64,000 nt of DNA. Source: Bryobacterales bacterium F-183. GTDB taxonomy: Bacteria > Acidobacteriota > Terriglobia > Bryobacterales > Bryobacteraceae. The notes below the pieces were generated by a model. That model made no database searches and was not told the DNA's origin. It saw only the letters and a program-made list of their open reading frames with translations. Positions 1 to 64,000 of the stretch are shown piece by piece. How positions within the stretch are numbered: position 1 is the first letter of the stretch; each line of letters starts with the position of its first letter. Location: assembly GCA_016865505.2 (NCBI GenBank), contig AP025252.1:3906001-3970000 (forward strand), written 5' to 3'. The position numbers and the translations under genes are program-made.

Positions 1-1
1 C

Positions 2-148
2 ATCCAAAAGGCTTTGGAACTGGTGTCGAACGGCGATATCTCGTCGCGCGACTTTGTGAACCGCGTCGAACCGCTGTCGAACCTGCTCGAAGTGATGCGC
101 CACCTCATGAGCCACAACGGCCACATGAAGACGGCCATCATCCCCTAA
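2..148 (+). CDS. C-terminal end of a probable zinc-type alcohol dehydrogenase (partial)
   Basis: The window opens inside a reading frame that runs 48 codons to a TAA stop. The tail has the look of the C-terminus of medium-chain zinc alcohol dehydrogenases: an ALELVSNGDIS segment, a hydrophobic helix with a LSNLLEVMRHL pattern, and a final KTAIIP strand. Catalytic and NAD-binding parts lie upstream of the window, so the substrate cannot be judged. It ends 5 bases before the hpnC start and may be cotranscribed with it. The family call rests on a short tail only. Confidence 0.5.
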   Translation: MQKALELVSNGDISSRDFVNRVEPLSNLLEVMRHLMSHNGHMKTAIIP

Positions 149-153
149 GGGCC

Positions 154-1041
154 GTGTTTCTAGGACCAAAAGAATTTGTAGAATCGCGGGACGCTCTGTC
201 CCGCGATTGGTCTTTACAGGAGTCTCTCGCCTACACCAAATGGCTCGCCACCAGCCATTACGAGAACTTCCAGGTGGTCAGCTTCCTGCTGCCCAAGCAC
301 CTCCACCAGGATTTCTATAACGTCTATGCGTTTTGCCGTTGGGCGGACGACTTGGGCGATGAGATCGGCGATACACAAGAGAGTCTGCGCCTGCTCAGTT
401 GGTGGCGCGCGGAACTCAAGGCGATGTACCGTGGGCGGGTCCAGCATCCGGTGTTTACGGCCCTGTCCGGCACTGCAGAACGGCACCACCTGCCGGAACT
501 CCCGTTCGACGACCTGATCAAGGCCTTTGAGCAGGACCAGATCGTCACCCGCTATCGCGATTATCCGGCGCTCTTCGAGTACTGCCGGTACTCCGCCAAC
601 CCCGTGGGACGGCTTGTGCTGTACCTCTGCGGGTACTCGGACCCGGAACGCCAAGCGCTATCGGACGCCACGTGCACGGGCCTGCAGTTGGCCAACTTCT
701 GGCAGGATGTCATCGTGGACTGGCAGAAAGACCGCGTGTACTTGCCCGGCGCCTCAGATGAAGACATTGCCGCCCGCCGGTTCACGCCGGAGTTCCGCGA
801 CGCGATGATCGAGGGTGTCCGTGTCGCACGCGATCTGTTTGAAAAAGGCCTGGCGCTACCCGGAATGGTAGACCGCCGCCTCGCCATCGACCTCGAACTG
901 TTCAGCCGCGGCGGCATGCGCGTGCTTGAAAAGATTGAAGCCCAGGGCTATGACGTACTGAAGGCGCGCCCGTACATCGGCAAGGTGGAACGTGTGGGTA
1001 TCCTCATCCGCGCCCTGTTGCGTCGCGGCTTGGCGGCCTAG
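154..1041 (+). CDS. hpnC: HpnC-type squalene/hydroxysqualene synthase
   Basis: 295-aa trans-isoprenyl diphosphate synthase-like protein of the phytoene/squalene synthase family. The first aspartate-rich motif is DDLGDE at residues 65-70, after a SHYENF...LLP segment typical of HpnC. The second metal-binding motif lies in QLANFWQDVIVDWQKDR near residues 178-194. In the known HpnCDE pathway HpnC converts presqualene diphosphate to hydroxysqualene on the way to squalene and hopanoids. The hpnD and hpnE partners are not in the window. The GTG start at 154 follows the preceding stop by 5 bases; the conserved domain begins about residue 20, so a slightly later start is possible. A strong terminator lies downstream at 1231-1268. 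Confidence 0.85.
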   Translation: MFLGPKEFVESRDALSRDWSLQESLAYTKWLATSHYENFQVVSFLLPKHLHQDFYNVYAFCRWADDLGDEIGDTQESLRLLSWWRAELKAMYRGRVQHPVFTALSGTAERHHLPELPFDDLIKAFEQDQIVTRYRDYPALFEYCRYSANPVGRLVLYLCGYSDPERQALSDATCTGLQLANFWQDVIVDWQKDRVYLPGASDEDIAARRFTPEFRDAMIEGVRVARDLFEKGLALPGMVDRRLAIDLELFSRGGMRVLEKIEAQGYDVLKARPYIGKVERVGILIRALLRRGLAA

Positions 1042-1230
1042 GCCAAGGGATACACGGCCCCCCTCATTCGGGATGGCGGGACCTCCCCGCAAAGTTTGCC
1101 GAGAACAAAAGCCCCGGATCTGCACTATATATTCGAACAGAGATTGCCACCCGGCCCGCATGCAGACGCCGCTCAGAAGTTGCGAAGCATGTCCCACGGC
1201 ACCCACTCTCTTCTCCATGTCCCATACTTG

Positions 1231-1268
1231 CGGCGTCGCGCCCCCTCCTAACGCGACGCCGTTTTTTT
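1231..1268 (+). terminator. Rho-independent terminator downstream of hpnC
   Basis: A perfect 10-base inverted repeat, CGGCGTCGCG at 1231-1240 and its complement at 1252-1261, encloses an 11-base loop and is followed directly by seven T on the + strand. It is 190 bases after the hpnC stop. The interval 1042-1230 contains no convincing gene, so the hpnC mRNA would have a long 3' tail. Confidence 0.85.
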
Positions 1269-1280
1269 ATTGCGGATCCT

Positions 1281-2027
1281 CTACCGGCGACGGCACCGTG
1301 CGACGATCGCGGCCGCTCCCATCAATACCCAGGCGGCGGACGGCTCTGGTACACCCGTCACCAAAGCCGCCTGAAACGCCTGTCCTGACCCGATCTGCTG
1401 TCCTGTAGAGAACGCGACCAGGTCAAAGTCCACCGCCGGCGACCCCGGAGCAGGCGCCGCGAACCATGGGTACAGCACATTGGGCGGCGCCGTACCCGGA
1501 AAGCCGTTCACCCGCAGGTTCTCGAGAAAGCTCTGAAGCGAGTTCAACCCCGGCGCCAGCGTGTCGTACGGGTTGCCCCAGTTCAAGCCGCCGGAGGTCG
1601 CCAGTTCCAGGTCGGCGATGAGATCCTCTTCGAGCAGGGTAGGGAAGAGCGGTTGCCAGGGTACGCCGACGAGTCCTGCCGTGATCGCGGGGTTCACCAT
1701 GAGGACGATATGCTTTTGGCCAAGGGGATCGCCCGGCAGGTCCTGCGTGATGCCGATCAGCATCATGGACGTGACGGGAGTGAAGTGGCTGAACGGCTGG
1801 CCCGCCGGCGTGATGCTGTTGGCCGCCGCGTTGCCTGACCCTTCCGCCAGAAAGTTCATGCGGTTGGCGACCGACGCGCCGCTCTGCTCGTACTCGGCGG
1901 CGATGATGTTGGTAACCGGTTTGGGGAACCCGGTGAGGTTGAACGAGTAGGACGTGAAGTACAAATCGGCCCGTGCGGTGACCGCGGTTAGCGCCAGCAC
2001 GGGAATGAGATAGGAAGCGATACGCAT
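1281..2027 (-). CDS. PEP-CTERM sorting-domain protein
   Basis: 248-aa secreted protein of unknown function. The N-terminus, MRIASYLIPVLALTAVTARA, is a clean signal peptide. The C-terminus has the PEP-CTERM sorting signal: VPEPS, then a hydrophobic stretch (AAWVLMGAAAIVA) and a basic RCRRR tail. Family knowledge predicts recognition by an exosortase (EpsH/XrtA type), which is not in the window. The middle part is Gly/Asn/Ala/Pro-rich with no recognised catalytic motif. I chose the internal ATG at 2027 over an upstream start because it begins the signal peptide and sits 7 bases after a -10-like TATCCT. Confidence 0.8.
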   Translation of the reverse strand: MRIASYLIPVLALTAVTARADLYFTSYSFNLTGFPKPVTNIIAAEYEQSGASVANRMNFLAEGSGNAAANSITPAGQPFSHFTPVTSMMLIGITQDLPGDPLGQKHIVLMVNPAITAGLVGVPWQPLFPTLLEEDLIADLELATSGGLNWGNPYDTLAPGLNSLQSFLENLRVNGFPGTAPPNVLYPWFAAPAPGSPAVDFDLVAFSTGQQIGSGQAFQAALVTGVPEPSAAWVLMGAAAIVARCRRR

Positions 2028-2034
2028 AGGGGTG

Positions 2035-2062
2035 AGGATACTGGCCGCCGACGCGCACGCAA
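2035..2062 (-). promoter_or_regulatory. Putative promoter of the PEP-CTERM gene
   Basis: On the minus strand TTGCGT (2062-2057), a 16-base spacer and TATCCT (2040-2035) resemble a sigma-70 promoter. The ATG is only 7 bases after the -10, so transcription would start at or next to the start codon. Confidence 0.4.
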
Positions 2063-2107
2063 CAGGTCCAAGGGGTAGCAAGCGGCCTTGATACCCCAGT
2101 TATCCTA

Positions 2108-2136
2108 TTGACACCAAAGGATCGTGCTGGTAGCGT
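2108..2136 (+). promoter_or_regulatory. Putative sigma-70 promoter of the TolB/TPR gene
   Basis: A perfect -35 TTGACA (2108-2113), a 17-base spacer and a weak -10 TAGCGT (2131-2136). The predicted start of transcription, about 2143, coincides with a GTG codon in the frame of the following gene, which points to a leaderless mRNA. Confidence 0.5.
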
Positions 2137-2142
2137 GTGTTG

Positions 2143-3951
2143 GTGCCACAAGGCCTCGCAGAGCTCGCTGCCTCCGTCGCCAAGAGCGCGACGTTCGCCC
2201 GCTCCAAGCGCCACGGCGAGCTGCTGCAGTACCTCGCGGCGCAAGCGGAAGCCGGCCAGGACCTCAAGGAATCCATCATCGGGTCCGCCTTTTTTGGACG
2301 CCCCGCCGACTACGACCCCAAAACCGATCCCGTGGTTCGCGTCGAGATTCGCCGCCTGCGGGACCGTCTGGCGGAGTACTACCGGTCCGAGGGCGCTGCC
2401 GAAGTGGATCGCCTGGAGATCCCGCGCGGGTCGTACCGTCTCACAATGGTCGCCGCTGAATCTGAAGAAGTGCCTGCGGCTCCCGCACCTCAAACCACCA
2501 CCCGAGGACCTCGGTGGATCGTAGCAGCGGGTGTCGCCGTAGCCGCCGCCATCCTCGCGTGGGCCGTCGTTACCCTTCGCACGCCGACGCCTGTTGTCAC
2601 CTCCATCGCCGTCCTGCCGCTGACCCCGTCCGGCGCATCCGGCGACCCCAATGGACTCGGGTCCAGCCTCAGCGGCGCGATTACGGATTCGTTGGCGCGT
2701 GCCGGAGGCCTTCGCGTCGTCGGTCCGGAAGCGGCCGCTCGAGCCAAAGCGCGCGGCATCTCGGATCCTGCTGAGATCGCCAACCTTCTCGGCGTCGATG
2801 CCGTACTCACCGGCGAGCTGATCTCCGACGGCCAGCGCCTGAGGTCCCAGGTGCGCATCAATCTGGCGAGCAATCGTGAAGTGATCTGGTCCGGTTCGCT
2901 ACAGCGCGACATCGTGGACCTGTTTGTTTTGCAGGACGAGATCGCCACCAGCGTCGCGCGTGCCATCCATCGCGATCTGGTGCGCAGTACCGCCGCCGTG
3001 CCGCGACGCCAGGTCGCGCAAAGCACGCTCGTCGCCTATGAGCGAGGACTGAAGCTGATGGACCGCCGCAGCGAACCGGCGATCCGCGAAGCAATCCAGT
3101 CCTTCCGCATCGCAATAGCGATCGACCCCAACTTTGCCGCTGGTTGGACCGCGCTCGCCGACGCCCTAGCGACTGCGCCGGACTACTATCCGCCCGAAAC
3201 CGGCTGGGCCGAAGAAGCGACCTCCGCCGCCAAACGCGCCATCGAACTCGACCCCGAAAACGCCGCTGCCGCGTACTCCGCCCTGGCCTGGACCGAGTTT
3301 GAGAGAAGCCTGCACGTCAACTCCGCTCGCCAGTACCTGCAGAAGGCCGTGGAACTCAATCCCAGCCATGTCGCATCGCACCGCCGCTTGGGCTTGCTCT
3401 TGTGTATCCGCAAGCAGTTTGATCAAGCCGAACAGCACCTTCGAACGGCCCTGCAATTGGACCCGCTGTCGAACATCGCGCGCGTCAACCTCGCGGAGAT
3501 GTACTTCTACCGTGGCGATTACCGCCGCGAGGTAGATGAGCTCCAACTGGTGCTGCGCGAGAGCCCGAACTTTGCCGTCGCGCAGATCATGATGGCGCAG
3601 GCCAAGCGCAACCTCGGCGATTGTAGCGGCGCGATTGCCGAAGCCAAACGTCTGGCGGGCAATCCGGACTCTGAAGGTTGGAAGGCCTCCATCGCCAGTA
3701 TCCGCGCCGAATGCGGAGATCGCGCGATGGCCGAGGAGCTTTGGAACTCCGGCGATCCGTCATTGCGCGAAGGCGTCGCACAGGCGTTGGGCCAGACCTC
3801 AACCGTGCGCCGCAACTTTGAACGCATGGTGCAGAGCCAGCCGAGCACTGTGTTGATTCACGCGCGCGGACCCGACCGCGAACGCTTGCGTCGCGACCCT
3901 GCGATCGCCGCGCTGTTCGACGGTCTCGAAAGCCGCGTACTGCGTCCGTAG
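2143..3951 (+). CDS. Membrane-anchored protein with TolB/FlgO-like domain and TPR repeats
   Basis: About 602 aa. An N-terminal conserved domain (about residues 10-100) has the pattern SKRHGELLQYL...FGRPADYDPKTDPVVRVEIRRLRDRL...YY, which I know from acidobacterial and proteobacterial regulators linked to TPR proteins. One transmembrane helix follows (about 126-145), then a TolB/FlgO-like segment (IAVLPLTPSG; SLSGAITDSLARAGGLRVVG), then at least four TPR-like units from about residue 300 to 500. The layout suggests a membrane-tethered scaffold or sensor; no enzymatic motif is visible. GTG 2137 and GTG 2143 are both possible starts; the promoter placement favours 2143. It lies 77 bases upstream of moxR in the same direction, but moxR appears to have its own -10. 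Confidence 0.7.
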   Translation: MPQGLAELAASVAKSATFARSKRHGELLQYLAAQAEAGQDLKESIIGSAFFGRPADYDPKTDPVVRVEIRRLRDRLAEYYRSEGAAEVDRLEIPRGSYRLTMVAAESEEVPAAPAPQTTTRGPRWIVAAGVAVAAAILAWAVVTLRTPTPVVTSIAVLPLTPSGASGDPNGLGSSLSGAITDSLARAGGLRVVGPEAAARAKARGISDPAEIANLLGVDAVLTGELISDGQRLRSQVRINLASNREVIWSGSLQRDIVDLFVLQDEIATSVARAIHRDLVRSTAAVPRRQVAQSTLVAYERGLKLMDRRSEPAIREAIQSFRIAIAIDPNFAAGWTALADALATAPDYYPPETGWAEEATSAAKRAIELDPENAAAAYSALAWTEFERSLHVNSARQYLQKAVELNPSHVASHRRLGLLLCIRKQFDQAEQHLRTALQLDPLSNIARVNLAEMYFYRGDYRREVDELQLVLRESPNFAVAQIMMAQAKRNLGDCSGAIAEAKRLAGNPDSEGWKASIASIRAECGDRAMAEELWNSGDPSLREGVAQALGQTSTVRRNFERMVQSQPSTVLIHARGPDRERLRRDPAIAALFDGLESRVLRP

Positions 3952-4016
3952 CACTTTCTTGCTTCGCATTCGGGACAATTCCCGTTGGCTTTAGTCCAAT
4001 CCTCTTCCCGGAGGAA

Positions 4017-4022
4017 TACAAT
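4017..4022 (+). promoter_or_regulatory. -10-like hexamer upstream of moxR
   Basis: TACAAT lies 6 bases before the GTG start of the MoxR gene, putting the predicted start of transcription on the start codon. No good -35 is visible. A GGAGG at 4010-4014 is 14 bases from the GTG, too far for a normal Shine-Dalgarno spacing. Confidence 0.35.
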
Positions 4023-4028
4023 AGGTTC

Positions 4029-5021
4029 GTGCGTATTGAGGACCGTCTCGCCCAGGCAACCCCCAAATTAGATCGAGTTCGCCAGGAAATCTCAAAAGTA
4101 ATCGTCGGCCAGCAGGAAGTCGTCGACGGCGTTGTCATCTGTCTTCTGGCAGGTGGACACGTCCTTCTCGAAGGCGTCCCTGGACTCGGCAAAACCACAC
4201 TACTCAGGACCCTGTCGCAAGTCCTCCACCTCAAGTATTCCCGCATTCAGTTCACGCCGGACCTGATGCCCGGCGACATCGTCGGTTCGATGATGATCGA
4301 CACCAACGATAGCGGCGCCAAGTCCATGCGCTTTCACCCGGGTCCGATCTTTTCGAACCTCGTCCTGGCTGACGAAATCAATCGTGCGACCCCCAAAACG
4401 CAGTCGGCGCTGCTTGAAGCGATGCAGGAACGTACCGTCACATCCGGCAACGTCACGCACGAACTTGAGTCGCCGTTCCTCGTAATGGCCACCCAGAATC
4501 CAATCGAAATGGAAGGCACCTATCCGTTGCCCGAAGCCCAGCTCGATCGCTTTCTGATGAAGATCCTGGTGACTTATCCGTCGCGGGAAGATCTGAACCG
4601 CATTGTGGAACGCACTGTCCAGCGCGGCGAGATTCCGCTCGAACAGGTGCTAACTCGCGCCGAGATCCTGGACCTGCGCCAGGTCGCCAAAGAAGTTCTG
4701 GTCGCCCCGCATGTGCGCGACTACGCCATCGATCTCGTCATGGCCACGCAGCCGGGTACGCCGAGCGCGCATGAGCTCACCAACAAGTACATCCGCTATG
4801 GCAGTTCGCCCCGCGGTGCGCAGGCGCTTGTCGAATGTGGCCGTGTACTGGCCTTGATGGGTGGCCGCTTAAACCTGAGCATCGAAGACATCCAGACCGT
4901 CGCGCCCGCTGTGTTGCGGCATCGCGTGATCCTCAACTTCGACGCCCACGCCGACGGCCAGACCACCGAAACCGTGTTGAGCCGCGTCATTAAGACTGTG
5001 GGAGCCGCGGCCGCCAAGTGA
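4029..5021 (+). CDS. MoxR-family AAA+ ATPase
   Basis: 330-aa MoxR-type AAA+ ATPase. Walker A is GVPGLGKT (about residues 48-55), Walker B is LVLADE followed by INRA (about 115-123), and sensor 1 is MATQNP. The LPEAQLDRF arginine-finger region is also present. MoxR ATPases work as chaperones that activate or insert cofactors into partner proteins carrying VWA domains. The next three genes encode a DUF58 protein and two VWA-type membrane proteins, the classic partners, with ATGA/GTGA overlaps suggesting translational coupling. The GTG start may be leaderless. Confidence 0.93.
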   Translation: MRIEDRLAQATPKLDRVRQEISKVIVGQQEVVDGVVICLLAGGHVLLEGVPGLGKTTLLRTLSQVLHLKYSRIQFTPDLMPGDIVGSMMIDTNDSGAKSMRFHPGPIFSNLVLADEINRATPKTQSALLEAMQERTVTSGNVTHELESPFLVMATQNPIEMEGTYPLPEAQLDRFLMKILVTYPSREDLNRIVERTVQRGEIPLEQVLTRAEILDLRQVAKEVLVAPHVRDYAIDLVMATQPGTPSAHELTNKYIRYGSSPRGAQALVECGRVLALMGGRLNLSIEDIQTVAPAVLRHRVILNFDAHADGQTTETVLSRVIKTVGAAAAK

Positions 5022-5914
5022 GCAAGACGAAGCAGGAGCCATTAGTAGACCGTCTGCTTCTCGAAAAACTGGAACGGCTCACGCTCCGTTGGCAAAAGTC
5101 GTTTCCCGGGCTCATCGGCGGGCACAATCCGTCGCGATTCGCAGGCTCCGGCATGGAGTTTCTGGATCACCGGAACTTCCACGCCGGCGATGACCTGCGT
5201 GCCGTCAACTGGCGCGCCTTCATGCGCCTGGACAAGCTGTTCCTGAAGATGTTCCAGATTGAGCCGCGTGTGCCGGTTCGTCTGCTGCTGGACGTCTCAA
5301 AGTCGATGACCACCGGCACGCCGTCGAAGTTCCTGTACGCGCGCCGCCTCGCCGCGGCGATGTCCTTTGTCGGACTTGTGAAGCACGACACCATCGCCAT
5401 TCAGCCCTTCAGCGGCGAACTGCATGACTCGTTCACCGCCGGCGGTGGCCGTCATCGCTTTATGCCGACGGCGGACTTCCTCAGCGAACTCGAACCCGCA
5501 GATCGCGCCAGCGACTTTATGGCGGTGTCGAAGGCTTTCATCGGCAAGTACGTACAGCGCGGCCTGCTCATTGTCGTGTCGGACTTCCTCGACGACCAGG
5601 ATTCGCTAAAGCCCTTGCAGTACCTCGCGGATTTTGGTCACGAACTGCAGTTGGTGCAGGTCTACGCGCCCGAGGATCGCACGCCGCCGTGGAAAGGCGA
5701 ACTCGATCTGGAAGACGCTGAAACAGGACAGCACCTGGAACTGTCTTTCGATGAGGACGCACTGGCGCAGTATACGGCGGCGTTTGACGCCTACACCGAA
5801 TCCATTCAACGCCTGGCGATGCGCAACAATGGACGTTTCAGCAGCATTCCCACCACCATGCCAGTGGAAGAAGCGATCTTCGGTCCGATCGTAGCCAGCA
5901 AAGGGATCGCATAA
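5018..5914 (+). CDS. DUF58 / VWA-like protein, MoxR partner
   Basis: 298 aa. It carries the DUF58 hallmark near residues 50-70 (GxGMEF.D.R.Y..GDD.R.inWra; here GSGMEFLDHRNFHAGDDLRA) and a VWA-like fold with a MIDAS-type DVSKS in RLLLDVSKSM. It begins with a GTG overlapping the moxR stop by four bases (GTGA). DUF58 proteins accompany MoxR ATPases and are thought to link the ATPase to membrane VWA proteins. No signal peptide or membrane helix is evident, so it is probably cytoplasmic. Confidence 0.88.
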   Translation: MSKTKQEPLVDRLLLEKLERLTLRWQKSFPGLIGGHNPSRFAGSGMEFLDHRNFHAGDDLRAVNWRAFMRLDKLFLKMFQIEPRVPVRLLLDVSKSMTTGTPSKFLYARRLAAAMSFVGLVKHDTIAIQPFSGELHDSFTAGGGRHRFMPTADFLSELEPADRASDFMAVSKAFIGKYVQRGLLIVVSDFLDDQDSLKPLQYLADFGHELQLVQVYAPEDRTPPWKGELDLEDAETGQHLELSFDEDALAQYTAAFDAYTESIQRLAMRNNGRFSSIPTTMPVEEAIFGPIVASKGIA

Positions 5915-5920
5915 CGGGCG

Positions 5921-7831
5921 ATGTTTTTACTCAACCTCAGCTTTGCAGAGTTCGCCGCGCTGTTTTCGGTGATATCCGCGGGCGTCTTTGCGCTTTACCT
6001 GTTCGACCGTTCGCGCCGCCGCCAAACCGTAGCCACCCTGCGGTTCTGGAAGCCGGCCGAGTTCCCGGTGCAGATGAATCAGCGGCGCAAGGTGCAACAG
6101 CCGCTATCGCTGATACTGCAAATCCTGGGCATCGCACTATTGCTGCTGGCGATCGCACAACTGAAGTGGGGTTCGCGCGAACGCAACATGCGCGACCATG
6201 TGCTGATTCTCGACACCTCCGCCTGGATGGGCGCGCAAGGCAGCCAGGGCGGCATCCTCATGCAGGAAGCCAAAGGTTTGGCGCTGGCCTGGCTCAAGTC
6301 CGTGCCGTCTGATGATCGCGTGATGGTGCTGCGTGCGGATGCCGCCGCCACCCCCGCAACGAGGTTCGAGCGCAACAAGCAGACCGTGGAACGCGCGATC
6401 CGCGAATCGCAGCCGGCGGCGTCTGCCCTGCAGTTGGGTCAAGCTCTGCGCTTTGCTTCAGAGTTCCAAAAGCTGCATTCCGAATCCTCTGGTGAGATTG
6501 TGTACGCCGGCGCGGCGCGCATGGGCGATGTCGATGTCGCTACGGTACCCGCTAACCTTCGCGTGCTTCCTGTCGATGGTCCCAGCGATAACGTCGGTCT
6601 GCGTCGCATGGGTTTGCGCCGCTCGTCGACCGATCCCGAAGCCTGGGACATCTTTGTCTCGGTCAAGAACTATAGCTCGTCTCCCCGCGCCGTGCCGATC
6701 GGCCTGCAGTTCGCCGGTTCCCCGGCAGGCACCCGTACTTTGCAGTTGAAGCCCGACGCGGAAATGGAAGCGACGTTTACCTATCGCACCCGTGCCAACG
6801 GCATCGTCGAGGCCAAGCTGCTCGCGTCTGATCCGTTCCCGCAGGACGATCGCGCGGTGCTGGAAATCCCGCAGCAAAAGCAGTTGCGCATCGCGGTGTA
6901 CACCAACGAACCCGAACTGCTGCGTCCTGTGTTGAGTGCCAATCCCAATATGGTGGCCACGTTCCAAGCTCCCGCCGCCTATCAGCCAGACCCTGCAGAT
7001 ACGGACCTCATGATTCTCGATCGCTTCGCGCCCCCGCAGGCCCCGAAGCATGACACCTTGTGGATCGAGCCTCCGGCAGCGCAGTCTCCGGTGCCGGTGT
7101 CGGGCCAGAAAGCCGCCGCCAAGCTCACTCGCTGGACTGAAGACGAACTGCTTGGCGCGGGCCTGCGTACCAAGGACCTGGAGATCGAACAATCGGTCAC
7201 CTACCGTCCCGCAGGCACGGACATCGTGATCGCCGAAAGCGACGGCGCGGCATTGATCGTCGCGCGACCTGGTGCGGTCAAGAACGTCGTCATCGGCTTC
7301 CACCCCATCAAGACCCGCATGCGGTACGAACTGGCGACGCCGTTGCTGTTTGCCAACACCATCCGCTGGATGGAGCCCGAAAGCTTCCGCCGTTGGCAGT
7401 TGAACGGCGGGCACGTCGGCTCCGTTGCGGTGAAGACCGAAGGCAAAGTGGATCCCTCTGCAGTCCGCGTAATGGATGAGCAAGGCGCTCCCGTACCCTT
7501 CACCATGGCCGACGGAGAGGTTCGCTTCTTCACCAATCAACCCGGCAACATCCGCGTCATGACCGGCGACCGCGACTACTCCTACTCACTCACCGTACCC
7601 GAAGTCGGCGACCGCGTCTGGGAGATCCCGCAGAAGGTACGCCGAGGCATCCCAGCGCGACCCGTGGTGGGCGCAAGCTCGACAGATCTTTGGTATTGGC
7701 TGGCACTTGCCGGCCTAGCCGTACTCGCCACGGAATGGTTCCTGTACGGCCGCCATCGCATGCGCGTACGAACGGCCACCGTATCCACGATGCCGCCCAT
7801 CGCCACCGACGGAGCAAGAAAAGCGTCATGA
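5921..7831 (+). CDS. BatA-like membrane protein with degenerate VWA domain
   Basis: 636 aa. The N-terminal 50 residues match the BatA/aerotolerance N-terminal domain (two hydrophobic helices flanking RSRRRQTVATLRFW), with another helix at about 65-80. A VWA-like domain begins at about residue 90, but its MIDAS motif reads DTSAW instead of DxSxS, so metal binding may be lost. A CARDB-like beta-rich segment and a long extracytoplasmic region follow, and a C-terminal helix (WYWLALAGLAVLATEWFLY) anchors the end. It sits 6 bases after the DUF58 gene and overlaps the next gene by ATGA. A structural role in a MoxR-dependent envelope complex is an inference. Confidence 0.8.
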   Translation: MFLLNLSFAEFAALFSVISAGVFALYLFDRSRRRQTVATLRFWKPAEFPVQMNQRRKVQQPLSLILQILGIALLLLAIAQLKWGSRERNMRDHVLILDTSAWMGAQGSQGGILMQEAKGLALAWLKSVPSDDRVMVLRADAAATPATRFERNKQTVERAIRESQPAASALQLGQALRFASEFQKLHSESSGEIVYAGAARMGDVDVATVPANLRVLPVDGPSDNVGLRRMGLRRSSTDPEAWDIFVSVKNYSSSPRAVPIGLQFAGSPAGTRTLQLKPDAEMEATFTYRTRANGIVEAKLLASDPFPQDDRAVLEIPQQKQLRIAVYTNEPELLRPVLSANPNMVATFQAPAAYQPDPADTDLMILDRFAPPQAPKHDTLWIEPPAAQSPVPVSGQKAAAKLTRWTEDELLGAGLRTKDLEIEQSVTYRPAGTDIVIAESDGAALIVARPGAVKNVVIGFHPIKTRMRYELATPLLFANTIRWMEPESFRRWQLNGGHVGSVAVKTEGKVDPSAVRVMDEQGAPVPFTMADGEVRFFTNQPGNIRVMTGDRDYSYSLTVPEVGDRVWEIPQKVRRGIPARPVVGASSTDLWYWLALAGLAVLATEWFLYGRHRMRVRTATVSTMPPIATDGARKAS

Positions 7832-10314
7832 CCTTTGAACGCCCCTGGGTACTTTTTTTTGCACTGCTCCCCTTGCTTTGGATGGCATGGGAATGGCGTA
7901 GCGCGCCGCGGCGTTTGGGCCTCGTCTTGAAGGCTCTAGGCTTTGCCGCGATCCTCGCTGCGTTGAGTGAGCCGGTGATGAGCACGGTCGAGACCAAGAC
8001 CGCCGTTGCCGTCTTGGTGGACACCTCGGCCAGCGTTTCCAAGGCCGACCTCGAGAAAGCATCGAAGTATCTGAACAGCCTCGAAAGTGAGCGCGGGCGC
8101 AACTGGATGCGCGTATTGCCGTTTGCTCGTGAGACGCGCGCGGTCAATTCCACCGAGATCGCCAAGGGCTGGACCCTGGCCAACACCGCCAGCGAAAGCG
8201 GCCGCGGTACCGATGTCGAAAGTGGCATCCGCGCGGCCTTAGCCGCAGTACCCAGCGGAATGGTTCCGCGCATTGTGTTGCTGTCCGATGGCCGCGAGAA
8301 CTCGGGTAGCGCCGCGCGTGCCGCATGGCAGGCCCGTCAATTGAACGTCGCCGTGGATGTCGTACCCATGGCCGGACGCGAGAAGCCCGGCATCGCCATC
8401 GATTCTGTGAGCATGCCGCCTAGTGCGTTTAGCGGCGAGCGCTTCGCCGTCGAAATGCTGGTCACAGCGCCGCGTGCTGCAACCGGCACTGTCGAGATTC
8501 AGGCCGAGGGCAAGACTCTGGGGTCCAGCCCCGTCCAACTCGCCAGCGGGTCCAACCGCCTGCGTGTACAGGCCAACGTCGCAAGCGTCGGAACTGTAGA
8601 CGTCGGCTTGGTACTCAAGAGCGAAGGCCTCGGCGAGGTCCGCTATGACCAGGCCGTGAATCTACGCCGTCCCAAAGTGCTGTACGTCTCGCAGGATCCC
8701 GCAGGCACGGAAAAGAACCTGATGCAGGCATTTTCGGCCGCGCAGTTCGACCTGACGCCGACGGACAATCCGCTCACCGCCAAGCTCAGCGATTACCAGA
8801 TGGTGGTCTTCAACAACTGGGACATGGAAGCCGTACCCGCGGGCCGCAAAGAGGAGTTTGAAGACTTCGTCCGCAAAGGCGGCGGCATGCTGGTGATCGG
8901 CGGCGAAAAGAACGTCTATGTCGAGGGCAAGAAGATCGAAGACGGCTTTGACCGCGTACTGCCAGCCAAGCTCGCGCCGCCTCGCTCGCCCGAAGGTACC
9001 TGCGTGGTCCTCATCATGGACAAATCATCGTCCATGGAAGGCCGCAAGATGGAACTCGCGCGCGTGTCCTCCATCGGCGTGATCGAGAACCTGCGCCCCA
9101 TCGACCTCGTCGGCGTACTCATCTTCGACAACTCCTTCCAATGGGCCGTCCCAATTCGTCGCGCGGAAGATCGCGCCTTGATCAAGCGCCTAGTCGCAGG
9201 TGTTACGCCCGACGGCGGCACCCAGATCGCACCCGCGCTCGCCGAGGCGTACCGCAAGATCCGCCCCGTCACCGCGACGTACAAGCACGTCGTGCTGCTC
9301 ACCGACGGTATCTCGGAAGAAGGCGACTCGCTCGAACTTGCCAAGGACGCACAGCAGAACAAGGTCACCATCTCCACCGTGGGCCTGGGCCAGGACGTCA
9401 ACAAGGCATACCTCGAAAAGGTCGCCGCGTACTCCGGCGGCAAGTCGTACTTCCTGACCGAGCCTTCCGGCCTCGAACAGATCCTGTTGCGGGACGTGAT
9501 GGAACACACCGGTTCCACCGCCATCGAAAAACCATTGCAGGCGCAGGTGATGAAGCGCGCTGAGATCCTGGAAGGCACCGGCGTCGAGGCGGCGCCCGCT
9601 CTGAAAGGCTATGTGAAGTTCAAAGCCAAGCCCGGGGCGGACCTGCTGCTGCAGATCGACAAGGATCCACTCCTGACCCGCTGGCAGTACGGCCTGGGTC
9701 GTGCGGCCGTGTTCGCGTCGGATGCCAAAGCCCGCTGGGCCGCGGACTGGGTCACCTGGGGCGGCTTCGACAAGTTCTGGATGAACATCCTGCGCGACCT
9801 GCTGCCTCACGCGCAAGCCACCGAAGCAACCGCCGAATACGACACGGCAAGCGGCGACCTCGTCGTGAACTACAAGGTCGCCAGCGAGCGCGAAGCGGTG
9901 AGCACCGTGCCCCCGATCTTCGTCCTAGGTCCGGATGGCTTCCAGAAGCCGATTCGCGTGGAGAAAGTCGCGGAAGGTGCATACCGTGGACGTTTGCCGA
10001 TCGGCGCGCGCCAGGGTCTGTTCCGCATCCGTCCCGTCGAGGATTCGAAAGTCTTCCCGGAAATCGGTCTGTACCGGCAGGAAGAAGAGCTGACGCAGTA
10101 CGGTTCGAACGACCAGCTCTTACGTCAGGTGGCGGCGTACACGGGTGGCCGTTACAACCCTTCGCCGTCGCAAGTGTTCGACGCGGGCGGACGCTCGATC
10201 GAGTCCGAACTACGCTGGTGGCCAGGATTGTTGGCGATCGCGCTGTTGCTGAATCTGGCGGAACTGGTCCTACGCAAGTGGCCGGGCATCATGCAGGCCC
10301 GCCGCGCGGCTTAG
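7828..10314 (+). CDS. Large membrane protein with two VWA domains and a GATase1-like middle domain
   Basis: 828 aa. Two N-terminal membrane helices (residues about 8-20 and 30-45) are followed by a first VWA domain with intact MIDAS (VLVDTSASVS, about 62-71), then beta-rich linkers. Next comes a class I glutamine-amidotransferase-like segment (VLYVSQDPAGTE ... GGGMLVIGGEKN), then a second VWA domain with MIDAS LIMDKSSSM (about residue 395) and TPDGGTQI. A C-terminal helix lies just before KWPGIMQARRAA. The ATG at 7828 overlaps the preceding stop (ATGA); a longer in-frame start at 7690 lies wholly inside the upstream gene and is rejected. It ends the MoxR cluster and overlaps the convergent DUF5615 gene by four bases. 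Confidence 0.85.
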   Translation: MTFERPWVLFFALLPLLWMAWEWRSAPRRLGLVLKALGFAAILAALSEPVMSTVETKTAVAVLVDTSASVSKADLEKASKYLNSLESERGRNWMRVLPFARETRAVNSTEIAKGWTLANTASESGRGTDVESGIRAALAAVPSGMVPRIVLLSDGRENSGSAARAAWQARQLNVAVDVVPMAGREKPGIAIDSVSMPPSAFSGERFAVEMLVTAPRAATGTVEIQAEGKTLGSSPVQLASGSNRLRVQANVASVGTVDVGLVLKSEGLGEVRYDQAVNLRRPKVLYVSQDPAGTEKNLMQAFSAAQFDLTPTDNPLTAKLSDYQMVVFNNWDMEAVPAGRKEEFEDFVRKGGGMLVIGGEKNVYVEGKKIEDGFDRVLPAKLAPPRSPEGTCVVLIMDKSSSMEGRKMELARVSSIGVIENLRPIDLVGVLIFDNSFQWAVPIRRAEDRALIKRLVAGVTPDGGTQIAPALAEAYRKIRPVTATYKHVVLLTDGISEEGDSLELAKDAQQNKVTISTVGLGQDVNKAYLEKVAAYSGGKSYFLTEPSGLEQILLRDVMEHTGSTAIEKPLQAQVMKRAEILEGTGVEAAPALKGYVKFKAKPGADLLLQIDKDPLLTRWQYGLGRAAVFASDAKARWAADWVTWGGFDKFWMNILRDLLPHAQATEATAEYDTASGDLVVNYKVASEREAVSTVPPIFVLGPDGFQKPIRVEKVAEGAYRGRLPIGARQGLFRIRPVEDSKVFPEIGLYRQEEELTQYGSNDQLLRQVAAYTGGRYNPSPSQVFDAGGRSIESELRWWPGLLAIALLLNLAELVLRKWPGIMQARRAA

Positions 10315-10679
10315 CAACCTTGATTGACGGCTATGCGGCTCTTCACGCCGTCCACAGTTAGGGTACATACATAACCAATCCAGCCGCGCCCAACACTTTC
10401 GATTACAGGAATGGAGCCGAGTAGGCGTTCGGCGATCGCTGGGTGAATGCGATAGACAATAACGCCAGCGTTACAAAGTCCATTCCGTCGCTGCTGGGCA
10501 AGCTGTAGAAAGCCCTTGTCGAACGTCAGCAAGATCAGACCCCGTGTTTCAGCGATCTCCAGTAACTGAGAGTCTGACCATGTGGGGAACTGCTCGCGCG
10601 CCCAATCCACCTGATGCCCGGCGTGCCGCAAAGCGACGATGAACGCTTTGGGTAGGTTCTCGTCGCACAGAAACTGCAT
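10311..10679 (-). CDS. DUF5615-type PIN-like protein (probable toxin)
   Basis: 122 aa. The start MQFLCDENLPKAFIVALRHAGHQVDW, with DEN near the N-terminus, and the central LLTFDKGF match the DUF5615 PIN-like fold, in which acidic residues (here D7, E8 and the TFDKGF aspartate) form the presumed nuclease site. The ATG at 10679 overlaps the stop of the DUF433 gene by one base (TGATG). DUF433/DUF5615 pairs behave as toxin-antitoxin modules by guilt by association. Its 3' end overlaps the convergent VWA gene. Confidence 0.82.
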   Translation of the reverse strand: MQFLCDENLPKAFIVALRHAGHQVDWAREQFPTWSDSQLLEIAETRGLILLTFDKGFLQLAQQRRNGLCNAGVIVYRIHPAIAERLLGSIPVIESVGRGWIGYVCTLTVDGVKSRIAVNQGC

Positions 10680-10912
10680 CAAGCGTGTACTGGCTCGTTG
10701 CCGTGTAACTGTACGAGTTGCGCGGCGTACTCAATGCACGCTAGCACATCCTCATGCGTCAATCCCGGATAGTCATCAAGGATCTCGGCTTCTGTTTGGC
10801 CCGCGCCCAACAACTCAAGGATGAGTTCAACAGAAATTCGCGTGCCGCGGATAGACGGCCGCCCGAACAATATGTCCGGGTTCTTTACAATGCGATCCGG
10901 TAGTTGGATCAT
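10679..10912 (-). CDS. DUF433 protein (probable antitoxin)
   Basis: 77 aa. The family pattern is clear: RIVKNPDILFGRPSIRGTRI, then an ILELLGAGQTEAEILDDYPGLT helix-turn-helix-like segment and EDVLACIEYA. DUF433 proteins are small DNA-binding antitoxin-like proteins paired with PIN-like DUF5615 proteins, as here. It begins only 4 bases after the tsaE stop, so the pair probably rides on the upstream housekeeping transcript as well as any promoter of its own. Confidence 0.85.
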   Translation of the reverse strand: MIQLPDRIVKNPDILFGRPSIRGTRISVELILELLGAGQTEAEILDDYPGLTHEDVLACIEYAAQLVQLHGNEPVHA

Positions 10913-10916
10913 GACT

Positions 10917-11324
10917 TCAGTCTACCGTTATCCTTCGCCCATCGCCCCCGCGATGCTCGATCCGGACCTCAATCGCATCCTTCGGTAACAACTGCCGGAA
11001 CTTGCTCGCCCACTCGACCAGCACCACACAATCGCGGTCAAAGTACTCCTCAAGCCCCAACGTCCAGTACTCGCGTTCGGACTCCAAACGGTACAGATCC
11101 ACATGCACCAGCCTTGGTCCGTACTCGTGAATCAACGTAAACGTCGGACTCGACACCTCGGTCTCATCCGCGCCAAGTGCACGCGCAAAGCCCTTGGTGA
11201 TGGTCGTCTTGCCTGCGCCTAGGTTCCCCTCAAGCAACACGACACATCGCCGAGGCAGCCCCTTTGCGATCTCCACTCCTGCCGCGATCGTCTCGTCTTC
11301 GTTCGATGTCTCAAAGGTCCGCAT
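10917..11324 (-). CDS. tsaE: tRNA N6-threonylcarbamoyladenosine biosynthesis ATPase TsaE
   Basis: 135 aa, the usual TsaE length. P-loop LLEGNLGAGKTT, the SPTFTLIHEYG segment, HVDLYRLE and a VLVEWASK Walker B-like strand are all present. TsaE is the ATPase that works with TsaB and TsaD in making t6A at position 37 of ANN-decoding tRNAs. The ATG at 11324 is chosen because it starts directly before the conserved TFETSNEDET segment; the extra upstream residues of a longer frame do not resemble the family. It overlaps the nnr 3' end by 14 bases. Confidence 0.92.
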   Translation of the reverse strand: MRTFETSNEDETIAAGVEIAKGLPRRCVVLLEGNLGAGKTTITKGFARALGADETEVSSPTFTLIHEYGPRLVHVDLYRLESEREYWTLGLEEYFDRDCVVLVEWASKFRQLLPKDAIEVRIEHRGGDGRRITVD

Positions 11325-12705
11325 ACAGGTATCGAAGCAGGTCCGTTGCGATGACGCCCTTCTCGCCATGATCCTTCGCGGCCAGTTGTCCAGCGCGCCC
11401 ATGCAAGTACACACCGCAACGCACCGCCAACTGCCACTGGGAAGGGAACTGCGCCACCAGACCTCCTATCACGCCCGTCAGAATATCGCCAGACCCAGCC
11501 TTTGCAAGCGCGGGCGTACCAGTAGGATTCACCCAAACCTCATCGCCATGCGCGATCACCGTACGATGCCCCTTCAGTACCACGCAGCAGTTCCAGCGGG
11601 ATGCTAAGTTCTTCGCATCGGCAAGGCGATCCCCCGTCACCTGCATCAGGCGTGACATCTCGCCGGGATGCGGCGTCAGGATCCTTGGACCACAACCCAC
11701 CTCAAACGGCTGTTCCATGCCTGCAATCGCGTTCAGGCCATCTGCATCGATTATGATCGGTAGTTTAGAGGCAAACACCGTCTCGCGAACCAAGCGAACC
11801 ATCTGCGGATCGTTGCCGATCCCCGGTCCAACGGCAATCACCGTGATGCGATCGAGCGGAGGTAACGCAGGGCCAAGCTCTGCAGCCATCAGTTCCGGAT
11901 GCTCAATGTTCACCGGGTGCGACGAAGCGACCGTCACCCAACCGGCGCCCGCCCGCAAAGCGGAGAGGCCGGACATCGTAGCCGCGCCGGTCTTGCCGGG
12001 TGCACCTCCCACAACCAGCACATGCCCATAGCTACCCTTGTGCGAATCCACAGCACGAGGCGCAAGCAGGCCGGCAAAATCCTGCAATTCGGAAAGGAAA
12101 ACATCGGCCTGCAGGAACCGGTCCGGGATGCCAATATTTGCGACAATCAGTTCGCCCACATCATGCAGCACTGTCTCAATCTTCGGTGCCGCAAACGTCA
12201 CCGTATGGTGTGCCTTTACAGCCAAGCCTGACGGTACATCCACCGCCACCACAGTCGCCTTTGGGTACGCGGTGTTGATCGTGTCCACCCACGTCTTCGC
12301 ATCGCCACGCAACTCGCCGGCAAATCCCGTACCCAGCAGCGCATCGATCACCAAGGTCGACGCTGCATCAATCTCGGTCGCAAACGTACCGCCGGACGCC
12401 AGGTACATCTCATAGTTGACCAGAGCATCGCCACCAACCGGCTTGCCCAACGCCAGATGCACCGACAGCTTCTCCGGCGCAAACCGTGTCAGCAACTGCC
12501 GCGCGATCGCAAAGCCGTCACCGCCGTTATTACCTTTGCCGCAAACCACCGTAATTCGCTGCTTCGGCAACGGTGAAAAGCGCTCCACCAGAAAATCCAC
12601 CACACGCGATGCGGCGCTCTCCATCAGAATCAGCCCAGGAATGCCGGACTCAATCGCCAGCCGGTCCGCCTCGCGCATCTGTTCCGCGGTGAGTAGCTTC
12701 TTCAC
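11311..12705 (-). CDS. nnr: Bifunctional NAD(P)H-hydrate epimerase / ADP-dependent dehydratase
   Basis: 464 aa with both domains. The N-terminal epimerase half (about 1-210) has VVCGKGNNGGDGFAIARQL and VDVPSGL. The C-terminal ribokinase-like dehydratase half has LVVGGAPGKTGAA, GPGIG, LTPHPGEMSRL and the KAGSGDILTGVIGG motif. The enzyme repairs damaged NADH/NADPH hydrates. The common nnr-tsaE gene order is kept here. Its ATG overlaps the stop of the upstream phosphatase gene by 4 bases. Confidence 0.93.
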   Translation of the reverse strand: MKKLLTAEQMREADRLAIESGIPGLILMESAASRVVDFLVERFSPLPKQRITVVCGKGNNGGDGFAIARQLLTRFAPEKLSVHLALGKPVGGDALVNYEMYLASGGTFATEIDAASTLVIDALLGTGFAGELRGDAKTWVDTINTAYPKATVVAVDVPSGLAVKAHHTVTFAAPKIETVLHDVGELIVANIGIPDRFLQADVFLSELQDFAGLLAPRAVDSHKGSYGHVLVVGGAPGKTGAATMSGLSALRAGAGWVTVASSHPVNIEHPELMAAELGPALPPLDRITVIAVGPGIGNDPQMVRLVRETVFASKLPIIIDADGLNAIAGMEQPFEVGCGPRILTPHPGEMSRLMQVTGDRLADAKNLASRWNCCVVLKGHRTVIAHGDEVWVNPTGTPALAKAGSGDILTGVIGGLVAQFPSQWQLAVRCGVYLHGRAGQLAAKDHGEKGVIATDLLRYLYADL

Positions 12706-14705
12706 ATCTGCCTCGCGAGCAGCAGCGTCATGTCATCCTGTAACTCCGGCGACCCCGTCCAGTCGAGCACCGTATCCACAATCGCCTGCACGATCGCATC
12801 ATCGCTCTTGTGCAGATTGCGCTGGATCAACTCAATCAGCCGGTCCTCGCCGAACATCTCGCCGTACGCATTTTCCGGCTCTGTGATCCCGTCCGTATAG
12901 CAGACCACCAGGTCGCCGGGCAGCAGCTTTTGCTGGCTCTCGCCGTAGTCCGCAAAGGGAAACGCGCCCACCACCGTACCGTCGATCTTCAGCCGCTCTA
13001 CCTTATCCCCGCGGAACAATAGCGGCGGCAGATGTCCCGCGTTGGTGTACGACAGCATCGACGTTGCCGGATCATACAAGCCCAAAAAGAACGTCGCGTA
13101 CTTCTCAGGCGACGTACCTTTGTACAACTGCTGATTCACTTGCGACACAACGCGCGACACCGATAGCGGAGCCCCAGGCGTATCTTCTGTCGCGAAGTTT
13201 GCATTCTCTGTCGCGTACGTCCACTGCGATCGCACGGACGACTGTAGCGATGCCATCAGCAGCGCCGCCGAGATACCTTTGCCCGCTACATCACCCAACG
13301 CAAAGCCAATGTACTTACGAGGCAAAGTGTCGTAATCAAAATAGTCGCCAGACACCATGCGCGCAGGCTGACAAAGTGCATTCAGACGGAAGCAGTCTGA
13401 CGACGGCACAGACTTGGGATACAACTGCGCCTGCACCTCACGCGCGATCTCGATCTCGCCCTGCAGCCGCTCTTTTTCCTTCGCGACCTCCAGGAGGTGC
13501 TGCACGTTGCCGGTCATGGTGTTGAAGCTTTTGCCAAGCTCGGCAAGCTGGTCCTCTCCATGCACCGGGATGCGATGTTTGAAGTCGCCCGCAGTTACAC
13601 GCTGCGTACCTTCATATAAGTCGTGCACGGCACCCGTAATGGTGCGAGTCATGCTGATGCCAATCAGGAGCGCGATCATTTGCACAATCAAAAACGCGAC
13701 GGCCGAGGAAAGCAGGATGATCGGCATGAGCGTCTGGAGCTCATCACTCTTGAGCGTGAACAGAACGTCGTACACCATGGACGGCCGTGTGTCGATCTGC
13801 AATAGCGCGTTGGCAGTGGGCGCGGACGAGGGCTTGTCCCACAGATAGACAGGCGTCAGTCGATACCATTGCAAATCAAGGTCGAACCGATTCATCGGAG
13901 GGCGTAACGTGAGCGCGGGACGCGCGTTACTACGGTCGTCGCGGAACAGTTGCCGCCCCTTCGATCGCGTCCCCATTTTGGGCGTCTCTGTCGTCTCCTC
14001 CACCAGGCGGCTCAGGTCGACGATGCCTAGTTCCGGCAATAGTCCAGCCAGATACTCACGGCTGAGCGGGGCGGTGACCGTTATATCGCTGCCATCGGTG
14101 GTGGCACGATGCGCCCAGCCGTACAGCCGTTCGCCAGAGTCGACCACGCCGGACACGTCACCCCAACCAGGAGGCGGCGGTTCCACGGAAAGGTCCTTAG
14201 GATACGTCACGACAGCGCCGTCCTTGTCGCGAACAATCACCGCCAGCCCCTGAAAACGCTCTTTGTAGTAGAGGTCGAACATGCGCTCAACAGACGCCTG
14301 GCGCTTCGCGGGCTCCATGAAGCGCAGTGTCTCCGCCATCGACGTCAACAACTCTACACGGCGATCGAGTTCCGATGCCGCCAGGTGAATCGCGACCTGG
14401 CTCAAAATCGCGTACGCACTCAACGCCACCAGCGTGAGCACGAGCAACAGCGGGACAACAGCGATAAATGTATACGTGACGAGAAGTCGATTGCGCAGGC
14501 GCCAGATGGCACCCCGCGCGCCCCACCGCATGAGGCGGATCAACAGCCAAAGCGCCAGGACGGATGCGGCGATCTGAAAGCCTAGCCGCCACAAGCCAGG
14601 CGGCGCGAGCTGCGTTGCGGCGAGTGCCACAAAGAACGCGACGCCAACCCGGCCCAGCCAGGAATACAACTTGCGCAACCAGGCTTTGAACTCGTCCACC
14701 GGCAC
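12702..14705 (-). CDS. Membrane HAMP-domain PP2C (SpoIIE-type) serine phosphatase
   Basis: 667 aa. Two to three N-terminal hydrophobic segments (about 17-35, 43-60, 76-100) precede an extracytoplasmic sensor region (about 100-330). A further helix (about 330-355) leads to a HAMP domain (YEGTQRVTAGDFKHRIPVHGEDQLAELGKSFN), a short coiled coil (EVAKEKERLQGEIEIAREVQ) and a SpoIIE/PP2C catalytic domain. Metal-binding motifs include VSGDYFDY, LGDVAGKGISAALLM and VCYTDGITEPEN. Such RsbU/RsbP-like enzymes usually act on anti-sigma antagonists, but none is encoded nearby. It is 6 bases after the LOG gene and overlaps nnr. Confidence 0.9.
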   Translation of the reverse strand: MPVDEFKAWLRKLYSWLGRVGVAFFVALAATQLAPPGLWRLGFQIAASVLALWLLIRLMRWGARGAIWRLRNRLLVTYTFIAVVPLLLVLTLVALSAYAILSQVAIHLAASELDRRVELLTSMAETLRFMEPAKRQASVERMFDLYYKERFQGLAVIVRDKDGAVVTYPKDLSVEPPPPGWGDVSGVVDSGERLYGWAHRATTDGSDITVTAPLSREYLAGLLPELGIVDLSRLVEETTETPKMGTRSKGRQLFRDDRSNARPALTLRPPMNRFDLDLQWYRLTPVYLWDKPSSAPTANALLQIDTRPSMVYDVLFTLKSDELQTLMPIILLSSAVAFLIVQMIALLIGISMTRTITGAVHDLYEGTQRVTAGDFKHRIPVHGEDQLAELGKSFNTMTGNVQHLLEVAKEKERLQGEIEIAREVQAQLYPKSVPSSDCFRLNALCQPARMVSGDYFDYDTLPRKYIGFALGDVAGKGISAALLMASLQSSVRSQWTYATENANFATEDTPGAPLSVSRVVSQVNQQLYKGTSPEKYATFFLGLYDPATSMLSYTNAGHLPPLLFRGDKVERLKIDGTVVGAFPFADYGESQQKLLPGDLVVCYTDGITEPENAYGEMFGEDRLIELIQRNLHKSDDAIVQAIVDTVLDWTGSPELQDDMTLLLARQM

Positions 14706-14711
14706 TCGATA

Positions 14712-15503
14712 TTAGCGTACCGTCTTGGCCACTTCCGGAGTCGGCGGCGGTGCGTCCTTACGATCGCCCTTCTTCAGGTACATCTCCGTCAGGCCATCGC
14801 GCAGGATTTCGAAAGCCGATTGCGGATCATCGGCAAACTGGAACAGGTTCAGATCGGACGGTGAGATCATGCCGTGCTTCACCAGCGCGTCAAAGTTCAC
14901 CACTTCCTTCCAGAATTCCGTACCGTACAGGATCAGCACCATGGGCTTCAGCAACTTCTGCGTCTGCACCAAGGTGAGGATCTCAAACAACTCGTCGAAC
15001 GTACCAAAGCCGCCGGGAAACGCGATCAGTGCCTTTGCCGGATACGCGAACCAGAACTTGCGCATGAAGAAGTAATGAAACTCCATCGACAGTTCCGGCG
15101 TGATGAACGGATTCGGCTGCTGCTCAAACGGCAGACCGATGTTCAACCCAATCGTCTTGCCACCGGCATCCTGCGCACCGCGATTGGCCGCTTCCATGAT
15201 GCCGGGTCCGCCACCGGTGCACACCACAAAGCGGCGAGGTCCAGGCAACGTCTCAGACCAATTGGTAACCAATCGCGCCAACTCGCGAGCCTCGCGATAA
15301 TACCGGCCCATGCCGCCCATTTCCATAATTCGGGCCGAGCCGAAAAACGCAATGGTGTCGCGGATCTTGTGATGCCGGAAGTCCGACAACGGCGAAAGGT
15401 ACTCGGCCAGAATGCGGACCGGTCTCGCCTCTGATCGGCGTAGAAAATCATCGTCTTTGTATGCCAGTGGCGGGCGTGGTACGAGGCCGGTCAATTCATC
15501 CAT
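14712..15503 (-). CDS. LOG-family protein (nucleotide 5'-monophosphate phosphoribohydrolase-like)
   Basis: 263 aa. The LOG/lysine-decarboxylase-like Rossmann fold is shown by CTGGGPGIMEAANRGA and AFPGGFGTFDELFE, a variant of the PGGxGTxxE motif. LOG enzymes cleave cytokinin-type or other nucleotide monophosphates; the bacterial substrate is generally uncertain. The sequence is closer to the longer bacterial form than to the plant-type enzyme of about 190 aa. Its ATG overlaps the end of lpxD by 8 bases, so the two are translationally coupled. Confidence 0.88.
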   Translation of the reverse strand: MDELTGLVPRPPLAYKDDDFLRRSEARPVRILAEYLSPLSDFRHHKIRDTIAFFGSARIMEMGGMGRYYREARELARLVTNWSETLPGPRRFVVCTGGGPGIMEAANRGAQDAGGKTIGLNIGLPFEQQPNPFITPELSMEFHYFFMRKFWFAYPAKALIAFPGGFGTFDELFEILTLVQTQKLLKPMVLILYGTEFWKEVVNFDALVKHGMISPSDLNLFQFADDPQSAFEILRDGLTEMYLKKGDRKDAPPPTPEVAKTVR

Positions 15504-16524
15504 CGGACTTATTCTTCTCCAATTCCTGAATACGTTTTTCCAATTGTCGCATCGTCTTCAAAAGGTCCGGCAGTTTGGGGAACGCAGTAATCGCACGCAG
15601 CCATTCGCGAGCCTCAAACGCCGGCGAACCCGACATCACGGACCCCGCCGGTACATCGCCGCCAATGCCGCTCTGCGCGTAAATGATCGAATTATCGTGG
15701 ATGGTCAGGTGGCCGGAAATGCCAACCTGCCCAGCTAGAAGTACATTCTTGCCAAGGATTGAACTCCCGGCAAGCCCCGTCTGCGCGCAGATGATGTTGT
15801 CCTCGCCGACAACACAGGCATGGCCCACCTGCACCAGGCTATCGATCTTTGCGCCGCGCTTCACACGAGTCTCACCCATCGTGGCGCGATCAATCGACGT
15901 CAGACTTTGGATTTCCACATCGTCTTCAATCACCGTCACGCCGGACTGCACGATCTTGAAATGCGTACCCTCGGCTGTCTTCGCAAAGCCAAAGCCGTCG
16001 CCGCCAATCACTACGCCATTCTGCAGAATCACGCGATTGCCAACCACGCAGTTCTCACGCACTACCGTATGCGAGTGGCCCGTAAAGTCGTCGCCAATGG
16101 TCGCGCCAGAGTACACCACAGCATGCGGATGCAAGGTCGCATTGCGGCCAATCGTTACCCCAGGACCCACATACGCAAACGGACCAATCGACGCATTCTC
16201 GCCCACCTTCGCCGTAGGATCCACAAACGCCTGCGGATGGATGCCCCGCGCGGGTACCGGAGGCTGATAGAACAGCGCCAGCGCACGGGCAAAGTCATGA
16301 TACGGATTCTTCGACACCAGGCTCGGCATCGTCGCATGCGGCTGCGTGATCAGGATCGCGCCCGCCTTGCTGTCCTTCACCTTGTGCGCGTACTTCGGGT
16401 TGGCCAGGAACGTCAGTTGCGACGGTCCAGCCTGTTCCATCCCCGATACACCCGTGATCTCCAAAGTCCCGTCGCTATTGTGGAGTTCGCATCCCAGCGA
16501 CTCGGCCAGTTGCTTCAATTGCAT
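15496..16524 (-). CDS. lpxD: UDP-3-O-acylglucosamine N-acyltransferase LpxD
   Basis: 342 aa. The N-terminal uridine-binding domain (GCELHNSDGTLEITGVSGM, LTFLANPKY) is followed by a left-handed beta-helix of hexapeptide repeats (for example VDPTAKVGENASIGPFAYVGPGV) and a C-terminal helical region (LLKTMRQLEKRIQELEK). The catalytic-type GHSHTV and QVGHACVVG histidines are present. LpxD adds the second acyl chain in lipid A synthesis, so the organism makes LPS. The ATG at 16524 is preferred to the GTG at 16542, which lies inside the guaA 3' end. Confidence 0.94.
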   Translation of the reverse strand: MQLKQLAESLGCELHNSDGTLEITGVSGMEQAGPSQLTFLANPKYAHKVKDSKAGAILITQPHATMPSLVSKNPYHDFARALALFYQPPVPARGIHPQAFVDPTAKVGENASIGPFAYVGPGVTIGRNATLHPHAVVYSGATIGDDFTGHSHTVVRENCVVGNRVILQNGVVIGGDGFGFAKTAEGTHFKIVQSGVTVIEDDVEIQSLTSIDRATMGETRVKRGAKIDSLVQVGHACVVGEDNIICAQTGLAGSSILGKNVLLAGQVGISGHLTIHDNSIIYAQSGIGGDVPAGSVMSGSPAFEAREWLRAITAFPKLPDLLKTMRQLEKRIQELEKNKSDG

Positions 16525-16532
16525 GCGTTGAT

Positions 16533-18281
16533 TTATTCCCACTCGATGGTGCCTGGCGGCTTATTGGTGAGGTCGCAGAAGACGCCGCACAAACCTTCGA
16601 CCTCGCGAAGTTGCGCCACAATCTGGCTCAGTACATCGGTGGGTATCGGCGTCGCGTCCGCTGTCATGCCGTCGACGGATTGAATGGGCCGCAGCACTAC
16701 AGAATCCGGTCGATCCTCCGTCCCCAGCGGAATCAGCACCACCGGAAACTGCCAGACCCTGGTCTCAAAGCCCGTCTCGACAGATAACTTGCGCACAATC
16801 GCATCGGCACGACGCAACCGCGCCAGCCGAGCCTCATCGAGTATTGCCGGCCGCACCGCCATATCCGCAACCGGCACATGCAACCATGCGAGGCTCACCG
16901 CGCGATTCACATCGGTGCGCTTGTTGACGATGGCCGTCGCCACCGCGCGATCTTCTTCCTTGGTCACCAGCACCGAACGGTACGTACGCGAATCGCCCTG
17001 CACGCCGACCGATTGAATCGGCAACACCCACCCGTCTTCCGTCTCCACAGGAGACCCCGACGACGTCGTACACAAGCAGCGAATCGCCAGACCCGGGCCA
17101 GGGAAAGGATGCCGATCCAGGAATGCATCGGGCAGCCCAAGCTGCCGCCCAATCGCGCGAACCTCGTCCTTATAGAACTGCGTCAGCGGCTCAATGATGC
17201 GATTCTCATCAATCAGCTTTTGAATCGCCGGCACACGATTGTGATGCGTCTTGATCAGGTCCGCCTTTGCCGTACCGCCGGACTCGATCGTGTCGGGATA
17301 AATCGTGCCCTGACCCAGAATCCAGTTGCCGCTGGTGAACATGCCGCTATTCAGGACACGTTCCTGCACGTTCACAAACTGCTGTCCGATGATGTGCCGC
17401 TTCTTCTCGGGCTCCGTTGCCGCGCCCAGCGCGTCTAAAAATTCCTTGCGCGAATCCTCGACATGGAAGTGCGTCGCGCCGAGCTTAGCAAACAGATCGC
17501 CGACAAACTCCGTCTCGCCCTCGCGCATGAGCCCCGTGTCGACATACGCGCCGTACACTCGCTCAGGACCAAGCGCCCGTAAACACAGCGTGTACGCGAC
17601 AGTTGAATCTACGCCGCCACTCACAAAGAAGAACACATTGCGTCCCGCAGCGGTCTGCCGGATCTGCTCTTCCACCTGCTCGATCAGCCCCGTCGGATTC
17701 CAATCGGGCTCGCAACCGGCAGCCAGAAACAGGAAGTTTGAAAGGATCTCGCGACCGTGCGCCGTATGCACAACCTCGGGATGGAACTGCACGCCGTACT
17801 GCTGCGTGGCGGCATTGGCCATCGCCGCAATCGCGCATGTCTCGGTGCTGGCAATCGTCGAAAACCCCGGAGGCACCTGCGTGACCTTGTCGCGATGGCT
17901 CATCCAAACGCGCTGCGTCTTGGGCAGGCCGTCAAGTAGCACGCTGGCATTCTCAATCGTGATCTCCGCCGAGCCGTACTCGCCTTTATCGCCTTTCGAA
18001 ACCACGCCGCCGGCCAGGTGCGCGATCAACTGCTGCCCGTAGCATATGCCCAGTACAGCAACGCCAGCGAGCTTCAGAATGTCCGGATCAATGGTAGGAC
18101 TTCCAGCCTCATACACGCTGCTGGGGCCGCCGGAAATGATGATGCCCTTGGCATCGCGAAGTTCGGACGCTGGCGCGTCGCTCGGTCGTACTTCGGCCGA
18201 CACGCCGAGTTCGCGAACCTTACGAGCGATCAGATGGCAGTACTGTCCGCCTGCGTCCAGAACAAAGATTTGGGGAGCCAA
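16533..18281 (-). CDS. guaA: GMP synthase (glutamine-hydrolysing), long form
   Basis: 582 aa. The N-terminal class I amidotransferase domain has the nucleophile GICYGQQ and FHPEV. The ATP-pyrophosphatase domain has the P-loop VSGGVDSTVA, and the C-terminal dimerisation domain ends with KPPGTIEWE. It converts XMP to GMP using ATP and glutamine. It is about 60 residues longer than the common bacterial enzyme, and the start reads LDAGGQYCHLIA instead of the usual LDFGSQYTQLIA. The TTG start is fixed by the domain edge and by a TAGAAT hexamer 5 bases upstream. It heads the operon guaA-lpxD-LOG-PP2C-nnr-tsaE. Confidence 0.93.
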   Translation of the reverse strand: MAPQIFVLDAGGQYCHLIARKVRELGVSAEVRPSDAPASELRDAKGIIISGGPSSVYEAGSPTIDPDILKLAGVAVLGICYGQQLIAHLAGGVVSKGDKGEYGSAEITIENASVLLDGLPKTQRVWMSHRDKVTQVPPGFSTIASTETCAIAAMANAATQQYGVQFHPEVVHTAHGREILSNFLFLAAGCEPDWNPTGLIEQVEEQIRQTAAGRNVFFFVSGGVDSTVAYTLCLRALGPERVYGAYVDTGLMREGETEFVGDLFAKLGATHFHVEDSRKEFLDALGAATEPEKKRHIIGQQFVNVQERVLNSGMFTSGNWILGQGTIYPDTIESGGTAKADLIKTHHNRVPAIQKLIDENRIIEPLTQFYKDEVRAIGRQLGLPDAFLDRHPFPGPGLAIRCLCTTSSGSPVETEDGWVLPIQSVGVQGDSRTYRSVLVTKEEDRAVATAIVNKRTDVNRAVSLAWLHVPVADMAVRPAILDEARLARLRRADAIVRKLSVETGFETRVWQFPVVLIPLGTEDRPDSVVLRPIQSVDGMTADATPIPTDVLSQIVAQLREVEGLCGVFCDLTNKPPGTIEWE

Positions 18282-18286
18282 ATTCT

Positions 18287-18292
18287 ATTCTA
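18287..18292 (-). promoter_or_regulatory. -10-like hexamer of guaA
   Basis: TAGAAT on the minus strand ends 5 bases before the TTG start of guaA. A clear -35 at the normal distance is not seen. It fits the short promoter-to-start distance seen at other unit heads in the window. Confidence 0.3.
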
Positions 18293-18375
18293 GCGATTAC
18301 CGGTTGCCGCAAAACCACAAGAGATAGCCGCACGCCATGTAGATGGAATGTGGCGCTTCTTTTCAGTCATGTAGA

Positions 18376-18404
18376 TTGACAAAGAGTACTTCATGGCATA
18401 AAGT
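18376..18404 (+). promoter_or_regulatory. Sigma-70-like promoter of the serine hydrolase gene
   Basis: A perfect TTGACA (18376-18381), a 17-base spacer and TAAAGT (18399-18404). The predicted start of transcription, 18411-18412, coincides with the ATG at 18412, suggesting a leaderless mRNA. Confidence 0.6.
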
Positions 18405-18411
18405 GGTCTCG

Positions 18412-19731
18412 ATGATGCAAGCTCTTCTCGCCGGAATCGCGATGCTCGCGACCGCCGCCTCCGCCCAGCAGGCGTTCTCAACAGCCAAGCTGGATCAGTT
18501 TCTCGATCGGCTGGCGGAGAAGAACAAGGGCATGGGCAGTCTCGTACTTGCCAAGAACGGCCAAGCGGTTTACTGGCGATCCTTCGGCTATGCGCAGATC
18601 ACCGCAAGCGAGAAAAAGCCGCTCAGCGCGGACACCCGCTACCGCATCTCGTCCATTACCAAGACCTACACGGCGGTGATGGTCTTTCAACTTGCCGAGG
18701 AAGGGAAGTTGTCCCTTTCCACCACGCTCGACAGGTTCTTCCCGCAGATTCCGAACGCACCCAGGATCACCATCGCGCACATCCTGGCGCATCGCAGCGG
18801 CATCCACGACATCGAGGCCGGAGGTGGTTGGGCCATGCAGGCGCGTACGCCGGACGAAGTGATTGCACGCATCGCGCAGGGTCCATCCGATTTTGAGCCG
18901 GACACCCAGCACCGTTACAGCAACGCCGGCTACAACCTCCTCGGCTACATCGTGGAAAAAGCCGGCGGCAAGCCGTATCAGGAGGCCTTGAAGGAGCGGA
19001 TCTCGTCCCCGATCGGACTGCAGGACACGTACCTTGGCACTGGCAATACAGATCCTGCAAGGCACGAAGCTCTGTCTTACCGCTTTCTCGGCGAGTGGAA
19101 AGAAGCGCCGGAACTGCACTTCAGCGTTCCGGGCGGGGCCGGCGCCATTGTCTCCACTCCTGCCGACATGGCCAAGTTCATCCACGCTTTGTTTGAGGGC
19201 AAGCTGGTGAAGCCGGAAAGTCTGAAGCAGATGATGACAATGCGCGACGGCGAAGGGATGGGATTTGAGTCCTTCACGTTCGGCGGCAAGACGTTCTATG
19301 GGCACACCGGTGGCAGCAATAGTTCGGGGTCGTGGCTCGCGTACCAACCCGAGGACAAACTCGCGCTAGCGTACGTCACCAACGCCAAGATTTACCCTGT
19401 ACGCGACATCGTCTCGGGAGCCTTGGACATCTACTGGGGGCGCCCGTTCCAGGTGCCGGCCTTTGAAGCTTTCCAGGTTCCGGTTGAGCTGCTCGACAAG
19501 TACACGGGCACCTACACCGTTCCAAACGCACCGGCAAAGGCCAGGATCACTCGCCAGGGTTCGACGCTGTACTTCTACCCGCCAGGCCAGAGCGAAGGCG
19601 CGGCGCTTGAAGCAACCGCGGAGAACAAGTTCCGAATCGAACCCGCCGTGTCGTTTGAGTTCGATGTCGCCAAAGGCGAGATGACCGTCACCCGCGCAGG
19701 CCAACGCCGCGTCTTCCGGAAGGAACCGTAA
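18412..19731 (+). CDS. Secreted serine hydrolase, beta-lactamase/class C PBP family
   Basis: 439 aa with a signal peptide (MMQALLAGIAMLATAASA, cleavage near AQQ). Class C beta-lactamase/PBP4 motifs are present: SxxK in ISSITKTY, YxN in HRYSNAGYNLLG, and HTGG as the KTG-like third motif. A C-terminal beta-rich lipocalin-like domain (about 350-439, YTGTYTVPNAP...) follows. Members of this family are esterases, peptidases or D-aminopeptidases; resistance to beta-lactams cannot be claimed. The start is set by the signal peptide and by the promoter; an in-frame extension upstream would lack both. It is convergent with the next gene, 8 bases away. Confidence 0.87.
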   Translation: MMQALLAGIAMLATAASAQQAFSTAKLDQFLDRLAEKNKGMGSLVLAKNGQAVYWRSFGYAQITASEKKPLSADTRYRISSITKTYTAVMVFQLAEEGKLSLSTTLDRFFPQIPNAPRITIAHILAHRSGIHDIEAGGGWAMQARTPDEVIARIAQGPSDFEPDTQHRYSNAGYNLLGYIVEKAGGKPYQEALKERISSPIGLQDTYLGTGNTDPARHEALSYRFLGEWKEAPELHFSVPGGAGAIVSTPADMAKFIHALFEGKLVKPESLKQMMTMRDGEGMGFESFTFGGKTFYGHTGGSNSSGSWLAYQPEDKLALAYVTNAKIYPVRDIVSGALDIYWGRPFQVPAFEAFQVPVELLDKYTGTYTVPNAPAKARITRQGSTLYFYPPGQSEGAALEATAENKFRIEPAVSFEFDVAKGEMTVTRAGQRRVFRKEP

Positions 19732-19739
19732 CCGCGCTT

Positions 19740-21137
19740 TTACTTCTTGTCGCGGATCGAGTACAGATGCTTCTCGGTACGCAACAGCAGCCGGTCGCCC
19801 ACCATGGCCGGTGTTGCCAGCGCCATCTCGCCAAGATCGTTGGTGTGCAGTAGCTCGAACTTCTCGCCTGCCTGAATCACAAACGTACGCCCCTCTTCGT
19901 TGATGCAGAAGATCTTGCCGTCGTACGCCCAGGGTGACGACGTGTAGTCGCCACCTTCGCCCACGCGGGTCTTGTACGTTTGTATGCCGGTTTTGGCGTC
20001 AAATCGCGTCAGAATCCCGGTATGTGTCAGAACATAGATACCGCCCTGGTACGCCAACTGCGTCGGCAGGTACGTGCCCGCCTTCGGCTGCAGCCATGCG
20101 ACGTACTCGTTCAGCTTTGCGCCGTCCTGTGCCGTGATGTCACCCGTCGCGCCCGGCTTTACGGCGGCCACCGCCTTGCCCGTCCCGCCATTCAGATACA
20201 GCAGCCCATCGTACGCATAGGGACTCGGAATCGGCATCGCCCCCATACCGCCCAAACGCCACAGTTCCTTGCCTTCCAGGTCATAGCTGATCGCCACCGC
20301 CGGACCAATGGTCACGATCTCCGTCCGCAAGCTGTGTTTCCAGATGTACGGCGTGGACCATCCCGTCTGCCGGTCTGAACCCTTCAAATGGATCTGCCTA
20401 GCCGTACGCCACACCTGCTTACCCGTATGCTTATCCAGAGCCGCAATGAACTGCTCCTGCTCGTTGTCGTTCACGAACACCAGCAGATCGTTCACCAGCA
20501 CGGGGGACGACGCCGTACCAAAGTCGTGTACCGTTGGAAAGCTCTGCTGCCGCGAGGTCCACACCGGGTTGCCCTTGAAGTCGAACGCGTAAGCACCCAG
20601 GTTGTTGATGTACACGTAGACACGCTTGCCGTCGGTCACCGGCGTCTCAGAACAAAAGCTGTTCTTGCGATGACGTCCGCCGGGAGGCTTCCCGCTATAG
20701 AACTCGCGCTTCCAGCGGACACGCCCCGTGTCCAGATCGAGCGCGTACAGGAAGTAATGCAGCGACACTTCGTCGGGAAACTCAAAGTCTCGCGCATTCA
20801 GCTTGGCGCGCAGTTCTTTGCCTTCCAGACCCTGCTTGCGCAGCTCCGCCGAATAGTCGTTGGAGTACGTGGTGCCCTTTTGCGGCTGCTTGGCGGCACC
20901 GTCCGTGGTTACGGTTGTCAGAAAGACGTACTTGCCGGAAACGATGGGCGAAGACCATCCAAGACCCGGAATCTCGGCGCTCCATTCCACGTTCGACGTC
21001 GTCGACCACGACACCGGCAGCTTCGCATTGTCACCCGACGGATTCGCCAGCGGTCCCCGAAATCCAGGCCACTCCGGCGGCCGGTCGGCCGCAAGCAGCG
21101 CACCAGCCACCAAAGACATCACCAGACACAAGCGCAT
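19740..21137 (-). CDS. Secreted PQQ-like beta-propeller protein (copy 2)
   Basis: 465 aa with a signal peptide (MRLCLVMSLVAGALLA). The opening WPGFRGPLANPSG and repeated blades such as VYLFLTTVTTDG, YVYINNLGAYAFDFKGN and YDGLLYLNGGTGKAVA are typical of the quinoprotein dehydrogenase-like (PQQ-binding-like) eight-bladed fold. Residues for a catalytic quinoprotein were not identified, so binding of PQQ is not assured. It is a tandem duplicate of the gene at 21203-22600: same length and near-identical blocks throughout (for example SETPVTDGKRVYVYINNLGA). It lies 65 bases downstream of that copy and probably on the same transcript. Confidence 0.85.
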   Translation of the reverse strand: MRLCLVMSLVAGALLAADRPPEWPGFRGPLANPSGDNAKLPVSWSTTSNVEWSAEIPGLGWSSPIVSGKYVFLTTVTTDGAAKQPQKGTTYSNDYSAELRKQGLEGKELRAKLNARDFEFPDEVSLHYFLYALDLDTGRVRWKREFYSGKPPGGRHRKNSFCSETPVTDGKRVYVYINNLGAYAFDFKGNPVWTSRQQSFPTVHDFGTASSPVLVNDLLVFVNDNEQEQFIAALDKHTGKQVWRTARQIHLKGSDRQTGWSTPYIWKHSLRTEIVTIGPAVAISYDLEGKELWRLGGMGAMPIPSPYAYDGLLYLNGGTGKAVAAVKPGATGDITAQDGAKLNEYVAWLQPKAGTYLPTQLAYQGGIYVLTHTGILTRFDAKTGIQTYKTRVGEGGDYTSSPWAYDGKIFCINEEGRTFVIQAGEKFELLHTNDLGEMALATPAMVGDRLLLRTEKHLYSIRDKK

Positions 21138-21202
21138 GATTGTCTCCTCGCAGTATGCAGTAGCGCCATCCTACGGGGATTCCTTCGCGCCCGGTTGTTA
21201 TT

Positions 21203-22600
21203 CTACCGGCTCTTGTTGCGCAGCGAGTACAGGTGCTTTTCCGTACGCAGCAGTAAGCGGTCGCCCACCATCGCCGGCGTCGCCAGCGCCATCTCGCCCA
21301 GGTCGTTGGTGTTCAGCAGTTCGAACTTATCGCCCGCCTTCAGCACGAACGTACGGCCCTCTTCGTTGATGCAGAAAACCTTGCCGTTGTAGCCCCAGGG
21401 CGAGGACGTATAGTCGCCACCTTCACCAATGCGCGTCTTGTACGTCTGTACGCCGGTTTTGGCATCGAACCGCGTCAGGATGCCGTTGTGCGTCAGCACG
21501 TACAGCCCGCCCTCGTAGGCCAACTGCGTCGGCAGGTACGTACCCGCTTTGGGCTGAATCCACGCGACATGCTCGTTCAGCTTGGCCCCATCTGGAGTCG
21601 TGATGTCGCCCGTCGCGCCAGGCTTCACAGCCGCCAGCGCCTTACCCGCGCCGCCGTTCAGGTACAGCAGCCCGTCGTACGCATAGGGACTCGGAATCGG
21701 CATCGCGCCCATTCCGCCCATGCGCCACAGTTCCTGACCTTCCAGGTCGTAGCTCACCGCCATCGCCGGACCGATCGTCACGATCTCCGTCCGCATCGGA
21801 TGCTTCCAAACAAACGGCGTGGACCAACCCGTCTGCCGGTCCGAACCCTTCAGATGGATCTCGCGCTTTTTGCGCCACACCTGCTTGCCGGTGTTCTTAT
21901 CGAGCGCCGCGATGAACTGCTCCTTCTCGTTGTCGTTGACAAACACCAGCAGGTCATTCACCAGCACCGGCGACGATCCCGTGCCGAACTCCAGAATCGT
22001 GGGGTACTTCTCTGTCGGCGTACTCCAAACCTGGTTGCCCTTCAAGTCAAACGCATACGCACCCAGGTTGTTGATGTACACATAGACGCGCTTGCCATCG
22101 GTCACCGGGGTTTCGGAAGAAAAGCTGTTCTTGCGGTGGCGGCCACCTGGAGGCTTGCCGGCGTAAAACTCGCGCTTCCACTTCACCTTGCCCGAATCGA
22201 GATCGAGCGCGTACAGGAAGTAATGCAGCGACACCTCGTCGGGCATTTCAAAGTCGCGCTGATTGAGCTTGTCGATCAGCTCTTTGTCCTTGTACCCCTG
22301 CTTCTGCAGTTCCGCGATGTACTCGTTCGAGTAGTTCACGCCCTTCTGCGGCTTCTTCGCCTCGCCGTCAGTGGTGACCGTGGTGAGGAACACCGTCTTT
22401 CCGGCCACAATCGGCGACGACCAGCCAAGCCCTGGGATGTTCGCCGACCATTCGACATTCGAAGTGGTCGACCACGTATCCGGCAGCTTGGCATTTTCGG
22501 TAGCGGGGTTCGCCAAAGGACCGCGGAACCCTGGCCAACCGGTGTCAGCGCCAAACGCGCCTAGACCCAGGACCAAAGACGTGCAAATTGCAGCTCGCAT
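21203..22600 (-). CDS. Secreted PQQ-like beta-propeller protein (copy 1)
   Basis: 465 aa with signal peptide (MRAAICTSLVLGLGAFGA). Same propeller architecture as its neighbour: WPGFRGPLANPATENAK at the start, KNSFSSETPVTDGKRVYVY in the middle and GDYTSSPWGYNGKVFCINEE near the end. Its ATG directly abuts the yjbQ stop (TAA ATG), so it is the fourth gene of purS-glmS-yjbQ-PQQ1-PQQ2. The protein is probably periplasmic. The substrate is unknown; similar proteins in this phylum occur in many copies. Confidence 0.87.
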   Translation of the reverse strand: MRAAICTSLVLGLGAFGADTGWPGFRGPLANPATENAKLPDTWSTTSNVEWSANIPGLGWSSPIVAGKTVFLTTVTTDGEAKKPQKGVNYSNEYIAELQKQGYKDKELIDKLNQRDFEMPDEVSLHYFLYALDLDSGKVKWKREFYAGKPPGGRHRKNSFSSETPVTDGKRVYVYINNLGAYAFDLKGNQVWSTPTEKYPTILEFGTGSSPVLVNDLLVFVNDNEKEQFIAALDKNTGKQVWRKKREIHLKGSDRQTGWSTPFVWKHPMRTEIVTIGPAMAVSYDLEGQELWRMGGMGAMPIPSPYAYDGLLYLNGGAGKALAAVKPGATGDITTPDGAKLNEHVAWIQPKAGTYLPTQLAYEGGLYVLTHNGILTRFDAKTGVQTYKTRIGEGGDYTSSPWGYNGKVFCINEEGRTFVLKAGDKFELLNTNDLGEMALATPAMVGDRLLLRTEKHLYSLRNKSR

Positions 22601-23020
22601 TTATTCCCCCATGACATGCAGCGCGATCGTCCTGCGATGCGGCGCCGACCGGTGTTCGAACAGATAGATCCCCTGCCAGGTGCCGAGCGCCATTTCGCCC
22701 CCGATCACCGGAACAGATAAGGAGGTAGACGTAAGTGCCGACTTTATGTGAGCAGGCATGTCGTCAGGACCTTCTAAAGTATGGCGGTAATGCGGATCGT
22801 TTTCCGGTGCAATGCGTTCGAAATAGTCAGTGAGGTCACGAACCACGTCCGGGTCCGCGTTCTCCTGAATCACCAGCGATGCCGACGTATGCTGAACAAA
22901 CACCGTCAGCAACCCGTTCTGTATGCCGGTGTGTCCCAGCCAGTTCTCCACCTCGCGGGTGAAGTCGGTAAAGCCTTTGCCACGCGTCCGGATCTCGATC
23001 CGGTGCACTGCCTGCCGCAT
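22601..23020 (-). CDS. YjbQ / UPF0047 family protein
   Basis: 139 aa. The family signature is complete: GLLTVFVQHTSASLVIQENADPDV, DMPAHIKSAL, and GTWQGIYLFEHR with its conserved histidine. This small beta-sandwich family has been called secondary thiamine-phosphate synthase, but its physiological role is unsettled. The ATG at 23020 overlaps the glmS stop by one base (TAATG). The alternative start 17 codons upstream lies within glmS and is rejected. Confidence 0.9.
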   Translation of the reverse strand: MRQAVHRIEIRTRGKGFTDFTREVENWLGHTGIQNGLLTVFVQHTSASLVIQENADPDVVRDLTDYFERIAPENDPHYRHTLEGPDDMPAHIKSALTSTSLSVPVIGGEMALGTWQGIYLFEHRSAPHRRTIALHVMGE

Positions 23021-24882
23021 TATTCGACAGTAACGCTCTTGGCCAGGTTGCGGGGCTGGTCGACATCGCAACCGCGGCGTACGGCCACGTGATAGGCGAT
23101 CAACTGCAGCGGCACCACTTCCAGAATCGGCAGCAGCAGTTCACTCGTATCCGGTACGCGAATCACATACTCGGCCACCTTTGCAATATCCTGGTCGCTC
23201 TCATTCGCGATCGCCACCACGATGCCTTCGCGCGCCTTCACTTCCTGGATGTTCGACAGCGTCTTCTCATACCGCGTCTGGCTTTCGTGATCGTTCGGAT
23301 CGCGCGTCGCCACCACAACCACCGGAAGATTGCCGTCAATCAGCGCATTCGGACCATGCTTCATCTCACCCGCCGGATACCCTTCGGCGTGAATGTAGCT
23401 GATCTCCTTCAGCTTCAACGCGCCTTCCAAAGCCATCGGGAAGTGGATGCCACGGCCCAGGTACAAGAAGTCCGTCGCCCGGAACAGCTTCTTCGACAAT
23501 TCGTCGTACCCCGGGTCTTCCTGCAGCATCGCTTCCATCTGCGACGGCAAGTGCAGCAACTGCCGCATCAGGCTCTTCGACTGTTCGTCGCTCAGCTTGC
23601 CGCGAACCTGCCCCAGGTACATGGCCAGGATGAACAGCGCGGTCAACTGGCAGGTAAACGCCTTGGTGGACGCCACCCCGATCTCCGGCCCCGCGTGCGT
23701 CATCAGCGTACCCGCCGATTCGCGCGTCATCATGGACCCTACGACGTTCACGATCGACAGCGTCTTCGCGCCCTTCTGTTTGGCCTCGCGCAACGCCGCC
23801 AGCGTATCTGCAGTCTCGCCCGACTGCGACACAACGACGGTCAACGTCTTCGCTGTCACGATCGGGTCGCGATACCGGAACTCGCTGCCGTAATCGACTT
23901 CCACCGGAATCCGCGCCAGCCGCTCGATCATGAACTTGCCCGCCAGCGCCGCATGCCAACTCGTACCGCAGGCAATGATCTTTACCGAATCGAACTCGCG
24001 GAAATCCTTCTCGCTGATCTCCATCTCGTCCAGGAACACGCGTCCGGTTTCCTGTCCGATGCGCCCCAGCATCGTGTCGCGGATCGCCCTTGGCTGCTCA
24101 TAGATTTCCTTGAGCATGAAGTGCTTGTATCCGCCCTTTTCCGCCATGATCGGGTCCCACAAAATGCGGGACACAGGACGATTGATGGTGCGCCCTGTGA
24201 AGTCGGTCAACTTCACGCCTTCCGGCGTAATGACAGCCATATCGCCGTCATGCAGAAAGATCACGTCGCGCGTATGCGACAGGATCGCAGGCACGTCGGA
24301 CGCGACAAAGTACTCGCCCTCACCCAGCCCGATCACCACCGGCGGACCCTGCCGCGCGGCAATAATCTTGTTCGGATCCCGGCGCGAAATCACGCACATC
24401 CCAAACACACCCTGCAGGCGTTGGATGGTCTTGCGCGCGGCGTCTTCCAGGTTCCCCTCAAAGTACCGGGAGACCAGATGCGGAATCACTTCGGTATCGG
24501 TCTCCGTCGTGAACTCCACGCCCTGATCCTGCAACTCCTGGCGAAGCTGCATGTAGTTTTCGATGATGCCGTTGTGGATCACCGCGAACTCGCCCGACGC
24601 ATCGCGATGCGGGTGCGCGTTCTCTTCGGTGGGACGGCCGTGCGTCGCCCAGCGCGTATGCCCGATACCGTACGTACCCGACACCGGGGACTGCTGGATG
24701 ACTTCTTCTAAGTTGCGCAGCTTGCCCGATGCGCGGCGCACCGCTAACTTCGAGGTCCCGTTCGAACCCTCCAGCACAGCAATGCCAGCGGAATCGTAAC
24801 CGCGATACTCAAGTTTCCGTAGGCCCTCAACGATTACTGGAGTAGCCTTCTTGTTTCCGACGTATCCGACAATTCCGCACAT
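23020..24882 (-). CDS. glmS: Glutamine-fructose-6-phosphate aminotransferase GlmS
   Basis: 620 aa. The catalytic Cys2 is exposed after Met removal (MCGIVGYVG), with the N-terminal nucleophile glutaminase domain ([18 protein letters not shown]) followed by two SIS domains ([38 protein letters not shown]). The C-terminus ends with the conserved LAKSVTVE. It makes glucosamine-6-phosphate for peptidoglycan and lipid A. No glmS ribozyme can lie directly upstream, since purS ends only 25 bases before the start. It is cotranscribed with purS upstream and yjbQ downstream. Confidence 0.96.
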
Positions 24883-24907
24883 ACCCTAGCGTATCGGCGC
24901 GCCCGCC

Positions 24908-25150
24908 TTAGTCCATTAGCTCGACCTTGTAGTCCTCAATCACCGGATTGGACAGAATGTCGTGAGAAATCTTCTCGATTTCCGCCGCTGCCGCCGCTTT
25001 ATCGGTGGCCGCAAGCTGCAAGTCAAAGAACTTTCCCTGCCGGACATCCTGCACCATGGTGTGGCCGAGCGACTTCAGGGCCGAATGGATCGCTTGCCCC
25101 TGCGCATCAAGGACAGAGGGCTTCATAGAAACGTAGACACGGGCAGTCAT
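24908..25150 (-). CDS. purS: Phosphoribosylformylglycinamidine synthase subunit PurS
   Basis: 80 aa, the normal PurS length. It starts with TARVYVSMKPSVLDAQGQAI and has ALKSLGH and VRQGKFFDLQL, the conserved small-subunit pattern. PurS bridges PurL and PurQ in FGAM synthase, step four of purine synthesis. purL and purQ are absent here, so the complex is split on the chromosome. The ATG at 25150 starts the conserved domain and lies 12 bases after a TACAAT hexamer. Confidence 0.9.
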   Translation of the reverse strand: MTARVYVSMKPSVLDAQGQAIHSALKSLGHTMVQDVRQGKFFDLQLAATDKAAAAAEIEKISHDILSNPVIEDYKVELMD

Positions 25151-25162
25151 GCAAGTGTTTCC

Positions 25163-25195
25163 ATTGTAGCCGCGATTCAGGCTATCGTTCGATAG
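25163..25195 (-). promoter_or_regulatory. Putative purS-glmS promoter with palindromic operator
   Basis: On the minus strand a -10-like TACAAT (25168-25163) lies 12 bases before the purS ATG. Where the -35 should be there is a perfect inverted repeat CTATCG-TT-CGATAG (25182-25195) instead of a TTGACA-like box. This arrangement suggests a regulator binding at the -35 position. The leader would be only about 5 bases. Confidence 0.45.
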
Positions 25196-25455
25196 GTTGT
25201 AGTAATCGTTGGACTTCCACCGCTCCGGCTTATGTGGATGATTCGTAATTTCAATTGGCAACAGGCCATTTGTTTCCCGTAACATTAGGTTCAAGATCAA
25301 CCAAGATTCTTAACGTTTTCCCGCCACCCGGTCGAGCCAAACTGCGCTGATACCGTGCGGCCCGCTGTACCCCAGCCCTCCGTCCGCGCTGGCTGCATTA
25401 CCCAAATCACCCCAAACTGCATTCGAACATTCGCATAGGAAGGTTCCAGGAAACG
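25196..25455. other. Intergenic region between purS and the outer-membrane-type gene
   Basis: Divergent intergenic DNA without a convincing gene or tRNA. An AGGAAGG ribosome-binding site at about 25438-25444 serves the gene at 25456. Some short frames cross it but none has family-like composition. Apart from the operator at its left edge I see no further structure. Confidence 0.5.
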
Positions 25456-26226
25456 ATGAAGCGTTTACTCTATCCAGCCACGCTCGTACTAGCTTCGGTA
25501 ACGGGCCTCTACGCCCAATCGGCGTCGTCGGCTGCCCCACCAAACCGCGCCTTCGGTTACGTCGCGCTCAACCAGGACGTGTTCTTTGGGTTTTATCCCA
25601 CCATGCAGGCGGTCTATAAGTTCAATGACAAAGTCGGCGCCACGGCATACGGCACCCTGTGGACCACGCCCTCTTTCGGCACCGGCGGTGGTGGCGGCCT
25701 CTGGACGGAGGTCGGCGCTGGCGTGTACCTCAGCGCGTTCGATGGCAAGTTCAGCATCACTCCCCAAATCGGTACGCTGAACGGCAAGCTTCTGTCGAAC
25801 GGCAACTTCCCGATGGCCCTCGAAGGCATCGTTCCCAACTTCACAGCCAACGTCAATACCAGCCGTTTTGAAAGCGAAGTGTACGCCGGCTTTTACACTG
25901 CCCTGCGCACCGGCAAGATCCGTAATGCATCCGGCACAGCTCTTGTGGACGCTCCCTCGCAAAACAACTTCACGCACTGGTGGGCCAATGGCGGCGTCAA
26001 ACTCGGGCAGCCGTTTTCGGTAGGCCTGCACTACGAATCGCTCGGCTCACGCCCCAGCGTCGGCGCGTCCTCAGGCGTCTACAAGTGGGTCGGTCCGTAT
26101 GTCCAGGGCAACTTTACCCAAAACTTCTCGGTCCGCTTCAGCGTAGGCGCAAACGTCCAGGACCGTCCCACCCTCGACGGCAACGACTCTTTCTATAAAG
26201 TCACTGCCACTTACCGCTTCCAGTAA
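25456..26226 (+). CDS. Secreted beta-rich protein, probable outer-membrane barrel
   Basis: 256 aa with a signal peptide (MKRLLYPATLVLASVTGLYAQ). The mature part alternates hydrophobic and polar residues in strand-like segments (for example WTEVGAGVYLSAF, VYAGFYTALRTG, FSVRFSVGANVQ) and ends KVTATYRFQ, close to the aromatic C-terminal strand of outer-membrane barrels. No enzyme motif is visible. A good AGGAAGG site precedes the ATG. It ends 4 bases from the convergent ABC permease gene. Family not recognised with certainty. Confidence 0.7.
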   Translation: MKRLLYPATLVLASVTGLYAQSASSAAPPNRAFGYVALNQDVFFGFYPTMQAVYKFNDKVGATAYGTLWTTPSFGTGGGGGLWTEVGAGVYLSAFDGKFSITPQIGTLNGKLLSNGNFPMALEGIVPNFTANVNTSRFESEVYAGFYTALRTGKIRNASGTALVDAPSQNNFTHWWANGGVKLGQPFSVGLHYESLGSRPSVGASSGVYKWVGPYVQGNFTQNFSVRFSVGANVQDRPTLDGNDSFYKVTATYRFQ

Positions 26227-26230
26227 AAAT

Positions 26231-28702
26231 TCACCCGTCGTGCCGGAGCGAGATCATGGGATCCACCCGCGAAGCCCGGCGCGCCGGCAAGAAGCACGAT
26301 AGCAACGTAATCAACACCAACACTGTTGGCGTCACCAGATACGCCGCGGCGTCGAAGCTGTCCAGCGCAAACACCTTCGACGCCGCCACGGCGGACAGCG
26401 CCAGACATACCGGCATCCCCACCACGATCCCCAGCAGTACCCACCCAAACGCATCCCGGACAAACCGTCCCACCACTTGTCCCGCCTGCGCCCCCAGCGC
26501 CAGATGGATACCAATCTCGCGCGATCTTTGCACCACCATGTAACTCACCACGCCAAACAGCCCAATGCAGGTCAGCAGCAGTCCTATCGCCCCGGCTCCG
26601 CTCGCGATCATCGCCGCCGCCTGGAATGGGAATCGCTGTACCCCGGCCACCTCGCGAGCCGTCATCGGCTGGCAGACATTCGGGCTCTCCGCCGTCACGC
26701 AGTATTCGCGCAGCCTCCTCTTCACCGTTTGGACGTCACCCGCGGCGCGAACGGCCACATTCTGGTGTCCTTTGATCTCCATGACCGGCACGTAGATCAT
26801 CGTCGGATCCTTGCCCTGAAACATCCATCCGCTCACGACATCGGGCACCACGCCCGCCACCTGGTACGACTTGCCGTCCTCCACCACCAACGTTTGCCCC
26901 AACACGTTCTGGCCCGGCCACAACCGACGCGCCGTCGCCTCGCTCACCACGGCAATCGCCTCTTGCGAACCACGCACAAACCCGCGTCCCTGGGTGATCT
27001 TCAAGCCCAACGCTGCAAAGTAACGATCGTCCACCTCGTTGTACCCTGCCAGATGAACCGCACCATTGGTCGTGATCTTGGCGCGAGGGTAGCTGCCCGA
27101 AAGCGGAAAACTGTCCTGCACCGAGACCTCGGCAATAAGCGGGTCCGCACGCAGGCGATCCACAAACGCCGGCGTGGCCACCTCCTGCCAGCGCAACTCC
27201 ATCACCCGGTCCAGATCAAACCCCGCGTCGGCTTGGTACAAACGCTGTGTATTCCGGATCAGCAGTGCGGACAGAATCAGCAACACAAGGCTCGCCGCCG
27301 CTTGCCCGCTAATCAGGTACCCTCGCATTCGGAACCCGGTCTGCTTCCGGGCCGACGCCGTAGCCTCGAGCGCAGGCAGCAATCCGAACGCGACGCCCGA
27401 CACCAGCGCGATCCCCGCCGAAAACACAAACACGCGCCAGTCGAGGCTTGCCGGTACCGCCGCCAATCCCCAGCGCACGGCTTCCGAGAATAGATAATCC
27501 TGCAGCCGCAGTACCCCAAACGCTGCAGCCAACAACCCCAACATCGCCGCGAGCACCCCGACCACAGCGCTTTCCGTCAACAACTGCCGTACGATCCGCC
27601 AGCGCGACGCCCCGAGCGACAGCCGTACCTCGATCTCCTGCCGTCGCGCCGCCGCCCGCGCCAGTTGCAGATTGGCAAGGTTTGCGCAGGCAATCAGCAA
27701 CACCAGTAGAAAGATCGCAAACACCATCGCCGCCGCCAACTTCACTTCCGTACCCTGCGGAATAAAGGAATGGCGCGGCGTGAGTTCCATCCCGGTAATG
27801 CGCTGCTCCGCGGGACCCTCACCCCGAATGCGAATCCCCACCGGCTCCAGCATCTGCCGCGCACGTTCTGCCGTAACCCCAGGCTTCAGAATCCCCGACA
27901 CCACAAAGGGCCGCCCAAAGCCCACCACCCGAACTTTGTCCATCGCCGAAAGCGGAATCCAAAAGTCCGGGATCACCGGCTCGGTACCCGTAAACGCCGG
28001 ATCCAGAATCCCCGCAATCGTAAACCGCGTGGCGCGGATCTGCAGTGTCTTGCCCACCGCTTCCGGATCTTCATGCAACAGCCGCCGCCATCCCGAATGG
28101 CTCAACAGCAAATGAGTCCCGTCGCGCTCTTCCTGCGCGCTCAAAAAGCGTCCCGTCAGCAGCCGCGCGCCAGTGAGCCCGAAGTACCCCGGCGACACAA
28201 AGCTCACAAACGATTCCGTCTGCACCGGCCGCAGCACCGCCGTCTGCACCAGGTTCTCGCCGTACAATCCTTCAAAAGCTTCTACAGACGCAGCCTCCAA
28301 TTGCCGGAACTGCTCGTAGCTCCAGTTGGTGCTCCGCCGCCCCTGCGCATCCACGGCCCCGACGTAGTAGTTTCGGTCCGCCCCGCGAATCGGCATCGGC
28401 TTCAGGACATAGTTGCTGTACAGCGTAAACAGCGTCGTCACCGCCGCAATCGCCAGACCAAGCACCGACACGGCCGTAGCCGTAAATCCGGGATTATGCC
28501 GGATGCCGCGAATCGCATAACGCAGGTCCTGCCGTACCTCATCCAGCCATCGCGGAACATGCATCCACCGCATCTCCTCGGCAATCTGCCCTTGGTTGCC
28601 AAACCGCTTACGGGCCTGCTCTCGCGTCGACCTGTCGTGCTCTGCCCGCATCGCCAGATGCGTCTCAATCTCTTCCCGCAGATCATCGTCCAGGTCGCTC
28701 AT
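26231..28702 (-). CDS. FtsX/MacB-type ABC transporter permease (acidobacterial ADOP family)
   Basis: 823 aa. An N-terminal cytosolic helix bundle (DDLREEIETHLAMRAE ... RKRFGN) leads to QDLRYAIRGIRHNPGFT, the standard ADOP entry. MacB_PCD periplasmic domains and two FtsX units with four-helix membrane blocks follow (LLVLLIACANLANLQLARAAARRQE; VVQRSREIGIHLALGAQ). No ATPase gene is adjacent, as is usual for these duplicated orphan permeases. The PadR regulator gene is 7 bases upstream in the same operon. The transported substrate is unknown. Confidence 0.92.
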   Translation of the reverse strand: MSDLDDDLREEIETHLAMRAEHDRSTREQARKRFGNQGQIAEEMRWMHVPRWLDEVRQDLRYAIRGIRHNPGFTATAVSVLGLAIAAVTTLFTLYSNYVLKPMPIRGADRNYYVGAVDAQGRRSTNWSYEQFRQLEAASVEAFEGLYGENLVQTAVLRPVQTESFVSFVSPGYFGLTGARLLTGRFLSAQEERDGTHLLLSHSGWRRLLHEDPEAVGKTLQIRATRFTIAGILDPAFTGTEPVIPDFWIPLSAMDKVRVVGFGRPFVVSGILKPGVTAERARQMLEPVGIRIRGEGPAEQRITGMELTPRHSFIPQGTEVKLAAAMVFAIFLLVLLIACANLANLQLARAAARRQEIEVRLSLGASRWRIVRQLLTESAVVGVLAAMLGLLAAAFGVLRLQDYLFSEAVRWGLAAVPASLDWRVFVFSAGIALVSGVAFGLLPALEATASARKQTGFRMRGYLISGQAAASLVLLILSALLIRNTQRLYQADAGFDLDRVMELRWQEVATPAFVDRLRADPLIAEVSVQDSFPLSGSYPRAKITTNGAVHLAGYNEVDDRYFAALGLKITQGRGFVRGSQEAIAVVSEATARRLWPGQNVLGQTLVVEDGKSYQVAGVVPDVVSGWMFQGKDPTMIYVPVMEIKGHQNVAVRAAGDVQTVKRRLREYCVTAESPNVCQPMTAREVAGVQRFPFQAAAMIASGAGAIGLLLTCIGLFGVVSYMVVQRSREIGIHLALGAQAGQVVGRFVRDAFGWVLLGIVVGMPVCLALSAVAASKVFALDSFDAAAYLVTPTVLVLITLLSCFLPARRASRVDPMISLRHDG

Positions 28703-28709
28703 CGTGCAT

Positions 28710-29042
28710 TTACTCCGAAAAACGCAGCATCCGCGCCACGCCGCGATTCACGTTCTTCCAGTTATCGGTCGCTTCCGCCAACCGCTTCTTGCCGTCCCGC
28801 GTAATCGAGTACACCCGGGCGCGACGTTGGTTTTCCGTCACCTTCCATTCGCCGGCAATCAACCCGTCCCGCTCCAAGCGATGCAGCGCCGGGTACAGTG
28901 ACCCTTCCTCCACATTCAGCAATCCTTCTGACACTGTTTCGATATGCAAAGTGATGCCAAACCCATGATTGGGGCGGTATTCGAGCGATTTCAGGATCAA
29001 CAGATCTAATGAACCCTGCAGGTGGTCAGGCTTGCGTGCCAT
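28710..29042 (-). CDS. PadR-family transcriptional regulator
   Basis: 110 aa. The winged-helix PadR pattern is clear: LQGSLDLLILKSLEYRPNHGFGI, EEGSLYPALHRLERDGLI, and RRARVYSITRDGKKRLAE. PadR proteins next to ADOP permeases usually repress their own operon. The ATG at 29042 is chosen because it starts the domain; a much longer frame upstream runs antisense through the GMC oxidoreductase gene. The promoter just upstream has a palindrome over its -10. Confidence 0.94.
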   Translation of the reverse strand: MARKPDHLQGSLDLLILKSLEYRPNHGFGITLHIETVSEGLLNVEEGSLYPALHRLERDGLIAGEWKVTENQRRARVYSITRDGKKRLAEATDNWKNVNRGVARMLRFSE

Positions 29043-29054
29043 AGAATGCTCACT

Positions 29055-29083
29055 AAGATATCTAGGATAGAAAACGATGTCAA
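29055..29083 (-). promoter_or_regulatory. padR-ADOP promoter with palindrome over the -10
   Basis: Minus strand: a perfect TTGACA (29083-29078), a 17-base spacer and TATCTT (29060-29055). The palindrome AGATATCT (29056-29063) overlaps the -10, a good place for PadR autorepression. The ATG is 12 bases after the -10, giving a leader of about 6 bases. Confidence 0.6.
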
Positions 29084-29108
29084 CAACAGGTTGATAAACT
29101 AACCGCTG

Positions 29109-30767
29109 ATGGCTCAGGTATCGACATCCCAACCCGTCTTTGACGCGATCGTTGTAGGCTCCGGCGCCACCGGAGGCTGGGCAGCCAAGTGGCTCACCGA
29201 AAACGGCATGAAAGTAGCCCTCCTCGAAGCAGGCCAAAAGATCAGTCCCAAGGACTACAACGAGCACACGCAAGCTTGGCAAATGCCGTACCTCGCCATG
29301 TCGCCCAAGGTCTTTAAGGACCGTCCGATCCAGGGCCGCTGCTACGCCTGCAGCGAGTACAACGCCAACTGGTTCGTCTCCGACGTCGACAACCCCTACA
29401 CCCAGGAAAAGCCCTTCTGGTGGATCCGTCAGCGTGTCCTCGGCGGACGCTCCAACAGCTGGGGCCGCCAAAGCTACCGCATGAGCAACCTGGACTTCAA
29501 AGCAGCCTCGCACGACGGCTACGGCGAAGACTGGCCCGTGTCCTATGAGGACCTCGTGCCCTACTACGAGACTGTCGAAAAGTACGTCGGCATCAGCGGC
29601 CAGTCCGAAGGTCTGTCGCAACTGCCGGACAGCATCTTCCAGCCCCCCATGGAAATGAGCTGTTCCGAAACGCTCTTCCGCGATCGCCTGAAGGCTCGTA
29701 TGAATCGCACCGTCACCATCGGCCGCGTCGCGATCCTGACCAAGGCTTTGAACGGACGCCAGGCCTGCCATTATTGCGGCCCCTGCGAACGCGGCTGTAC
29801 CACGGCTTCGTACTTCAACTCCGTCCACACCACCATTCCGGACGCCATGAAGACCGGCCGCATGACCCTCATCACCGATGCCGTCGCCGCCAAAGTCGTC
29901 ATGAGCGACGGTGGCAAGGCCCGCGGCGTGATGTACATCGACCGTCTCACCCGCCAGCCTCGCGAAGTACGCGCCAAGGTGGTGCTGCTCTGCGCCTCCA
30001 CCCTCGAATCCACGCGCCTGCTGCTCAACTCCGGCATTTGCAACTCCAGCGGCGCCCTCGGCCACTACCTGATGGACCACATCTATCAGGGCGGCGCCAC
30101 AGCCGTATACGATGGCGGCGAAGCCAAGCCCTGGGCGGGCATGCCGCGCCGTCCCAATGGCATCTACGTCCCGCGCTTCCGCAACGTCAAGGAAAAGACC
30201 ACCAACGGCTTCATCCGCGGCTACGGCTACCAGGGCGGCTCACAGCCCGAGTTCAACATGGGAGCCCCCGGCTTCGGCGCCAAGTATAAGGAAGCCGTCC
30301 GCCAAGGCCGTTGGAACATCAACATCGGACTCTGGGGCGAATGCCTCGCCCGCTACGACAACAAAGTCGAAATCGACAAGAACAAGGTGGATGCCTGGGG
30401 CATCCCGACCCTGAAGGTCAACTGCACCTGGGGCGACAACGACCTCAAGCTCTGGGCCGACGGCAAAGTACAAGCGGCCGAAATGCTCGAAGCCTGCGGC
30501 TTCAAGGACGTCAAGCAGACCGGCAACACGCCTTCCGTACCCGGCTTCTGCATCCACGAAATCGGCACAGCGCGCATGAGCAACGACCCCAAGAAGGGCG
30601 TGCTCAACAAGTACTGCCAGGCGCACGACGTAGAAAACATCTTCGTCACCGACGGCGCGGCCTGGGTATCGAGCGGCTGCCAGAACCCAACCCTGACGAT
30701 GATGGCCCTAACAATCCGAGCCTGCGACTACATCGTCCGCGAGTACTCGAAGAAGATGACCGCCTAA
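29109..30767 (+). CDS. GMC-family FAD oxidoreductase with a cysteine cluster
   Basis: 552 aa. The FAD-binding GSGATGGWAAKWL motif (residues 17-29), LGGRSNSWGRQS, and the C-terminal GTARMSNDP and NIFVTDGAAWVSSGCQNPTLT segments define a bacterial GMC oxidoreductase. A cysteine-rich CHYCGPCERGC motif (about 220-230) resembles the iron-sulfur-binding insert of FAD-dependent glucose dehydrogenases. Substrate is probably a sugar or alcohol. No gluconate-dehydrogenase-type small subunit or cytochrome gene follows. The start is divergent from padR and lacks an obvious Shine-Dalgarno site. Confidence 0.9.
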   Translation: MAQVSTSQPVFDAIVVGSGATGGWAAKWLTENGMKVALLEAGQKISPKDYNEHTQAWQMPYLAMSPKVFKDRPIQGRCYACSEYNANWFVSDVDNPYTQEKPFWWIRQRVLGGRSNSWGRQSYRMSNLDFKAASHDGYGEDWPVSYEDLVPYYETVEKYVGISGQSEGLSQLPDSIFQPPMEMSCSETLFRDRLKARMNRTVTIGRVAILTKALNGRQACHYCGPCERGCTTASYFNSVHTTIPDAMKTGRMTLITDAVAAKVVMSDGGKARGVMYIDRLTRQPREVRAKVVLLCASTLESTRLLLNSGICNSSGALGHYLMDHIYQGGATAVYDGGEAKPWAGMPRRPNGIYVPRFRNVKEKTTNGFIRGYGYQGGSQPEFNMGAPGFGAKYKEAVRQGRWNINIGLWGECLARYDNKVEIDKNKVDAWGIPTLKVNCTWGDNDLKLWADGKVQAAEMLEACGFKDVKQTGNTPSVPGFCIHEIGTARMSNDPKKGVLNKYCQAHDVENIFVTDGAAWVSSGCQNPTLTMMALTIRACDYIVREYSKKMTA

Positions 30768-30771
30768 CGCC

Positions 30772-31191
30772 GTGCGCCTGTTTCTGTTCGTGCTGGCGTT
30801 TGCGATCTCCAGCCTGGCCCAGCCACAAGCGCACATCCCCGAAGCCAAAGTCTTCCGCACCCACCTGGAGCGTGACCTGCGAGCCTACTTCGCCGACACG
30901 CTCCAGCGCGCCGACCTCGCACGAGTGGATTTCGAGGAAATCCGCAGCAGCGGCAATCCCACGCAAACCGGCACAGCACTTCCCAAGTTCTACTACTGGG
31001 TCCGAGTCTACGACCTCAAGCGGACCAAGGTAGCAGAGGGAGCCGTACGCGCTGCGGCCATCGAAAGAAAACGTTTCGAGATCACCCACTTCATCGCCCG
31101 CCGCCGCGTCCGCAGCGAGCCCGAGCTACTGCAAAAGATCTTCCCGCCGCTCCTGCACGAACCCATCTACCGCCTTGCCGAAGGCAGATAG
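30772..31191 (+). CDS. Small secreted protein of unknown function
   Basis: 139 aa beginning with GTG and a signal peptide (MRLFLFVLAFAISSLAQ). The remainder is Arg-rich with helical stretches (THLERDLRAYFADTLQRADL; RAAAIERKRFEITHFIARR). No family recognised. It follows the GMC gene by 4 bases and is probably cotranscribed, which may indicate an envelope role, but there is no direct evidence. Confidence 0.65.
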   Translation: MRLFLFVLAFAISSLAQPQAHIPEAKVFRTHLERDLRAYFADTLQRADLARVDFEEIRSSGNPTQTGTALPKFYYWVRVYDLKRTKVAEGAVRAAAIERKRFEITHFIARRRVRSEPELLQKIFPPLLHEPIYRLAEGR

Positions 31192-31230
31192 CCCGGAACC
31201 AATAACGCCGGAGCGGTGTCAACAGACCCT

Positions 31231-32172
31231 ATGCGCCTTCTCGCAACACTAGCGTTCCTCTTGTGTCTGCACGGAAGCGCTACGTTCATCCCTTCAGCAC
31301 CATTTCGCGATCGCCCGGAAACATCGGTCAGGCCCATTGCCGACGCGCCGATCTTGCTTGTGGGCAAGATCGTGCAGCAACGCTACGTCAATCGCTTCCA
31401 CCAAAGCATGCGCCTCGCCCGCATCACCGTTCAGGTCGAAAACCTCCTGCGAGGCTCGGTAGACGGCCGCACAACCATCGACTTCTACAATTACGCGCCT
31501 TACTTCCTCGGCACCACAGGACCCGTCAGCTTCCCGCGTACCGGCCGCCGCTACGTCCTGGCGTTGACGCGAGACAAGAGCGGACTGCTTCGCCCCGTAT
31601 GGGACTACTGGGATTCCAGCGAACTCGTCGCCAGTGGCCGCCACCGCACTGTGCCTCTAGACTCCTCGCGGACTGTAGAACAACGCATCGCAACGCTGTT
31701 GCTAACCCCGACAACCGAAGACTTCGATATCGATCTGTTCGCAGCCGAAATGGACGGCAGTGCAGGTTTTGCACGGTTGATCCTCGGCGTCCCTGCCGTG
31801 ATCGCGTTCTATCAGCAGCAGATGAACAGTCCCCATCTGGCAATCCGAATCGCCGCATGCGAGAACCTGACCTCCGACTTCGCCGGCCTGTTCGACTGTT
31901 GGGACCCGGCAACCGTCGGTGACGGATCGCTGCTGTTGCAACGCTACGGGCGCATCCCACCGCAGGTCAGCCGCCGGGCTCATCGCTACCAACAACGCGA
32001 AATAGCGAACCTCGAAGGCATTTGGGCGAGTCGCGCTGCCGCCGGCCGCGTAGATGATTGGGTTGACCAACTTGACGTCTATTCACTAGCGCCAGACGCC
32101 GAGCTACGCCGCCGTGCCTGCCGACTCCTTCGCAAGTACCATCCCAATCGCCCCTCGCCACAGTGCCCCTAG
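31231..32172 (+). CDS. Secreted protein, possible NTR/TIMP-like N-terminal fold
   Basis: 313 aa from ATG 31231, which starts a signal peptide (MRLLATLAFLLCLHGSA). A GTG at 31216 would add 5 residues. The first half has the pattern ILLVGKIVQQ ... RITVQVENLLRGSVDG ... FPRTGRRYVLALTR, similar to the V-G-x-V / V-x-V-x-x-x-x-x-G / G-x-x-Y-L pattern of bacterial NTR-like domains. It lacks the expected cysteines, so this is only a suggestion. The C-terminal half is helical and may hold HEAT-like helices. It ends in a CTAG tetramer shared with the stop of the convergent gene. Confidence 0.6.
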   Translation: MRLLATLAFLLCLHGSATFIPSAPFRDRPETSVRPIADAPILLVGKIVQQRYVNRFHQSMRLARITVQVENLLRGSVDGRTTIDFYNYAPYFLGTTGPVSFPRTGRRYVLALTRDKSGLLRPVWDYWDSSELVASGRHRTVPLDSSRTVEQRIATLLLTPTTEDFDIDLFAAEMDGSAGFARLILGVPAVIAFYQQQMNSPHLAIRIAACENLTSDFAGLFDCWDPATVGDGSLLLQRYGRIPPQVSRRAHRYQQREIANLEGIWASRAAAGRVDDWVDQLDVYSLAPDAELRRRACRLLRKYHPNRPSPQCP

Positions 32173-33557
32173 CGACCCTCCATCAGCACTTTCCCCTCTA
32201 CCTGTGGACAGCCGTTTGCATTCAGCACGAGAACATACTCCGCCTTCCCATCCTGCGGCGAACTCCGCACGACACTCGACCGCACCGTGGCACCGGGCCC
32301 AAAACCATTGCTGTCCCGATACTGGCAGACGTACTCGGCTGTGAGGCCGTACGGCTCATCGCGATGCAGAATCGCTTTTCCCCGCTCGACCACGCCCTCG
32401 GCGGAAGGGTCACCCTCGGACTTCGCCCTCACCATCACAAACCCCTCCAACGGTCGCCCGTCCGCCCACGTCACCCGAACCGTGATCGATCGTGTGGCAA
32501 AGGCCTCCACAAGCCGCATGTCGATGCCCTTGACATGTTCACCCAAGCCAACTCGAATGCGCTTCGCCAGGCTCATCTCCATCACGTTCGGGTAGAACGT
32601 CCGGCGATAGGGAAACTTGGGATTTCGCGCCTGCTCGGGATTCACAAACACAACATACTCGCCCGGCGGCAGGTGGACAAACCGAAAGTAGTCCTGCCTG
32701 GTTTGACTCTCCCACAGCAGCTTTCGGCGATCTTTGGGCATTGTCTGGCCAACCGGAAGAATGTATACAAAAGCCTCCGGAATCACGTTACCTGTGGAGT
32801 CCAAGACGCGACCCTCAATCGAACCGCGTGGAAAAACCTCAATGTTTCGTTCGGTGCAACGGCCAGCCACAATCGGCCGTGGTGAAAGCGGTCTGTCGCT
32901 CCCGATGAACCACGACAACTGCGTCCCCGGCGGAAGGTCAGGGTCGAACTCTACATTGCCCCCCGGCAGATCGTAGAACTCGTAGATTCCCTCGCCGTCG
33001 GACCTCGTCTCGAACGTCCGGCCGTCGACCTTGGCCCGTACGATCGTGTCTCGTAAGGGCGTCGGATTCGGAGCGCTCTCGCGGCCTTGAAAGCTGGGCA
33101 CCTGCAACTCAATGCGCCCAACCAGCGACGGTATCGCCTTCCCGGCCTGTCGCAACCGCAAAACCTTCAGCGCTGCCGCAGCATACTCGGCCGGTCTCGT
33201 GCCGTTGCAAAAGCCCGTGCCAACACTGCCGTCCGCACCAACGCCGCCCGAGATCAAGTACGATTGCCCGCGCTGAAAGGGGATTCCGCAACTGCTTGTC
33301 CCCGTCCACACCTCGACCCGTTTCATGTCGTCTGGTATGCCGCTAAAGCTCTCTTCTACCTGAACCGTTGCGAGTCGCCGGGGCTCGTCCCGGTTCGGCA
33401 GCGGCGCGGCATCGCGGACCGACAACACCTTCCCCAGAAACATGGCGCTCTTCGCGCTATAGGGAATCAGGCAGCCGTCAGACCAAATACAAGAACAGGC
33501 CGACCCGATCACGGGCATCGCCAAAGCCGTGAGCATCACCACCCAGCAACGCCTCAT
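32169..33557 (-). CDS. Secreted protein with TIMP/NTR-like start and carboxypeptidase-regulatory-like domains
   Basis: 462 aa. After the signal peptide (MRRCWVVMLTALAMPVIGSA) the mature protein would begin with CSC, as in tissue inhibitors of metalloproteinases. The FLGKVLSV, VQVEESFSGI and FQRGQSYLISGG segments and further cysteines (SSCG, GFCNG) follow in NTR-like order. From about residue 150 come one or two carboxypeptidase-regulatory-like beta-sandwich units (SDGEGIYEFYDLPGG; GSIEGRVLDSTGNVIPEAFVYI). Bacterial NTR-like domains are known, but their targets are not. The stop overlaps the convergent gene by 4 bases. Confidence 0.68.
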   Translation of the reverse strand: MRRCWVVMLTALAMPVIGSACSCIWSDGCLIPYSAKSAMFLGKVLSVRDAAPLPNRDEPRRLATVQVEESFSGIPDDMKRVEVWTGTSSCGIPFQRGQSYLISGGVGADGSVGTGFCNGTRPAEYAAAALKVLRLRQAGKAIPSLVGRIELQVPSFQGRESAPNPTPLRDTIVRAKVDGRTFETRSDGEGIYEFYDLPGGNVEFDPDLPPGTQLSWFIGSDRPLSPRPIVAGRCTERNIEVFPRGSIEGRVLDSTGNVIPEAFVYILPVGQTMPKDRRKLLWESQTRQDYFRFVHLPPGEYVVFVNPEQARNPKFPYRRTFYPNVMEMSLAKRIRVGLGEHVKGIDMRLVEAFATRSITVRVTWADGRPLEGFVMVRAKSEGDPSAEGVVERGKAILHRDEPYGLTAEYVCQYRDSNGFGPGATVRSSVVRSSPQDGKAEYVLVLNANGCPQVEGKVLMEGR

Positions 33558-33567
33558 GTCCCGCCCC

Positions 33568-34851
33568 CTACCGAGCCACCTGCAGGACCTTCAGCTCTTT
33601 CTGCCCCCGCACCAGCAGCTTGCCATCCACCAAAGCCAGCGGCGCCCAATTATCACCCGGAGCCAGAATCGTCGCACTCGCCAAAGGCTTAAAGCTCACC
33701 GGATTCGGCTCAATCAAATACAACTTCGTATTCCCATCCGTCGCAATCATCAGTCCCTCCGCCAGAATCGACCCGCCACGTACAAACGGCGGCGTCTGGT
33801 CGGTCTTCCACTTCACCTTGCCGTCCATCGTCATCGCCACCAGCCCGTCGCTACGCTCGTTGATCGTGTAGTGCGAATAAAAATGTCCCTCATGCAGAAT
33901 CGGCGGCTGCGTGTGCGACCCGAAATCCAGGTTCCGAAACAACTCCGTCACCGCAAACGATCCATCGCCCCTCTTTGCCACCTGAAGCATGACGCTGCCC
34001 GCACCGTACGCCCCGCTAATCAGCAACCGTCCCTGCCCGGCGTCCACTGCGGGAGGTACAGGAATCGGGCATTGCCACCCCTTGTACGTCCAAAGCACCT
34101 TGCCCGTGCGCGGATCAATGCCATTCACGCTTCCATCGCGCGCATTTCGCCCTCTTCCAACAGAAGCCATGATCATAATGAACTGATCCTCGCCCCCGAT
34201 CTTCGCGAGCGACGGCGTCACATACCCTGCCAGACCCGATAGCGCGGCGGACCTCCACTTCAACTCGCCCGTACGCTTGTCGTAGGCAACCACGCCCGCT
34301 TGTGAAGTCTGCGGCGCAACAATCAGCAGGTCCCCGTAAATCACAGGGTTCTGCGTAATCGCCCAGCGTGGCAACTCTTCATCGCCCCCAAAATCCTTCC
34401 AGATGTTCTTCCGCCACGCCAGTTTGCGGGTATCCGTACGGATCGCATACAAGTCCCCCAGCGGCCCCACCGTGTACACAAAACCGCCGTCCACCGTAGG
34501 CGTGGTGCGCGACCCGGCAAACATAAATCTCCCCGGCGCGTTGTACGCAAAGCTCCAAAGTTCCTTGCCGGTAGCCAGATCGAGCACGCGCAATTTATCG
34601 CCCACACTCTCGTCGCGATCCAGCAGATAGACACTCCCGCCGCTCACCGCTGGTCCCCCAAAGCCTGCGCCCATCGGCACCGTCCAAAGCACTTTTGGAC
34701 CTTCGGCAGGCCAACTCCGCAACAGCCCCTTTTGTGGCGACGTGTGGTTATGGTTCGGACCGTAAATCCACGGCCAATCGGTTTCACCCGCCGCGCAGGG
34801 AAACGAAAAGTGTGTTGCCAGCAACAATGCCGAGTAAATTGCGTTTTTCAT
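33568..34851 (-). CDS. Secreted PQQ-like beta-propeller protein (distant paralog)
   Basis: 427 aa from the ATG at 34851, which begins a signal peptide (MKNAIYSALLLATHFSFPCAAG). WPWIYGPNHNHTS at the start and blades such as VYLLDRDESVGDKLRVLDLATGKELWSF identify the PQQ-like fold. It is only distantly similar to the tandem pair at 19.7-22.6 kb. A long in-frame extension to 35262 is rejected because it crosses the divergent gene and has no signal peptide at its start. It follows the TIMP-like gene's start by 10 bases, so the two minus-strand genes may be one unit. Confidence 0.83.
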   Translation of the reverse strand: MKNAIYSALLLATHFSFPCAAGETDWPWIYGPNHNHTSPQKGLLRSWPAEGPKVLWTVPMGAGFGGPAVSGGSVYLLDRDESVGDKLRVLDLATGKELWSFAYNAPGRFMFAGSRTTPTVDGGFVYTVGPLGDLYAIRTDTRKLAWRKNIWKDFGGDEELPRWAITQNPVIYGDLLIVAPQTSQAGVVAYDKRTGELKWRSAALSGLAGYVTPSLAKIGGEDQFIMIMASVGRGRNARDGSVNGIDPRTGKVLWTYKGWQCPIPVPPAVDAGQGRLLISGAYGAGSVMLQVAKRGDGSFAVTELFRNLDFGSHTQPPILHEGHFYSHYTINERSDGLVAMTMDGKVKWKTDQTPPFVRGGSILAEGLMIATDGNTKLYLIEPNPVSFKPLASATILAPGDNWAPLALVDGKLLVRGQKELKVLQVAR

Positions 34852-35001
34852 TTGGCCTACCCTTAGGACTAGTTTCCTCCGAATACGTACCGCACTAGGT
34901 ACCCCGATTCTCTCAAAGTATTGCCTGATCCTCTCGCCTACCCGTTTTGCCGGTGCGCCCAGCGCCCCTCCCATTGCATCCTCAAGACAGAAGAAACAAC
35001 G

Positions 35002-35892
35002 ATGGAACACAACTCCTGGGCGACCCTCTCCACTCAACTTGCCAACGCCACCGAAAAGGTCGGCGCCTCTGCGGTCGCGGTACTCTCCAGCGACGGTACC
35101 TTCCTCTCGAGCGCACTCGCCTGGCGCGACGGCGGCATCTTCGTCACCACTGCGCACTCCCTCAAAAAGGCCAGTAACCTCGCCGTACTTCTCCCGGACG
35201 GCCGCCGTGCCTCCGCCACTCTCAAAGGCAAAGTGCGAGGCTTTGACCTCGCCGTACTCCACGTCGACGAATCCCTGCCGCTACCGGCATTCGGCGACCC
35301 CGGCCTCGCGCGACCCGGCAATCTCATGCTGGTCACAGGCCGCAGTCTCGACACCGGCGTCAACGCCACCATCGGCGCCATCAGCGCTGTATCCGGACCC
35401 TGGCAGACCTGGACCGGCGGCAACATGCCTCGCTTCATCCGCCTCGATGTCGCCCTCTTCGCAGGCGTTGACGGAGGCGCCGTCGTCGACTCTTCCGGTG
35501 CCGTCATCGGCATCGCCACCAGCGCGCTATCCCGTATCGCCGGCGTCGTGATCCCGAAAGAAACCGTCGACGCCGCCATCGACTCTGTACTCGCAGGCAA
35601 GGGCGGGGAACCAGCCTTCCTCGGCGTCGGACTCCATGAGATCGAGTACGACGGCCGCCCCACTCCCATCGTTCTAAGCGTTGATCCCAAGGGCGCCGCA
35701 GCCGCCTCCGCCGCGATCTTCGTCGGCGACCTCATCACATCGCTCGACGGCAAGCCCATTACTGGCATCCGAGGTTTGTGGTCGATCCTGAACGATCCCG
35801 CAATCGTCGGCCGCCCGGTAGAAGTCGGTCTCATCCGAGGTGGCGAACCCGCAAAAGCACAGGTCACCCTCAGCGTCAGGAGCCACGAATGA
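35002..35892 (+). CDS. Cytoplasmic trypsin-like/PDZ protein lacking the catalytic serine
   Basis: 296 aa. A trypsin-like (HtrA/DegP) fold is shown by FVTTAHSL with His52, FDLAVLHVD with Asp82, and a PDZ domain (about 205-292; LGVGLHEIEYDG ... VGDLITSLDGKPI). The catalytic loop reads FAGVDGGAVVDS: position 157 is Asp where HtrA proteins have the Ser of GNSGG. It is therefore probably a pseudoprotease. There is no signal peptide or membrane helix. The ATG at 35002 is preceded by an AGAAGAAAC stretch. It overlaps the next gene, an intact relative, by ATGA. Confidence 0.82.
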   Translation: MEHNSWATLSTQLANATEKVGASAVAVLSSDGTFLSSALAWRDGGIFVTTAHSLKKASNLAVLLPDGRRASATLKGKVRGFDLAVLHVDESLPLPAFGDPGLARPGNLMLVTGRSLDTGVNATIGAISAVSGPWQTWTGGNMPRFIRLDVALFAGVDGGAVVDSSGAVIGIATSALSRIAGVVIPKETVDAAIDSVLAGKGGEPAFLGVGLHEIEYDGRPTPIVLSVDPKGAAAASAAIFVGDLITSLDGKPITGIRGLWSILNDPAIVGRPVEVGLIRGGEPAKAQVTLSVRSHE

Positions 35893-36656
35893 ACGCCAGT
35901 GAAACCGCAGTAGAACGCCTCCGCCGCGCCACGGTACAGGTGCTCGCGGGCCGTTCCAACGGCTCAGGTGTCATCCTCACGCAGGGTGAGGTGGTCACCA
36001 ACTCCCATGTGGTCCACGGAGCGACCTCGGTTCAAATCAGCCTCTGGGACGGTCGCGTACTCACCGCCGATGTCGCCGTACGCCACGGCAGCCGCGATCT
36101 CGCGATCTTGAAGCTCAAGCAGCAGTCTTCGCAGAACCTGCCGTCCGCCCAGTTCGCCTCCAGCCAGACCCTCAGGGCCGGCCAGTTCGTGATGGCCATC
36201 GGTAATCCGCTGGGCTTTGTGGGAGCGCTCAGCACGGGCGTCGTCGCAGGCACCAGCAACGACTGGATCCAGGCCACTGCGCGACTCGCCCCCGGCAACA
36301 GCGGAGGTCCGCTCGCCGATTCTGAAGGCCGCGTCATCGGCATCAACACCATGGTCACCAACCGTGGACTCGGCCTCGCCGTACCTTCAGATGTCGTACA
36401 GGCCTTTCTCCGCCGTCCGCAGCAGGCGCCCATCGGCATCGCCGTACATCCGTCGGCAGAAGGTTTGGTGATCACCCAAGTCAAGCCCGGCAGCGCCGCC
36501 GCACAAGCTTCGTTACTCGTCGGCGACATCCTGCCCGATTTTCTGAGCGTCGAAAGGCTCCGCAGTTACATCGAACATGCCAGAGACGGTTTGCGCCTCA
36601 ACTTCCGTAGAGGAGGTTCGCCCGTCGTACGGCACGTCACAGTGCAACTGGCATGA
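35889..36656 (+). CDS. Cytoplasmic trypsin-like/PDZ serine protease with intact triad
   Basis: 255 aa. The full triad is visible: TNSHVV (His40), RDLAILKL (Asp70) and LAPGNSGGPL (Ser138). A short, degenerate PDZ domain follows (about 180-250; IGIAVHPSAEGLVITQVKPGSAAAQASLLVGDIL). No signal peptide or transmembrane helix, unusual for HtrA-type proteins, which normally work in the periplasm. The ATG at 35889 overlaps the pseudoprotease stop and its own stop overlaps the LuxR-type start, both by ATGA, so three products are made in coupled amounts. Confidence 0.85.
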   Translation: MNASETAVERLRRATVQVLAGRSNGSGVILTQGEVVTNSHVVHGATSVQISLWDGRVLTADVAVRHGSRDLAILKLKQQSSQNLPSAQFASSQTLRAGQFVMAIGNPLGFVGALSTGVVAGTSNDWIQATARLAPGNSGGPLADSEGRVIGINTMVTNRGLGLAVPSDVVQAFLRRPQQAPIGIAVHPSAEGLVITQVKPGSAAAQASLLVGDILPDFLSVERLRSYIEHARDGLRLNFRRGGSPVVRHVTVQLA

Positions 36657-37183
36657 TTCGCGTTTATCTGAACATTTCGGACCCCGCCGAGTACGCTCGC
36701 ACCGCTGAGTTGCTGTGGTCTGAGGCCGAACTCGTGCCCGGCGTGCAAGACGCTGACGTCGTTATCGCCACGCCGGACGCGAACGGGGATCTGCCGCCGG
36801 CTTTGCTGTCGGAAAACGCACCCCCGACGCTCATCCTCGCAAATCAGCCGCGCCCGGAGTGGACCAACGCGTTGCCGGAAACCGTAACCCCCGCGGAACT
36901 CGCCGCGGCATTACGCGCGGTACAGGCGGGCTTGCTGGTATCGCATCCAAGCTTTCAAAAGAGGCAGGAACAACAGGCGGGAGAAGAGATTTTGACGCCG
37001 CGCGAACTCGAAGTCCTGAGCCGCCTGGCGGAAGGATTACCCAACAAGATCATCGCGCACGAACTCGGGATTTCTGACCATACGGTCAAGTTCCACGTCG
37101 CGCAGATCTTAAGTAAACTACGCGCCGGAAGCCGTACCGAAGCAGTAACGGCGGGCCTCCGGCTCGGTATCGTACACCTTTAG
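36653..37183 (+). CDS. LuxR-type regulator with degenerate receiver-like N-terminus
   Basis: 176 aa. The C-terminal LuxR HTH (about 113-176) is intact: LTPRELEVLSRLAEGLPNKIIAHELGISDHTVKFHV. The N-terminal part (1-110) looks like a shrunken receiver domain: the DADVVIATPD strand (33-42) sits where receivers have the phospho-acceptor strand but lacks a matching Asp context, and the T/K positions are not clear. A non-phosphorylated regulator is inferred. It is cotranscribed with the protease pair and may be its regulator or its substrate. The stop overlaps the convergent CDGSH gene. Confidence 0.82.
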   Translation: MIRVYLNISDPAEYARTAELLWSEAELVPGVQDADVVIATPDANGDLPPALLSENAPPTLILANQPRPEWTNALPETVTPAELAAALRAVQAGLLVSHPSFQKRQEQQAGEEILTPRELEVLSRLAEGLPNKIIAHELGISDHTVKFHVAQILSKLRAGSRTEAVTAGLRLGIVHL

Positions 37184-37410
37184 ACTTTCGGCTTCGGCGC
37201 CGGCAGATCGCGCGCCTGGCATTCGGACTCAAAGCCTTTCACGCCATGCTTGCCATCGCAAAACGGCTTGTTTTCCGAAAAACCGCAGCGGCAAAGCCCG
37301 ATCGCCGTACGCCCGGCGAGTCCAAATTCCTTTCCTTCATGGTCGACGATCGTGAAATCGCCTTCGATACGAATGGGTCCGTTACGGAACACTGTGACTT
37401 TCGTCGGCAT
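37180..37410 (-). CDS. CDGSH-type iron-sulfur protein
   Basis: 76 aa. The CDGSH signature is present as CRCGFSENKPFCDGKH, giving three Cys and one His ligand for a [2Fe-2S] cluster (C-x-C-x6-P-x-C-D-G-K-H variant). The N-terminal part (FRNGPIRIEGDFTIVD) is typical of bacterial single-motif forms. It is soluble. Role unknown, possibly redox or cluster transfer. It is a single gene between convergent and divergent neighbours. Confidence 0.9.
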   Translation of the reverse strand: MPTKVTVFRNGPIRIEGDFTIVDHEGKEFGLAGRTAIGLCRCGFSENKPFCDGKHGVKGFESECQARDLPAPKPKV

Positions 37411-37444
37411 AGGCTACAAGAGTAGCAACAGACTCCCAAGCCGC

Positions 37445-37450
37445 TACAAT
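37445..37450 (+). promoter_or_regulatory. -10-like hexamer upstream of the gene at 37461
   Basis: TACAAT ends 10 bases before the ATG pair at 37461. The -35 is poor. The leader would be about 4 bases with no Shine-Dalgarno sequence. Confidence 0.4.
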
Positions 37451-37460
37451 CGGGCTAGAC

Positions 37461-38708
37461 ATGATGTGGTCCGCCGCAGCAGCCCTGTTCTTTCTCGCCC
37501 AGTCCAGCCCAACCACCACAACCACACCCACGCCCGTACCAAAAGAACTCCTCGTCCTGGCCCATGCGCGCAACCACATGTCCAACGCGCTACGAGGCAT
37601 GCCGAATTACACCTGCCTCGAAACCATCGAACGTTCCAAGCGCTCTTCCAAGCGCCGCAAGTATGAACTCATCGATGTCCTCCGCATCGAGGTCGGCTAT
37701 GTGGACGGCAAGGAACTCTTCGCCTGGCCCGGCTCCGGCAAGTTCGACGATCGCGACATCGGCGACATGGTTCCCTCCGGCGGCGCCATCGGCAATGGCA
37801 ACTTCGCCTCACACTCCGGCGCGGTCTTCCGCGGCAACGTCGCTAACATGAAGTTCGGCGCCATTGAAGAAGACGGCCTGTTCCGCTACGACTATGAGGT
37901 ACCGCTCAACCTCAGCGGCTACCGTATCCGTACCGGCAAGGGCGCCGGAACGGTCGTCGCCTATCACGGCTCCTTTTGGGTGGACCCCAACACCAAGCGC
38001 GTCCGCCGCATCACCGTACTAGCCGAGAACGTCCCCGCTTTTCTCGATATTTCCGAAACTACCTCCTCCATCGACTACGCCGAAGTCCAGATCGGCGAGA
38101 GGCCCTATTGGCTCCCTGTGTCTTCTTCGATGGGCATCACGGACCTCCGCGGCGGTGAGTTCCGCAACGAGATTACCTTCACCGGATGCCGCCAGTTCGG
38201 TGGCGAATCCGTACTTCGCTTCGATGATCCGGACCCTTCGATCACCAACCCCGAACCCCCAAAGCCGGTAACCGAAGTCGTCCTGCCCAAGGACAAGATG
38301 TTCGCCATCGACCTCGGACAGCGCCTCCGCTGGGGCCAGAATCAAACCGGCGACGAGATCAACGCCACCCTGGTCAGCGACTTCAAATACAAGGACGCCA
38401 TCCTGCTACCCAAAGGCTCCAAAGTCACCGGCCGTATCCTACGTTTCCAGCAGGATCGCGCCCTTCAGGCCATGGAAGTCGAGTTCACCGCGATCGAGGG
38501 CGGAGGTCGCCGTGCCGTGTTCCACGCTTCGATCAATCAGCCTGCCGCCCCCGGAGCCATCGCTCCCAGAGGCGCACCCGGCACTCGCATCGGGCGCAAT
38601 TCCACCATCGTCGCCGGACCCAAGCCGGGCACCTTTACGGTGCTCGCCTACAGTCAAATGCTCGACCTCCCCAAGGGCTTCCGCATCGCCTGGATCACGC
38701 TCGAATAG
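37461..38708 (+). CDS. Secreted protein of unknown function
   Basis: 415 aa with a short signal peptide (MMWSAAAALFFLAQ) and a Thr/Pro-rich linker. The body shows mixed beta strands, with MPNYTCLETIERSKRSSKRRKYELIDVLRIEV near the start, and a C-terminal part with KGSKVTGRILRF and RIAWITLE that may form a beta-barrel-like domain. I have seen such 'PNYTC.E.I.R' starts in acidobacterial secreted proteins but cannot attach a function. It precedes the GH88 gene by 37 bases. Confidence 0.7.
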   Translation: MMWSAAAALFFLAQSSPTTTTTPTPVPKELLVLAHARNHMSNALRGMPNYTCLETIERSKRSSKRRKYELIDVLRIEVGYVDGKELFAWPGSGKFDDRDIGDMVPSGGAIGNGNFASHSGAVFRGNVANMKFGAIEEDGLFRYDYEVPLNLSGYRIRTGKGAGTVVAYHGSFWVDPNTKRVRRITVLAENVPAFLDISETTSSIDYAEVQIGERPYWLPVSSSMGITDLRGGEFRNEITFTGCRQFGGESVLRFDDPDPSITNPEPPKPVTEVVLPKDKMFAIDLGQRLRWGQNQTGDEINATLVSDFKYKDAILLPKGSKVTGRILRFQQDRALQAMEVEFTAIEGGGRRAVFHASINQPAAPGAIAPRGAPGTRIGRNSTIVAGPKPGTFTVLAYSQMLDLPKGFRIAWITLE

Positions 38709-38745
38709 ACGATCTGCGAAAATCAGTACTGAGGTTCGCTTCTCC

Positions 38746-39870
38746 TTGATCCATCTGCATTCCGACCACGGCCCGCAATTCCGCGAGGCGTTCCGCTTTG
38801 CCCAGTCGCAAATCCGGAAATTAGTGGAAAAATACCCCGACTTCTACCCGATGTACACCCAGGACGGCAAGTGGCAGCACGACGGCCCCGCCTGGACGGA
38901 CTGGTGCGACGGCTTCCTTCCGGGCATGATGTGGATCTTCCACAAGCGTGAGCAGGACCTCGGCGAAGAAGAAACCTTCTGGTTCGACATGGCCGCGCGC
39001 TACTCCCGCAACCTCGAAGCGCGTAAGATGGACCGCGAATCGGGCGACCTCGGCTTTATCTTCCTGCCCACCTACGAGCGTTGGTACCGCCTCACGCATG
39101 ACTCGCACCTTCGCGACGTCCTCATCCAGGCCGGCAAAACCCTCGCCTCGCAGTTCATCGAAAACGGTGCCTTTCTACGGTCTTTCGTGGCCGAAAACTC
39201 CCTGTTCATCGACAGTATGATGAACGTCGGCATCATCTTCTATGCCGCGCGCGAAACCGGCGACAAGCGCCTCCACAGCATCGCCATGCGCCACGCGCTG
39301 ACCACCCGCAAGGTTCTGGTCCGCGGCGACGGCTCCACCGCGCACGAAGGCATCTTCGACCTCGATACCGGGGCATTCCTCCACCAGAGCACCCAGCAGG
39401 GCTACCGCGGCGATAGCTGCTGGTCACGTGGTCTCGCCTGGGGCCTGTACGGCTTCACCACCTGCTACGAATACAGCTCGGACCCGCGCTTTCTCGATTC
39501 TGCGCAGCACATCGCGGACTACTACATCACCTACGCAGCGGCCGACGGCATCCCCCCATGGGACTTCACCGCGCCTCCGGAAAAGCGCGTCCTCGGGGAC
39601 ACCTCGGCGGCAGCCATCGCAGCCGCAGGTCTGTTCCGCCTCTCGCGCGTCCATCGCGACCCTGTCAAAGCCCACTTCTACTGGGAAACCGGCATCGCGA
39701 TCGTCAAATCTCTGTGCGACAAGCATCTGGCCATCGGCGACAAGTCCTGGGAAGGCATTCTCAAGGGCGGCGTCTACCACCTGCACAAGGGTCTTGGCGT
39801 TGACGAATCCGTGATGTGGGGCGAGTACTTCTTTGTGGAAGCGCTCTCGCGCTGTCTCCGAGGCATTTAG
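38746..39870 (+). CDS. Glycoside hydrolase family 88-like protein (unsaturated glucuronyl hydrolase)
   Basis: 374 aa from TTG 38746. The (alpha/alpha)6 barrel is suggested by repeated helices with WTDWCDGFLPGMMWIFHK, FIDSMMNVGIIFYAARETGD, GYRGDSCWSRGLAWGLYGFTT and DTSAAAIAAAGLFRL. The DWCDGF and DSMMN aspartates fit the catalytic region of the family. GH88 enzymes remove unsaturated uronic acids from products of polysaccharide lyases. No signal peptide, so it would be cytoplasmic. A longer frame upstream overlaps the preceding gene and is rejected. The tgt start is 2 bases after its stop. Confidence 0.82.
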   Translation: MIHLHSDHGPQFREAFRFAQSQIRKLVEKYPDFYPMYTQDGKWQHDGPAWTDWCDGFLPGMMWIFHKREQDLGEEETFWFDMAARYSRNLEARKMDRESGDLGFIFLPTYERWYRLTHDSHLRDVLIQAGKTLASQFIENGAFLRSFVAENSLFIDSMMNVGIIFYAARETGDKRLHSIAMRHALTTRKVLVRGDGSTAHEGIFDLDTGAFLHQSTQQGYRGDSCWSRGLAWGLYGFTTCYEYSSDPRFLDSAQHIADYYITYAAADGIPPWDFTAPPEKRVLGDTSAAAIAAAGLFRLSRVHRDPVKAHFYWETGIAIVKSLCDKHLAIGDKSWEGILKGGVYHLHKGLGVDESVMWGEYFFVEALSRCLRGI

Positions 39871-39872
39871 GT

Positions 39873-41009
39873 TTGCATTTTGAACTACAGGCGCAGTGCC
39901 CTGTCACTGGGGCACGCGCCGGACTCCTGCACACGGCGCACGGCATTGTGGAAACACCGGTCTTCATGCCGGTCGGTACCCAAGCCACCATCAAGGGCGT
40001 TCTCCCCAAAACGGTAGAGCACGAACTCGACGCCAAGATCATCCTGTCGAACACGTACCATCTCTACCTGCGTCCTGGCCACGAACTCATCCGCCGCCAT
40101 GGTGGACTTCACAAGTTCATGGCCTGGCCCCGCGCGATCCTCACCGATTCCGGCGGCTTTCAGGTGTTCAGCCTCAACTCGCTTACCAAGATCAGCGACG
40201 AAGGCGTGGTCTTCAAGTCCCACTTGAATGGTGATCCGCACCTGTTTACGCCCAAATCCACCATCGACATCCAACTCGCCCTCGGTTCGGACATTTGTAT
40301 GGTTTTGGACGAATGCCTGCCGTACCCCAGCGACCATGCCGCGACGTCGAAGTCGATGAAGCGCACAATCCGCTGGGCCAAAGAGGCGTACACGCATTTT
40401 CTCGAAGCCCACCCGGAACAGACGCAAGCCTGCTTCCCCATCGTGCAAGGCTCCATGTACCCGGACCTTCGGGTCGCCTGTGCCGAAGAGTTGATGGAAA
40501 TTCCCGCCAAAGGCTTTGCCATCGGCGGGTTAAGCGTTGGCGAACCGCGCGACATCTCACTAGAGATGGCCAAAACCGCGGCCGCCGTTCTGCCCAAGGA
40601 AAAGCCCCGCTACGTCATGGGCGTCGGCCTTCCGGAGGAACTGGGCGAGTACGTAGCCCAAGGTGTGGATATGATGGACTGCGTGTTGCCGTCCCGCTCT
40701 GCCCGCCATGGTCTGCTGTTCACCAACAAAGGCAAGGTAAAGATCAAGCGGGCGGAGTTCCGCGACGACCCCAGGCCCGTCGACGACACCTGTCCGTGCT
40801 ACACCTGCCGGACGTTTTCCAGGGCCTATCTGCGCCACCTTTTCCTGGCTGAGGAAATCGTGTTTGCAACGCTTGCGACCATTCACAACCTCCAGCACTA
40901 CCTTGACATCATGCGATCCATCAGGCACGCTATCTTACTTGGGGTGTTTCCTCTACGTCTGCAGGAATTGCGGAGTAATCTGAGTGGAGAGTTGCCCACA
41001 CATACGTAA
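39873..41009 (+). CDS. tgt: tRNA-guanine transglycosylase Tgt
   Basis: 378 aa. The active-site region ILTDSGGFQVFSL, the second aspartate in GLSVGEPRD...VMGVGLPEE...GVDMMDCVLPSR, and the zinc site DTCPCYTCRTFSRAYLRHL are all present. Tgt exchanges guanine 34 for preQ1 in tRNAs for Asp, Asn, His and Tyr. The TTG start at 39873 matches the usual N-terminus (HFELQAQCPVTGARAG). It heads the familiar tgt-yajC-secD-secF order. Confidence 0.95.
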   Translation: MHFELQAQCPVTGARAGLLHTAHGIVETPVFMPVGTQATIKGVLPKTVEHELDAKIILSNTYHLYLRPGHELIRRHGGLHKFMAWPRAILTDSGGFQVFSLNSLTKISDEGVVFKSHLNGDPHLFTPKSTIDIQLALGSDICMVLDECLPYPSDHAATSKSMKRTIRWAKEAYTHFLEAHPEQTQACFPIVQGSMYPDLRVACAEELMEIPAKGFAIGGLSVGEPRDISLEMAKTAAAVLPKEKPRYVMGVGLPEELGEYVAQGVDMMDCVLPSRSARHGLLFTNKGKVKIKRAEFRDDPRPVDDTCPCYTCRTFSRAYLRHLFLAEEIVFATLATIHNLQHYLDIMRSIRHAILLGVFPLRLQELRSNLSGELPTHT

Positions 41010-41014
41010 CCCGA

Positions 41015-41332
41015 ATGACGTTATTCGCCCTATTGCAATCCGCCCCCGCTCCGTCCGCCCTCATCGGCATCGTCCCGTACGTCGCCATCGCGGCTATCTT
41101 CTACTTCCTGTTCTTCCTGCCCATGCAGAAACAGAAGAAGCAACAGCAGCAGATGCTCGCGTCGCTCGAACCCGGCAAGGTTGTGGTCACGCAGGGCGGT
41201 ATCGTCGGTACCATCATCAGTACCAAAGAGGAAATCATCGTAATCCAGGTCAAGCCGGACAATATCAAGCTCCAGTTGGCCCGTCACGCCGTCACTGGCG
41301 TGGTTCCCGAAGAAGAGGTTAAGAAGTTCTAG
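41015..41332 (+). CDS. yajC: Preprotein translocase subunit YajC
   Basis: 105 aa. One N-terminal helix (VPYVAIAAIFYFLFFLPM) is followed by the typical MQKQKKQQQQMLASLEPGKVVVTQGGIVGTI pattern. YajC binds SecDF and the holo-translocon. It lies 5 bases after tgt and 44 bases before secD, as in many bacteria. Confidence 0.95.
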   Translation: MTLFALLQSAPAPSALIGIVPYVAIAAIFYFLFFLPMQKQKKQQQQMLASLEPGKVVVTQGGIVGTIISTKEEIIVIQVKPDNIKLQLARHAVTGVVPEEEVKKF

Positions 41333-41376
41333 GGGCGGCCCCATAACCGCCTCCAAAACGCATCATCGGCAGCAGT

Positions 41377-42990
41377 ATGAACAATCTAAGAACCAAGTTT
41401 CTGATCATCCTGGGCACAGTGCTCGTCTGTTTGTACGGCATCATCGGTATCCCGTGGCCCCTTTCCAAGATCCAGGAGAACTGGAACAATAACGTAAAGC
41501 TGGGCCTCGACCTCAAAGGCGGCTCTCAGCTGGTGATGCAGGTGCAGGTGCAGGACGCCTTCAAGGCGGAAGCTGCTTCCTCCGCAGACCGTCTCCGCGA
41601 AGAACTCGCCAAGCGCAACATTGAGTACGCCGGCGTCGACATCAGCGAACCCAAGTCCATTGAAGAAGCCGAAAAGGTAGAAATCCTCTTCCGCGGCGTT
41701 CCGCCCACCAAGTCTGGCGACTTCCGCAAGGCCGGTACCGACATCCTGGGCGACACCTGGGACATCGCCAACACGGGCGCGGATTTCCGCTTCACCATGA
41801 AGCGCACCAACGCCCTCACCCTCCGCAAGGACACCCTGGCGCAGGTTTCGAACACCATCCACCGCAAGATCGACGGTCTCGGCCTCGCCGAATCCACCGT
41901 CCAGCTTCGCGGCAGTGAGCAGGATGCCGAAATCATGGTGCAGCTCCCCGGCGTCGACGACCCGGCCCGCATCAAGGAACTCCTCGGCTCCCGCACCATG
42001 CTCGAATGGGCCGAACTCCAGGAACAGACCCCCTTCCAGTCCCGCGAAGAAGCGCTCGCCCGTAGCGGTGGCATGCTGCCGCTCAACACTCGCCTCGTCA
42101 AGGGTTCCACCCGCGGCGGCGGTCCCGATGTGTACTGGCTCGTCAAGAAGATCCCGGTCGTCACCGGTCGCGACCTTCGCGACGCTCAGCCCCAGCAGAG
42201 CGATCGCGCCGGTTGGGATACGTCTTTCGTTCTCACGCAGGAAGCCGCTCGCCGCTTCGGCTCCTTCACGGGTGCCAACATCGGCAAGCGCGCCGCGATT
42301 ATCCTCGACGACGTCGTCATCAGTGCTCCGGAAATCCAGAGCCAGATCAACGACAGCGGCCGCATCATGGGCGCCGCCTCCCAGCAGGAAGCCGCCGACC
42401 TCGCGCTCAACCTCCGCGCAGGTGCGCTGCCCGCCTCCGTGCTCTTCCTCGAAGAGCGCTCGGTTGGCCCGTCGCTCGGTGCAGACTCAATCCAGAGCGG
42501 TCTGCTCGCCGGCATGGTGGGTATTGGCGCGGTCGTCCTCGTGATGCTCGTTTACTACAAGAAGGCCGGCATCAACGCCGTCATCGCGCTCGTATTGAAC
42601 GCCATCATCCTGCTCGCTCTCCTCGCCTACTTTGGCGCTGTGCTGACCCTGCCGGGAATCGCTGGCTTCATTCTCACCATCGGTATGGCCGTGGACTCCA
42701 ACGTCCTCATCTTCGAGCGTATCCGCGAAGAGTTGAAGTCCGGCAAGAGCGCCGTCGCCGCCATCCAGGCGGGCTTCGGAAAGGCCTGGTGGACCATCGT
42801 CGACACCCACGTGACGACGGTCGTTTCCTGTGCATTTCTCTTCGTTTTCGGCTCCCCGCAAATTAGGGGATTCGCCGTAACGCTCGTCATCGGTCTTCTG
42901 GCCAATGTTTTCACCGCCGTTTTCGTCTCCAAAGCGATCTTCGATTGGGAAATGGCAGGCAAGAAAAACGTCGAAAGTCTGAGCATCTAA
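41377..42990 (+). CDS. secD: Protein translocase subunit SecD
   Basis: 537 aa with one N-terminal helix, a large periplasmic domain (GLDLKGGSQLVMQV at about 46-59, the P1 domain) and five C-terminal helices. Conserved motifs are GRDLRDA, NIGKRAAIILDDVVISAP and GMAVDSNVLIFERIREEL, the proton-relay segment. With SecF it uses the proton gradient to pull preproteins through SecYEG. It is separated from secF by an unusually long 242-base gap. Confidence 0.97.
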   Translation: MNNLRTKFLIILGTVLVCLYGIIGIPWPLSKIQENWNNNVKLGLDLKGGSQLVMQVQVQDAFKAEAASSADRLREELAKRNIEYAGVDISEPKSIEEAEKVEILFRGVPPTKSGDFRKAGTDILGDTWDIANTGADFRFTMKRTNALTLRKDTLAQVSNTIHRKIDGLGLAESTVQLRGSEQDAEIMVQLPGVDDPARIKELLGSRTMLEWAELQEQTPFQSREEALARSGGMLPLNTRLVKGSTRGGGPDVYWLVKKIPVVTGRDLRDAQPQQSDRAGWDTSFVLTQEAARRFGSFTGANIGKRAAIILDDVVISAPEIQSQINDSGRIMGAASQQEAADLALNLRAGALPASVLFLEERSVGPSLGADSIQSGLLAGMVGIGAVVLVMLVYYKKAGINAVIALVLNAIILLALLAYFGAVLTLPGIAGFILTIGMAVDSNVLIFERIREELKSGKSAVAAIQAGFGKAWWTIVDTHVTTVVSCAFLFVFGSPQIRGFAVTLVIGLLANVFTAVFVSKAIFDWEMAGKKNVESLSI

Positions 42991-43011
42991 GCTCTTATAA
43001 ATCAACGCCTT

Positions 43012-43109
43012 GGGGCGGGTTTGCAAAAAGTACTGAAAATGTTTTGGTACTTCATGCATGTGGAGTGTTTGAACCCGCCCCGGCTTATGTGATACAGTCT
43101 CAAACACTC
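43012..43109 (+). ncRNA. Candidate structured RNA (H-type pseudoknot) in the secD-secF gap
   Basis: Stem A: GGGGCGGGTT (43012-43021) pairs perfectly with AACCCGCCCC (43072-43081). Stem B: GAGTGTTTGA (43063-43072) pairs perfectly with TCAAACACTC (43100-43109). The left arm of B lies in the loop of A and directly abuts (shares one base with) the right arm of A, so the two stems stack as in an H-type pseudoknot. The first loop holds its own hairpin, TGCA (43022-43025)/TGCA (43055-43058) plus AAGTAC (43028-43033)/GTACTT (43047-43052). ACTCT/AGAGT (43106-43110, 43116-43120) forms a hairpin that competes with stem B. No U-run follows, so it is not a simple terminator. It could be a cis-regulatory RNA for secF; no known family recognised. 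Confidence 0.5.
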
Positions 43110-43136
43110 TCGTAAAGAGTCAGGAACAAATAGGGT

Positions 43137-43223
43137 GACACCGGTGTCCAAGTCAATCAGGAGCTTCTCTTACCGGAACTCCTGCCAAGTCGAGGTAGCA
43201 AGACCCTAGTCCCTACCGGTGTC
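43137..43223 (+). promoter_or_regulatory. Second inverted-repeat element just upstream of secF
   Basis: GACACCGGT (43137-43145) pairs with ACCGGTGTC (43215-43223), enclosing a hairpin CAGGAG (43158-43163)/CTCCTG (43179-43184). The left arm is also part of a 12-base palindrome GACACCGGTGTC (43137-43148), so it can alternatively fold on itself. The heptamer CCAAGTC is repeated at 43148-43154 and 43185-43191. The outer stem ends 9 bases before the secF ATG, where no Shine-Dalgarno sequence is visible, so it may control initiation at secF. Confidence 0.45.
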
Positions 43224-43232
43224 GTTTGCAGT

Positions 43233-44465
43233 ATGGAAATCTTCAAGAATACTAACTTCGACTTTTTGGGCAAGAAATGGCCCTTCATCATCGCCTCGTT
43301 GCTGTTGACGTTGGCGGGCATCGGCAGCTTGATCGCCAAGGGCGGTCCACGCTACGGAATCGATTTCCGCGGCGGCGTGCTGATGTACGTCCGCTTCAAC
43401 GCCGAGCCGCCAGAGGATAAGATCCGCCAGGCCCTGCAGGCAAAGATTCCGGGTGAGGTGATCATCCAGCGTATTTCGGGAACGAATGAAGTCATCGTTT
43501 CCACTGAGCTGTCCCAGGACGAGCGCGCCCAGAGCGAAAACCGCCAGAAGATGCAGGACATCTTCGCGGCCACCTTCGGGCAGGCCAACGGCAAGAAGGA
43601 CTTCCACAACAGCAGCGCAGAAGATCTGTTGAACATCCTTCGCCCCGCTCCCACCGGGCTCACTGGCCCGCAGCTGCAGGAAGTGGTGCAGACGATTCTG
43701 GACTACCGCAACAAGCCGCCACGTTCGGGCCTCATCGGCTCGCTCGATGAGCTGGGCTCGCTGCAGGGTGTCACTCCGGTGATTCTGAACACTCTGAAGG
43801 AGCAGACGTATCTGTCGCCCTTCGCGATTCGCAATATTGAAGTAGTCGGTCCGAAGGTCGGCAAGGAATTGCAGACCAAGGCGCTCAACGCCACGCTGCT
43901 CGCCCTTGGCGGTATGCTGATCTACATCGCATTCCGCTTCGAATGGATGTACGGCGTCGCTGCGGTGATCGCGGTCCTCCACGACACGATCATTACTATC
44001 GGCATCTTCTCGCTGGCCAATAAGGAAATTTCGCTCACGGTAATCGCAGCGCTCCTTACCCTGGTCGGTTATTCGATGAACGACACCATCGTGGTGTTCG
44101 ATCGAATTCGCGAGAATATGCGCGGTATTCGCTCCAAATCGGATTTCGACACCCTGGTAAATACCAGTATTAATCAGACTTTGAGCCGGACCATCCTAAC
44201 GTCCGGTCTGACGTTCCTGACCGCCCTCGCTCTCTGGATTTTTGGCGGAGAAGTGCTCAACGGCTTTTCCTTCGCCCTGGTCGTGGGTATCATAGTCGGA
44301 ACGTTCTCTTCAGTCTTTATCGCAAGCCCGATTCTGATCTTCCTCCGTGACTGGTCGGAAGCCCGGAAAAAGGCGCAGACCCCAGCCGCAGCAGCGGCTG
44401 CCAGCCGTGCCCCACAAGTGGAAACGGCAAGTGCGAAGAAGTTGGCGGGTGGCCGGACCAAATAA
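43233..44465 (+). CDS. secF: Protein translocase subunit SecF
   Basis: 410 aa. SecF signature: FLGKKWPFIIAS in the first helix, YGIDFRGGVLMYVRF, then the C-terminal helix bundle with AVIAVLHDTIITIGIF, GYSMNDTIVVFDRIREN and LSRTILTSGLTFLTAL. The loop between residues 70 and 200 is longer than in E. coli SecF. Its C-terminus is Ala-rich and basic (KKLAGGRTK). The start ATG follows a structured leader without an evident ribosome-binding site. Confidence 0.96.
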   Translation: MEIFKNTNFDFLGKKWPFIIASLLLTLAGIGSLIAKGGPRYGIDFRGGVLMYVRFNAEPPEDKIRQALQAKIPGEVIIQRISGTNEVIVSTELSQDERAQSENRQKMQDIFAATFGQANGKKDFHNSSAEDLLNILRPAPTGLTGPQLQEVVQTILDYRNKPPRSGLIGSLDELGSLQGVTPVILNTLKEQTYLSPFAIRNIEVVGPKVGKELQTKALNATLLALGGMLIYIAFRFEWMYGVAAVIAVLHDTIITIGIFSLANKEISLTVIAALLTLVGYSMNDTIVVFDRIRENMRGIRSKSDFDTLVNTSINQTLSRTILTSGLTFLTALALWIFGGEVLNGFSFALVVGIIVGTFSSVFIASPILIFLRDWSEARKKAQTPAAAAAASRAPQVETASAKKLAGGRTK

Positions 44466-44550
44466 CCGTGAGGCTGCCGGCCCGCCTCAGTTCGTGTGTG
44501 TTTCGTGAGTTCAACCATGCCCAACTGTGGGTCATGAAAGGATTCGAATT

Positions 44551-45318
44551 ATGTTCGATCAGACTTTCGTAAATGACGACGGCAAGACTAATAAAAGCTG
44601 GACCGTCCTTGTATCGACGTTGATGCAATGCGGCCTGGTCGGTGTTGCCATCCTCATTCCGTTGATTTTTACCGACGCTCTACCCCAGACAAGTCTCACG
44701 GCTTCTCTGATGGCGCCTCCGCCGCCGCCTCCTCCGCCCCCGCCGCCTCCTGCCACGCCGCAACCGGTAAAGGTCGTCAAGACCGCGCCCCGGCAGTTTA
44801 ACAACAACATGCTAGTGGCGCCCAAGAAGATCCCGAAAGAGATCGCGATGATCAAGGAAGATGATCTGCCTCCGCCCGCCGCTGCGTCGGGTGTCGTTGG
44901 TGGCGTCCCCGGCGGCGTGCCGGGTGGCACCGCTGGCGGCATCATCGGCGGTGTCATGGGTGGCGTTCCTTCCGCGGCTCCTCCGCCTCCTCCGCCCCCG
45001 GTGAAGGTCGAAAAGCCGAAGGCCCCCGAACGTATCCGCGTCGGTGGTAACGTGCAAGCCGCCAACCTGATTAAGCGCGTAACGCCGCAGTACCCCCCGC
45101 TCGCCAAGCAGGCGCGCGTGTCCGGTACCGTGCGCTTTACCGCCGTCATCGGCAAGGACGGTACGATTCAGAACCTGCAGATGATTAGCGGTCACCCGCT
45201 GCTCGTCCAGGCTGCCACCGAAGCTGTTCGTCAGTGGGTCTACAAGCCCACCCTGCTGAACAACGAACCGGTGGAAGTGATCACGCAGATCGACGTCAAT
45301 TTCACGCTGAGCAGCTAA
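44551..45318 (+). CDS. TonB-type energy transducer
   Basis: 255 aa. One N-terminal helix (about 21-40), a run of 12 prolines (56-67), a central Gly/Val/Pro repeat (VVGGVPGGVPGGTAGGIIGG), a second proline run, and a C-terminal TonB domain (RVTPQYPPLAKQARVSGTVRF ... AVRQWVYKPTLLNNEPVEV). TonB couples the ExbBD proton motor to outer-membrane receptors. The ATG at 44551 follows an AAAGGA site. The exbB-exbD-exbD-TPR genes follow in order. Confidence 0.9.
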   Translation: MFDQTFVNDDGKTNKSWTVLVSTLMQCGLVGVAILIPLIFTDALPQTSLTASLMAPPPPPPPPPPPPATPQPVKVVKTAPRQFNNNMLVAPKKIPKEIAMIKEDDLPPPAAASGVVGGVPGGVPGGTAGGIIGGVMGGVPSAAPPPPPPPVKVEKPKAPERIRVGGNVQAANLIKRVTPQYPPLAKQARVSGTVRFTAVIGKDGTIQNLQMISGHPLLVQAATEAVRQWVYKPTLLNNEPVEVITQIDVNFTLSS

Positions 45319-45464
45319 GCCGTTCTACGGCCCGCTGTTCGATGTCCGGAGCTCCGTCTGCGTGTCCGAAAACCACCCAGCGGCGTATTCCAACAACTTA
45401 GTATCACTGGCAGTAAGCTGTACCGTAGACCAGACAGACTTAATTCAACTCGCAGGAGAATCGA

Positions 45465-46190
45465 ATGTTTCTACAGATGCAAGTATGGGGCTTCCTCTTC
45501 CTCCAGGAAGTCAGCTTCGACCCGCTCAGCATGTGGCACCACATGGGCGCAATCGATAAGGGTATCGTGCTGCTCATGTTCTTCATGTCCGCGTGGTCCA
45601 TCGGCGTGATGATCGATCGCTACATCGCCTTCAACGCCGCCCGCAACCAGTCCCGTCAGTTCGCTCCGGCTGTCGCTGGCGCGCTCAAGAACGGCAACCT
45701 CGACGAAGCCATCAAGGTGGCTGACCGCTTCAACAAGAGCCACCTGGCCAAGGTAGTTGTGGCCGGCCTGCAGGAATTCAAGGCTCACCAGGCGAACAAC
45801 GAAATCTCCGGTGAAACCATCGAAGCCTCCAAGCGCGCTCTCGAACGCGCTGAAGCCATCGTTCACGCCGAATTGAAGCGCGGTATCCCGAGCTTGGCGA
45901 CCATCGGTTCTTCGGCTCCGTTCGTCGGACTGCTCGGCACCGTCGTCGGCATCATCAACGCGTTCCGCGGCATCGCAACGGAAAAGGCCACTGGTCTTGC
46001 CGCTGTCGCCGGCGGTATTTCGGAAGCCCTGGTCACCACGGCCGTGGGTCTCGTCGCCGCTATCCCTGCCGTCTGGGCCTACAACTACTTCTCGAACCGC
46101 CTCGAGTCGTTCGACGTGGAAATGGGCAACTCCAGCTCGGAACTGATCGACTACTTCATCAAGCGCAGCCAGAAGCTGGCCGCGAAGTAA
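45465..46190 (+). CDS. exbB: ExbB/TolQ/MotA-family proton channel protein
   Basis: 241 aa with three helices: about 25-45, 142-165 (LATIGSSAPFVGLLGTVVGIINAF) and 180-205 (GGISEALVTTAVGLVAAIPAVWAYNYF). The TxG(L)xGTVxG and P-x-x-A features match ExbB/TolQ. It forms the pentameric ring around ExbD. An AGGAGA site precedes the ATG. A strong hairpin lies between it and exbD. Confidence 0.93.
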   Translation: MFLQMQVWGFLFLQEVSFDPLSMWHHMGAIDKGIVLLMFFMSAWSIGVMIDRYIAFNAARNQSRQFAPAVAGALKNGNLDEAIKVADRFNKSHLAKVVVAGLQEFKAHQANNEISGETIEASKRALERAEAIVHAELKRGIPSLATIGSSAPFVGLLGTVVGIINAFRGIATEKATGLAAVAGGISEALVTTAVGLVAAIPAVWAYNYFSNRLESFDVEMGNSSSELIDYFIKRSQKLAAK

Positions 46191-46245
46191 ATCCGCAGCA
46201 GACGTTGTTACCCGTAAGTCTGTCGAGTTGAATGGCGCCACGTAC

Positions 46246-46277
46246 GCGGAGGGTTGACATCTCCTGTCTCCCTCCGC
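46246..46277 (+). other. Stable intergenic hairpin between exbB and exbD
   Basis: GCGGAGGG (46246-46253) pairs with CCCTCCGC (46270-46277), with an inner GACA (46256-46259)/TGTC (46265-46268) stem and a TCTCC loop. No U-run follows, so it is more likely a 3'-end stabiliser or partial attenuator than a terminator. It could help set the ExbB excess over ExbD. Confidence 0.5.
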
Positions 46278-46326
46278 CCATGGCCCCACCCGCAAACCAG
46301 ACGCCAAGGGACTAGGAGACCTTTCA

Positions 46327-46758
<432 letters not shown>

Positions 46759-46829
46759 GCGTTCGGTCCGCTTCATCAAGTGTCATAACGCGCCCGGGAC
46801 AAGGAAAATAACAGGAGCTAAGCAATCTT

Positions 46830-47258
46830 ATGGCAATGGCACTCGGCGGTTCGGGAGGACCGAAAGCCGAAATTAACGTAACGCCGCTCATCGACGTCTT
46901 GCTCGTGCTCATCATCATCTTCATGGTGATCACGCCCACGACGCCCAAGGGCCTGGAGGCGCTGGCGCCTCAACCCCCACCTCCCAATCAGCCGCCTCCG
47001 CCAGACAATCAGGACCGCACGGTGGTCATCATCATCGAAGCCGACAAGAGCATCAAGCTCAACACCGAAGATGTCACCGAAGCCAACCTCGGCAAGCGTC
47101 TTGAGGACATCTTCAAGACTCGTGCGGAGCGCGTTGTGTTCGTCAAGGGCGACCCGAACCTCGAATACCAGTACGTGGCCAAGGCGATCGACGTCGCCAA
47201 GGGCGTCGGCATCGACAAAGTCGGGTTGATGACGCCGAAGGTCGAAGCGGGCCAATAA
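46830..47258 (+). CDS. ExbD/TolR biopolymer transport protein (second copy)
   Basis: 142 aa. Same helix signature, AEINVTPLIDVLLVLIIIFMVITPTT, but with a Pro-rich linker (PQPPPPNQPPPPDNQD) before the periplasmic domain. The two-ExbD arrangement is known from several phyla. A ribosome-binding AGGAGC lies 15 bases upstream. The TPR lipoprotein gene starts 12 bases after its stop. Confidence 0.92.
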   Translation: MAMALGGSGGPKAEINVTPLIDVLLVLIIIFMVITPTTPKGLEALAPQPPPPNQPPPPDNQDRTVVIIIEADKSIKLNTEDVTEANLGKRLEDIFKTRAERVVFVKGDPNLEYQYVAKAIDVAKGVGIDKVGLMTPKVEAGQ

Positions 47259-47270
47259 GGGAGATATAGG

Positions 47271-48134
47271 ATGACAATGCTCAACCAGTATCGCCGTTTG
47301 GTTCCAACGGTGGCTTTCGGAGTTCTCGCCGGCTTCACCACCGGTTGTACTTGGCTCGAATCGCGTGACAACCTCAACAAGGGCGTCAACGCGTACAAGA
47401 ACGCCAAGTTCGCCGAAGCGGCCGAACTCTTCCGCAAAGCTGCGGAACTCGATCCGAAGAACGAGAACGCCGAGTTGTATCTGGCCTCCGCCTACATGAC
47501 CCAGTGGATACCGGGTGCGGACTCGCCGGAAAACAACGACCTTGCCAAAAAGGCGCGCGGCGTCTTCATGAAGGTATACGAAAAGAACAACAAGAGCGAA
47601 CTCGCCATCGAGTCGCTTGCGTCGCTCTCCTTCAACGAAGCCAAAGCCACCCTCGCCTCCGGTGAAGGTGCGGCCCGCCGCAAGGCCAAGTTCGAAGAAG
47701 CCAAGGAATGGTACACCAAGCTGATCCAGCTCAACCCCAAGAAGGCGGCGGCTTTCTACAGCCTCGGCGTCATCGCTTGGGAAAACTGGTATCCGGTGCT
47801 CATGGAAGCGCGCAGCAAGATGAGCATGAAGCCGGAAGACCCGGGTCCGCTCAAGGATAAGAAGGTTCGTGAAGAGCTCAAGGCGCAGTACGGCCAGCTC
47901 GTCGAAGACGGCATCTCCAACCTCCGCAAGGCGCTCGAAGCCGATCCGGAATACGATGATGCCATGGCCTACCTCAACCTGCTGATCCGTGAACGCGCCG
48001 ACTTGGCCGACACCCCGGAAGGTTACAAGAAGGACGTCGAAGAAGCCGACAACTGGGTCCAGAAGACTCTGGAAACCAAGAAGATGAAGGCGGAAAAGGC
48101 GAACAAGACCACCGGTATCGTCGCCGACAAGTAG
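47271..48134 (+). CDS. TPR lipoprotein associated with the Ton system
   Basis: 287 aa. A lipoprotein-like signal (VAFGVLAGFTTGC) ends at Cys26. TPR-like helices follow, starting with NLNKGVNAYKNAKFAEAAELFRKAAELDP, then YTKLIQLNPKKAAAFYSLGVIAW and ISNLRKALEADPEYDDAMAYL. The Lys-rich C-terminus (KTLETKKMKAEKANK) is probably a coiled coil. It ends the tonB-exbBDD unit; a scaffold or accessory role is inferred from position. Confidence 0.82.
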   Translation: MTMLNQYRRLVPTVAFGVLAGFTTGCTWLESRDNLNKGVNAYKNAKFAEAAELFRKAAELDPKNENAELYLASAYMTQWIPGADSPENNDLAKKARGVFMKVYEKNNKSELAIESLASLSFNEAKATLASGEGAARRKAKFEEAKEWYTKLIQLNPKKAAAFYSLGVIAWENWYPVLMEARSKMSMKPEDPGPLKDKKVREELKAQYGQLVEDGISNLRKALEADPEYDDAMAYLNLLIRERADLADTPEGYKKDVEEADNWVQKTLETKKMKAEKANKTTGIVADK

Positions 48135-48156
48135 TCTAAGTCCTTAGGAAAATACA

Positions 48157-48196
48157 AACGCCGCGAGAGCAAACCAGCTCCTCGCGGCGTTCGTGT
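48157..48196 (+). terminator. Probable terminator of the ton operon
   Basis: A perfect 11-base inverted repeat AACGCCGCGAG (48157-48167) / CTCGCGGCGTT (48181-48191) follows the TPR lipoprotein stop by 22 bases. The following CGTGTTTCT is only weakly T-rich, so it may be a Rho-assisted or stabilising element. Confidence 0.55.
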
Positions 48197-48237
48197 TTCT
48201 AACGGTAGGCTTCAGCGCCAAGACGAACCCGGGATAT

Positions 48238-48504
48238 TCACGCCAGCGCGTCTTCGCCTGCCCGGAGAATTTGGTCCATCGTGAAGCCGAGGTCAGCCAC
48301 CACATCGTCAAAGCTCACCGTAGCCTCTCCATTCGCAAGGCGCCGGTCCCCCTCACGAACTGCCGCAATGTCACCCTCTGTGAGTTCGGCAGGTTCGTCC
48401 CCTTCGGGGTCATTCACCATGACTCCTAGTAGCTGTACAACGGCCTCTAGCTTGCTTTCAGGTAGCTGCCCGACGAGCGTTCGGGCTTTCTCTGCAAGAC
48501 TCAT
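48238..48504 (-). CDS. Small antitoxin-like protein, no partner visible
   Basis: 88 aa. SLAEKARTLVGQLPESKLEAVVQLLGVM at the start and the acidic Glu/Asp-rich tail (VSFDDVVADLGFTMDQILRAG) resemble small antitoxins of RelB/DUF2281-like type. No toxin frame is adjacent on either side, so it is either an orphan or something else. ATG 48504 is chosen; an ATG at 48513 would add three residues. It is divergent from the RelA/SpoT gene with 54 bases between. Confidence 0.55.
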   Translation of the reverse strand: MSLAEKARTLVGQLPESKLEAVVQLLGVMVNDPEGDEPAELTEGDIAAVREGDRRLANGEATVSFDDVVADLGFTMDQILRAGEDALA

Positions 48505-48558
48505 AGTGATCATATTTGCACGCTACCGCTACACTAATTGTAGACCCACCTTCACCCC

Positions 48559-50781
48559 ATGGAAGTTCCCAGCGTAGCCGCTTCCGAAATCGCTGCCTCG
48601 GCCCCCGCCGCCACACCGGACCTCGAGTTCCAAAAACTCGTCGAGGCCGTCCAGAAGCTACGCCCATCCGAGGACACCGCTCCTCTCATCAAGGCCTACC
48701 ACTTCGCCAAGCGCCTTCACGAAGGCCAGTTTCGCAAGAGCGGCGAGCCGTACCTCATGCACCCCATCGCCGTCTGCGAGATCCTTGCCGACGCGCAGAT
48801 GGACATGGTCTGCCTATGCACCGGCATGCTGCACGACGTCGTCGAGGACACTCCAACCCCCATCGACGAGATCGCCAAGGAGTTCGGTCCTGAGGTCGCT
48901 CGCTGCGTCGACGGCGTCACCAAGCTCAGCAAAGTGGACTTCTACTCGGTCGAGCAGCGCCAGGCGGAAAGCGTCCGCAAGATGCTCCTCGCCATGGTCA
49001 CCGACATCCGCGTGATCCTGGTCAAGTTCGCCGACCGTCTCCACAACATGCGAACCTTGTTCGCCCTGTCGCCCGAAAAGCAGAAGCGCATCGCCACAGA
49101 AACCATCGAGATCTACGCGCCCCTCGCGCACCGCCTCGGTATGGGTAAGATCCGCGCCGAACTCGAGGATCTCGCCTTCCGCTACGTTGACCCCGACGCA
49201 GCGCAAGAACTCGTCCGCGAGATTGAATCGAAGCGCGCCGCCAACGAACAGTACCTTGCCGAGGTCGTCCGCGTGGTCGAGGCTGGCCTCCGCCGCGACC
49301 AGATCCCGGCCCGCGTCCAAAGCCGCGTCAAGCGCGCCTATTCGGTCTACCTCAAGCTCAAGCGTCAGAAGATCGGCATCGACCAGGTGTACGATCTCCT
49401 AGCTGTCCGCATCATCACGGACAGCGTCAAGCACTGCTACGCCGCCCTTGGCGTCATCCACAACGAATGGCACCCGATCCCCGGTAGAATCAAAGACTTC
49501 ATCGCAATACCTCGTCCAAATCTTTACCAGTCGCTCCACACCTCGGTCATCGGGCCTGGCGGCCTGAACGTCGAAATCCAGATCCGTACCGAAGAGATGC
49601 ATCGCATCGCGGAGGAGGGAATCGCCGCCCACTGGAAGTATAAGGAAGGGCGCAGCGGTGCAGGCGGCGCGGAAGAACAGCGCATCGCCTGGCTCCGCTC
49701 ACTGGTCGAATGGCAACGCGACATGCGCGACTCTTCGGAGTTCATGTCAACGTTGAAGATTGACCTGTATCCAGAAGAAGTCTATACCTTTACGCCGCAA
49801 GGAAAGGTCATCGTCCTCCCCCGTGAGGCGACCCCCATCGACTTCGCCTACGAGGTCCACTCCAACGTCGGCAACGAGTGTGTTGGGGCGAAAGTCAACG
49901 GCCGCATCGTACCTCTCAAGTATCAGTTGAAGAACGGCGACGTGGTCGAGATCCTCCGCCAGAACGGCCACCTGCCTAGCAAGGACTGGCTCGCCGTCGT
50001 CAAGACGTCCAAAGCGCGCAACAAGATCAAGCACGTCATCAATACGACGGAGCGCGCCAAGGCGATCGAGATCGGTGAAAAGTACCTGGAGCGAGAGGCT
50101 CGCCGCCTCGGAGCCTCCCTCAGCCGCTTCGGCAAGGCGGACCTCGAAGCCGTCGCCAACGACTACGGCTTCACCAAGATGGAGGACCTCCACGCCGCCC
50201 TCGGCTACGGCAAGTACTCCGCCCGCCAAGTCCTGCTCAAGCTCAATCCCGACCTCGAGCGCTCGGAACCTCAGCAGGAAGCCCCGGCCCCCAAGCCACA
50301 GCAACCGCTCCCAGCCGGCGCCAACGAGGATTTAACCATCAAAGTCAGCGGCGCAGACGACCTTCTGCTCTACCGCGCCAAGTGCTGCAACCCAATCCGT
50401 GGCGACTCCATCGTCGGCTTCGTGACGCGCGGAAAAGGCATTGCAGTTCATAGTGTTAACTGCACAAATGTAACGAACTTGATGTACGAGCCCGAGCGCC
50501 GTATCGAGGTCGAATGGGCCCGCGCCGCCCAGGAATCGTTCGCGGTGAAGTTGATGATCTACACCGACGACCGCCCGGGCATGTTGTCGAACGTCACCAC
50601 CGTACTCTATGACGAAAACGCCAACATCAAGACCCTGGAAGCGCGTCCCGACCCCACCCGGCAGGACGATAGCGCTGTCATCGACACCACAGTAGAAGTG
50701 AAAGACAAGAAGCAGCTTGACCGCATTCTCTCCGCCGTCCGTCGTATTTCCGGCGTCCGTGATGTAGAGCGGTCCACCTAG
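48559..50781 (+). CDS. RelA/SpoT bifunctional (p)ppGpp synthetase/hydrolase
   Basis: 740 aa with domains in order: HD hydrolase (RKSGEPYLMHPIAV, GMLHDVVEDT; about 55-210), synthetase (RRDQIPARVQSRVKRAYSVYLKLKRQ, YDLLAVRII, PNLYQSLHTSVIGPGGLNVEIQIRT; about 240-360), TGS (VYTFTPQGKVIVLPREATPIDFAYEVH; about 405-465) and C-terminal ACT (VKLMIYTDDRPGMLSNVTT; about 660-740). The HD residues look intact, so it is probably a Rel-type bifunctional enzyme. No Shine-Dalgarno site is seen; TACACT (48530-48535) may be the -10. Confidence 0.95.
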   Translation: MEVPSVAASEIAASAPAATPDLEFQKLVEAVQKLRPSEDTAPLIKAYHFAKRLHEGQFRKSGEPYLMHPIAVCEILADAQMDMVCLCTGMLHDVVEDTPTPIDEIAKEFGPEVARCVDGVTKLSKVDFYSVEQRQAESVRKMLLAMVTDIRVILVKFADRLHNMRTLFALSPEKQKRIATETIEIYAPLAHRLGMGKIRAELEDLAFRYVDPDAAQELVREIESKRAANEQYLAEVVRVVEAGLRRDQIPARVQSRVKRAYSVYLKLKRQKIGIDQVYDLLAVRIITDSVKHCYAALGVIHNEWHPIPGRIKDFIAIPRPNLYQSLHTSVIGPGGLNVEIQIRTEEMHRIAEEGIAAHWKYKEGRSGAGGAEEQRIAWLRSLVEWQRDMRDSSEFMSTLKIDLYPEEVYTFTPQGKVIVLPREATPIDFAYEVHSNVGNECVGAKVNGRIVPLKYQLKNGDVVEILRQNGHLPSKDWLAVVKTSKARNKIKHVINTTERAKAIEIGEKYLEREARRLGASLSRFGKADLEAVANDYGFTKMEDLHAALGYGKYSARQVLLKLNPDLERSEPQQEAPAPKPQQPLPAGANEDLTIKVSGADDLLLYRAKCCNPIRGDSIVGFVTRGKGIAVHSVNCTNVTNLMYEPERRIEVEWARAAQESFAVKLMIYTDDRPGMLSNVTTVLYDENANIKTLEARPDPTRQDDSAVIDTTVEVKDKKQLDRILSAVRRISGVRDVERST

Positions 50782-50787
50782 CAAACG

Positions 50788-51147
50788 ATGAACACACATA
50801 CGGCATCCGACCCGCAACACATCGCCATCTCCAAGTCCCGCGGCATCAAAATCGACTGGGCCGACGGACACCGTTCCGACTATCCGCTTGCCCTCCTGCG
50901 CGACAACTGCCCCTGCGCATCCTGTACCGGTTCCGAAGGGGGCGTCCCCCAAAAGACCAACTACATGAACGAGGACAAGAACCCGTTCCAGATGTACAAG
51001 CCGCGCCTGAAAATGGAGAATTGTGAAGAGGTTGGCGAGTATGCCTTAAGGATTTACTGGAACGATGGCCACGCCACCGGAATCTACTCGTTCCGCCATC
51101 TCCGCAACCTCTGCCCCTGCCCGGCGTGTACCTCAACCAAACAGTAG
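50788..51147 (+). CDS. DUF971 / gamma-butyrobetaine-hydroxylase-like N-terminal domain protein
   Basis: 119 aa. The domain pattern KIDWADGHRSDYPLALLRDNCPC...C and the C-terminal IYWNDGHATGIYSFRHLRNLCPCPAC are typical. The two Cys clusters (NCPCASC and LCPCPAC) probably bind a metal. Stand-alone DUF971 proteins of this size have been linked to iron-sulfur assembly in some bacteria; that role is not shown here. It is 6 bases after rel and overlaps the convergent PhzF gene by 15 bases. Confidence 0.88.
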   Translation: MNTHTASDPQHIAISKSRGIKIDWADGHRSDYPLALLRDNCPCASCTGSEGGVPQKTNYMNEDKNPFQMYKPRLKMENCEEVGEYALRIYWNDGHATGIYSFRHLRNLCPCPACTSTKQ

Positions 51148-52050
51148 CGAGCCTTCCATCGCCTTGACACAGTACCCGCCGACCCGGATATTCCGCAGCC
51201 CATCGGCGGAAACGTAGATCTGGCTGGGCCGCCCGATCTCGGTGCCCTGTTCGATCAGCACCCGTTCGTTCGGCTTGGCGATGCCATTCCGGACCAGGTA
51301 CGCCGCTGCCGGACCGGCCGCCGCCCCAGTCGCCGGATCGTCTCCGCCGCGAGTTGGCTTCCGGGCGTGCACCCGAGCCTGTTTGTTCAGTACCTCGCGA
51401 GTCAGCAGATAGAACCCTCGCTGCCTGTCCCCATCGGCAAAGTACTGCGCCGCTGCCGGCCAATTCACCGCCGCCTTACCCAGGCTCACTAGCGACTTCA
51501 ACATCACGATTAAGTTCGGCCGCCCAGTCGACAGATTCTGAATGGGATAGGCAGTGTCAAAGTCGTCCAAAGACAGCCCCAGCAATGGAGCAATCGCCGC
51601 GACATCGTGCAACTCTGCGGCTACCGCATCCTGCTGCACCATCTCCCCATACCCGGACTTGTCGAACTCCACCGTAAACTCCCCGGCGTTCAACCGCAGT
51701 GTGATCTTGTCCTTCCCGGTATGAGCCCGCAATACCGCCGCCGTACCCAACGTTGGATGCCCAGCAAACGGCAGTTCCTGCTCCCGGGTAAAGATCCGGA
51801 CCCGGTGCCCGGGTTCCTTGGGGAAGATAAAGGTGGTCTCAGAGAGGTTGGTTTCCCGGGCAATCGCCAGCATTTGGGCGTCCGTGAAGCCGGTCGCGTC
51901 CAAGAAGACGGCTAGGGGATTTCCGGTGAGTCGCGTTTGCGTGAACACGTCCCACTGCTCATAGAAGCGCTTGGCAGGCGCGGTAGCCGCAGATGCAGAG
52001 GCAGCAGCGGCAAGGGTGGTAGAGATCACGGTACGGCGAGAGGGCGGCAT
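51133..52050 (-). CDS. PhzF-family epimerase/isomerase with Tat-like signal
   Basis: 305 aa. The PhzF fold markers are GNPLAVFLDA, ETNLSETTFI (with the catalytic Glu), LPFAGHPTLGTAA and GDDPATGAAAGPAAAYL. It starts with a twin-arginine-type signal (PSRRTVISTTLAAAASASAA). Known PhzF enzymes are cytosolic, cofactor-free isomerases, so export would be unusual. Last gene of the run from yebC, 13 bases after the lipoprotein gene start. Substrate unknown. Confidence 0.85.
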   Translation of the reverse strand: MPPSRRTVISTTLAAAASASAATAPAKRFYEQWDVFTQTRLTGNPLAVFLDATGFTDAQMLAIARETNLSETTFIFPKEPGHRVRIFTREQELPFAGHPTLGTAAVLRAHTGKDKITLRLNAGEFTVEFDKSGYGEMVQQDAVAAELHDVAAIAPLLGLSLDDFDTAYPIQNLSTGRPNLIVMLKSLVSLGKAAVNWPAAAQYFADGDRQRGFYLLTREVLNKQARVHARKPTRGGDDPATGAAAGPAAAYLVRNGIAKPNERVLIEQGTEIGRPSQIYVSADGLRNIRVGGYCVKAMEGSLLFG

Positions 52051-52063
52051 TCCCTACAGGCTA

Positions 52064-52489
52064 CTACTGTAGGCAGGCGGCTGTGGGTGCGGCATCCGCC
52101 GCCTGGTGTACGGTGGCGATGCTCGCATCAGCCTCGCTCAGTCGCGCGGTGACGCACGCTTGATCTGCAGACACCTTCGCGATGGTGGTGGGCGATCCGC
52201 CCAGAATCACCGCTACCGGCGTATCACCAGAGGTCCGCCATTCGGCTTGCCGAGGAGTGGGCGCTACAGATGTCAGCGGAAAGCGACGTCCCGACGGCGC
52301 CACCAACTCGACACTAGATCCCGCCACCGCCAGTTGAAATCCGCCGACGCCGGGGCAGAGAAGGTTCGGGCATTTTTCGGGACTCAGGCTGGTGAACACA
52401 CTGCCGTTGGCAGCCTTGGGTTTCTCTGCCGTTTGGCAGCCTCCCAACGCGACCAGCAACGATGCCACACCAGCCCGAATCCAAGACAT
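52064..52489 (-). CDS. Small lipoprotein of unknown function
   Basis: 141 aa. The signal MSWIRAGVASLLVALGGC ends in a lipobox-like LGGC with the Cys at residue 18. The mature part is short, with two more cysteine pairs (KCPNLLC; QAC...AAC) and no known domain. It follows tpiA by one base on the minus strand. Confidence 0.65.
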   Translation of the reverse strand: MSWIRAGVASLLVALGGCQTAEKPKAANGSVFTSLSPEKCPNLLCPGVGGFQLAVAGSSVELVAPSGRRFPLTSVAPTPRQAEWRTSGDTPVAVILGGSPTTIAKVSADQACVTARLSEADASIATVHQAADAAPTAACLQ

Positions 52490-52490
52490 T

Positions 52491-53243
52491 TTAGAAGTTC
52501 ACAATCGACGCAAACGAACCGGCTTCGAGGCTCGCGCCGCCCACAAGCGCACCGTCGATCTCCGGTTGCGCCATCAGACCCTTCACGTTATCCGGCTTCA
52601 CCGAACCGCCGTACAGGATCCGGATCGCCGCGCCGGCGTCCGCGCCGAACTTGGCCGACACGAGTCCGCGCAACACCCGATGCGCGTCCGCCGCCATTTC
52701 CGGGGTCGCCGTCTTGCCGGTGCCGATGGCCCAAACCGGCTCATACGCGATCACGATCTTCGCAAACTGCTCCGCCGTCAGCCCGGCGATGCCGCCGTCA
52801 AACTGGGTCCGCAGCACGGCTTCCGTCTCGCCAGCCTCGCGCTCGGCCAGCATTTCGCCCACGCACACGATCGGCTTCAGCCCGGCTTCCAGCGCCGCTA
52901 CCGTACGCTTCAGCACCGTCTCATCGGTCTCGCCAAAGTACTGGCGGCGTTCGCTGTGGCCGATGATTACCCATTCGGCACCGCTGGCCTTCAGCATCGG
53001 ACCGGAAATTTCGCCGGTAAACGCGCCTTCCTTGGCCCAGTACAGGTTCTGGCCGCCCACTTCTACGCGGCTTCCCTTTGTGGCTTCCACCGCTGCGGCG
53101 ATGTTCACAAACGGCGGGTTGATCACGATCTCACAGTGCGTGGCGCCGGAGACGAGCGGCAGGAACTTTTCAAAAAAGGCCTTGGTTTCGGCGGGCGTCT
53201 TGTACATCTTCCAGTTGCCGGCCATCACAGGTTTGCGGGTCAT
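52491..53243 (-). CDS. tpiA: Triosephosphate isomerase TpiA
   Basis: 250 aa. Catalytic Lys in AGNWKM, His in IIGHSERRQYFGE, and Glu in AYEPVWAIGTG are all present, with the YGGSVKPDN phosphate-binding end. It interconverts DHAP and glyceraldehyde-3-phosphate. Its ATG overlaps the deoB stop by ATGA. Confidence 0.97.
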   Translation of the reverse strand: MTRKPVMAGNWKMYKTPAETKAFFEKFLPLVSGATHCEIVINPPFVNIAAAVEATKGSRVEVGGQNLYWAKEGAFTGEISGPMLKASGAEWVIIGHSERRQYFGETDETVLKRTVAALEAGLKPIVCVGEMLAEREAGETEAVLRTQFDGGIAGLTAEQFAKIVIAYEPVWAIGTGKTATPEMAADAHRVLRGLVSAKFGADAGAAIRILYGGSVKPDNVKGLMAQPEIDGALVGGASLEAGSFASIVNF

Positions 53244-54421
53244 AGGATTTGAGATAAGAAACTGGTTCCGTTGGGGATTGGGTTAGCGCCAAAGTTGTCG
53301 GCTACGGTCTGCCCGATGTCCGACAAACTGGCGCGGATTTCAAGGTCGACGTCGCGGCGCGCGCGTGGTCCATACACCAACAGCGGCACGTACTCGCGCG
53401 AGTGGTCGGTGGATTTCGTGGTCGGGTCGCAGCCGTGATCCGCGGTAAGGATCACCAGATCGTCTTCCCGAAGCTTGGCATCGAGCGACGGCAGCCAGCG
53501 GTCGGCTTCCTCGAGCGCCTTGGCATAGCCTTCCACGTCGTTGCGATGCCCGAAGAGCGAATCAAAATCGACAAGGTTGGTGAAGACCAGACCGCGATCC
53601 AGATGGTCCAGCGCGTCGAGCGTCTTGGCCATGCCATCGGCGTTCGACTTCGTCTTTTCGTACTCGGTGATGCCGCGGCCCAGAAAGATATCGATGATCT
53701 TGCCGACGGACGATACCTTCACCTTCGCGGCCTGCAACTGGTCGAGCAGCATGCCCTGTGGCGGCGGGACGGCGTAATCCCTGCGGTTGGTGGTGCGCTG
53801 GAACTGCCCCGGCGACCCGATGAAGGGGCGGGCGATCACGCGGCCCACTTCAAATTTGCCACGCAGAATATCGCGCGCGGCCTCGCACATCTTGTACAGC
53901 TCCCACAGCGGGATCACTTCCTCATGCGCGGCAATCTGGAACACCGAATCGGCCGACGTATAGACGATGGGCGAACCCGTCCGCATGTGCTCTTCGCCCA
54001 GTTCGGCCATGATCTCGGTTCCAGAAGCGGGCTTGTTGCCGAGCGACCCGCGCGAGATGCGCTCGTGGAACGCGTCCATCACTTCCGGCGGAAAACCATC
54101 CGGAAACAGCGGAAATGGCTTGTCCAGATGGATGCCCACCATTTCCCAATGGCCGGTGGTGGTGTCTTTACCGGGGGACGCCAGAGCACAGCGTCCATAA
54201 GCGCCAGCAGGCTCAGCTACAGGACCAATGCCTTCCAATGGCTTGATGTTGCCAAGGCCTTTCGACGCCAGATTGGGCAGATGCAGCGGACGTAGCCGCG
54301 CGATGTTGCCCAGGGTGTCGCTGCCGGGCTCGTCGAAATAGTCAGCAAAATCGGGCATCGCGCCGATGCCGACGCTATCGAGCACCACCCAAATGATGCG
54401 GGAAAAAGGACCCTGGTTCAT
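53240..54421 (-). CDS. deoB: Phosphopentomutase DeoB
   Basis: 393 aa, the standard length. Metal-binding residues appear in IWVVLDSVGIGAMPD, GKDTTTGHWEM (phosphothreonine region) and ILTADHGCDPTTKSTDHSRE. It converts (deoxy)ribose-1-phosphate to the 5-phosphate in nucleoside salvage. It overlaps both neighbours by four bases. Purine salvage next to tpiA makes metabolic sense, since its product feeds the triose pool. Confidence 0.96.
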   Translation of the reverse strand: MNQGPFSRIIWVVLDSVGIGAMPDFADYFDEPGSDTLGNIARLRPLHLPNLASKGLGNIKPLEGIGPVAEPAGAYGRCALASPGKDTTTGHWEMVGIHLDKPFPLFPDGFPPEVMDAFHERISRGSLGNKPASGTEIMAELGEEHMRTGSPIVYTSADSVFQIAAHEEVIPLWELYKMCEAARDILRGKFEVGRVIARPFIGSPGQFQRTTNRRDYAVPPPQGMLLDQLQAAKVKVSSVGKIIDIFLGRGITEYEKTKSNADGMAKTLDALDHLDRGLVFTNLVDFDSLFGHRNDVEGYAKALEEADRWLPSLDAKLREDDLVILTADHGCDPTTKSTDHSREYVPLLVYGPRARRDVDLEIRASLSDIGQTVADNFGANPIPNGTSFLSQIL

Positions 54422-55677
54422 GGCTTCAGTGCGCCTTCAATACGCGCGGACAGCATGTCCACAAAACGCTCCGGGATGTAGCCGTTTAACCGGCTGGCCA
54501 GCTGTCCGTTCTTGTCAAACACGATGGTAGTGGGGATGTTCTCGACGCGCAGGGCGCGCGACAAGCCGTCCTCAAAGTACACAGACTTGTTCCACTTCTG
54601 CTCTGCCAAAAACGGCTTGACCAAACCCTGGTCTTCGTCCGTGTTGATGGCCAGAAACACCACGTCCTTGCGATCTTTGAACCGATCCTTCACCTGCTCG
54701 TACAAGGGATATTGGCCACGGCACGGGCCGCACCAGGTGGCCCAAAAGTCGAGCACCACAACCTTACCGCGCAAGGTTTTCAGGTCCAGCTTGTCGCCGT
54801 TCACGCCAGAAAGCGTGTACTCCATGGGGTTCGCCGCATCGCGATTGGGGTCGAGTTGCCGCAGCACCTTGCGCTTCTCGGCAACCAGAGCGGCCATACG
54901 GTCATAAGCAGGCAGAAGCAGTTCCGCCATGCCCGCTTCAGAGCCCTTGGACTTCACCCAGTTCTCACCCATCAGCTTACGGTCCAGTTCGCGCTCCGCA
55001 TCCGTGGCGCGGACATCCGGAACCATCAGCGCTTCGGCAAACGCCTTGGCGGCTTCGGCGGGCTGTCCGGCTTTGGACAACGCCAGCCCCAACTGGTTGG
55101 CCGCGATCTCAGACGGACTGTAGTCCATCGCTTTGCGGGCCGCCACGACGGCATCGGGGTGCTTTCCCAGGATGCCGAGCGCCCTCGATTGCAGCACCAG
55201 GCTACGGCACAAGCCGCGATCCACTTCGTCACGACGGCGCGCTGCGTCCTTCGGATTTGCCATCGCCTCTTTGTCGATCTGCAGGACGAGCTCTTCAAAC
55301 TGCTTGGTGTACCGCAGCGCCTTCTGCGCCATCTCCTGCGTGATGTTCTTCGACGAGAGCAGGGCATTGGCGACGCGGTCCAGAATCTGCAGGTCCACCT
55401 CGCGTTCGAGCACCCGGTCACCCCAGTAAATGGTGCGCGCGTCATCCTTGAGGTCGATCGCGGACTTGGCCGCCGCTTTTTCGATCTCAGCCTTGCGGGG
55501 GGAGTTGGGGAACTTGTTGAGGTGGATCTCAAACGCCCGCAGCATTTCCACCGGTGAACCGTTGGTCTCGCTTAAGACCGATCGCAGATGATCTTCTTCT
55601 GCGGTAATCTCCGTGTTCATGGGGGTGGGCTGTTGCTGTGCCACCCACAGGAACGACGCTAGGACAAGAGCGGTCAC
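54418..55677 (-). CDS. TlpA-like thioredoxin-fold protein with helical repeat N-terminus
   Basis: 419 aa. A short hydrophobic N-terminus (ALVLASFLWVAQ) suggests export. Residues about 25-270 are helical, TPR-like (AVVAARKAMDYSPSEIAANQLGLALSKAGQPAEAAKAFAEAL). The C-terminal thioredoxin domain has the CxxC in VVVLDFWATWCGPCR and the cis-Pro in VENIPTTIVFD. A periplasmic thiol-disulfide role is likely. Confidence 0.87.
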   Translation of the reverse strand: MTALVLASFLWVAQQQPTPMNTEITAEEDHLRSVLSETNGSPVEMLRAFEIHLNKFPNSPRKAEIEKAAAKSAIDLKDDARTIYWGDRVLEREVDLQILDRVANALLSSKNITQEMAQKALRYTKQFEELVLQIDKEAMANPKDAARRRDEVDRGLCRSLVLQSRALGILGKHPDAVVAARKAMDYSPSEIAANQLGLALSKAGQPAEAAKAFAEALMVPDVRATDAERELDRKLMGENWVKSKGSEAGMAELLLPAYDRMAALVAEKRKVLRQLDPNRDAANPMEYTLSGVNGDKLDLKTLRGKVVVLDFWATWCGPCRGQYPLYEQVKDRFKDRKDVVFLAINTDEDQGLVKPFLAEQKWNKSVYFEDGLSRALRVENIPTTIVFDKNGQLASRLNGYIPERFVDMLSARIEGALKP

Positions 55678-55679
55678 TC

Positions 55680-56321
55680 CTATTGCGACCCCTTCGGTTG
55701 TGCAGGCGGCGGACCACCGGCGCGGATGAGGTCGCCCAACCCGGCCGCGCGTTCGCGCGCCATGTGCAGGTAGGACTCATTCTTGGCCACCCGGTCGAGC
55801 AACGGCAGAAACTGGTCAATCGCCACGATGCGCTTTTTGTCGTACGCGGCGTTGAACAGCAGCAACGCTTGGTTTACGCCCAGCTTGTCGTACTTTACGG
55901 CGCGCTCCAGCCGCAGGTAATGCTGCTCGGTCTCGGCCATTTTTTCCAGCCAATCCTGCATGGCCTTGCCGGCTTCGTCCATCGTGTAGTTGAACTTCAC
56001 TTCCTGTTTGACGGCGCCGTCTTCCCAGCGGAAGGTCTTGGTGCCCATAAAGGCGACTTTCAAGCCGCTTTCGAGCTCACGGTTGAAGTAGCCGCAGCGG
56101 GCTGCGGTGTCGAACACTTCTTTGGCTTCCTCGGGGGTCAACTGGAACTTGATCGGCCACTCGCTATCGGCCCCCTCTTTATAAACGCCTTTGCCGGAAG
56201 GTTCCACTTCCACCATCAGATGAGGAGGCGTCGAGCCGGGGAACTCGCGAATGAGCGTGAGCTTTTGCTGCGCGAACAACGAGGCACCCAGGAGCATCGC
56301 GAAGGTAATCGTGCGAATCAT
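55680..56321 (-). CDS. Secreted protein of unknown function
   Basis: 213 aa from ATG 56321, which starts a signal peptide ([18 protein letters not shown]). The mature part is a mixed alpha/beta domain ([38 protein letters not shown]) with a long helix near residues 115-160. It overlaps ruvC by ATGA and precedes the TlpA-like gene by 2 bases, so it may share an envelope role with it. Confidence 0.7.
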
Positions 56322-56806
56322 CGAGCCACCACCGCTGTACCCATACGAGTGACGTGGCAGATGGCCACCGCGCAAGCGTCCGAGGCGTCTTCAGAAGCGA
56401 TGATCTCGCTCAACCCCAGCAATGACTTCACCATGAGTTGCACCTGCTGCTTTTCTGCGCGGCCATAACCGACCACGCTCATTTTTACTTCGAGCGGCGA
56501 ATATTCGCCCAATTCCAGGCCCGCCTCCGCCACCGCCAGCATCGCCACGCCGCGTACATGAGCGAGTTTTAGCGCGGACTTAGCGTTTTGCGCGAAAAAC
56601 ACATCCTCGACAGCGGCAAATTCCGGCCGGTGTTCGGCAAGGACACTGCGCAAACCCTTGGCGATGTCGCACAGGCGCAATGCCAGGTCCTGCCGGGGAT
56701 TGGTTTTGATCACCCCAGTCGCAACCAGCTTATGACGGCGGCCATCGCTTTCAATGACGCCGTAGCCGGTGCGCTCGGTTCCGCAATCAATCCCCAGAAC
56801 GCGCAA
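56318..56806 (-). CDS. ruvC: Holliday junction resolvase RuvC
   Basis: 162 aa. Catalytic acidic residues appear in [14 protein letters not shown] (Asp7), [10 protein letters not shown] and [13 protein letters not shown]. It cuts Holliday junctions with RuvAB; ruvA and ruvB are not in the window. It follows yebC by 6 bases, a common neighbour order. Confidence 0.95.
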
Positions 56807-56812
56807 AATGTG

Positions 56813-57562
56813 TTACCCGGCGAGTGCTTCGAGTTCGTCTTCGTCGATGTCGAAGTTGGAGAACACGTTTTGGACATCGTCGTGATCTTCCAGCGCTTCG
56901 GTCATCTTCAACATGCCCGCGGCATTCTTGCCTTCGAGCTTCATCAGGTTCTTGGGAACCATGGCGATGAGCGCGGAAACCGTCGGGATATTCGCCTTTT
57001 GTACGGCTTCGAGCACGCCGTGGTGCGCTTCCGGAGCGGAGAGGATCTGCCAGTTGCCGCCTTCGTCGGTGAGGTCGTCCGCGCCTGCTTCAAGCACCAG
57101 GTTCATCAACTGCTCTTCGGTGGCGTTTTCCTTCTCGATGAGGATTTGGCCCTTACGATCGAACATCCAGCCGACGCTGCCGAGTTCGCCCATGTTGCCG
57201 CCGTGCTTCGAAAACAGGTGGCGGATTTCGGCGACTGTGCGATTCTTATTGTCGGTAGCGACCATCACCATCACTGCCGCGCCGCCCGGACCGTAACCTT
57301 CGTAGGTGTACTCTTCGATGCTGCCGCCTTCGAGTTCGCCCGTACCGCGCTTGATGGCGCGCTGGATGTTATCGTTGGGCATCGAAACGCCGCGTGCAGC
57401 CACGATGGCGGTACGCAGGCGAGGGTTGGCATCCGGATCGCCGCCGCCGGTGCGTGCCGCGATCAGAATTTCCTTGATGATGTTGGTGAAGAGCTTGCCG
57501 CGTTTGGCGTCGAGGGCGGCTTTCTTGTGCTTAATTGTCGCCCATTTGGAGTGACCGGACAT
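56813..57562 (-). CDS. yebC: YebC/PmpR-family protein
   Basis: 249 aa. It begins with the hallmark SGHSKWATIKHKKAALDAKRGKLFT. GGGDPDANPRLRTAI and YEGYGPGGAA also match. Some family members bind DNA as regulators; others help translation through proline-rich stretches. ATG 57562 is used; a longer frame upstream lacks family similarity. It heads the downstream genes on the minus strand. Confidence 0.95.
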   Translation of the reverse strand: MSGHSKWATIKHKKAALDAKRGKLFTNIIKEILIAARTGGGDPDANPRLRTAIVAARGVSMPNDNIQRAIKRGTGELEGGSIEEYTYEGYGPGGAAVMVMVATDNKNRTVAEIRHLFSKHGGNMGELGSVGWMFDRKGQILIEKENATEEQLMNLVLEAGADDLTDEGGNWQILSAPEAHHGVLEAVQKANIPTVSALIAMVPKNLMKLEGKNAAGMLKMTEALEDHDDVQNVFSNFDIDEDELEALAG

Positions 57563-57660
57563 TGGGTCGTGGAACCTCGAAACGATGGAAAATTGGAGGC
57601 GGCACACTGCGCCCGCCAACAATACATCAGGATAGCATTTCAACTCGCAAACACATGCAA

Positions 57661-57698
57661 ACGGCGGCAGGTTCCGATGCAAATCGGTCTGCCGCCGT
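57661..57698 (-). terminator. Hairpin/terminator between the gene at 57765 and yebC
   Basis: A 10-base perfect stem ACGGCGGCAG (57661-57670) / CTGCCGCCGT (57689-57698), extended by an inner CCGAT/ATCGG stem with a GCAA loop. On the minus strand it is followed by TTGCATGTGTTTG, only moderately T-rich. It separates yebC from the upstream minus-strand gene. Confidence 0.6.
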
Positions 57699-57720
57699 GG
57701 TTTATTCGTCTGAGGTGTCG

Positions 57721-57756
57721 TACCCTCAGAGGGTATTTACGTACCCAAAATGGGTA
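57721..57756. repeat. Tandem pair of small hairpin repeats
   Basis: Two units of the form TACCC-loop-GGGTATTT: TACCCT-CAG-AGGGTA (57721-57735) and TACCC-AAAAT-GGGTA (57742-57756). Each is followed by TTT. They lie between the stop at 57765 and the larger hairpin and may form a composite termination or mRNA-end element. Confidence 0.55.
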
Positions 57757-57764
57757 TTTGCCGC

Positions 57765-58820
57765 CTAACGGGCCATCTTCTTGAGTTCCGATTCCACCTG
57801 CTTGAAGCCGGCCGGAACCTCGAACTTGCTGGCGTCCACGGAAGCGGAGGACATCGAGTTGACGTCCATCAGCATTTCCATCATCACCGCCGGAACCATC
57901 GTTCCGCTGTTGGCGGACGCTTCGGCGGGTTTCGGCTCTTCCTGCTTCTTCTTCCGGCCAAAGCCGCCGATACCGGCCGCACCTAGGCCACCCAGGCGGC
58001 CGAGGCTGCGCGATGCCGCACTTTGAGCGGCGGAAGTTCCGGCTTCACGGGCGACATCGCCGCCGCTGATCTGCGGTCCGTTCTGCTGGCCTTCGGGCAC
58101 CATCACGGGCTGGCCGTCGATGGTGGTGGACATCCGGGTGACGCTTTGCACGGTGTAGCCGTCCATTTTCTGGAATTGCGCGGCGGCCTCGTACCAGCCT
58201 TTGCCCATCTGCGCCTGCACCATCGGGTTCAGGCCGCTGGCGCGACCGTAGCCAAGCTTTTCCGCCATACGCTTGGCGAACGCGTTCTGCTCCGCGATGC
58301 CGGGGACGGATTTGGCCACCCAGCAATCCATGACCATGCGGGTGCCGCTACGCTTGCCGGTCTTGGAGTCGGTAGCTTCGCCGTCCATGGTGAGGACGTA
58401 CTTGGTGGCGTCGAACCCGTTCACTTCTTTGCGTTCGCTGGTCGGATCCACCTTCACGGTCCACTTCATCTCGCCCTGGGCTTTGTTCTGCTGGGTCATC
58501 TGCTGCATTTTTTCCATGGCCTTATCCATGGCTTCGCGCATTTCGGCGAAGGTCATGACCGAGTATTCGCGCTTGGCGGTGTTGACTGTGGTGACGGTTT
58601 CTTTGTCGAGGTCGTAGATGGTGGTGGAATCCTTGGAAACCATAGCCATGCGGTTGCCCTTGAGCAGGGTGGTGCTGACCTGCGGTTCCTTGATTTTGCC
58701 GCCGACAAACGGAATGTTGGCGATGGATCCGCCAGTGACGCGGGTGGTTTGCTCCACCTGTACATCGGCCAGCAGCAGTCCGCCTGCCGCGGCCATGGTC
58801 ATCAAAGTCTTTTTGAACAT
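57765..58820 (-). CDS. Secreted protein of unknown function
   Basis: 351 aa with a signal peptide (MFKKTLMTMAAAGGLLLA). An internal domain (VTRVTGGSIANIPFVGGK ... DSTTIYDLDKETVTTVNTAKREYSVMTFAEMREAM) resembles periplasmic proteins with a repeated strand pattern. A Gly/Arg-rich low-complexity segment (GRLGGLGAAGIGGFGRKKK) follows about residue 275. No enzyme motif is evident. A GGGA ribosome-binding site precedes the ATG. Confidence 0.7.
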   Translation of the reverse strand: MFKKTLMTMAAAGGLLLADVQVEQTTRVTGGSIANIPFVGGKIKEPQVSTTLLKGNRMAMVSKDSTTIYDLDKETVTTVNTAKREYSVMTFAEMREAMDKAMEKMQQMTQQNKAQGEMKWTVKVDPTSERKEVNGFDATKYVLTMDGEATDSKTGKRSGTRMVMDCWVAKSVPGIAEQNAFAKRMAEKLGYGRASGLNPMVQAQMGKGWYEAAAQFQKMDGYTVQSVTRMSTTIDGQPVMVPEGQQNGPQISGGDVAREAGTSAAQSAASRSLGRLGGLGAAGIGGFGRKKKQEEPKPAEASANSGTMVPAVMMEMLMDVNSMSSASVDASKFEVPAGFKQVESELKKMAR

Positions 58821-58845
58821 ATTGGTCCCTAGTTATGTAAGCGCA

Positions 58846-58875
58846 TTGGCGTGGAAAACCGGCTCACGATAGAAT
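58846..58875 (+). promoter_or_regulatory. Putative promoter of the SDR gene
   Basis: TTGGCG (58846-58851), an 18-base spacer and TAGAAT (58870-58875), with the ATG 8 bases after the -10. The predicted leader is one or two bases. Confidence 0.45.
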
Positions 58876-58883
58876 GAGCGCTG

Positions 58884-59642
58884 ATGAATCCCCGTCCCCT
58901 TGAAGGTAAGGTAGCAGTCATTACCGGCGCGAGCCGTGGACTTGGCAAAGCGATGGCCGTCGCACTGGCTGAAGGCGGCGCCAAGTTGGCGCTGGTGGCT
59001 CGCGATGCAGCGAAGCTCGAAGAGACCAAAGCGGCTGTGGAAGCTGCCGGTTCTGTCGCCAAAGTGTTTTTGGCCGACGTAGCCAAGGAAGCCGATGTCC
59101 TGCGGATCGAAAAGGAGATCACCGCCGAGTTCGGCACGGTGAACATTCTGATCAATAACGCCGGCATCAACCTGCGCAAGCAGGTGCACGAGTTCACGCT
59201 CGAGGAATGGAACAGCGTGATGGATACCAACGTCACGAGCGTGTTTCTGATGTGCCGGTCTTTCGTGCCGGTGATGAAGGGGCAGGGGTACGGCCGCATC
59301 ATCAACATGACCTCGATCATGGCGCATGTGTCGCTGGCCGGGCGTACGGCATACTCGACGAGCAAGACCGCGCTGTTGGGCTTTACGCGTGCGCTGGCTT
59401 TGGAGTTGGCGCCGGAACAGATCACGGTGGTGGGCATCAGCCCCGGTCCGTTTGGGACGGAAATGAATACGCCGCTGATGAACAATCCGGAAGTGAACGC
59501 GATGTTTATGTCGAAGATCGCGCTGGGCCGTTGGGGGCGTGTCGAGGAAATCGGCAAGCTCGCGCTGTTCCTGTGTTCGGAAGACGCCGGATTCATTACG
59601 GGTACGGACATCCTGATTGACGGGGGCTGGTGTGCGCAGTAG
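58884..59642 (+). CDS. Short-chain dehydrogenase/reductase
   Basis: 252 aa classical SDR. NAD(P)-binding TGASRGLG, NNAG, catalytic Ser in NMTSIM and YSTSK are all present, with GGWCAQ at the end. Similar to 3-oxoacyl-ACP reductase/gluconate dehydrogenase-like SDRs; the substrate is not predictable. The following sugar-binding lipoprotein gene overlaps by 11 bases, which hints at a sugar or polyol substrate. Confidence 0.88.
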   Translation: MNPRPLEGKVAVITGASRGLGKAMAVALAEGGAKLALVARDAAKLEETKAAVEAAGSVAKVFLADVAKEADVLRIEKEITAEFGTVNILINNAGINLRKQVHEFTLEEWNSVMDTNVTSVFLMCRSFVPVMKGQGYGRIINMTSIMAHVSLAGRTAYSTSKTALLGFTRALALELAPEQITVVGISPGPFGTEMNTPLMNNPEVNAMFMSKIALGRWGRVEEIGKLALFLCSEDAGFITGTDILIDGGWCAQ

Positions 59643-60540
59643 CTTTATCGGCGCCGTTCTGGCCGGTTCGTTGCTGTTTTTGAGCGGCTGCCAGAAAGAC
59701 AGCAAGAAGACCATTGCTGTGATTCCCAAAGGGACGTCGCATCAGTTCTGGGTGTCCGTGCAGAACGGCGCGAAGAAGGCTGGCGTGGAATTCAACGTCG
59801 AGATCCTGTGGAGCGGGCCTCCGCAGGAGACGGACCACGGGCGGCAGTTGGAGATCTTTGATGCGATGATCAACCGTCATGTCGACGGCATCGCGGTAGC
59901 GGCCACCGAGCGCCGCGTGCTGAACCAGGCGCTGGATCGCGCGCAGCAGGCCGGGATTCCGGTGACCGTTTTTGATTCGGGCGTCGAGAGCGAGAAGTAC
60001 GTCAGCTTTGTCGCCACCAATAACTATGAGGCCGGTAAACTGGGCGCACGTGAACTGGGTAAATTGCTGGGCGGCAAGGGTAAGGTAGCGGTGATCATGA
60101 ACATCCCGGGTAGCGTGTCGACGGTGGATCGCGAACGTGGTTTCAATGATGCGATTGCCGCTGAGTTTCCGGGCATTAAAGTGGTGGCGACGCAGTTTGG
60201 CATGGCGGATCGCGCCAAGGCGATGAATGCTGCCGAGAACATTCTGACGGCGCACGCGGATCTGGCAGGGTTCTTTGCTTCGTCGGAGCCGAGTTCGGTG
60301 GGTATCTCGCAGGCTCTGAAGGGACGTCACCTGGTGGGCAAGGTGAAGTTTGTGGCGTTTGATTCGAGCGAATCCATGATCGAAGACATGAAGGCCGGCG
60401 TGATCGACGCGATGGTCGTTCAGGATCCCGCTAAGATGGGTTATGAGGCGGTTCGTACGGTGGTGGATGCAATTAGCGGCAAGACACCGCCCAAGCGCAT
60501 CGACCTGGATGCCAAGGTGATGCGCAAGGGCGACCTGTAG
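59632..60540 (+). CDS. Sugar-type periplasmic binding lipoprotein
   Basis: 302 aa. The signal ends in a lipobox (LLFLSGC). The mature protein has the LacI/RbsB-like fold: IAVIPKGTSHQFWVSVQNGAKKAG, HVDGIAVAATE, GIPVTVFDSGVESEKYVSFVATNNYEAG and QDPAKMGYEAV. Such proteins feed sugar ABC importers; no permease or ATPase gene is nearby. GTG 59632 is chosen because it starts the signal peptide; TTG 59617 is a longer alternative. Confidence 0.85.
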   Translation: MRSSFIGAVLAGSLLFLSGCQKDSKKTIAVIPKGTSHQFWVSVQNGAKKAGVEFNVEILWSGPPQETDHGRQLEIFDAMINRHVDGIAVAATERRVLNQALDRAQQAGIPVTVFDSGVESEKYVSFVATNNYEAGKLGARELGKLLGGKGKVAVIMNIPGSVSTVDRERGFNDAIAAEFPGIKVVATQFGMADRAKAMNAAENILTAHADLAGFFASSEPSSVGISQALKGRHLVGKVKFVAFDSSESMIEDMKAGVIDAMVVQDPAKMGYEAVRTVVDAISGKTPPKRIDLDAKVMRKGDL

Positions 60541-60544
60541 CGCG

Positions 60545-60913
60545 CTACTTCGCGTTGGGATCGTTCTGCATGGCCCCGTGGATGTTGCCTTCGGGGTCTT
60601 TGAAATACGCCAGCCAGCCGACGGAAGGTACGGGCATTTTGGGTACGACCACGGTGCCTCCGTTGGCGGCGACGGCATCGAGGGTCGCGTCCAGATTTTC
60701 CACGTCGAGCGTGTTGACCATGGGCTGGGCGGGATCGCGACGGGGCATAATGCCGCCGTTGATGCCGGGCGTGTCGGTGGGTCCTGTGGTGACCATCCAG
60801 TACGGCGTCGGGCCGTCCCACTTGTCGAACTTCCAACCGAAGACGGTGGAGAAAAAGTTCATGATCGTTTCCGGGTTGTTGGCCGGAATTTCAAAGTGAA
60901 CAGGTCTGTTCAT
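60545..60913 (-). CDS. VOC-family (glyoxalase-like) protein
   Basis: 122 aa. A betaalphabetabetabeta pattern is shown by PVHFEIPANNPETIMNFFSTVFGWKF, GGIMPRRD and YFKDPEGNIHGAMQ. Candidate metal ligands are His6, His near GNIHG and Glu near the ends, but the substrate is unknown. ATG 60913 overlaps the stop of the membrane protein gene by ATGA. It is convergent with the sugar-binding lipoprotein gene (4-base gap). Confidence 0.85.
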   Translation of the reverse strand: MNRPVHFEIPANNPETIMNFFSTVFGWKFDKWDGPTPYWMVTTGPTDTPGINGGIMPRRDPAQPMVNTLDVENLDATLDAVAANGGTVVVPKMPVPSVGWLAYFKDPEGNIHGAMQNDPNAK

Positions 60914-61278
60914 TGGGCTGAGCTTGCTCCTTGTGCTGGTGCGCCGCAGCGCTGCGTCAGGAAGCCGATGATGCCGCCCGTGATGAAGCCCGGCAACATG
61001 ATTTGCAGCCAAAAATGCGTACCGTCGGGTTGCGGCATGGCGGCAACGAGGAACGCGAGGAAGAGTCCTAAGGCCGCGCCCAGCAGAATGCCTTTCTTTT
61101 CCGATTGCACCTTACGTGCGTACCAACCGGCTACAAGGCCAACGATCATTCCTTTCATGGCCGACCCCATCATGATTTCGCCTAGCTGGGATCGTACTTG
61201 TGGCGTGAACCATGCGGTGGCGCCGTCGATCAGGCCTAAGACAATGCCTGCGATCAGGCCCGCTACTGGTTTGCTCAT
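60910..61278 (-). CDS. Small membrane protein of unknown function
   Basis: 122 aa with three or four helices: about 6-24 (GLIAGIVLGLIDGATAWF), 40-53, 64-80 (ILLGAALGLFLAFLVAAM) and 90-107 (LQIMLPGFITGGIIGFL). No family recognised. It is coupled with the VOC gene. Confidence 0.7.
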   Translation of the reverse strand: MSKPVAGLIAGIVLGLIDGATAWFTPQVRSQLGEIMMGSAMKGMIVGLVAGWYARKVQSEKKGILLGAALGLFLAFLVAAMPQPDGTHFWLQIMLPGFITGGIIGFLTQRCGAPAQGASSAQ

Positions 61279-61329
61279 TTCATCGAATCTCCCTTCCTGG
61301 AGTTCTTTTCCACGTTTGTGAGGGTTCCT

Positions 61330-62196
61330 TTACAGGAATCGTAAAAAATATACAGCGAACTTTACGATCAGGTAGGCGGCCATGAGTAGCAGTAAGGTTC
61401 TGTTGCGGCCTGCCCAACGGATGGTACTTTCGAGCGCCGTTTCGCGGTGTGCCGTGACGGGTTCGCGAACGACGTAACGCGAGATGTCGCGGTTGAGGTC
61501 GGCGACGGTAGCGTAGCGGTCGCTGGGGTTGGTTGCCATTGCCTTACTGGCGATGGATTGTAAGGGCGCCGCCAGGTTAGTGGGGAACATCCACTTGAGG
61601 ATGGCGCCTAATGAGTAGATGTCCGCGGCGGGTGTGGCTTGCTGGCCAGCGCCTTGCTCTGGCGCCATGAACATCGGGGTGCCGACCACCATGCCTCGCG
61701 GTTCTTGCTGACTTTTGGGCGAAAGGGCAACACCCCAATCCACAATGAATACCTCGCCGAAGTTGCCGATGATGATGTTTTCCGGCTTGAGATCGCGATG
61801 GATGACTTGCTGGTTGTGCGCGTAGGCGACGGTGTCGCAGATCTTCTGAAAGATGCGGAGGCGGTCAATTTCTGCGGTGTTTTGCGGGTCAAGACTGGCG
61901 CCGTCGACGTAGCGCATGACGTAGAAGTTGCGGCCGTCGGGGAGGATGCCGCCATCATGCACGGGTACGATGCCGGGGTGTTCGAGGCTGGCGGTGACTT
62001 GCGCTTCGATGCCGCTGCCGCGATCGACGACCTTGAGAGCCGCCTCCCGTTGGAGTTCGCGATCGAAAACGACGTAGACTGCGCCCATGCCTCCGCGGCC
62101 GGCCTCGCGAATGAGTTCGTAGCGGGTGCCGGTGAGGTCCGGAAGGTCCGCGACGGACTTGAGATGGGCGAGTACACGGTCGTTCAAGTAGCTCAT
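61330..62196 (-). CDS. Serine/threonine protein kinase with C-terminal membrane helix
   Basis: 288 aa. Kinase motifs: glycine loop REAGRGGMGAVY, Lys55 in AALKVV, HRDLKPEN with Asp135, DWG (residues 153-155) instead of DFG, and MAPEQ. A short tail leads to one helix (about 265-288) at the very C-terminus, with no extracytoplasmic sensor domain. Its ATG overlaps the sigma-factor stop by ATGA, so the two are made together. The kinase may phosphorylate the sigma factor, as in known kinase-linked ECF groups. Confidence 0.9.
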   Translation of the reverse strand: MSYLNDRVLAHLKSVADLPDLTGTRYELIREAGRGGMGAVYVVFDRELQREAALKVVDRGSGIEAQVTASLEHPGIVPVHDGGILPDGRNFYVMRYVDGASLDPQNTAEIDRLRIFQKICDTVAYAHNQQVIHRDLKPENIIIGNFGEVFIVDWGVALSPKSQQEPRGMVVGTPMFMAPEQGAGQQATPAADIYSLGAILKWMFPTNLAAPLQSIASKAMATNPSDRYATVADLNRDISRYVVREPVTAHRETALESTIRWAGRNRTLLLLMAAYLIVKFAVYFLRFL

Positions 62197-62867
62197 GAGA
62201 GGAGGTACTCGGCTTCGCGACGGAGTTCGGAATCGCTGGAGGTGATGCCGGAGAGGCGGGCGAGGAGGCAGCGTTTGAGTTCGCGGCGTGCGGCCGAGAG
62301 ATGGTTGGTGACGGTGGTGACGGGGATGTTGAGTTCGCGGGCGATGTCGTCGTAGGTGGGCCGTTGGTTGACGTCCGGCGCGAGGTCGTAGCGTTCGAAG
62401 ACGGCGAGGCGCGTCGGGTTGGTGTTCTGCCGGCGGAGGTCCGAGATGGCGAGTGAAAACATGTGGCGCTGCCATTCGCGATGGAAGATGTCTTCGGCGG
62501 AGTCCGCCGTGTCGGCGATCTCGTGTTCGGCTTCCGCAAAGTTGAAATTTCCACCGCGCTTGAGGCGTGTCGCGGCTTTGCGATGGTTTTGGATGTAGCC
62601 GTCGATGCAGGTTCGCAGGTAGGTGCGGAAGGCGGCTTTTGAGGGGTCGTACTTGCCGATGAGGCCGCGTTCGACGACGGAGGTAAAAAAGCCCTGGGCG
62701 AGGTCCTCCGCGTCGTCGATGTTCGCGTTCCACTTGAGGCGGATGTACTTGTAGGCGGGCTTCCAGTAGGCTTCGGCGATGGATTCGGCGGCTTGTTGGC
62801 GGAGTTCGAGGATGTCGCTTTGGGCGGCTTCTAGGATGGAGCGCCGGGTGGAGGGGAAGTTCGCCAA
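62193..62867 (-). CDS. ECF-type RNA polymerase sigma factor
   Basis: 224 aa from TTG 62867. Sigma-2 region (YKYIRLKWNANIDDAEDLAQGFF ... KAAFRTYLRTCIDGYIQNHRK) and sigma-4 region (TYDDIARELNIPVTTVTNHLSAARRELKR) are recognisable, with an acidic linker between. The N-terminal segment (residues about 1-35) is longer than in the simplest ECFs. The TTG start is chosen because a longer frame has no family-like residues and because TAAACT lies 10 bases upstream on the minus strand. No anti-sigma gene is adjacent; a kinase overlaps the 3' end. Confidence 0.82.
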   Translation of the reverse strand: MANFPSTRRSILEAAQSDILELRQQAAESIAEAYWKPAYKYIRLKWNANIDDAEDLAQGFFTSVVERGLIGKYDPSKAAFRTYLRTCIDGYIQNHRKAATRLKRGGNFNFAEAEHEIADTADSAEDIFHREWQRHMFSLAISDLRRQNTNPTRLAVFERYDLAPDVNQRPTYDDIARELNIPVTTVTNHLSAARRELKRCLLARLSGITSSDSELRREAEYLLS

Positions 62868-62902
62868 TGCAGAAATTAGTTTACTCTGTGGAAAGCAATA
62901 CG

Positions 62903-63112
62903 ATGACCAGCCGGAACGCTCTTCATGAACTTGTCGACTCACTGCCGGAGGCGGAGATCGCCACCGCGGAGCGCTTTTTGACGATCCTGTCAAAAGAGCC
63001 AATTGGTCCTGAGTTTGCAGACTCGATCCGGCGCGGTCTTGCGCAAGCGGACGCGGGCGACACAGTCGTGTGTCGAGACTATTCTGAAATGATCGACAAG
63101 TTGCTCGGTTGA
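62903..63112 (+). CDS. Small antitoxin of RelB/DUF2281-like type
   Basis: 69 aa from ATG 62903: TSRNALHELVDSLPEAEIATAERFLTIL, followed by an acidic tail with DAGDTVVCRDYSEMIDKLL. The N-terminal helix pattern is like antitoxins of the RelBE/DUF2281 group. It is divergent from the sigma-factor gene with 35 bases between starts. A RelE-like gene follows by 7 bases. Confidence 0.72.
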   Translation: MTSRNALHELVDSLPEAEIATAERFLTILSKEPIGPEFADSIRRGLAQADAGDTVVCRDYSEMIDKLLG

Positions 63113-63119
63113 CGCGAAA

Positions 63120-63365
63120 TTGCGATTTCCGTTTACCGCCGAGGCACGAACCCAACTACGGGCGATTGACCGTCCTGTGGCATTGCGCATACTGGAGAAC
63201 ATCGCTCGGTTCGGCGAATCGGGCGTTGGCGACGTGTCACCTCTGCACGGGGAGTGGCAAGGATGCTTTCGCCTACGCTGCGGGGACCATCGCGTCATAT
63301 TTCGTCGCATCGACGATGGAATCGAGATCATCGCTGTAGGGCACCGCTCCGAGATCTACAAGTAG
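63120..63365 (+). CDS. RelE/ParE-type toxin
   Basis: 81 aa beginning at TTG 63120. The family pattern is present: FTAEARTQLRAIDRPVALRILENIARFG, PLHGEWQGCFRLRCGDHRVIFRRIDDGIEIIAVGHRSEIY. RelE-type toxins cut mRNA at the ribosome; ParE-type ones target gyrase. Subfamily not resolved. With the gene just upstream it forms a toxin-antitoxin pair. Confidence 0.85.
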   Translation: MRFPFTAEARTQLRAIDRPVALRILENIARFGESGVGDVSPLHGEWQGCFRLRCGDHRVIFRRIDDGIEIIAVGHRSEIYK

Positions 63366-63405
63366 CGCCGCCGCCCGCGGGGGCAACAGTGATAGGCTCT
63401 ATCGC

Positions 63406-64000
63406 ATGAATCGTCGAGCTTTCCTCACTGCCGCGACTGCTGCGGGTACTGCTTTGGCTGCTGCTTCCTCTTCCACCAAGGTTCTGAAGAATATGGGGTC
63501 CGCGGGGCCAGGCTTGCGGGCTCGGATTCAGGCGGAGGGGAAGGCTTGGGACATTGTTGAGTACTGCCATGGGAAAGGGCTTGGGGCTGCTCATACGTCG
63601 TTGCCCGCCGATTTGAATCCTGCGGGAGTGGCGAAGATCCGGCAGCAGATCAACAAGTACGATATGCGGTTGACGGTGGGGCTGCGGACGCCTCGTACGG
63701 AGGCGGATATGCCGAAGTATGAAGCTGCGGTGAAGGCTGCGTCCGAGATGGATGGGCGTGTGGTTTGTGTACATGATTCGTTCAGCGGGCGGCGGTATGA
63801 GCAGTTCAAGAATGCCGCGGAGTATCACACGTTCTTCAATGCCTGTAAGAAGGGCGTGCAGATGGCGGAGCCGATTCTGCGGAAGTACAAAATGCCGCTG
63901 GCGATTGAGAATCACAAGGGGTGGCGGTCCGGTGAGTTGGCCGAGTGGGTGAAGGCCACGGGTAGCGAATACATTGGGGTTTGCCTCGATTTGGTGAACA
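63406..64000 (+). CDS. Tat-exported sugar phosphate isomerase/epimerase-like protein (partial)
   Basis: At least 198 aa, cut off by the window end. A Tat signal (MNRRAFLTAATAAGTALA) leads to a TIM-barrel: GKAWDIVEYCHGKGLGAAHTSL, LRTPRTEADMPKYEAAVKAA, and PLAIENHKGWRSGELAEW...YIGVCLDLVN, the metal-binding region of the AP-endonuclease 2/xylose isomerase-like superfamily. Codon choice is strikingly G-ending compared with + strand genes further left. An inverted repeat GATAG-GCT-CTATC (63391-63403) lies just before the start. Confidence 0.82.
   Translation, partial: MNRRAFLTAATAAGTALAAASSSTKVLKNMGSAGPGLRARIQAEGKAWDIVEYCHGKGLGAAHTSLPADLNPAGVAKIRQQINKYDMRLTVGLRTPRTEADMPKYEAAVKAASEMDGRVVCVHDSFSGRRYEQFKNAAEYHTFFNACKKGVQMAEPILRKYKMPLAIENHKGWRSGELAEWVKATGSEYIGVCLDLVN

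Follow-up and report, generated by a model that had tools for sequence, protein, structure and literature searches.

In the window analysed here, which is the whole stretch of 64,000 nt taken from contig AP025252.1 of Bryobacterales bacterium F-183, secD and secF lie on the same strand and are followed by genes resembling tonB, exbB and exbD (Table 1; all positions are those of the window). The original prediction had given the gap between secD and secF as 242 bases, and this is right: the gap runs from 42991 to 43232, and both flanking genes are named by NCBIfam models above cut-off. The order of genes around the gap is conserved, with yajC before secD in 69/69 eligible loci of the bacterial order and the genes after secF retained as listed in the table.

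Table 1. Features of the secD-secF region, with window coordinates and the basis of each call.
Feature	Position	Strand	Basis
secD	41377..42990	+	NCBIfam TIGR01129 above cut-off
S1 with a hairpin in its loop	43012..43081	+	Between secD and the promoters; two genomes; folding z -4.2 upstream of GGAAC
S2 inverted repeat	43063..43109	+	Covers the sigma-70-type -35 and ends just past the -10; 0/78 other gaps
Predicted sigma-70-type promoter	43069..43098	+	-35 TTGAAC 43069-43074, 18-nt spacer, TGTGA, -10 TACAGT 43093-43098
Predicted ECF-sigma (RpoE-type) promoter of secF	43123..43151	+	-35 GGAAC 43123-43127, -10 region TGTCCAA 43145-43151
secF-leader hairpin, 5' arm	43137..43145	+	Overlaps the ECF -10; pairs with 43215-43223
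secF-leader hairpin, 3' arm	43215..43223	+	The secF ATG follows 15 nt after the partner of the first core G
secF, at the head of the proposed ECF-driven unit	43233..44465	+	NCBIfam TIGR00966 above cut-off
tonB-like gene	44527..45318	+	Pfam TonB_C above cut-off; 71/71 eligible loci
exbB-like gene	45465..46190	+	Pfam MotA_ExbB; 67/67 eligible loci
Two exbD-like genes	46327..47258 (46327-46758, 46830-47258)	+	Pfam ExbD for both; first in 64/64 eligible loci

The gap had been proposed to hold two perfect 10-bp stems, S1 (43012-43021 with 43072-43081) and S2 (43063-43072 with 43100-43109), and both are exact, as is the competing hairpin at 43106-43120 (ACTCT-CGTAA-AGAGT). The stems do stand in the ABAB order of an H-type pseudoknot; however, base 43072 is common to both, and because of this S1 and S2 cannot both be complete at once. 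A scan for G+C-rich stems followed by a U run found no terminator-like site in 42800-43400, which agrees with the exclusion of a simple terminator, and the earlier impression by eye that no known RNA family fits was borne out by an Rfam search of 42700-43500, in which only chance-level matches appeared (lowest E 0.29, with 18 bits where the gathering threshold is 70). That the candidate RNA might be a dispersed repeat was ruled out, the genome having one full-length copy; the six other matches to the gap sequence within it are each 15-22 bases long.

Two 10-bp stems in ABAB order were seen in 0/5000 dinucleotide shuffles of the gap, and are thus rarer than chance, and any 10-bp stem was seen in 95/5000, both figures being uncorrected for the original choice of this gap among the window's 260 or so stretches of that size. 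Compared with shuffled sequence, the 132 nt preceding the GGAAC box folded better (z -4.2), the whole of 42985-43240 gave z -1.96, and 43105-43260 gave z 0.47, so that the excess of folding sits upstream of GGAAC instead. A second ABAB order was noted by eye where 43131-43145 meets 43204-43223 (TAGGGT/ACCCTA together with GACACCGGT/ACCGGTGTC), and it was also found by script in the congener described below.

The gap was compared with those of secF relatives, of which the best 80 of 449 were kept. One relative (L047) was dropped since it had no usable secD end, and 80 readable gaps of 66 to 245 nt, the window's own included, make up the set. The genus is represented by two genomes, the window's own and that of one congener (L008, the same contig as L089). 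Within this best-80 set, both arms of S2 were found with at most two mismatches in 0/78 other gaps, and both arms of S1, searched as loosely, in 3/78. The original prediction had named conservation or covariation of the arms among relatives as its check, and by that check the arms are not conserved beyond the genus. Between the congener and the window 22 columns of the gap differ, with one change in the predicted arms and none in 43063-43110, which holds the sigma-70-type promoter region, or in 43116-43174 around the ECF boxes. In the nested upstream structure 3/32 pairs differ and 3/3 remain standard pairs; the pair 43022-43058 goes from U-A to C-G, the sole double change, and immediately outside S2 a G-U pair is replaced by A-U. 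For the combined S1 and S2 structure, all four changed stem pairs are still standard (one double change, three one-sided). Since the pairs are kept in the congener, it is plausible that the genus shares an upstream structure. Among the 49 non-redundant gaps that carry the GGAAC motif, 7-bp stems in ABAB order were present in 5, the window's own included, where 1.1 would be expected, and the other four gaps had no layout in common with the window.

These observations bear on the explanation from which the work departed, that a genus-specific pseudoknotted regulatory RNA made of S1 and S2, carried in secD read-through RNA, controls secF. The rarity of its stems among shuffles, the upstream folding, the retained pairs of the congener with their one double change and the excess of 7-bp ABAB stems all speak for it, and known H-type pseudoknot cis-regulatory RNAs have the same ABAB order of stems as the window and its congener. 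Unlike those, the structure here has no Rfam match and is not conserved beyond the genus. The near absence of the arms elsewhere and the missing common layout, the base claimed by both stems, the fact that transcripts started at the predicted promoters would not contain S1, and the presence of a widely found sigma-70-type promoter beneath S2 and the 3' arm of S1 make this explanation unlikely. The broader claim that the gap regulates secF has fared better: secF is probably controlled apart from secD, with envelope or secretion stress a likely input, but the agent differs, the widely conserved parts of the gap being two predicted promoters and not a pseudoknotted RNA that senses a ligand.

The upstream one is a predicted sigma-70-type promoter, and the positions of its TTGAAC and TACAGT elements place S2 and the 3' arm of S1 over it. 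Its TGTGRTA element occurs in 51/80 gaps of the best 80 of 449 relatives when the last 20 nt of secD are counted in, with 0.01 expected per 150 bp, and a TTGA-like -35 stands above it in most of these 51, as judged by eye, sometimes within the end of secD. A strict consensus scan did not call the promoter at 43069-43098. Four relatives with 66-nt gaps (L064, L079, L082 and L086) are without the ECF site and keep the sigma-70-type TGTGATA; a G-rich hairpin follows it in these four, with arms that seem to co-vary by eye.

The downstream promoter begins, at its -35, 25 nt below the sigma-70-type -10. The distance from GGAAC to TGTC was exactly 22 in 70 of the 80 gaps from the best 80 of 449 relatives and 21 in one; the other nine were without the motif, and one of these (L012) reads GGCGTC at that place. 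The spacer is rigid in length and variable in sequence, and this fixed distance with free intervening sequence is promoter-like. Neither box is perfect in the window itself, where they read GGAACAA and GTCCAA. Outside the gaps, the same distance was found at 15 sites in 1.10 Mb on both strands, 11 of them within secF and four, by position, just before tonB. In L073, L076, L078 and L084, a GGAAC-N17-TGTC site about 1220 nt past the secF start directly precedes the ATG of the next gene, which by position is tonB. Two relatives with titles that look wrong, L081 (Bordetella parapertussis) and L058 (a Phycisphaerae MAG), also contain the GGAAC element, and their secF is 58% and 62% identical to that of the window, respectively.

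Across the class, 118 secF matches were found in 114/121 genomes and 88 of them were read; excluded were 27 that were fragmentary or started at query residue 182 or later (mostly from families f5 and f11), along with two second copies and a match at the end of a contig. Fourteen of the 88 had no readable secF start, and the remaining 74 loci, a few with approximate start codons, represent 73 genomes. The strict motif occurs within 260 nt upstream of secF in 56/74 of these loci and is absent from 18. By family, it was found in 17/21 loci of the window's own family (f1), 19/19 of f6, 5/8 of f7, 5/6 of f8, 6/8 of f9, 3/3 of f10 and 1/1 of f12, and in none of the readable loci of f11 (0/6), f4 (0/1) or f13 (0/1). 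The own-family loci overlap the 80 gaps, so the two sets are not independent. Looser motif searches gave no clear spacing signal among the matches listed. Counted over three whole genomes, the ECF spacing was mildly enriched: it had 23 sites, compared with 6 to 20 for nine other spacings, and several of these 23 are intragenic and chance-like. In seven genomes the strict form GGGAAC..GTGTCTA occurred between 0 and 2 times each, with 4/6 of the sites at secF.

Nineteen sites of the motif form were fetched with their surroundings in three genomes. In every one of them an RpoE-like ECF sigma gene and a TonB_C gene were each preceded by one site, and the genes behind the fetched sites pointed to an ECF regulon. 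The sigma protein (L133:498-1220:-) matches Pfam Sigma70_r2, Sigma70_r4_2 and Sigma70_ECF as well as TIGR02937, all above cut-off, and scores 150.5 bits with the RpoE equivalog TIGR02939, below its cut-off of 236.15. Its orthologue is present in 60/61 genomes of the order and 110/121 of the class. A motif of the kind expected for autoregulation precedes the sigma gene in 53/63 loci when weak forms are counted and in 40/63 in strict form: 28/30 own-family loci (20 strict) and 25/33 further loci (20 strict), the latter comprising additional own-family loci (5/5, 3 strict), f11 loci (8/8, all strict) and a set of other families with three more f11 loci among them (12/20, 9 strict). Five of the eight loci without it in this last set come from f7, which has six. 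In f11 (e.g., L270-L277) the sigma gene retains the motif in 8/8 loci and secF is without it in 6/6 readable loci; the secF target seems to have been lost or never gained there. We also considered that the spacer length might change jointly at secF and the sigma gene and dropped the idea, as the distance (21, 22 or 23) was equal in only 4/6 extra-family genomes with both known.

In the window's genome the sigma gene is followed by an ORF of 185 aa (L147:938-1495:-) that matches no Pfam model, contains a hydrophobic stretch and is a candidate anti-sigma factor; a convergent gene for an FKBP-type isomerase (L147:24-860:+) lies beside it. Within the window, a GGAAC-N15-GGTGTC site at 31195-31220 stands ahead of ORF 31216-32172, which has no NCBIfam match and whose N-terminus, read by eye, resembles a signal peptide. 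This site may be another target of that sigma.

The boxes agree with those of sigmaE, given as GGAACTTTT and GTCAAA (PMC1804206). The E. coli and Salmonella RpoE system (sigmaE, ECF02; PMC1804206 and PMC8103513) shares with the system here a -35 of GGAACTT(TT), a -10 starting with GTC, a fixed spacing and a promoter of this kind at the sigma gene itself. The system here differs in that its -10 is mostly GTCTA rather than GTCAAA, its target is secF within the sec cluster, and its sigma factor falls under the RpoE equivalog cut-off. The element was not found in the literature searched on ECF promoters, secD/secF or tonB in Acidobacteria and on sigmaE/RpoE with secDF, subscription papers being mostly outside that search.

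A leader peptide of the SecM or VemP kind might instead link secretion to secF. VemP-secDF2 and SecM-secA are the precedents of this type, and the gene context fits, in that a regulatory stretch precedes a secretion gene in each. The gap has a 17-codon ATG frame (43039-43092) that is open in both congeners, and short frames are somewhat commoner among gaps than in shuffles (47/55 against 38.7, sd 3.4). The frame encodes MFWYFMHVECLNPPRLM, with three residues changed in the congener. However, this frame is very short and precedes both predicted starts, and no clear ribosome site could be made out by eye. In contrast to the VemP and SecM leaders, no conserved leader peptide was found in what was a limited test, and promoters appear to exert the control. 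We regard a leader peptide as exceedingly improbable.

The secF leader does contain a further paired element, a 9-bp inverted repeat that was absent from the list of stems in the original prediction and whose arms are given in Table 1. In the window's order the -10 GGTGT and the bases preceding it pair with a segment that lies some 15 nt ahead of the secF start, and in the window itself the six flanking pairs all form and enclose a loop of 68 nt. In 45 of 48 non-redundant gaps the partner of the first core G lies 13-18 nt from the secF ATG, within a search range of only 12-19. In 48 non-redundant sequences out of 72, a gap's own arms paired better than arms swapped between gaps (z -4.3, 1/20000 permutations). 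When the register was set by core pairing only and G-U pairs were counted, the flanking pairs x1 and x2 scored above shuffles, 210 and 21 of 5000 of which reached the observed value, whereas x3-x6 did not. A stronger result came from the register 12-19 nt before the ATG with Watson-Crick pairs only, a restriction and a way of counting adopted after the first result was known: for x1-x3 just 47, 21 and 6 of 5000 shuffles reached the observed value, and x4-x6 showed no excess. None of the shuffles of the hairpin, those of the alignment below included, corrects for the relatedness of the sequences.

An alignment of the hairpin was made from 40 of the 48 sequences, the longer leaders and the window being left out. 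In it the share of paired cells was 80.1%, compared with 76.7% after shuffling, and the covariation score was 0.245 against 0.192 when shuffled (0/500 as high), the best slid version scoring 0.147. Both sides were changed in 15 cells, a number reached in 0/500 shuffles. Pairs with any double change showed no excess (3 against 2.6 in shuffles), RNAalifold predicted no structure, and on a secF tree 13 double changes were counted against 3-13 in slid controls, omitting the degenerate slide of -1 (51). The swap test was null for 34 non-redundant secF promoters outside the family (z 0.20) and for 20 sigma-gene promoters (z 0.26). Because it was null elsewhere, we assign the hairpin, which is probably real, to the secF leader of this order and not to the promoter as such.

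The same repeat could be read without any RNA, as a DNA operator for a repressor. The repeat covers the -10 and the expected start, which is a common place for an operator. The arms nevertheless change together between species, in the 15 cells just described, and this would be unusual for one fixed operator; an operator is an improbable account of the repeat. The opposite reading would make the whole GGAAC/GGTGTC element an RNA motif of the secF leader rather than a promoter. The rarity of the strict motif and its location at secF were first taken as pointing that way, and the covarying hairpin of the window's order begins at the second half of the element. Against this, the spacing is rigid with a free spacer sequence, the same motif stands ahead of the ECF sigma gene and tonB, pairing is null at secF promoters outside the family and at sigma-gene promoters, and the boxes agree with those published for sigmaE (PMC1804206). 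An RNA motif is consequently a very unlikely identity for the element.

We conclude that the gap is most likely a promoter region, in which a predicted ECF-sigma promoter heads a secF-tonB-exbB-exbD unit within the yajC-secD-secF cluster, and we place the probability of this reading at roughly 0.84. The sequence shows the motif, its rigid spacing, its spread, its occurrence at the sigma gene and the gene order, and the conserved order of tonB, exbB and exbD after secF is the reason that the promoter would head such a unit. From these we infer the binding sigma, the start sites, the signal and the transcription unit as follows. Basal transcription of secF would come from the sigma-70-type promoter, and an RpoE-like ECF sigma would read the second promoter and, in most families, activate its own gene too. 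Envelope stress would then lead to more secF and tonB-exbB-exbD, with secD not raised. The ECF 5' end would be expected about 5-9 nt below the TGTCCAA box/GGTGTCTA.

Any effect of the hairpin would depend on where transcripts begin. RNAs from the upstream promoter or from secD read-through would hold the whole hairpin and those started at the ECF promoter would be without its 5' arm; as this arm sits above the expected ECF start, only the longer RNAs could form the hairpin, and translation may differ between the two. The hairpin, if it acts, may repress translation. A promoter-coded switch can be proposed tentatively on this basis, although we think it rather unlikely: one stretch would serve both as the -10 of the stress promoter and as an arm of the hairpin by the secF start, the long RNAs would fold and translate secF poorly, and the stress RNAs would start in the loop and translate well. 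If this were true, the choice of promoter would set translation as well as transcription, and a hairpin over the -10 would join the two levels of control compactly.

The ECF promoter reading itself predicts a stress regulon for a large and mostly uncultured soil group (Acidobacteriota, class Terriglobia), in which an RpoE-like ECF sigma would control itself, secF and TonB genes. It suggests an excess of SecF over SecD under stress and a tie to the TonB energy system, and may offer a lead on a role of SecF besides its joint work with SecD.
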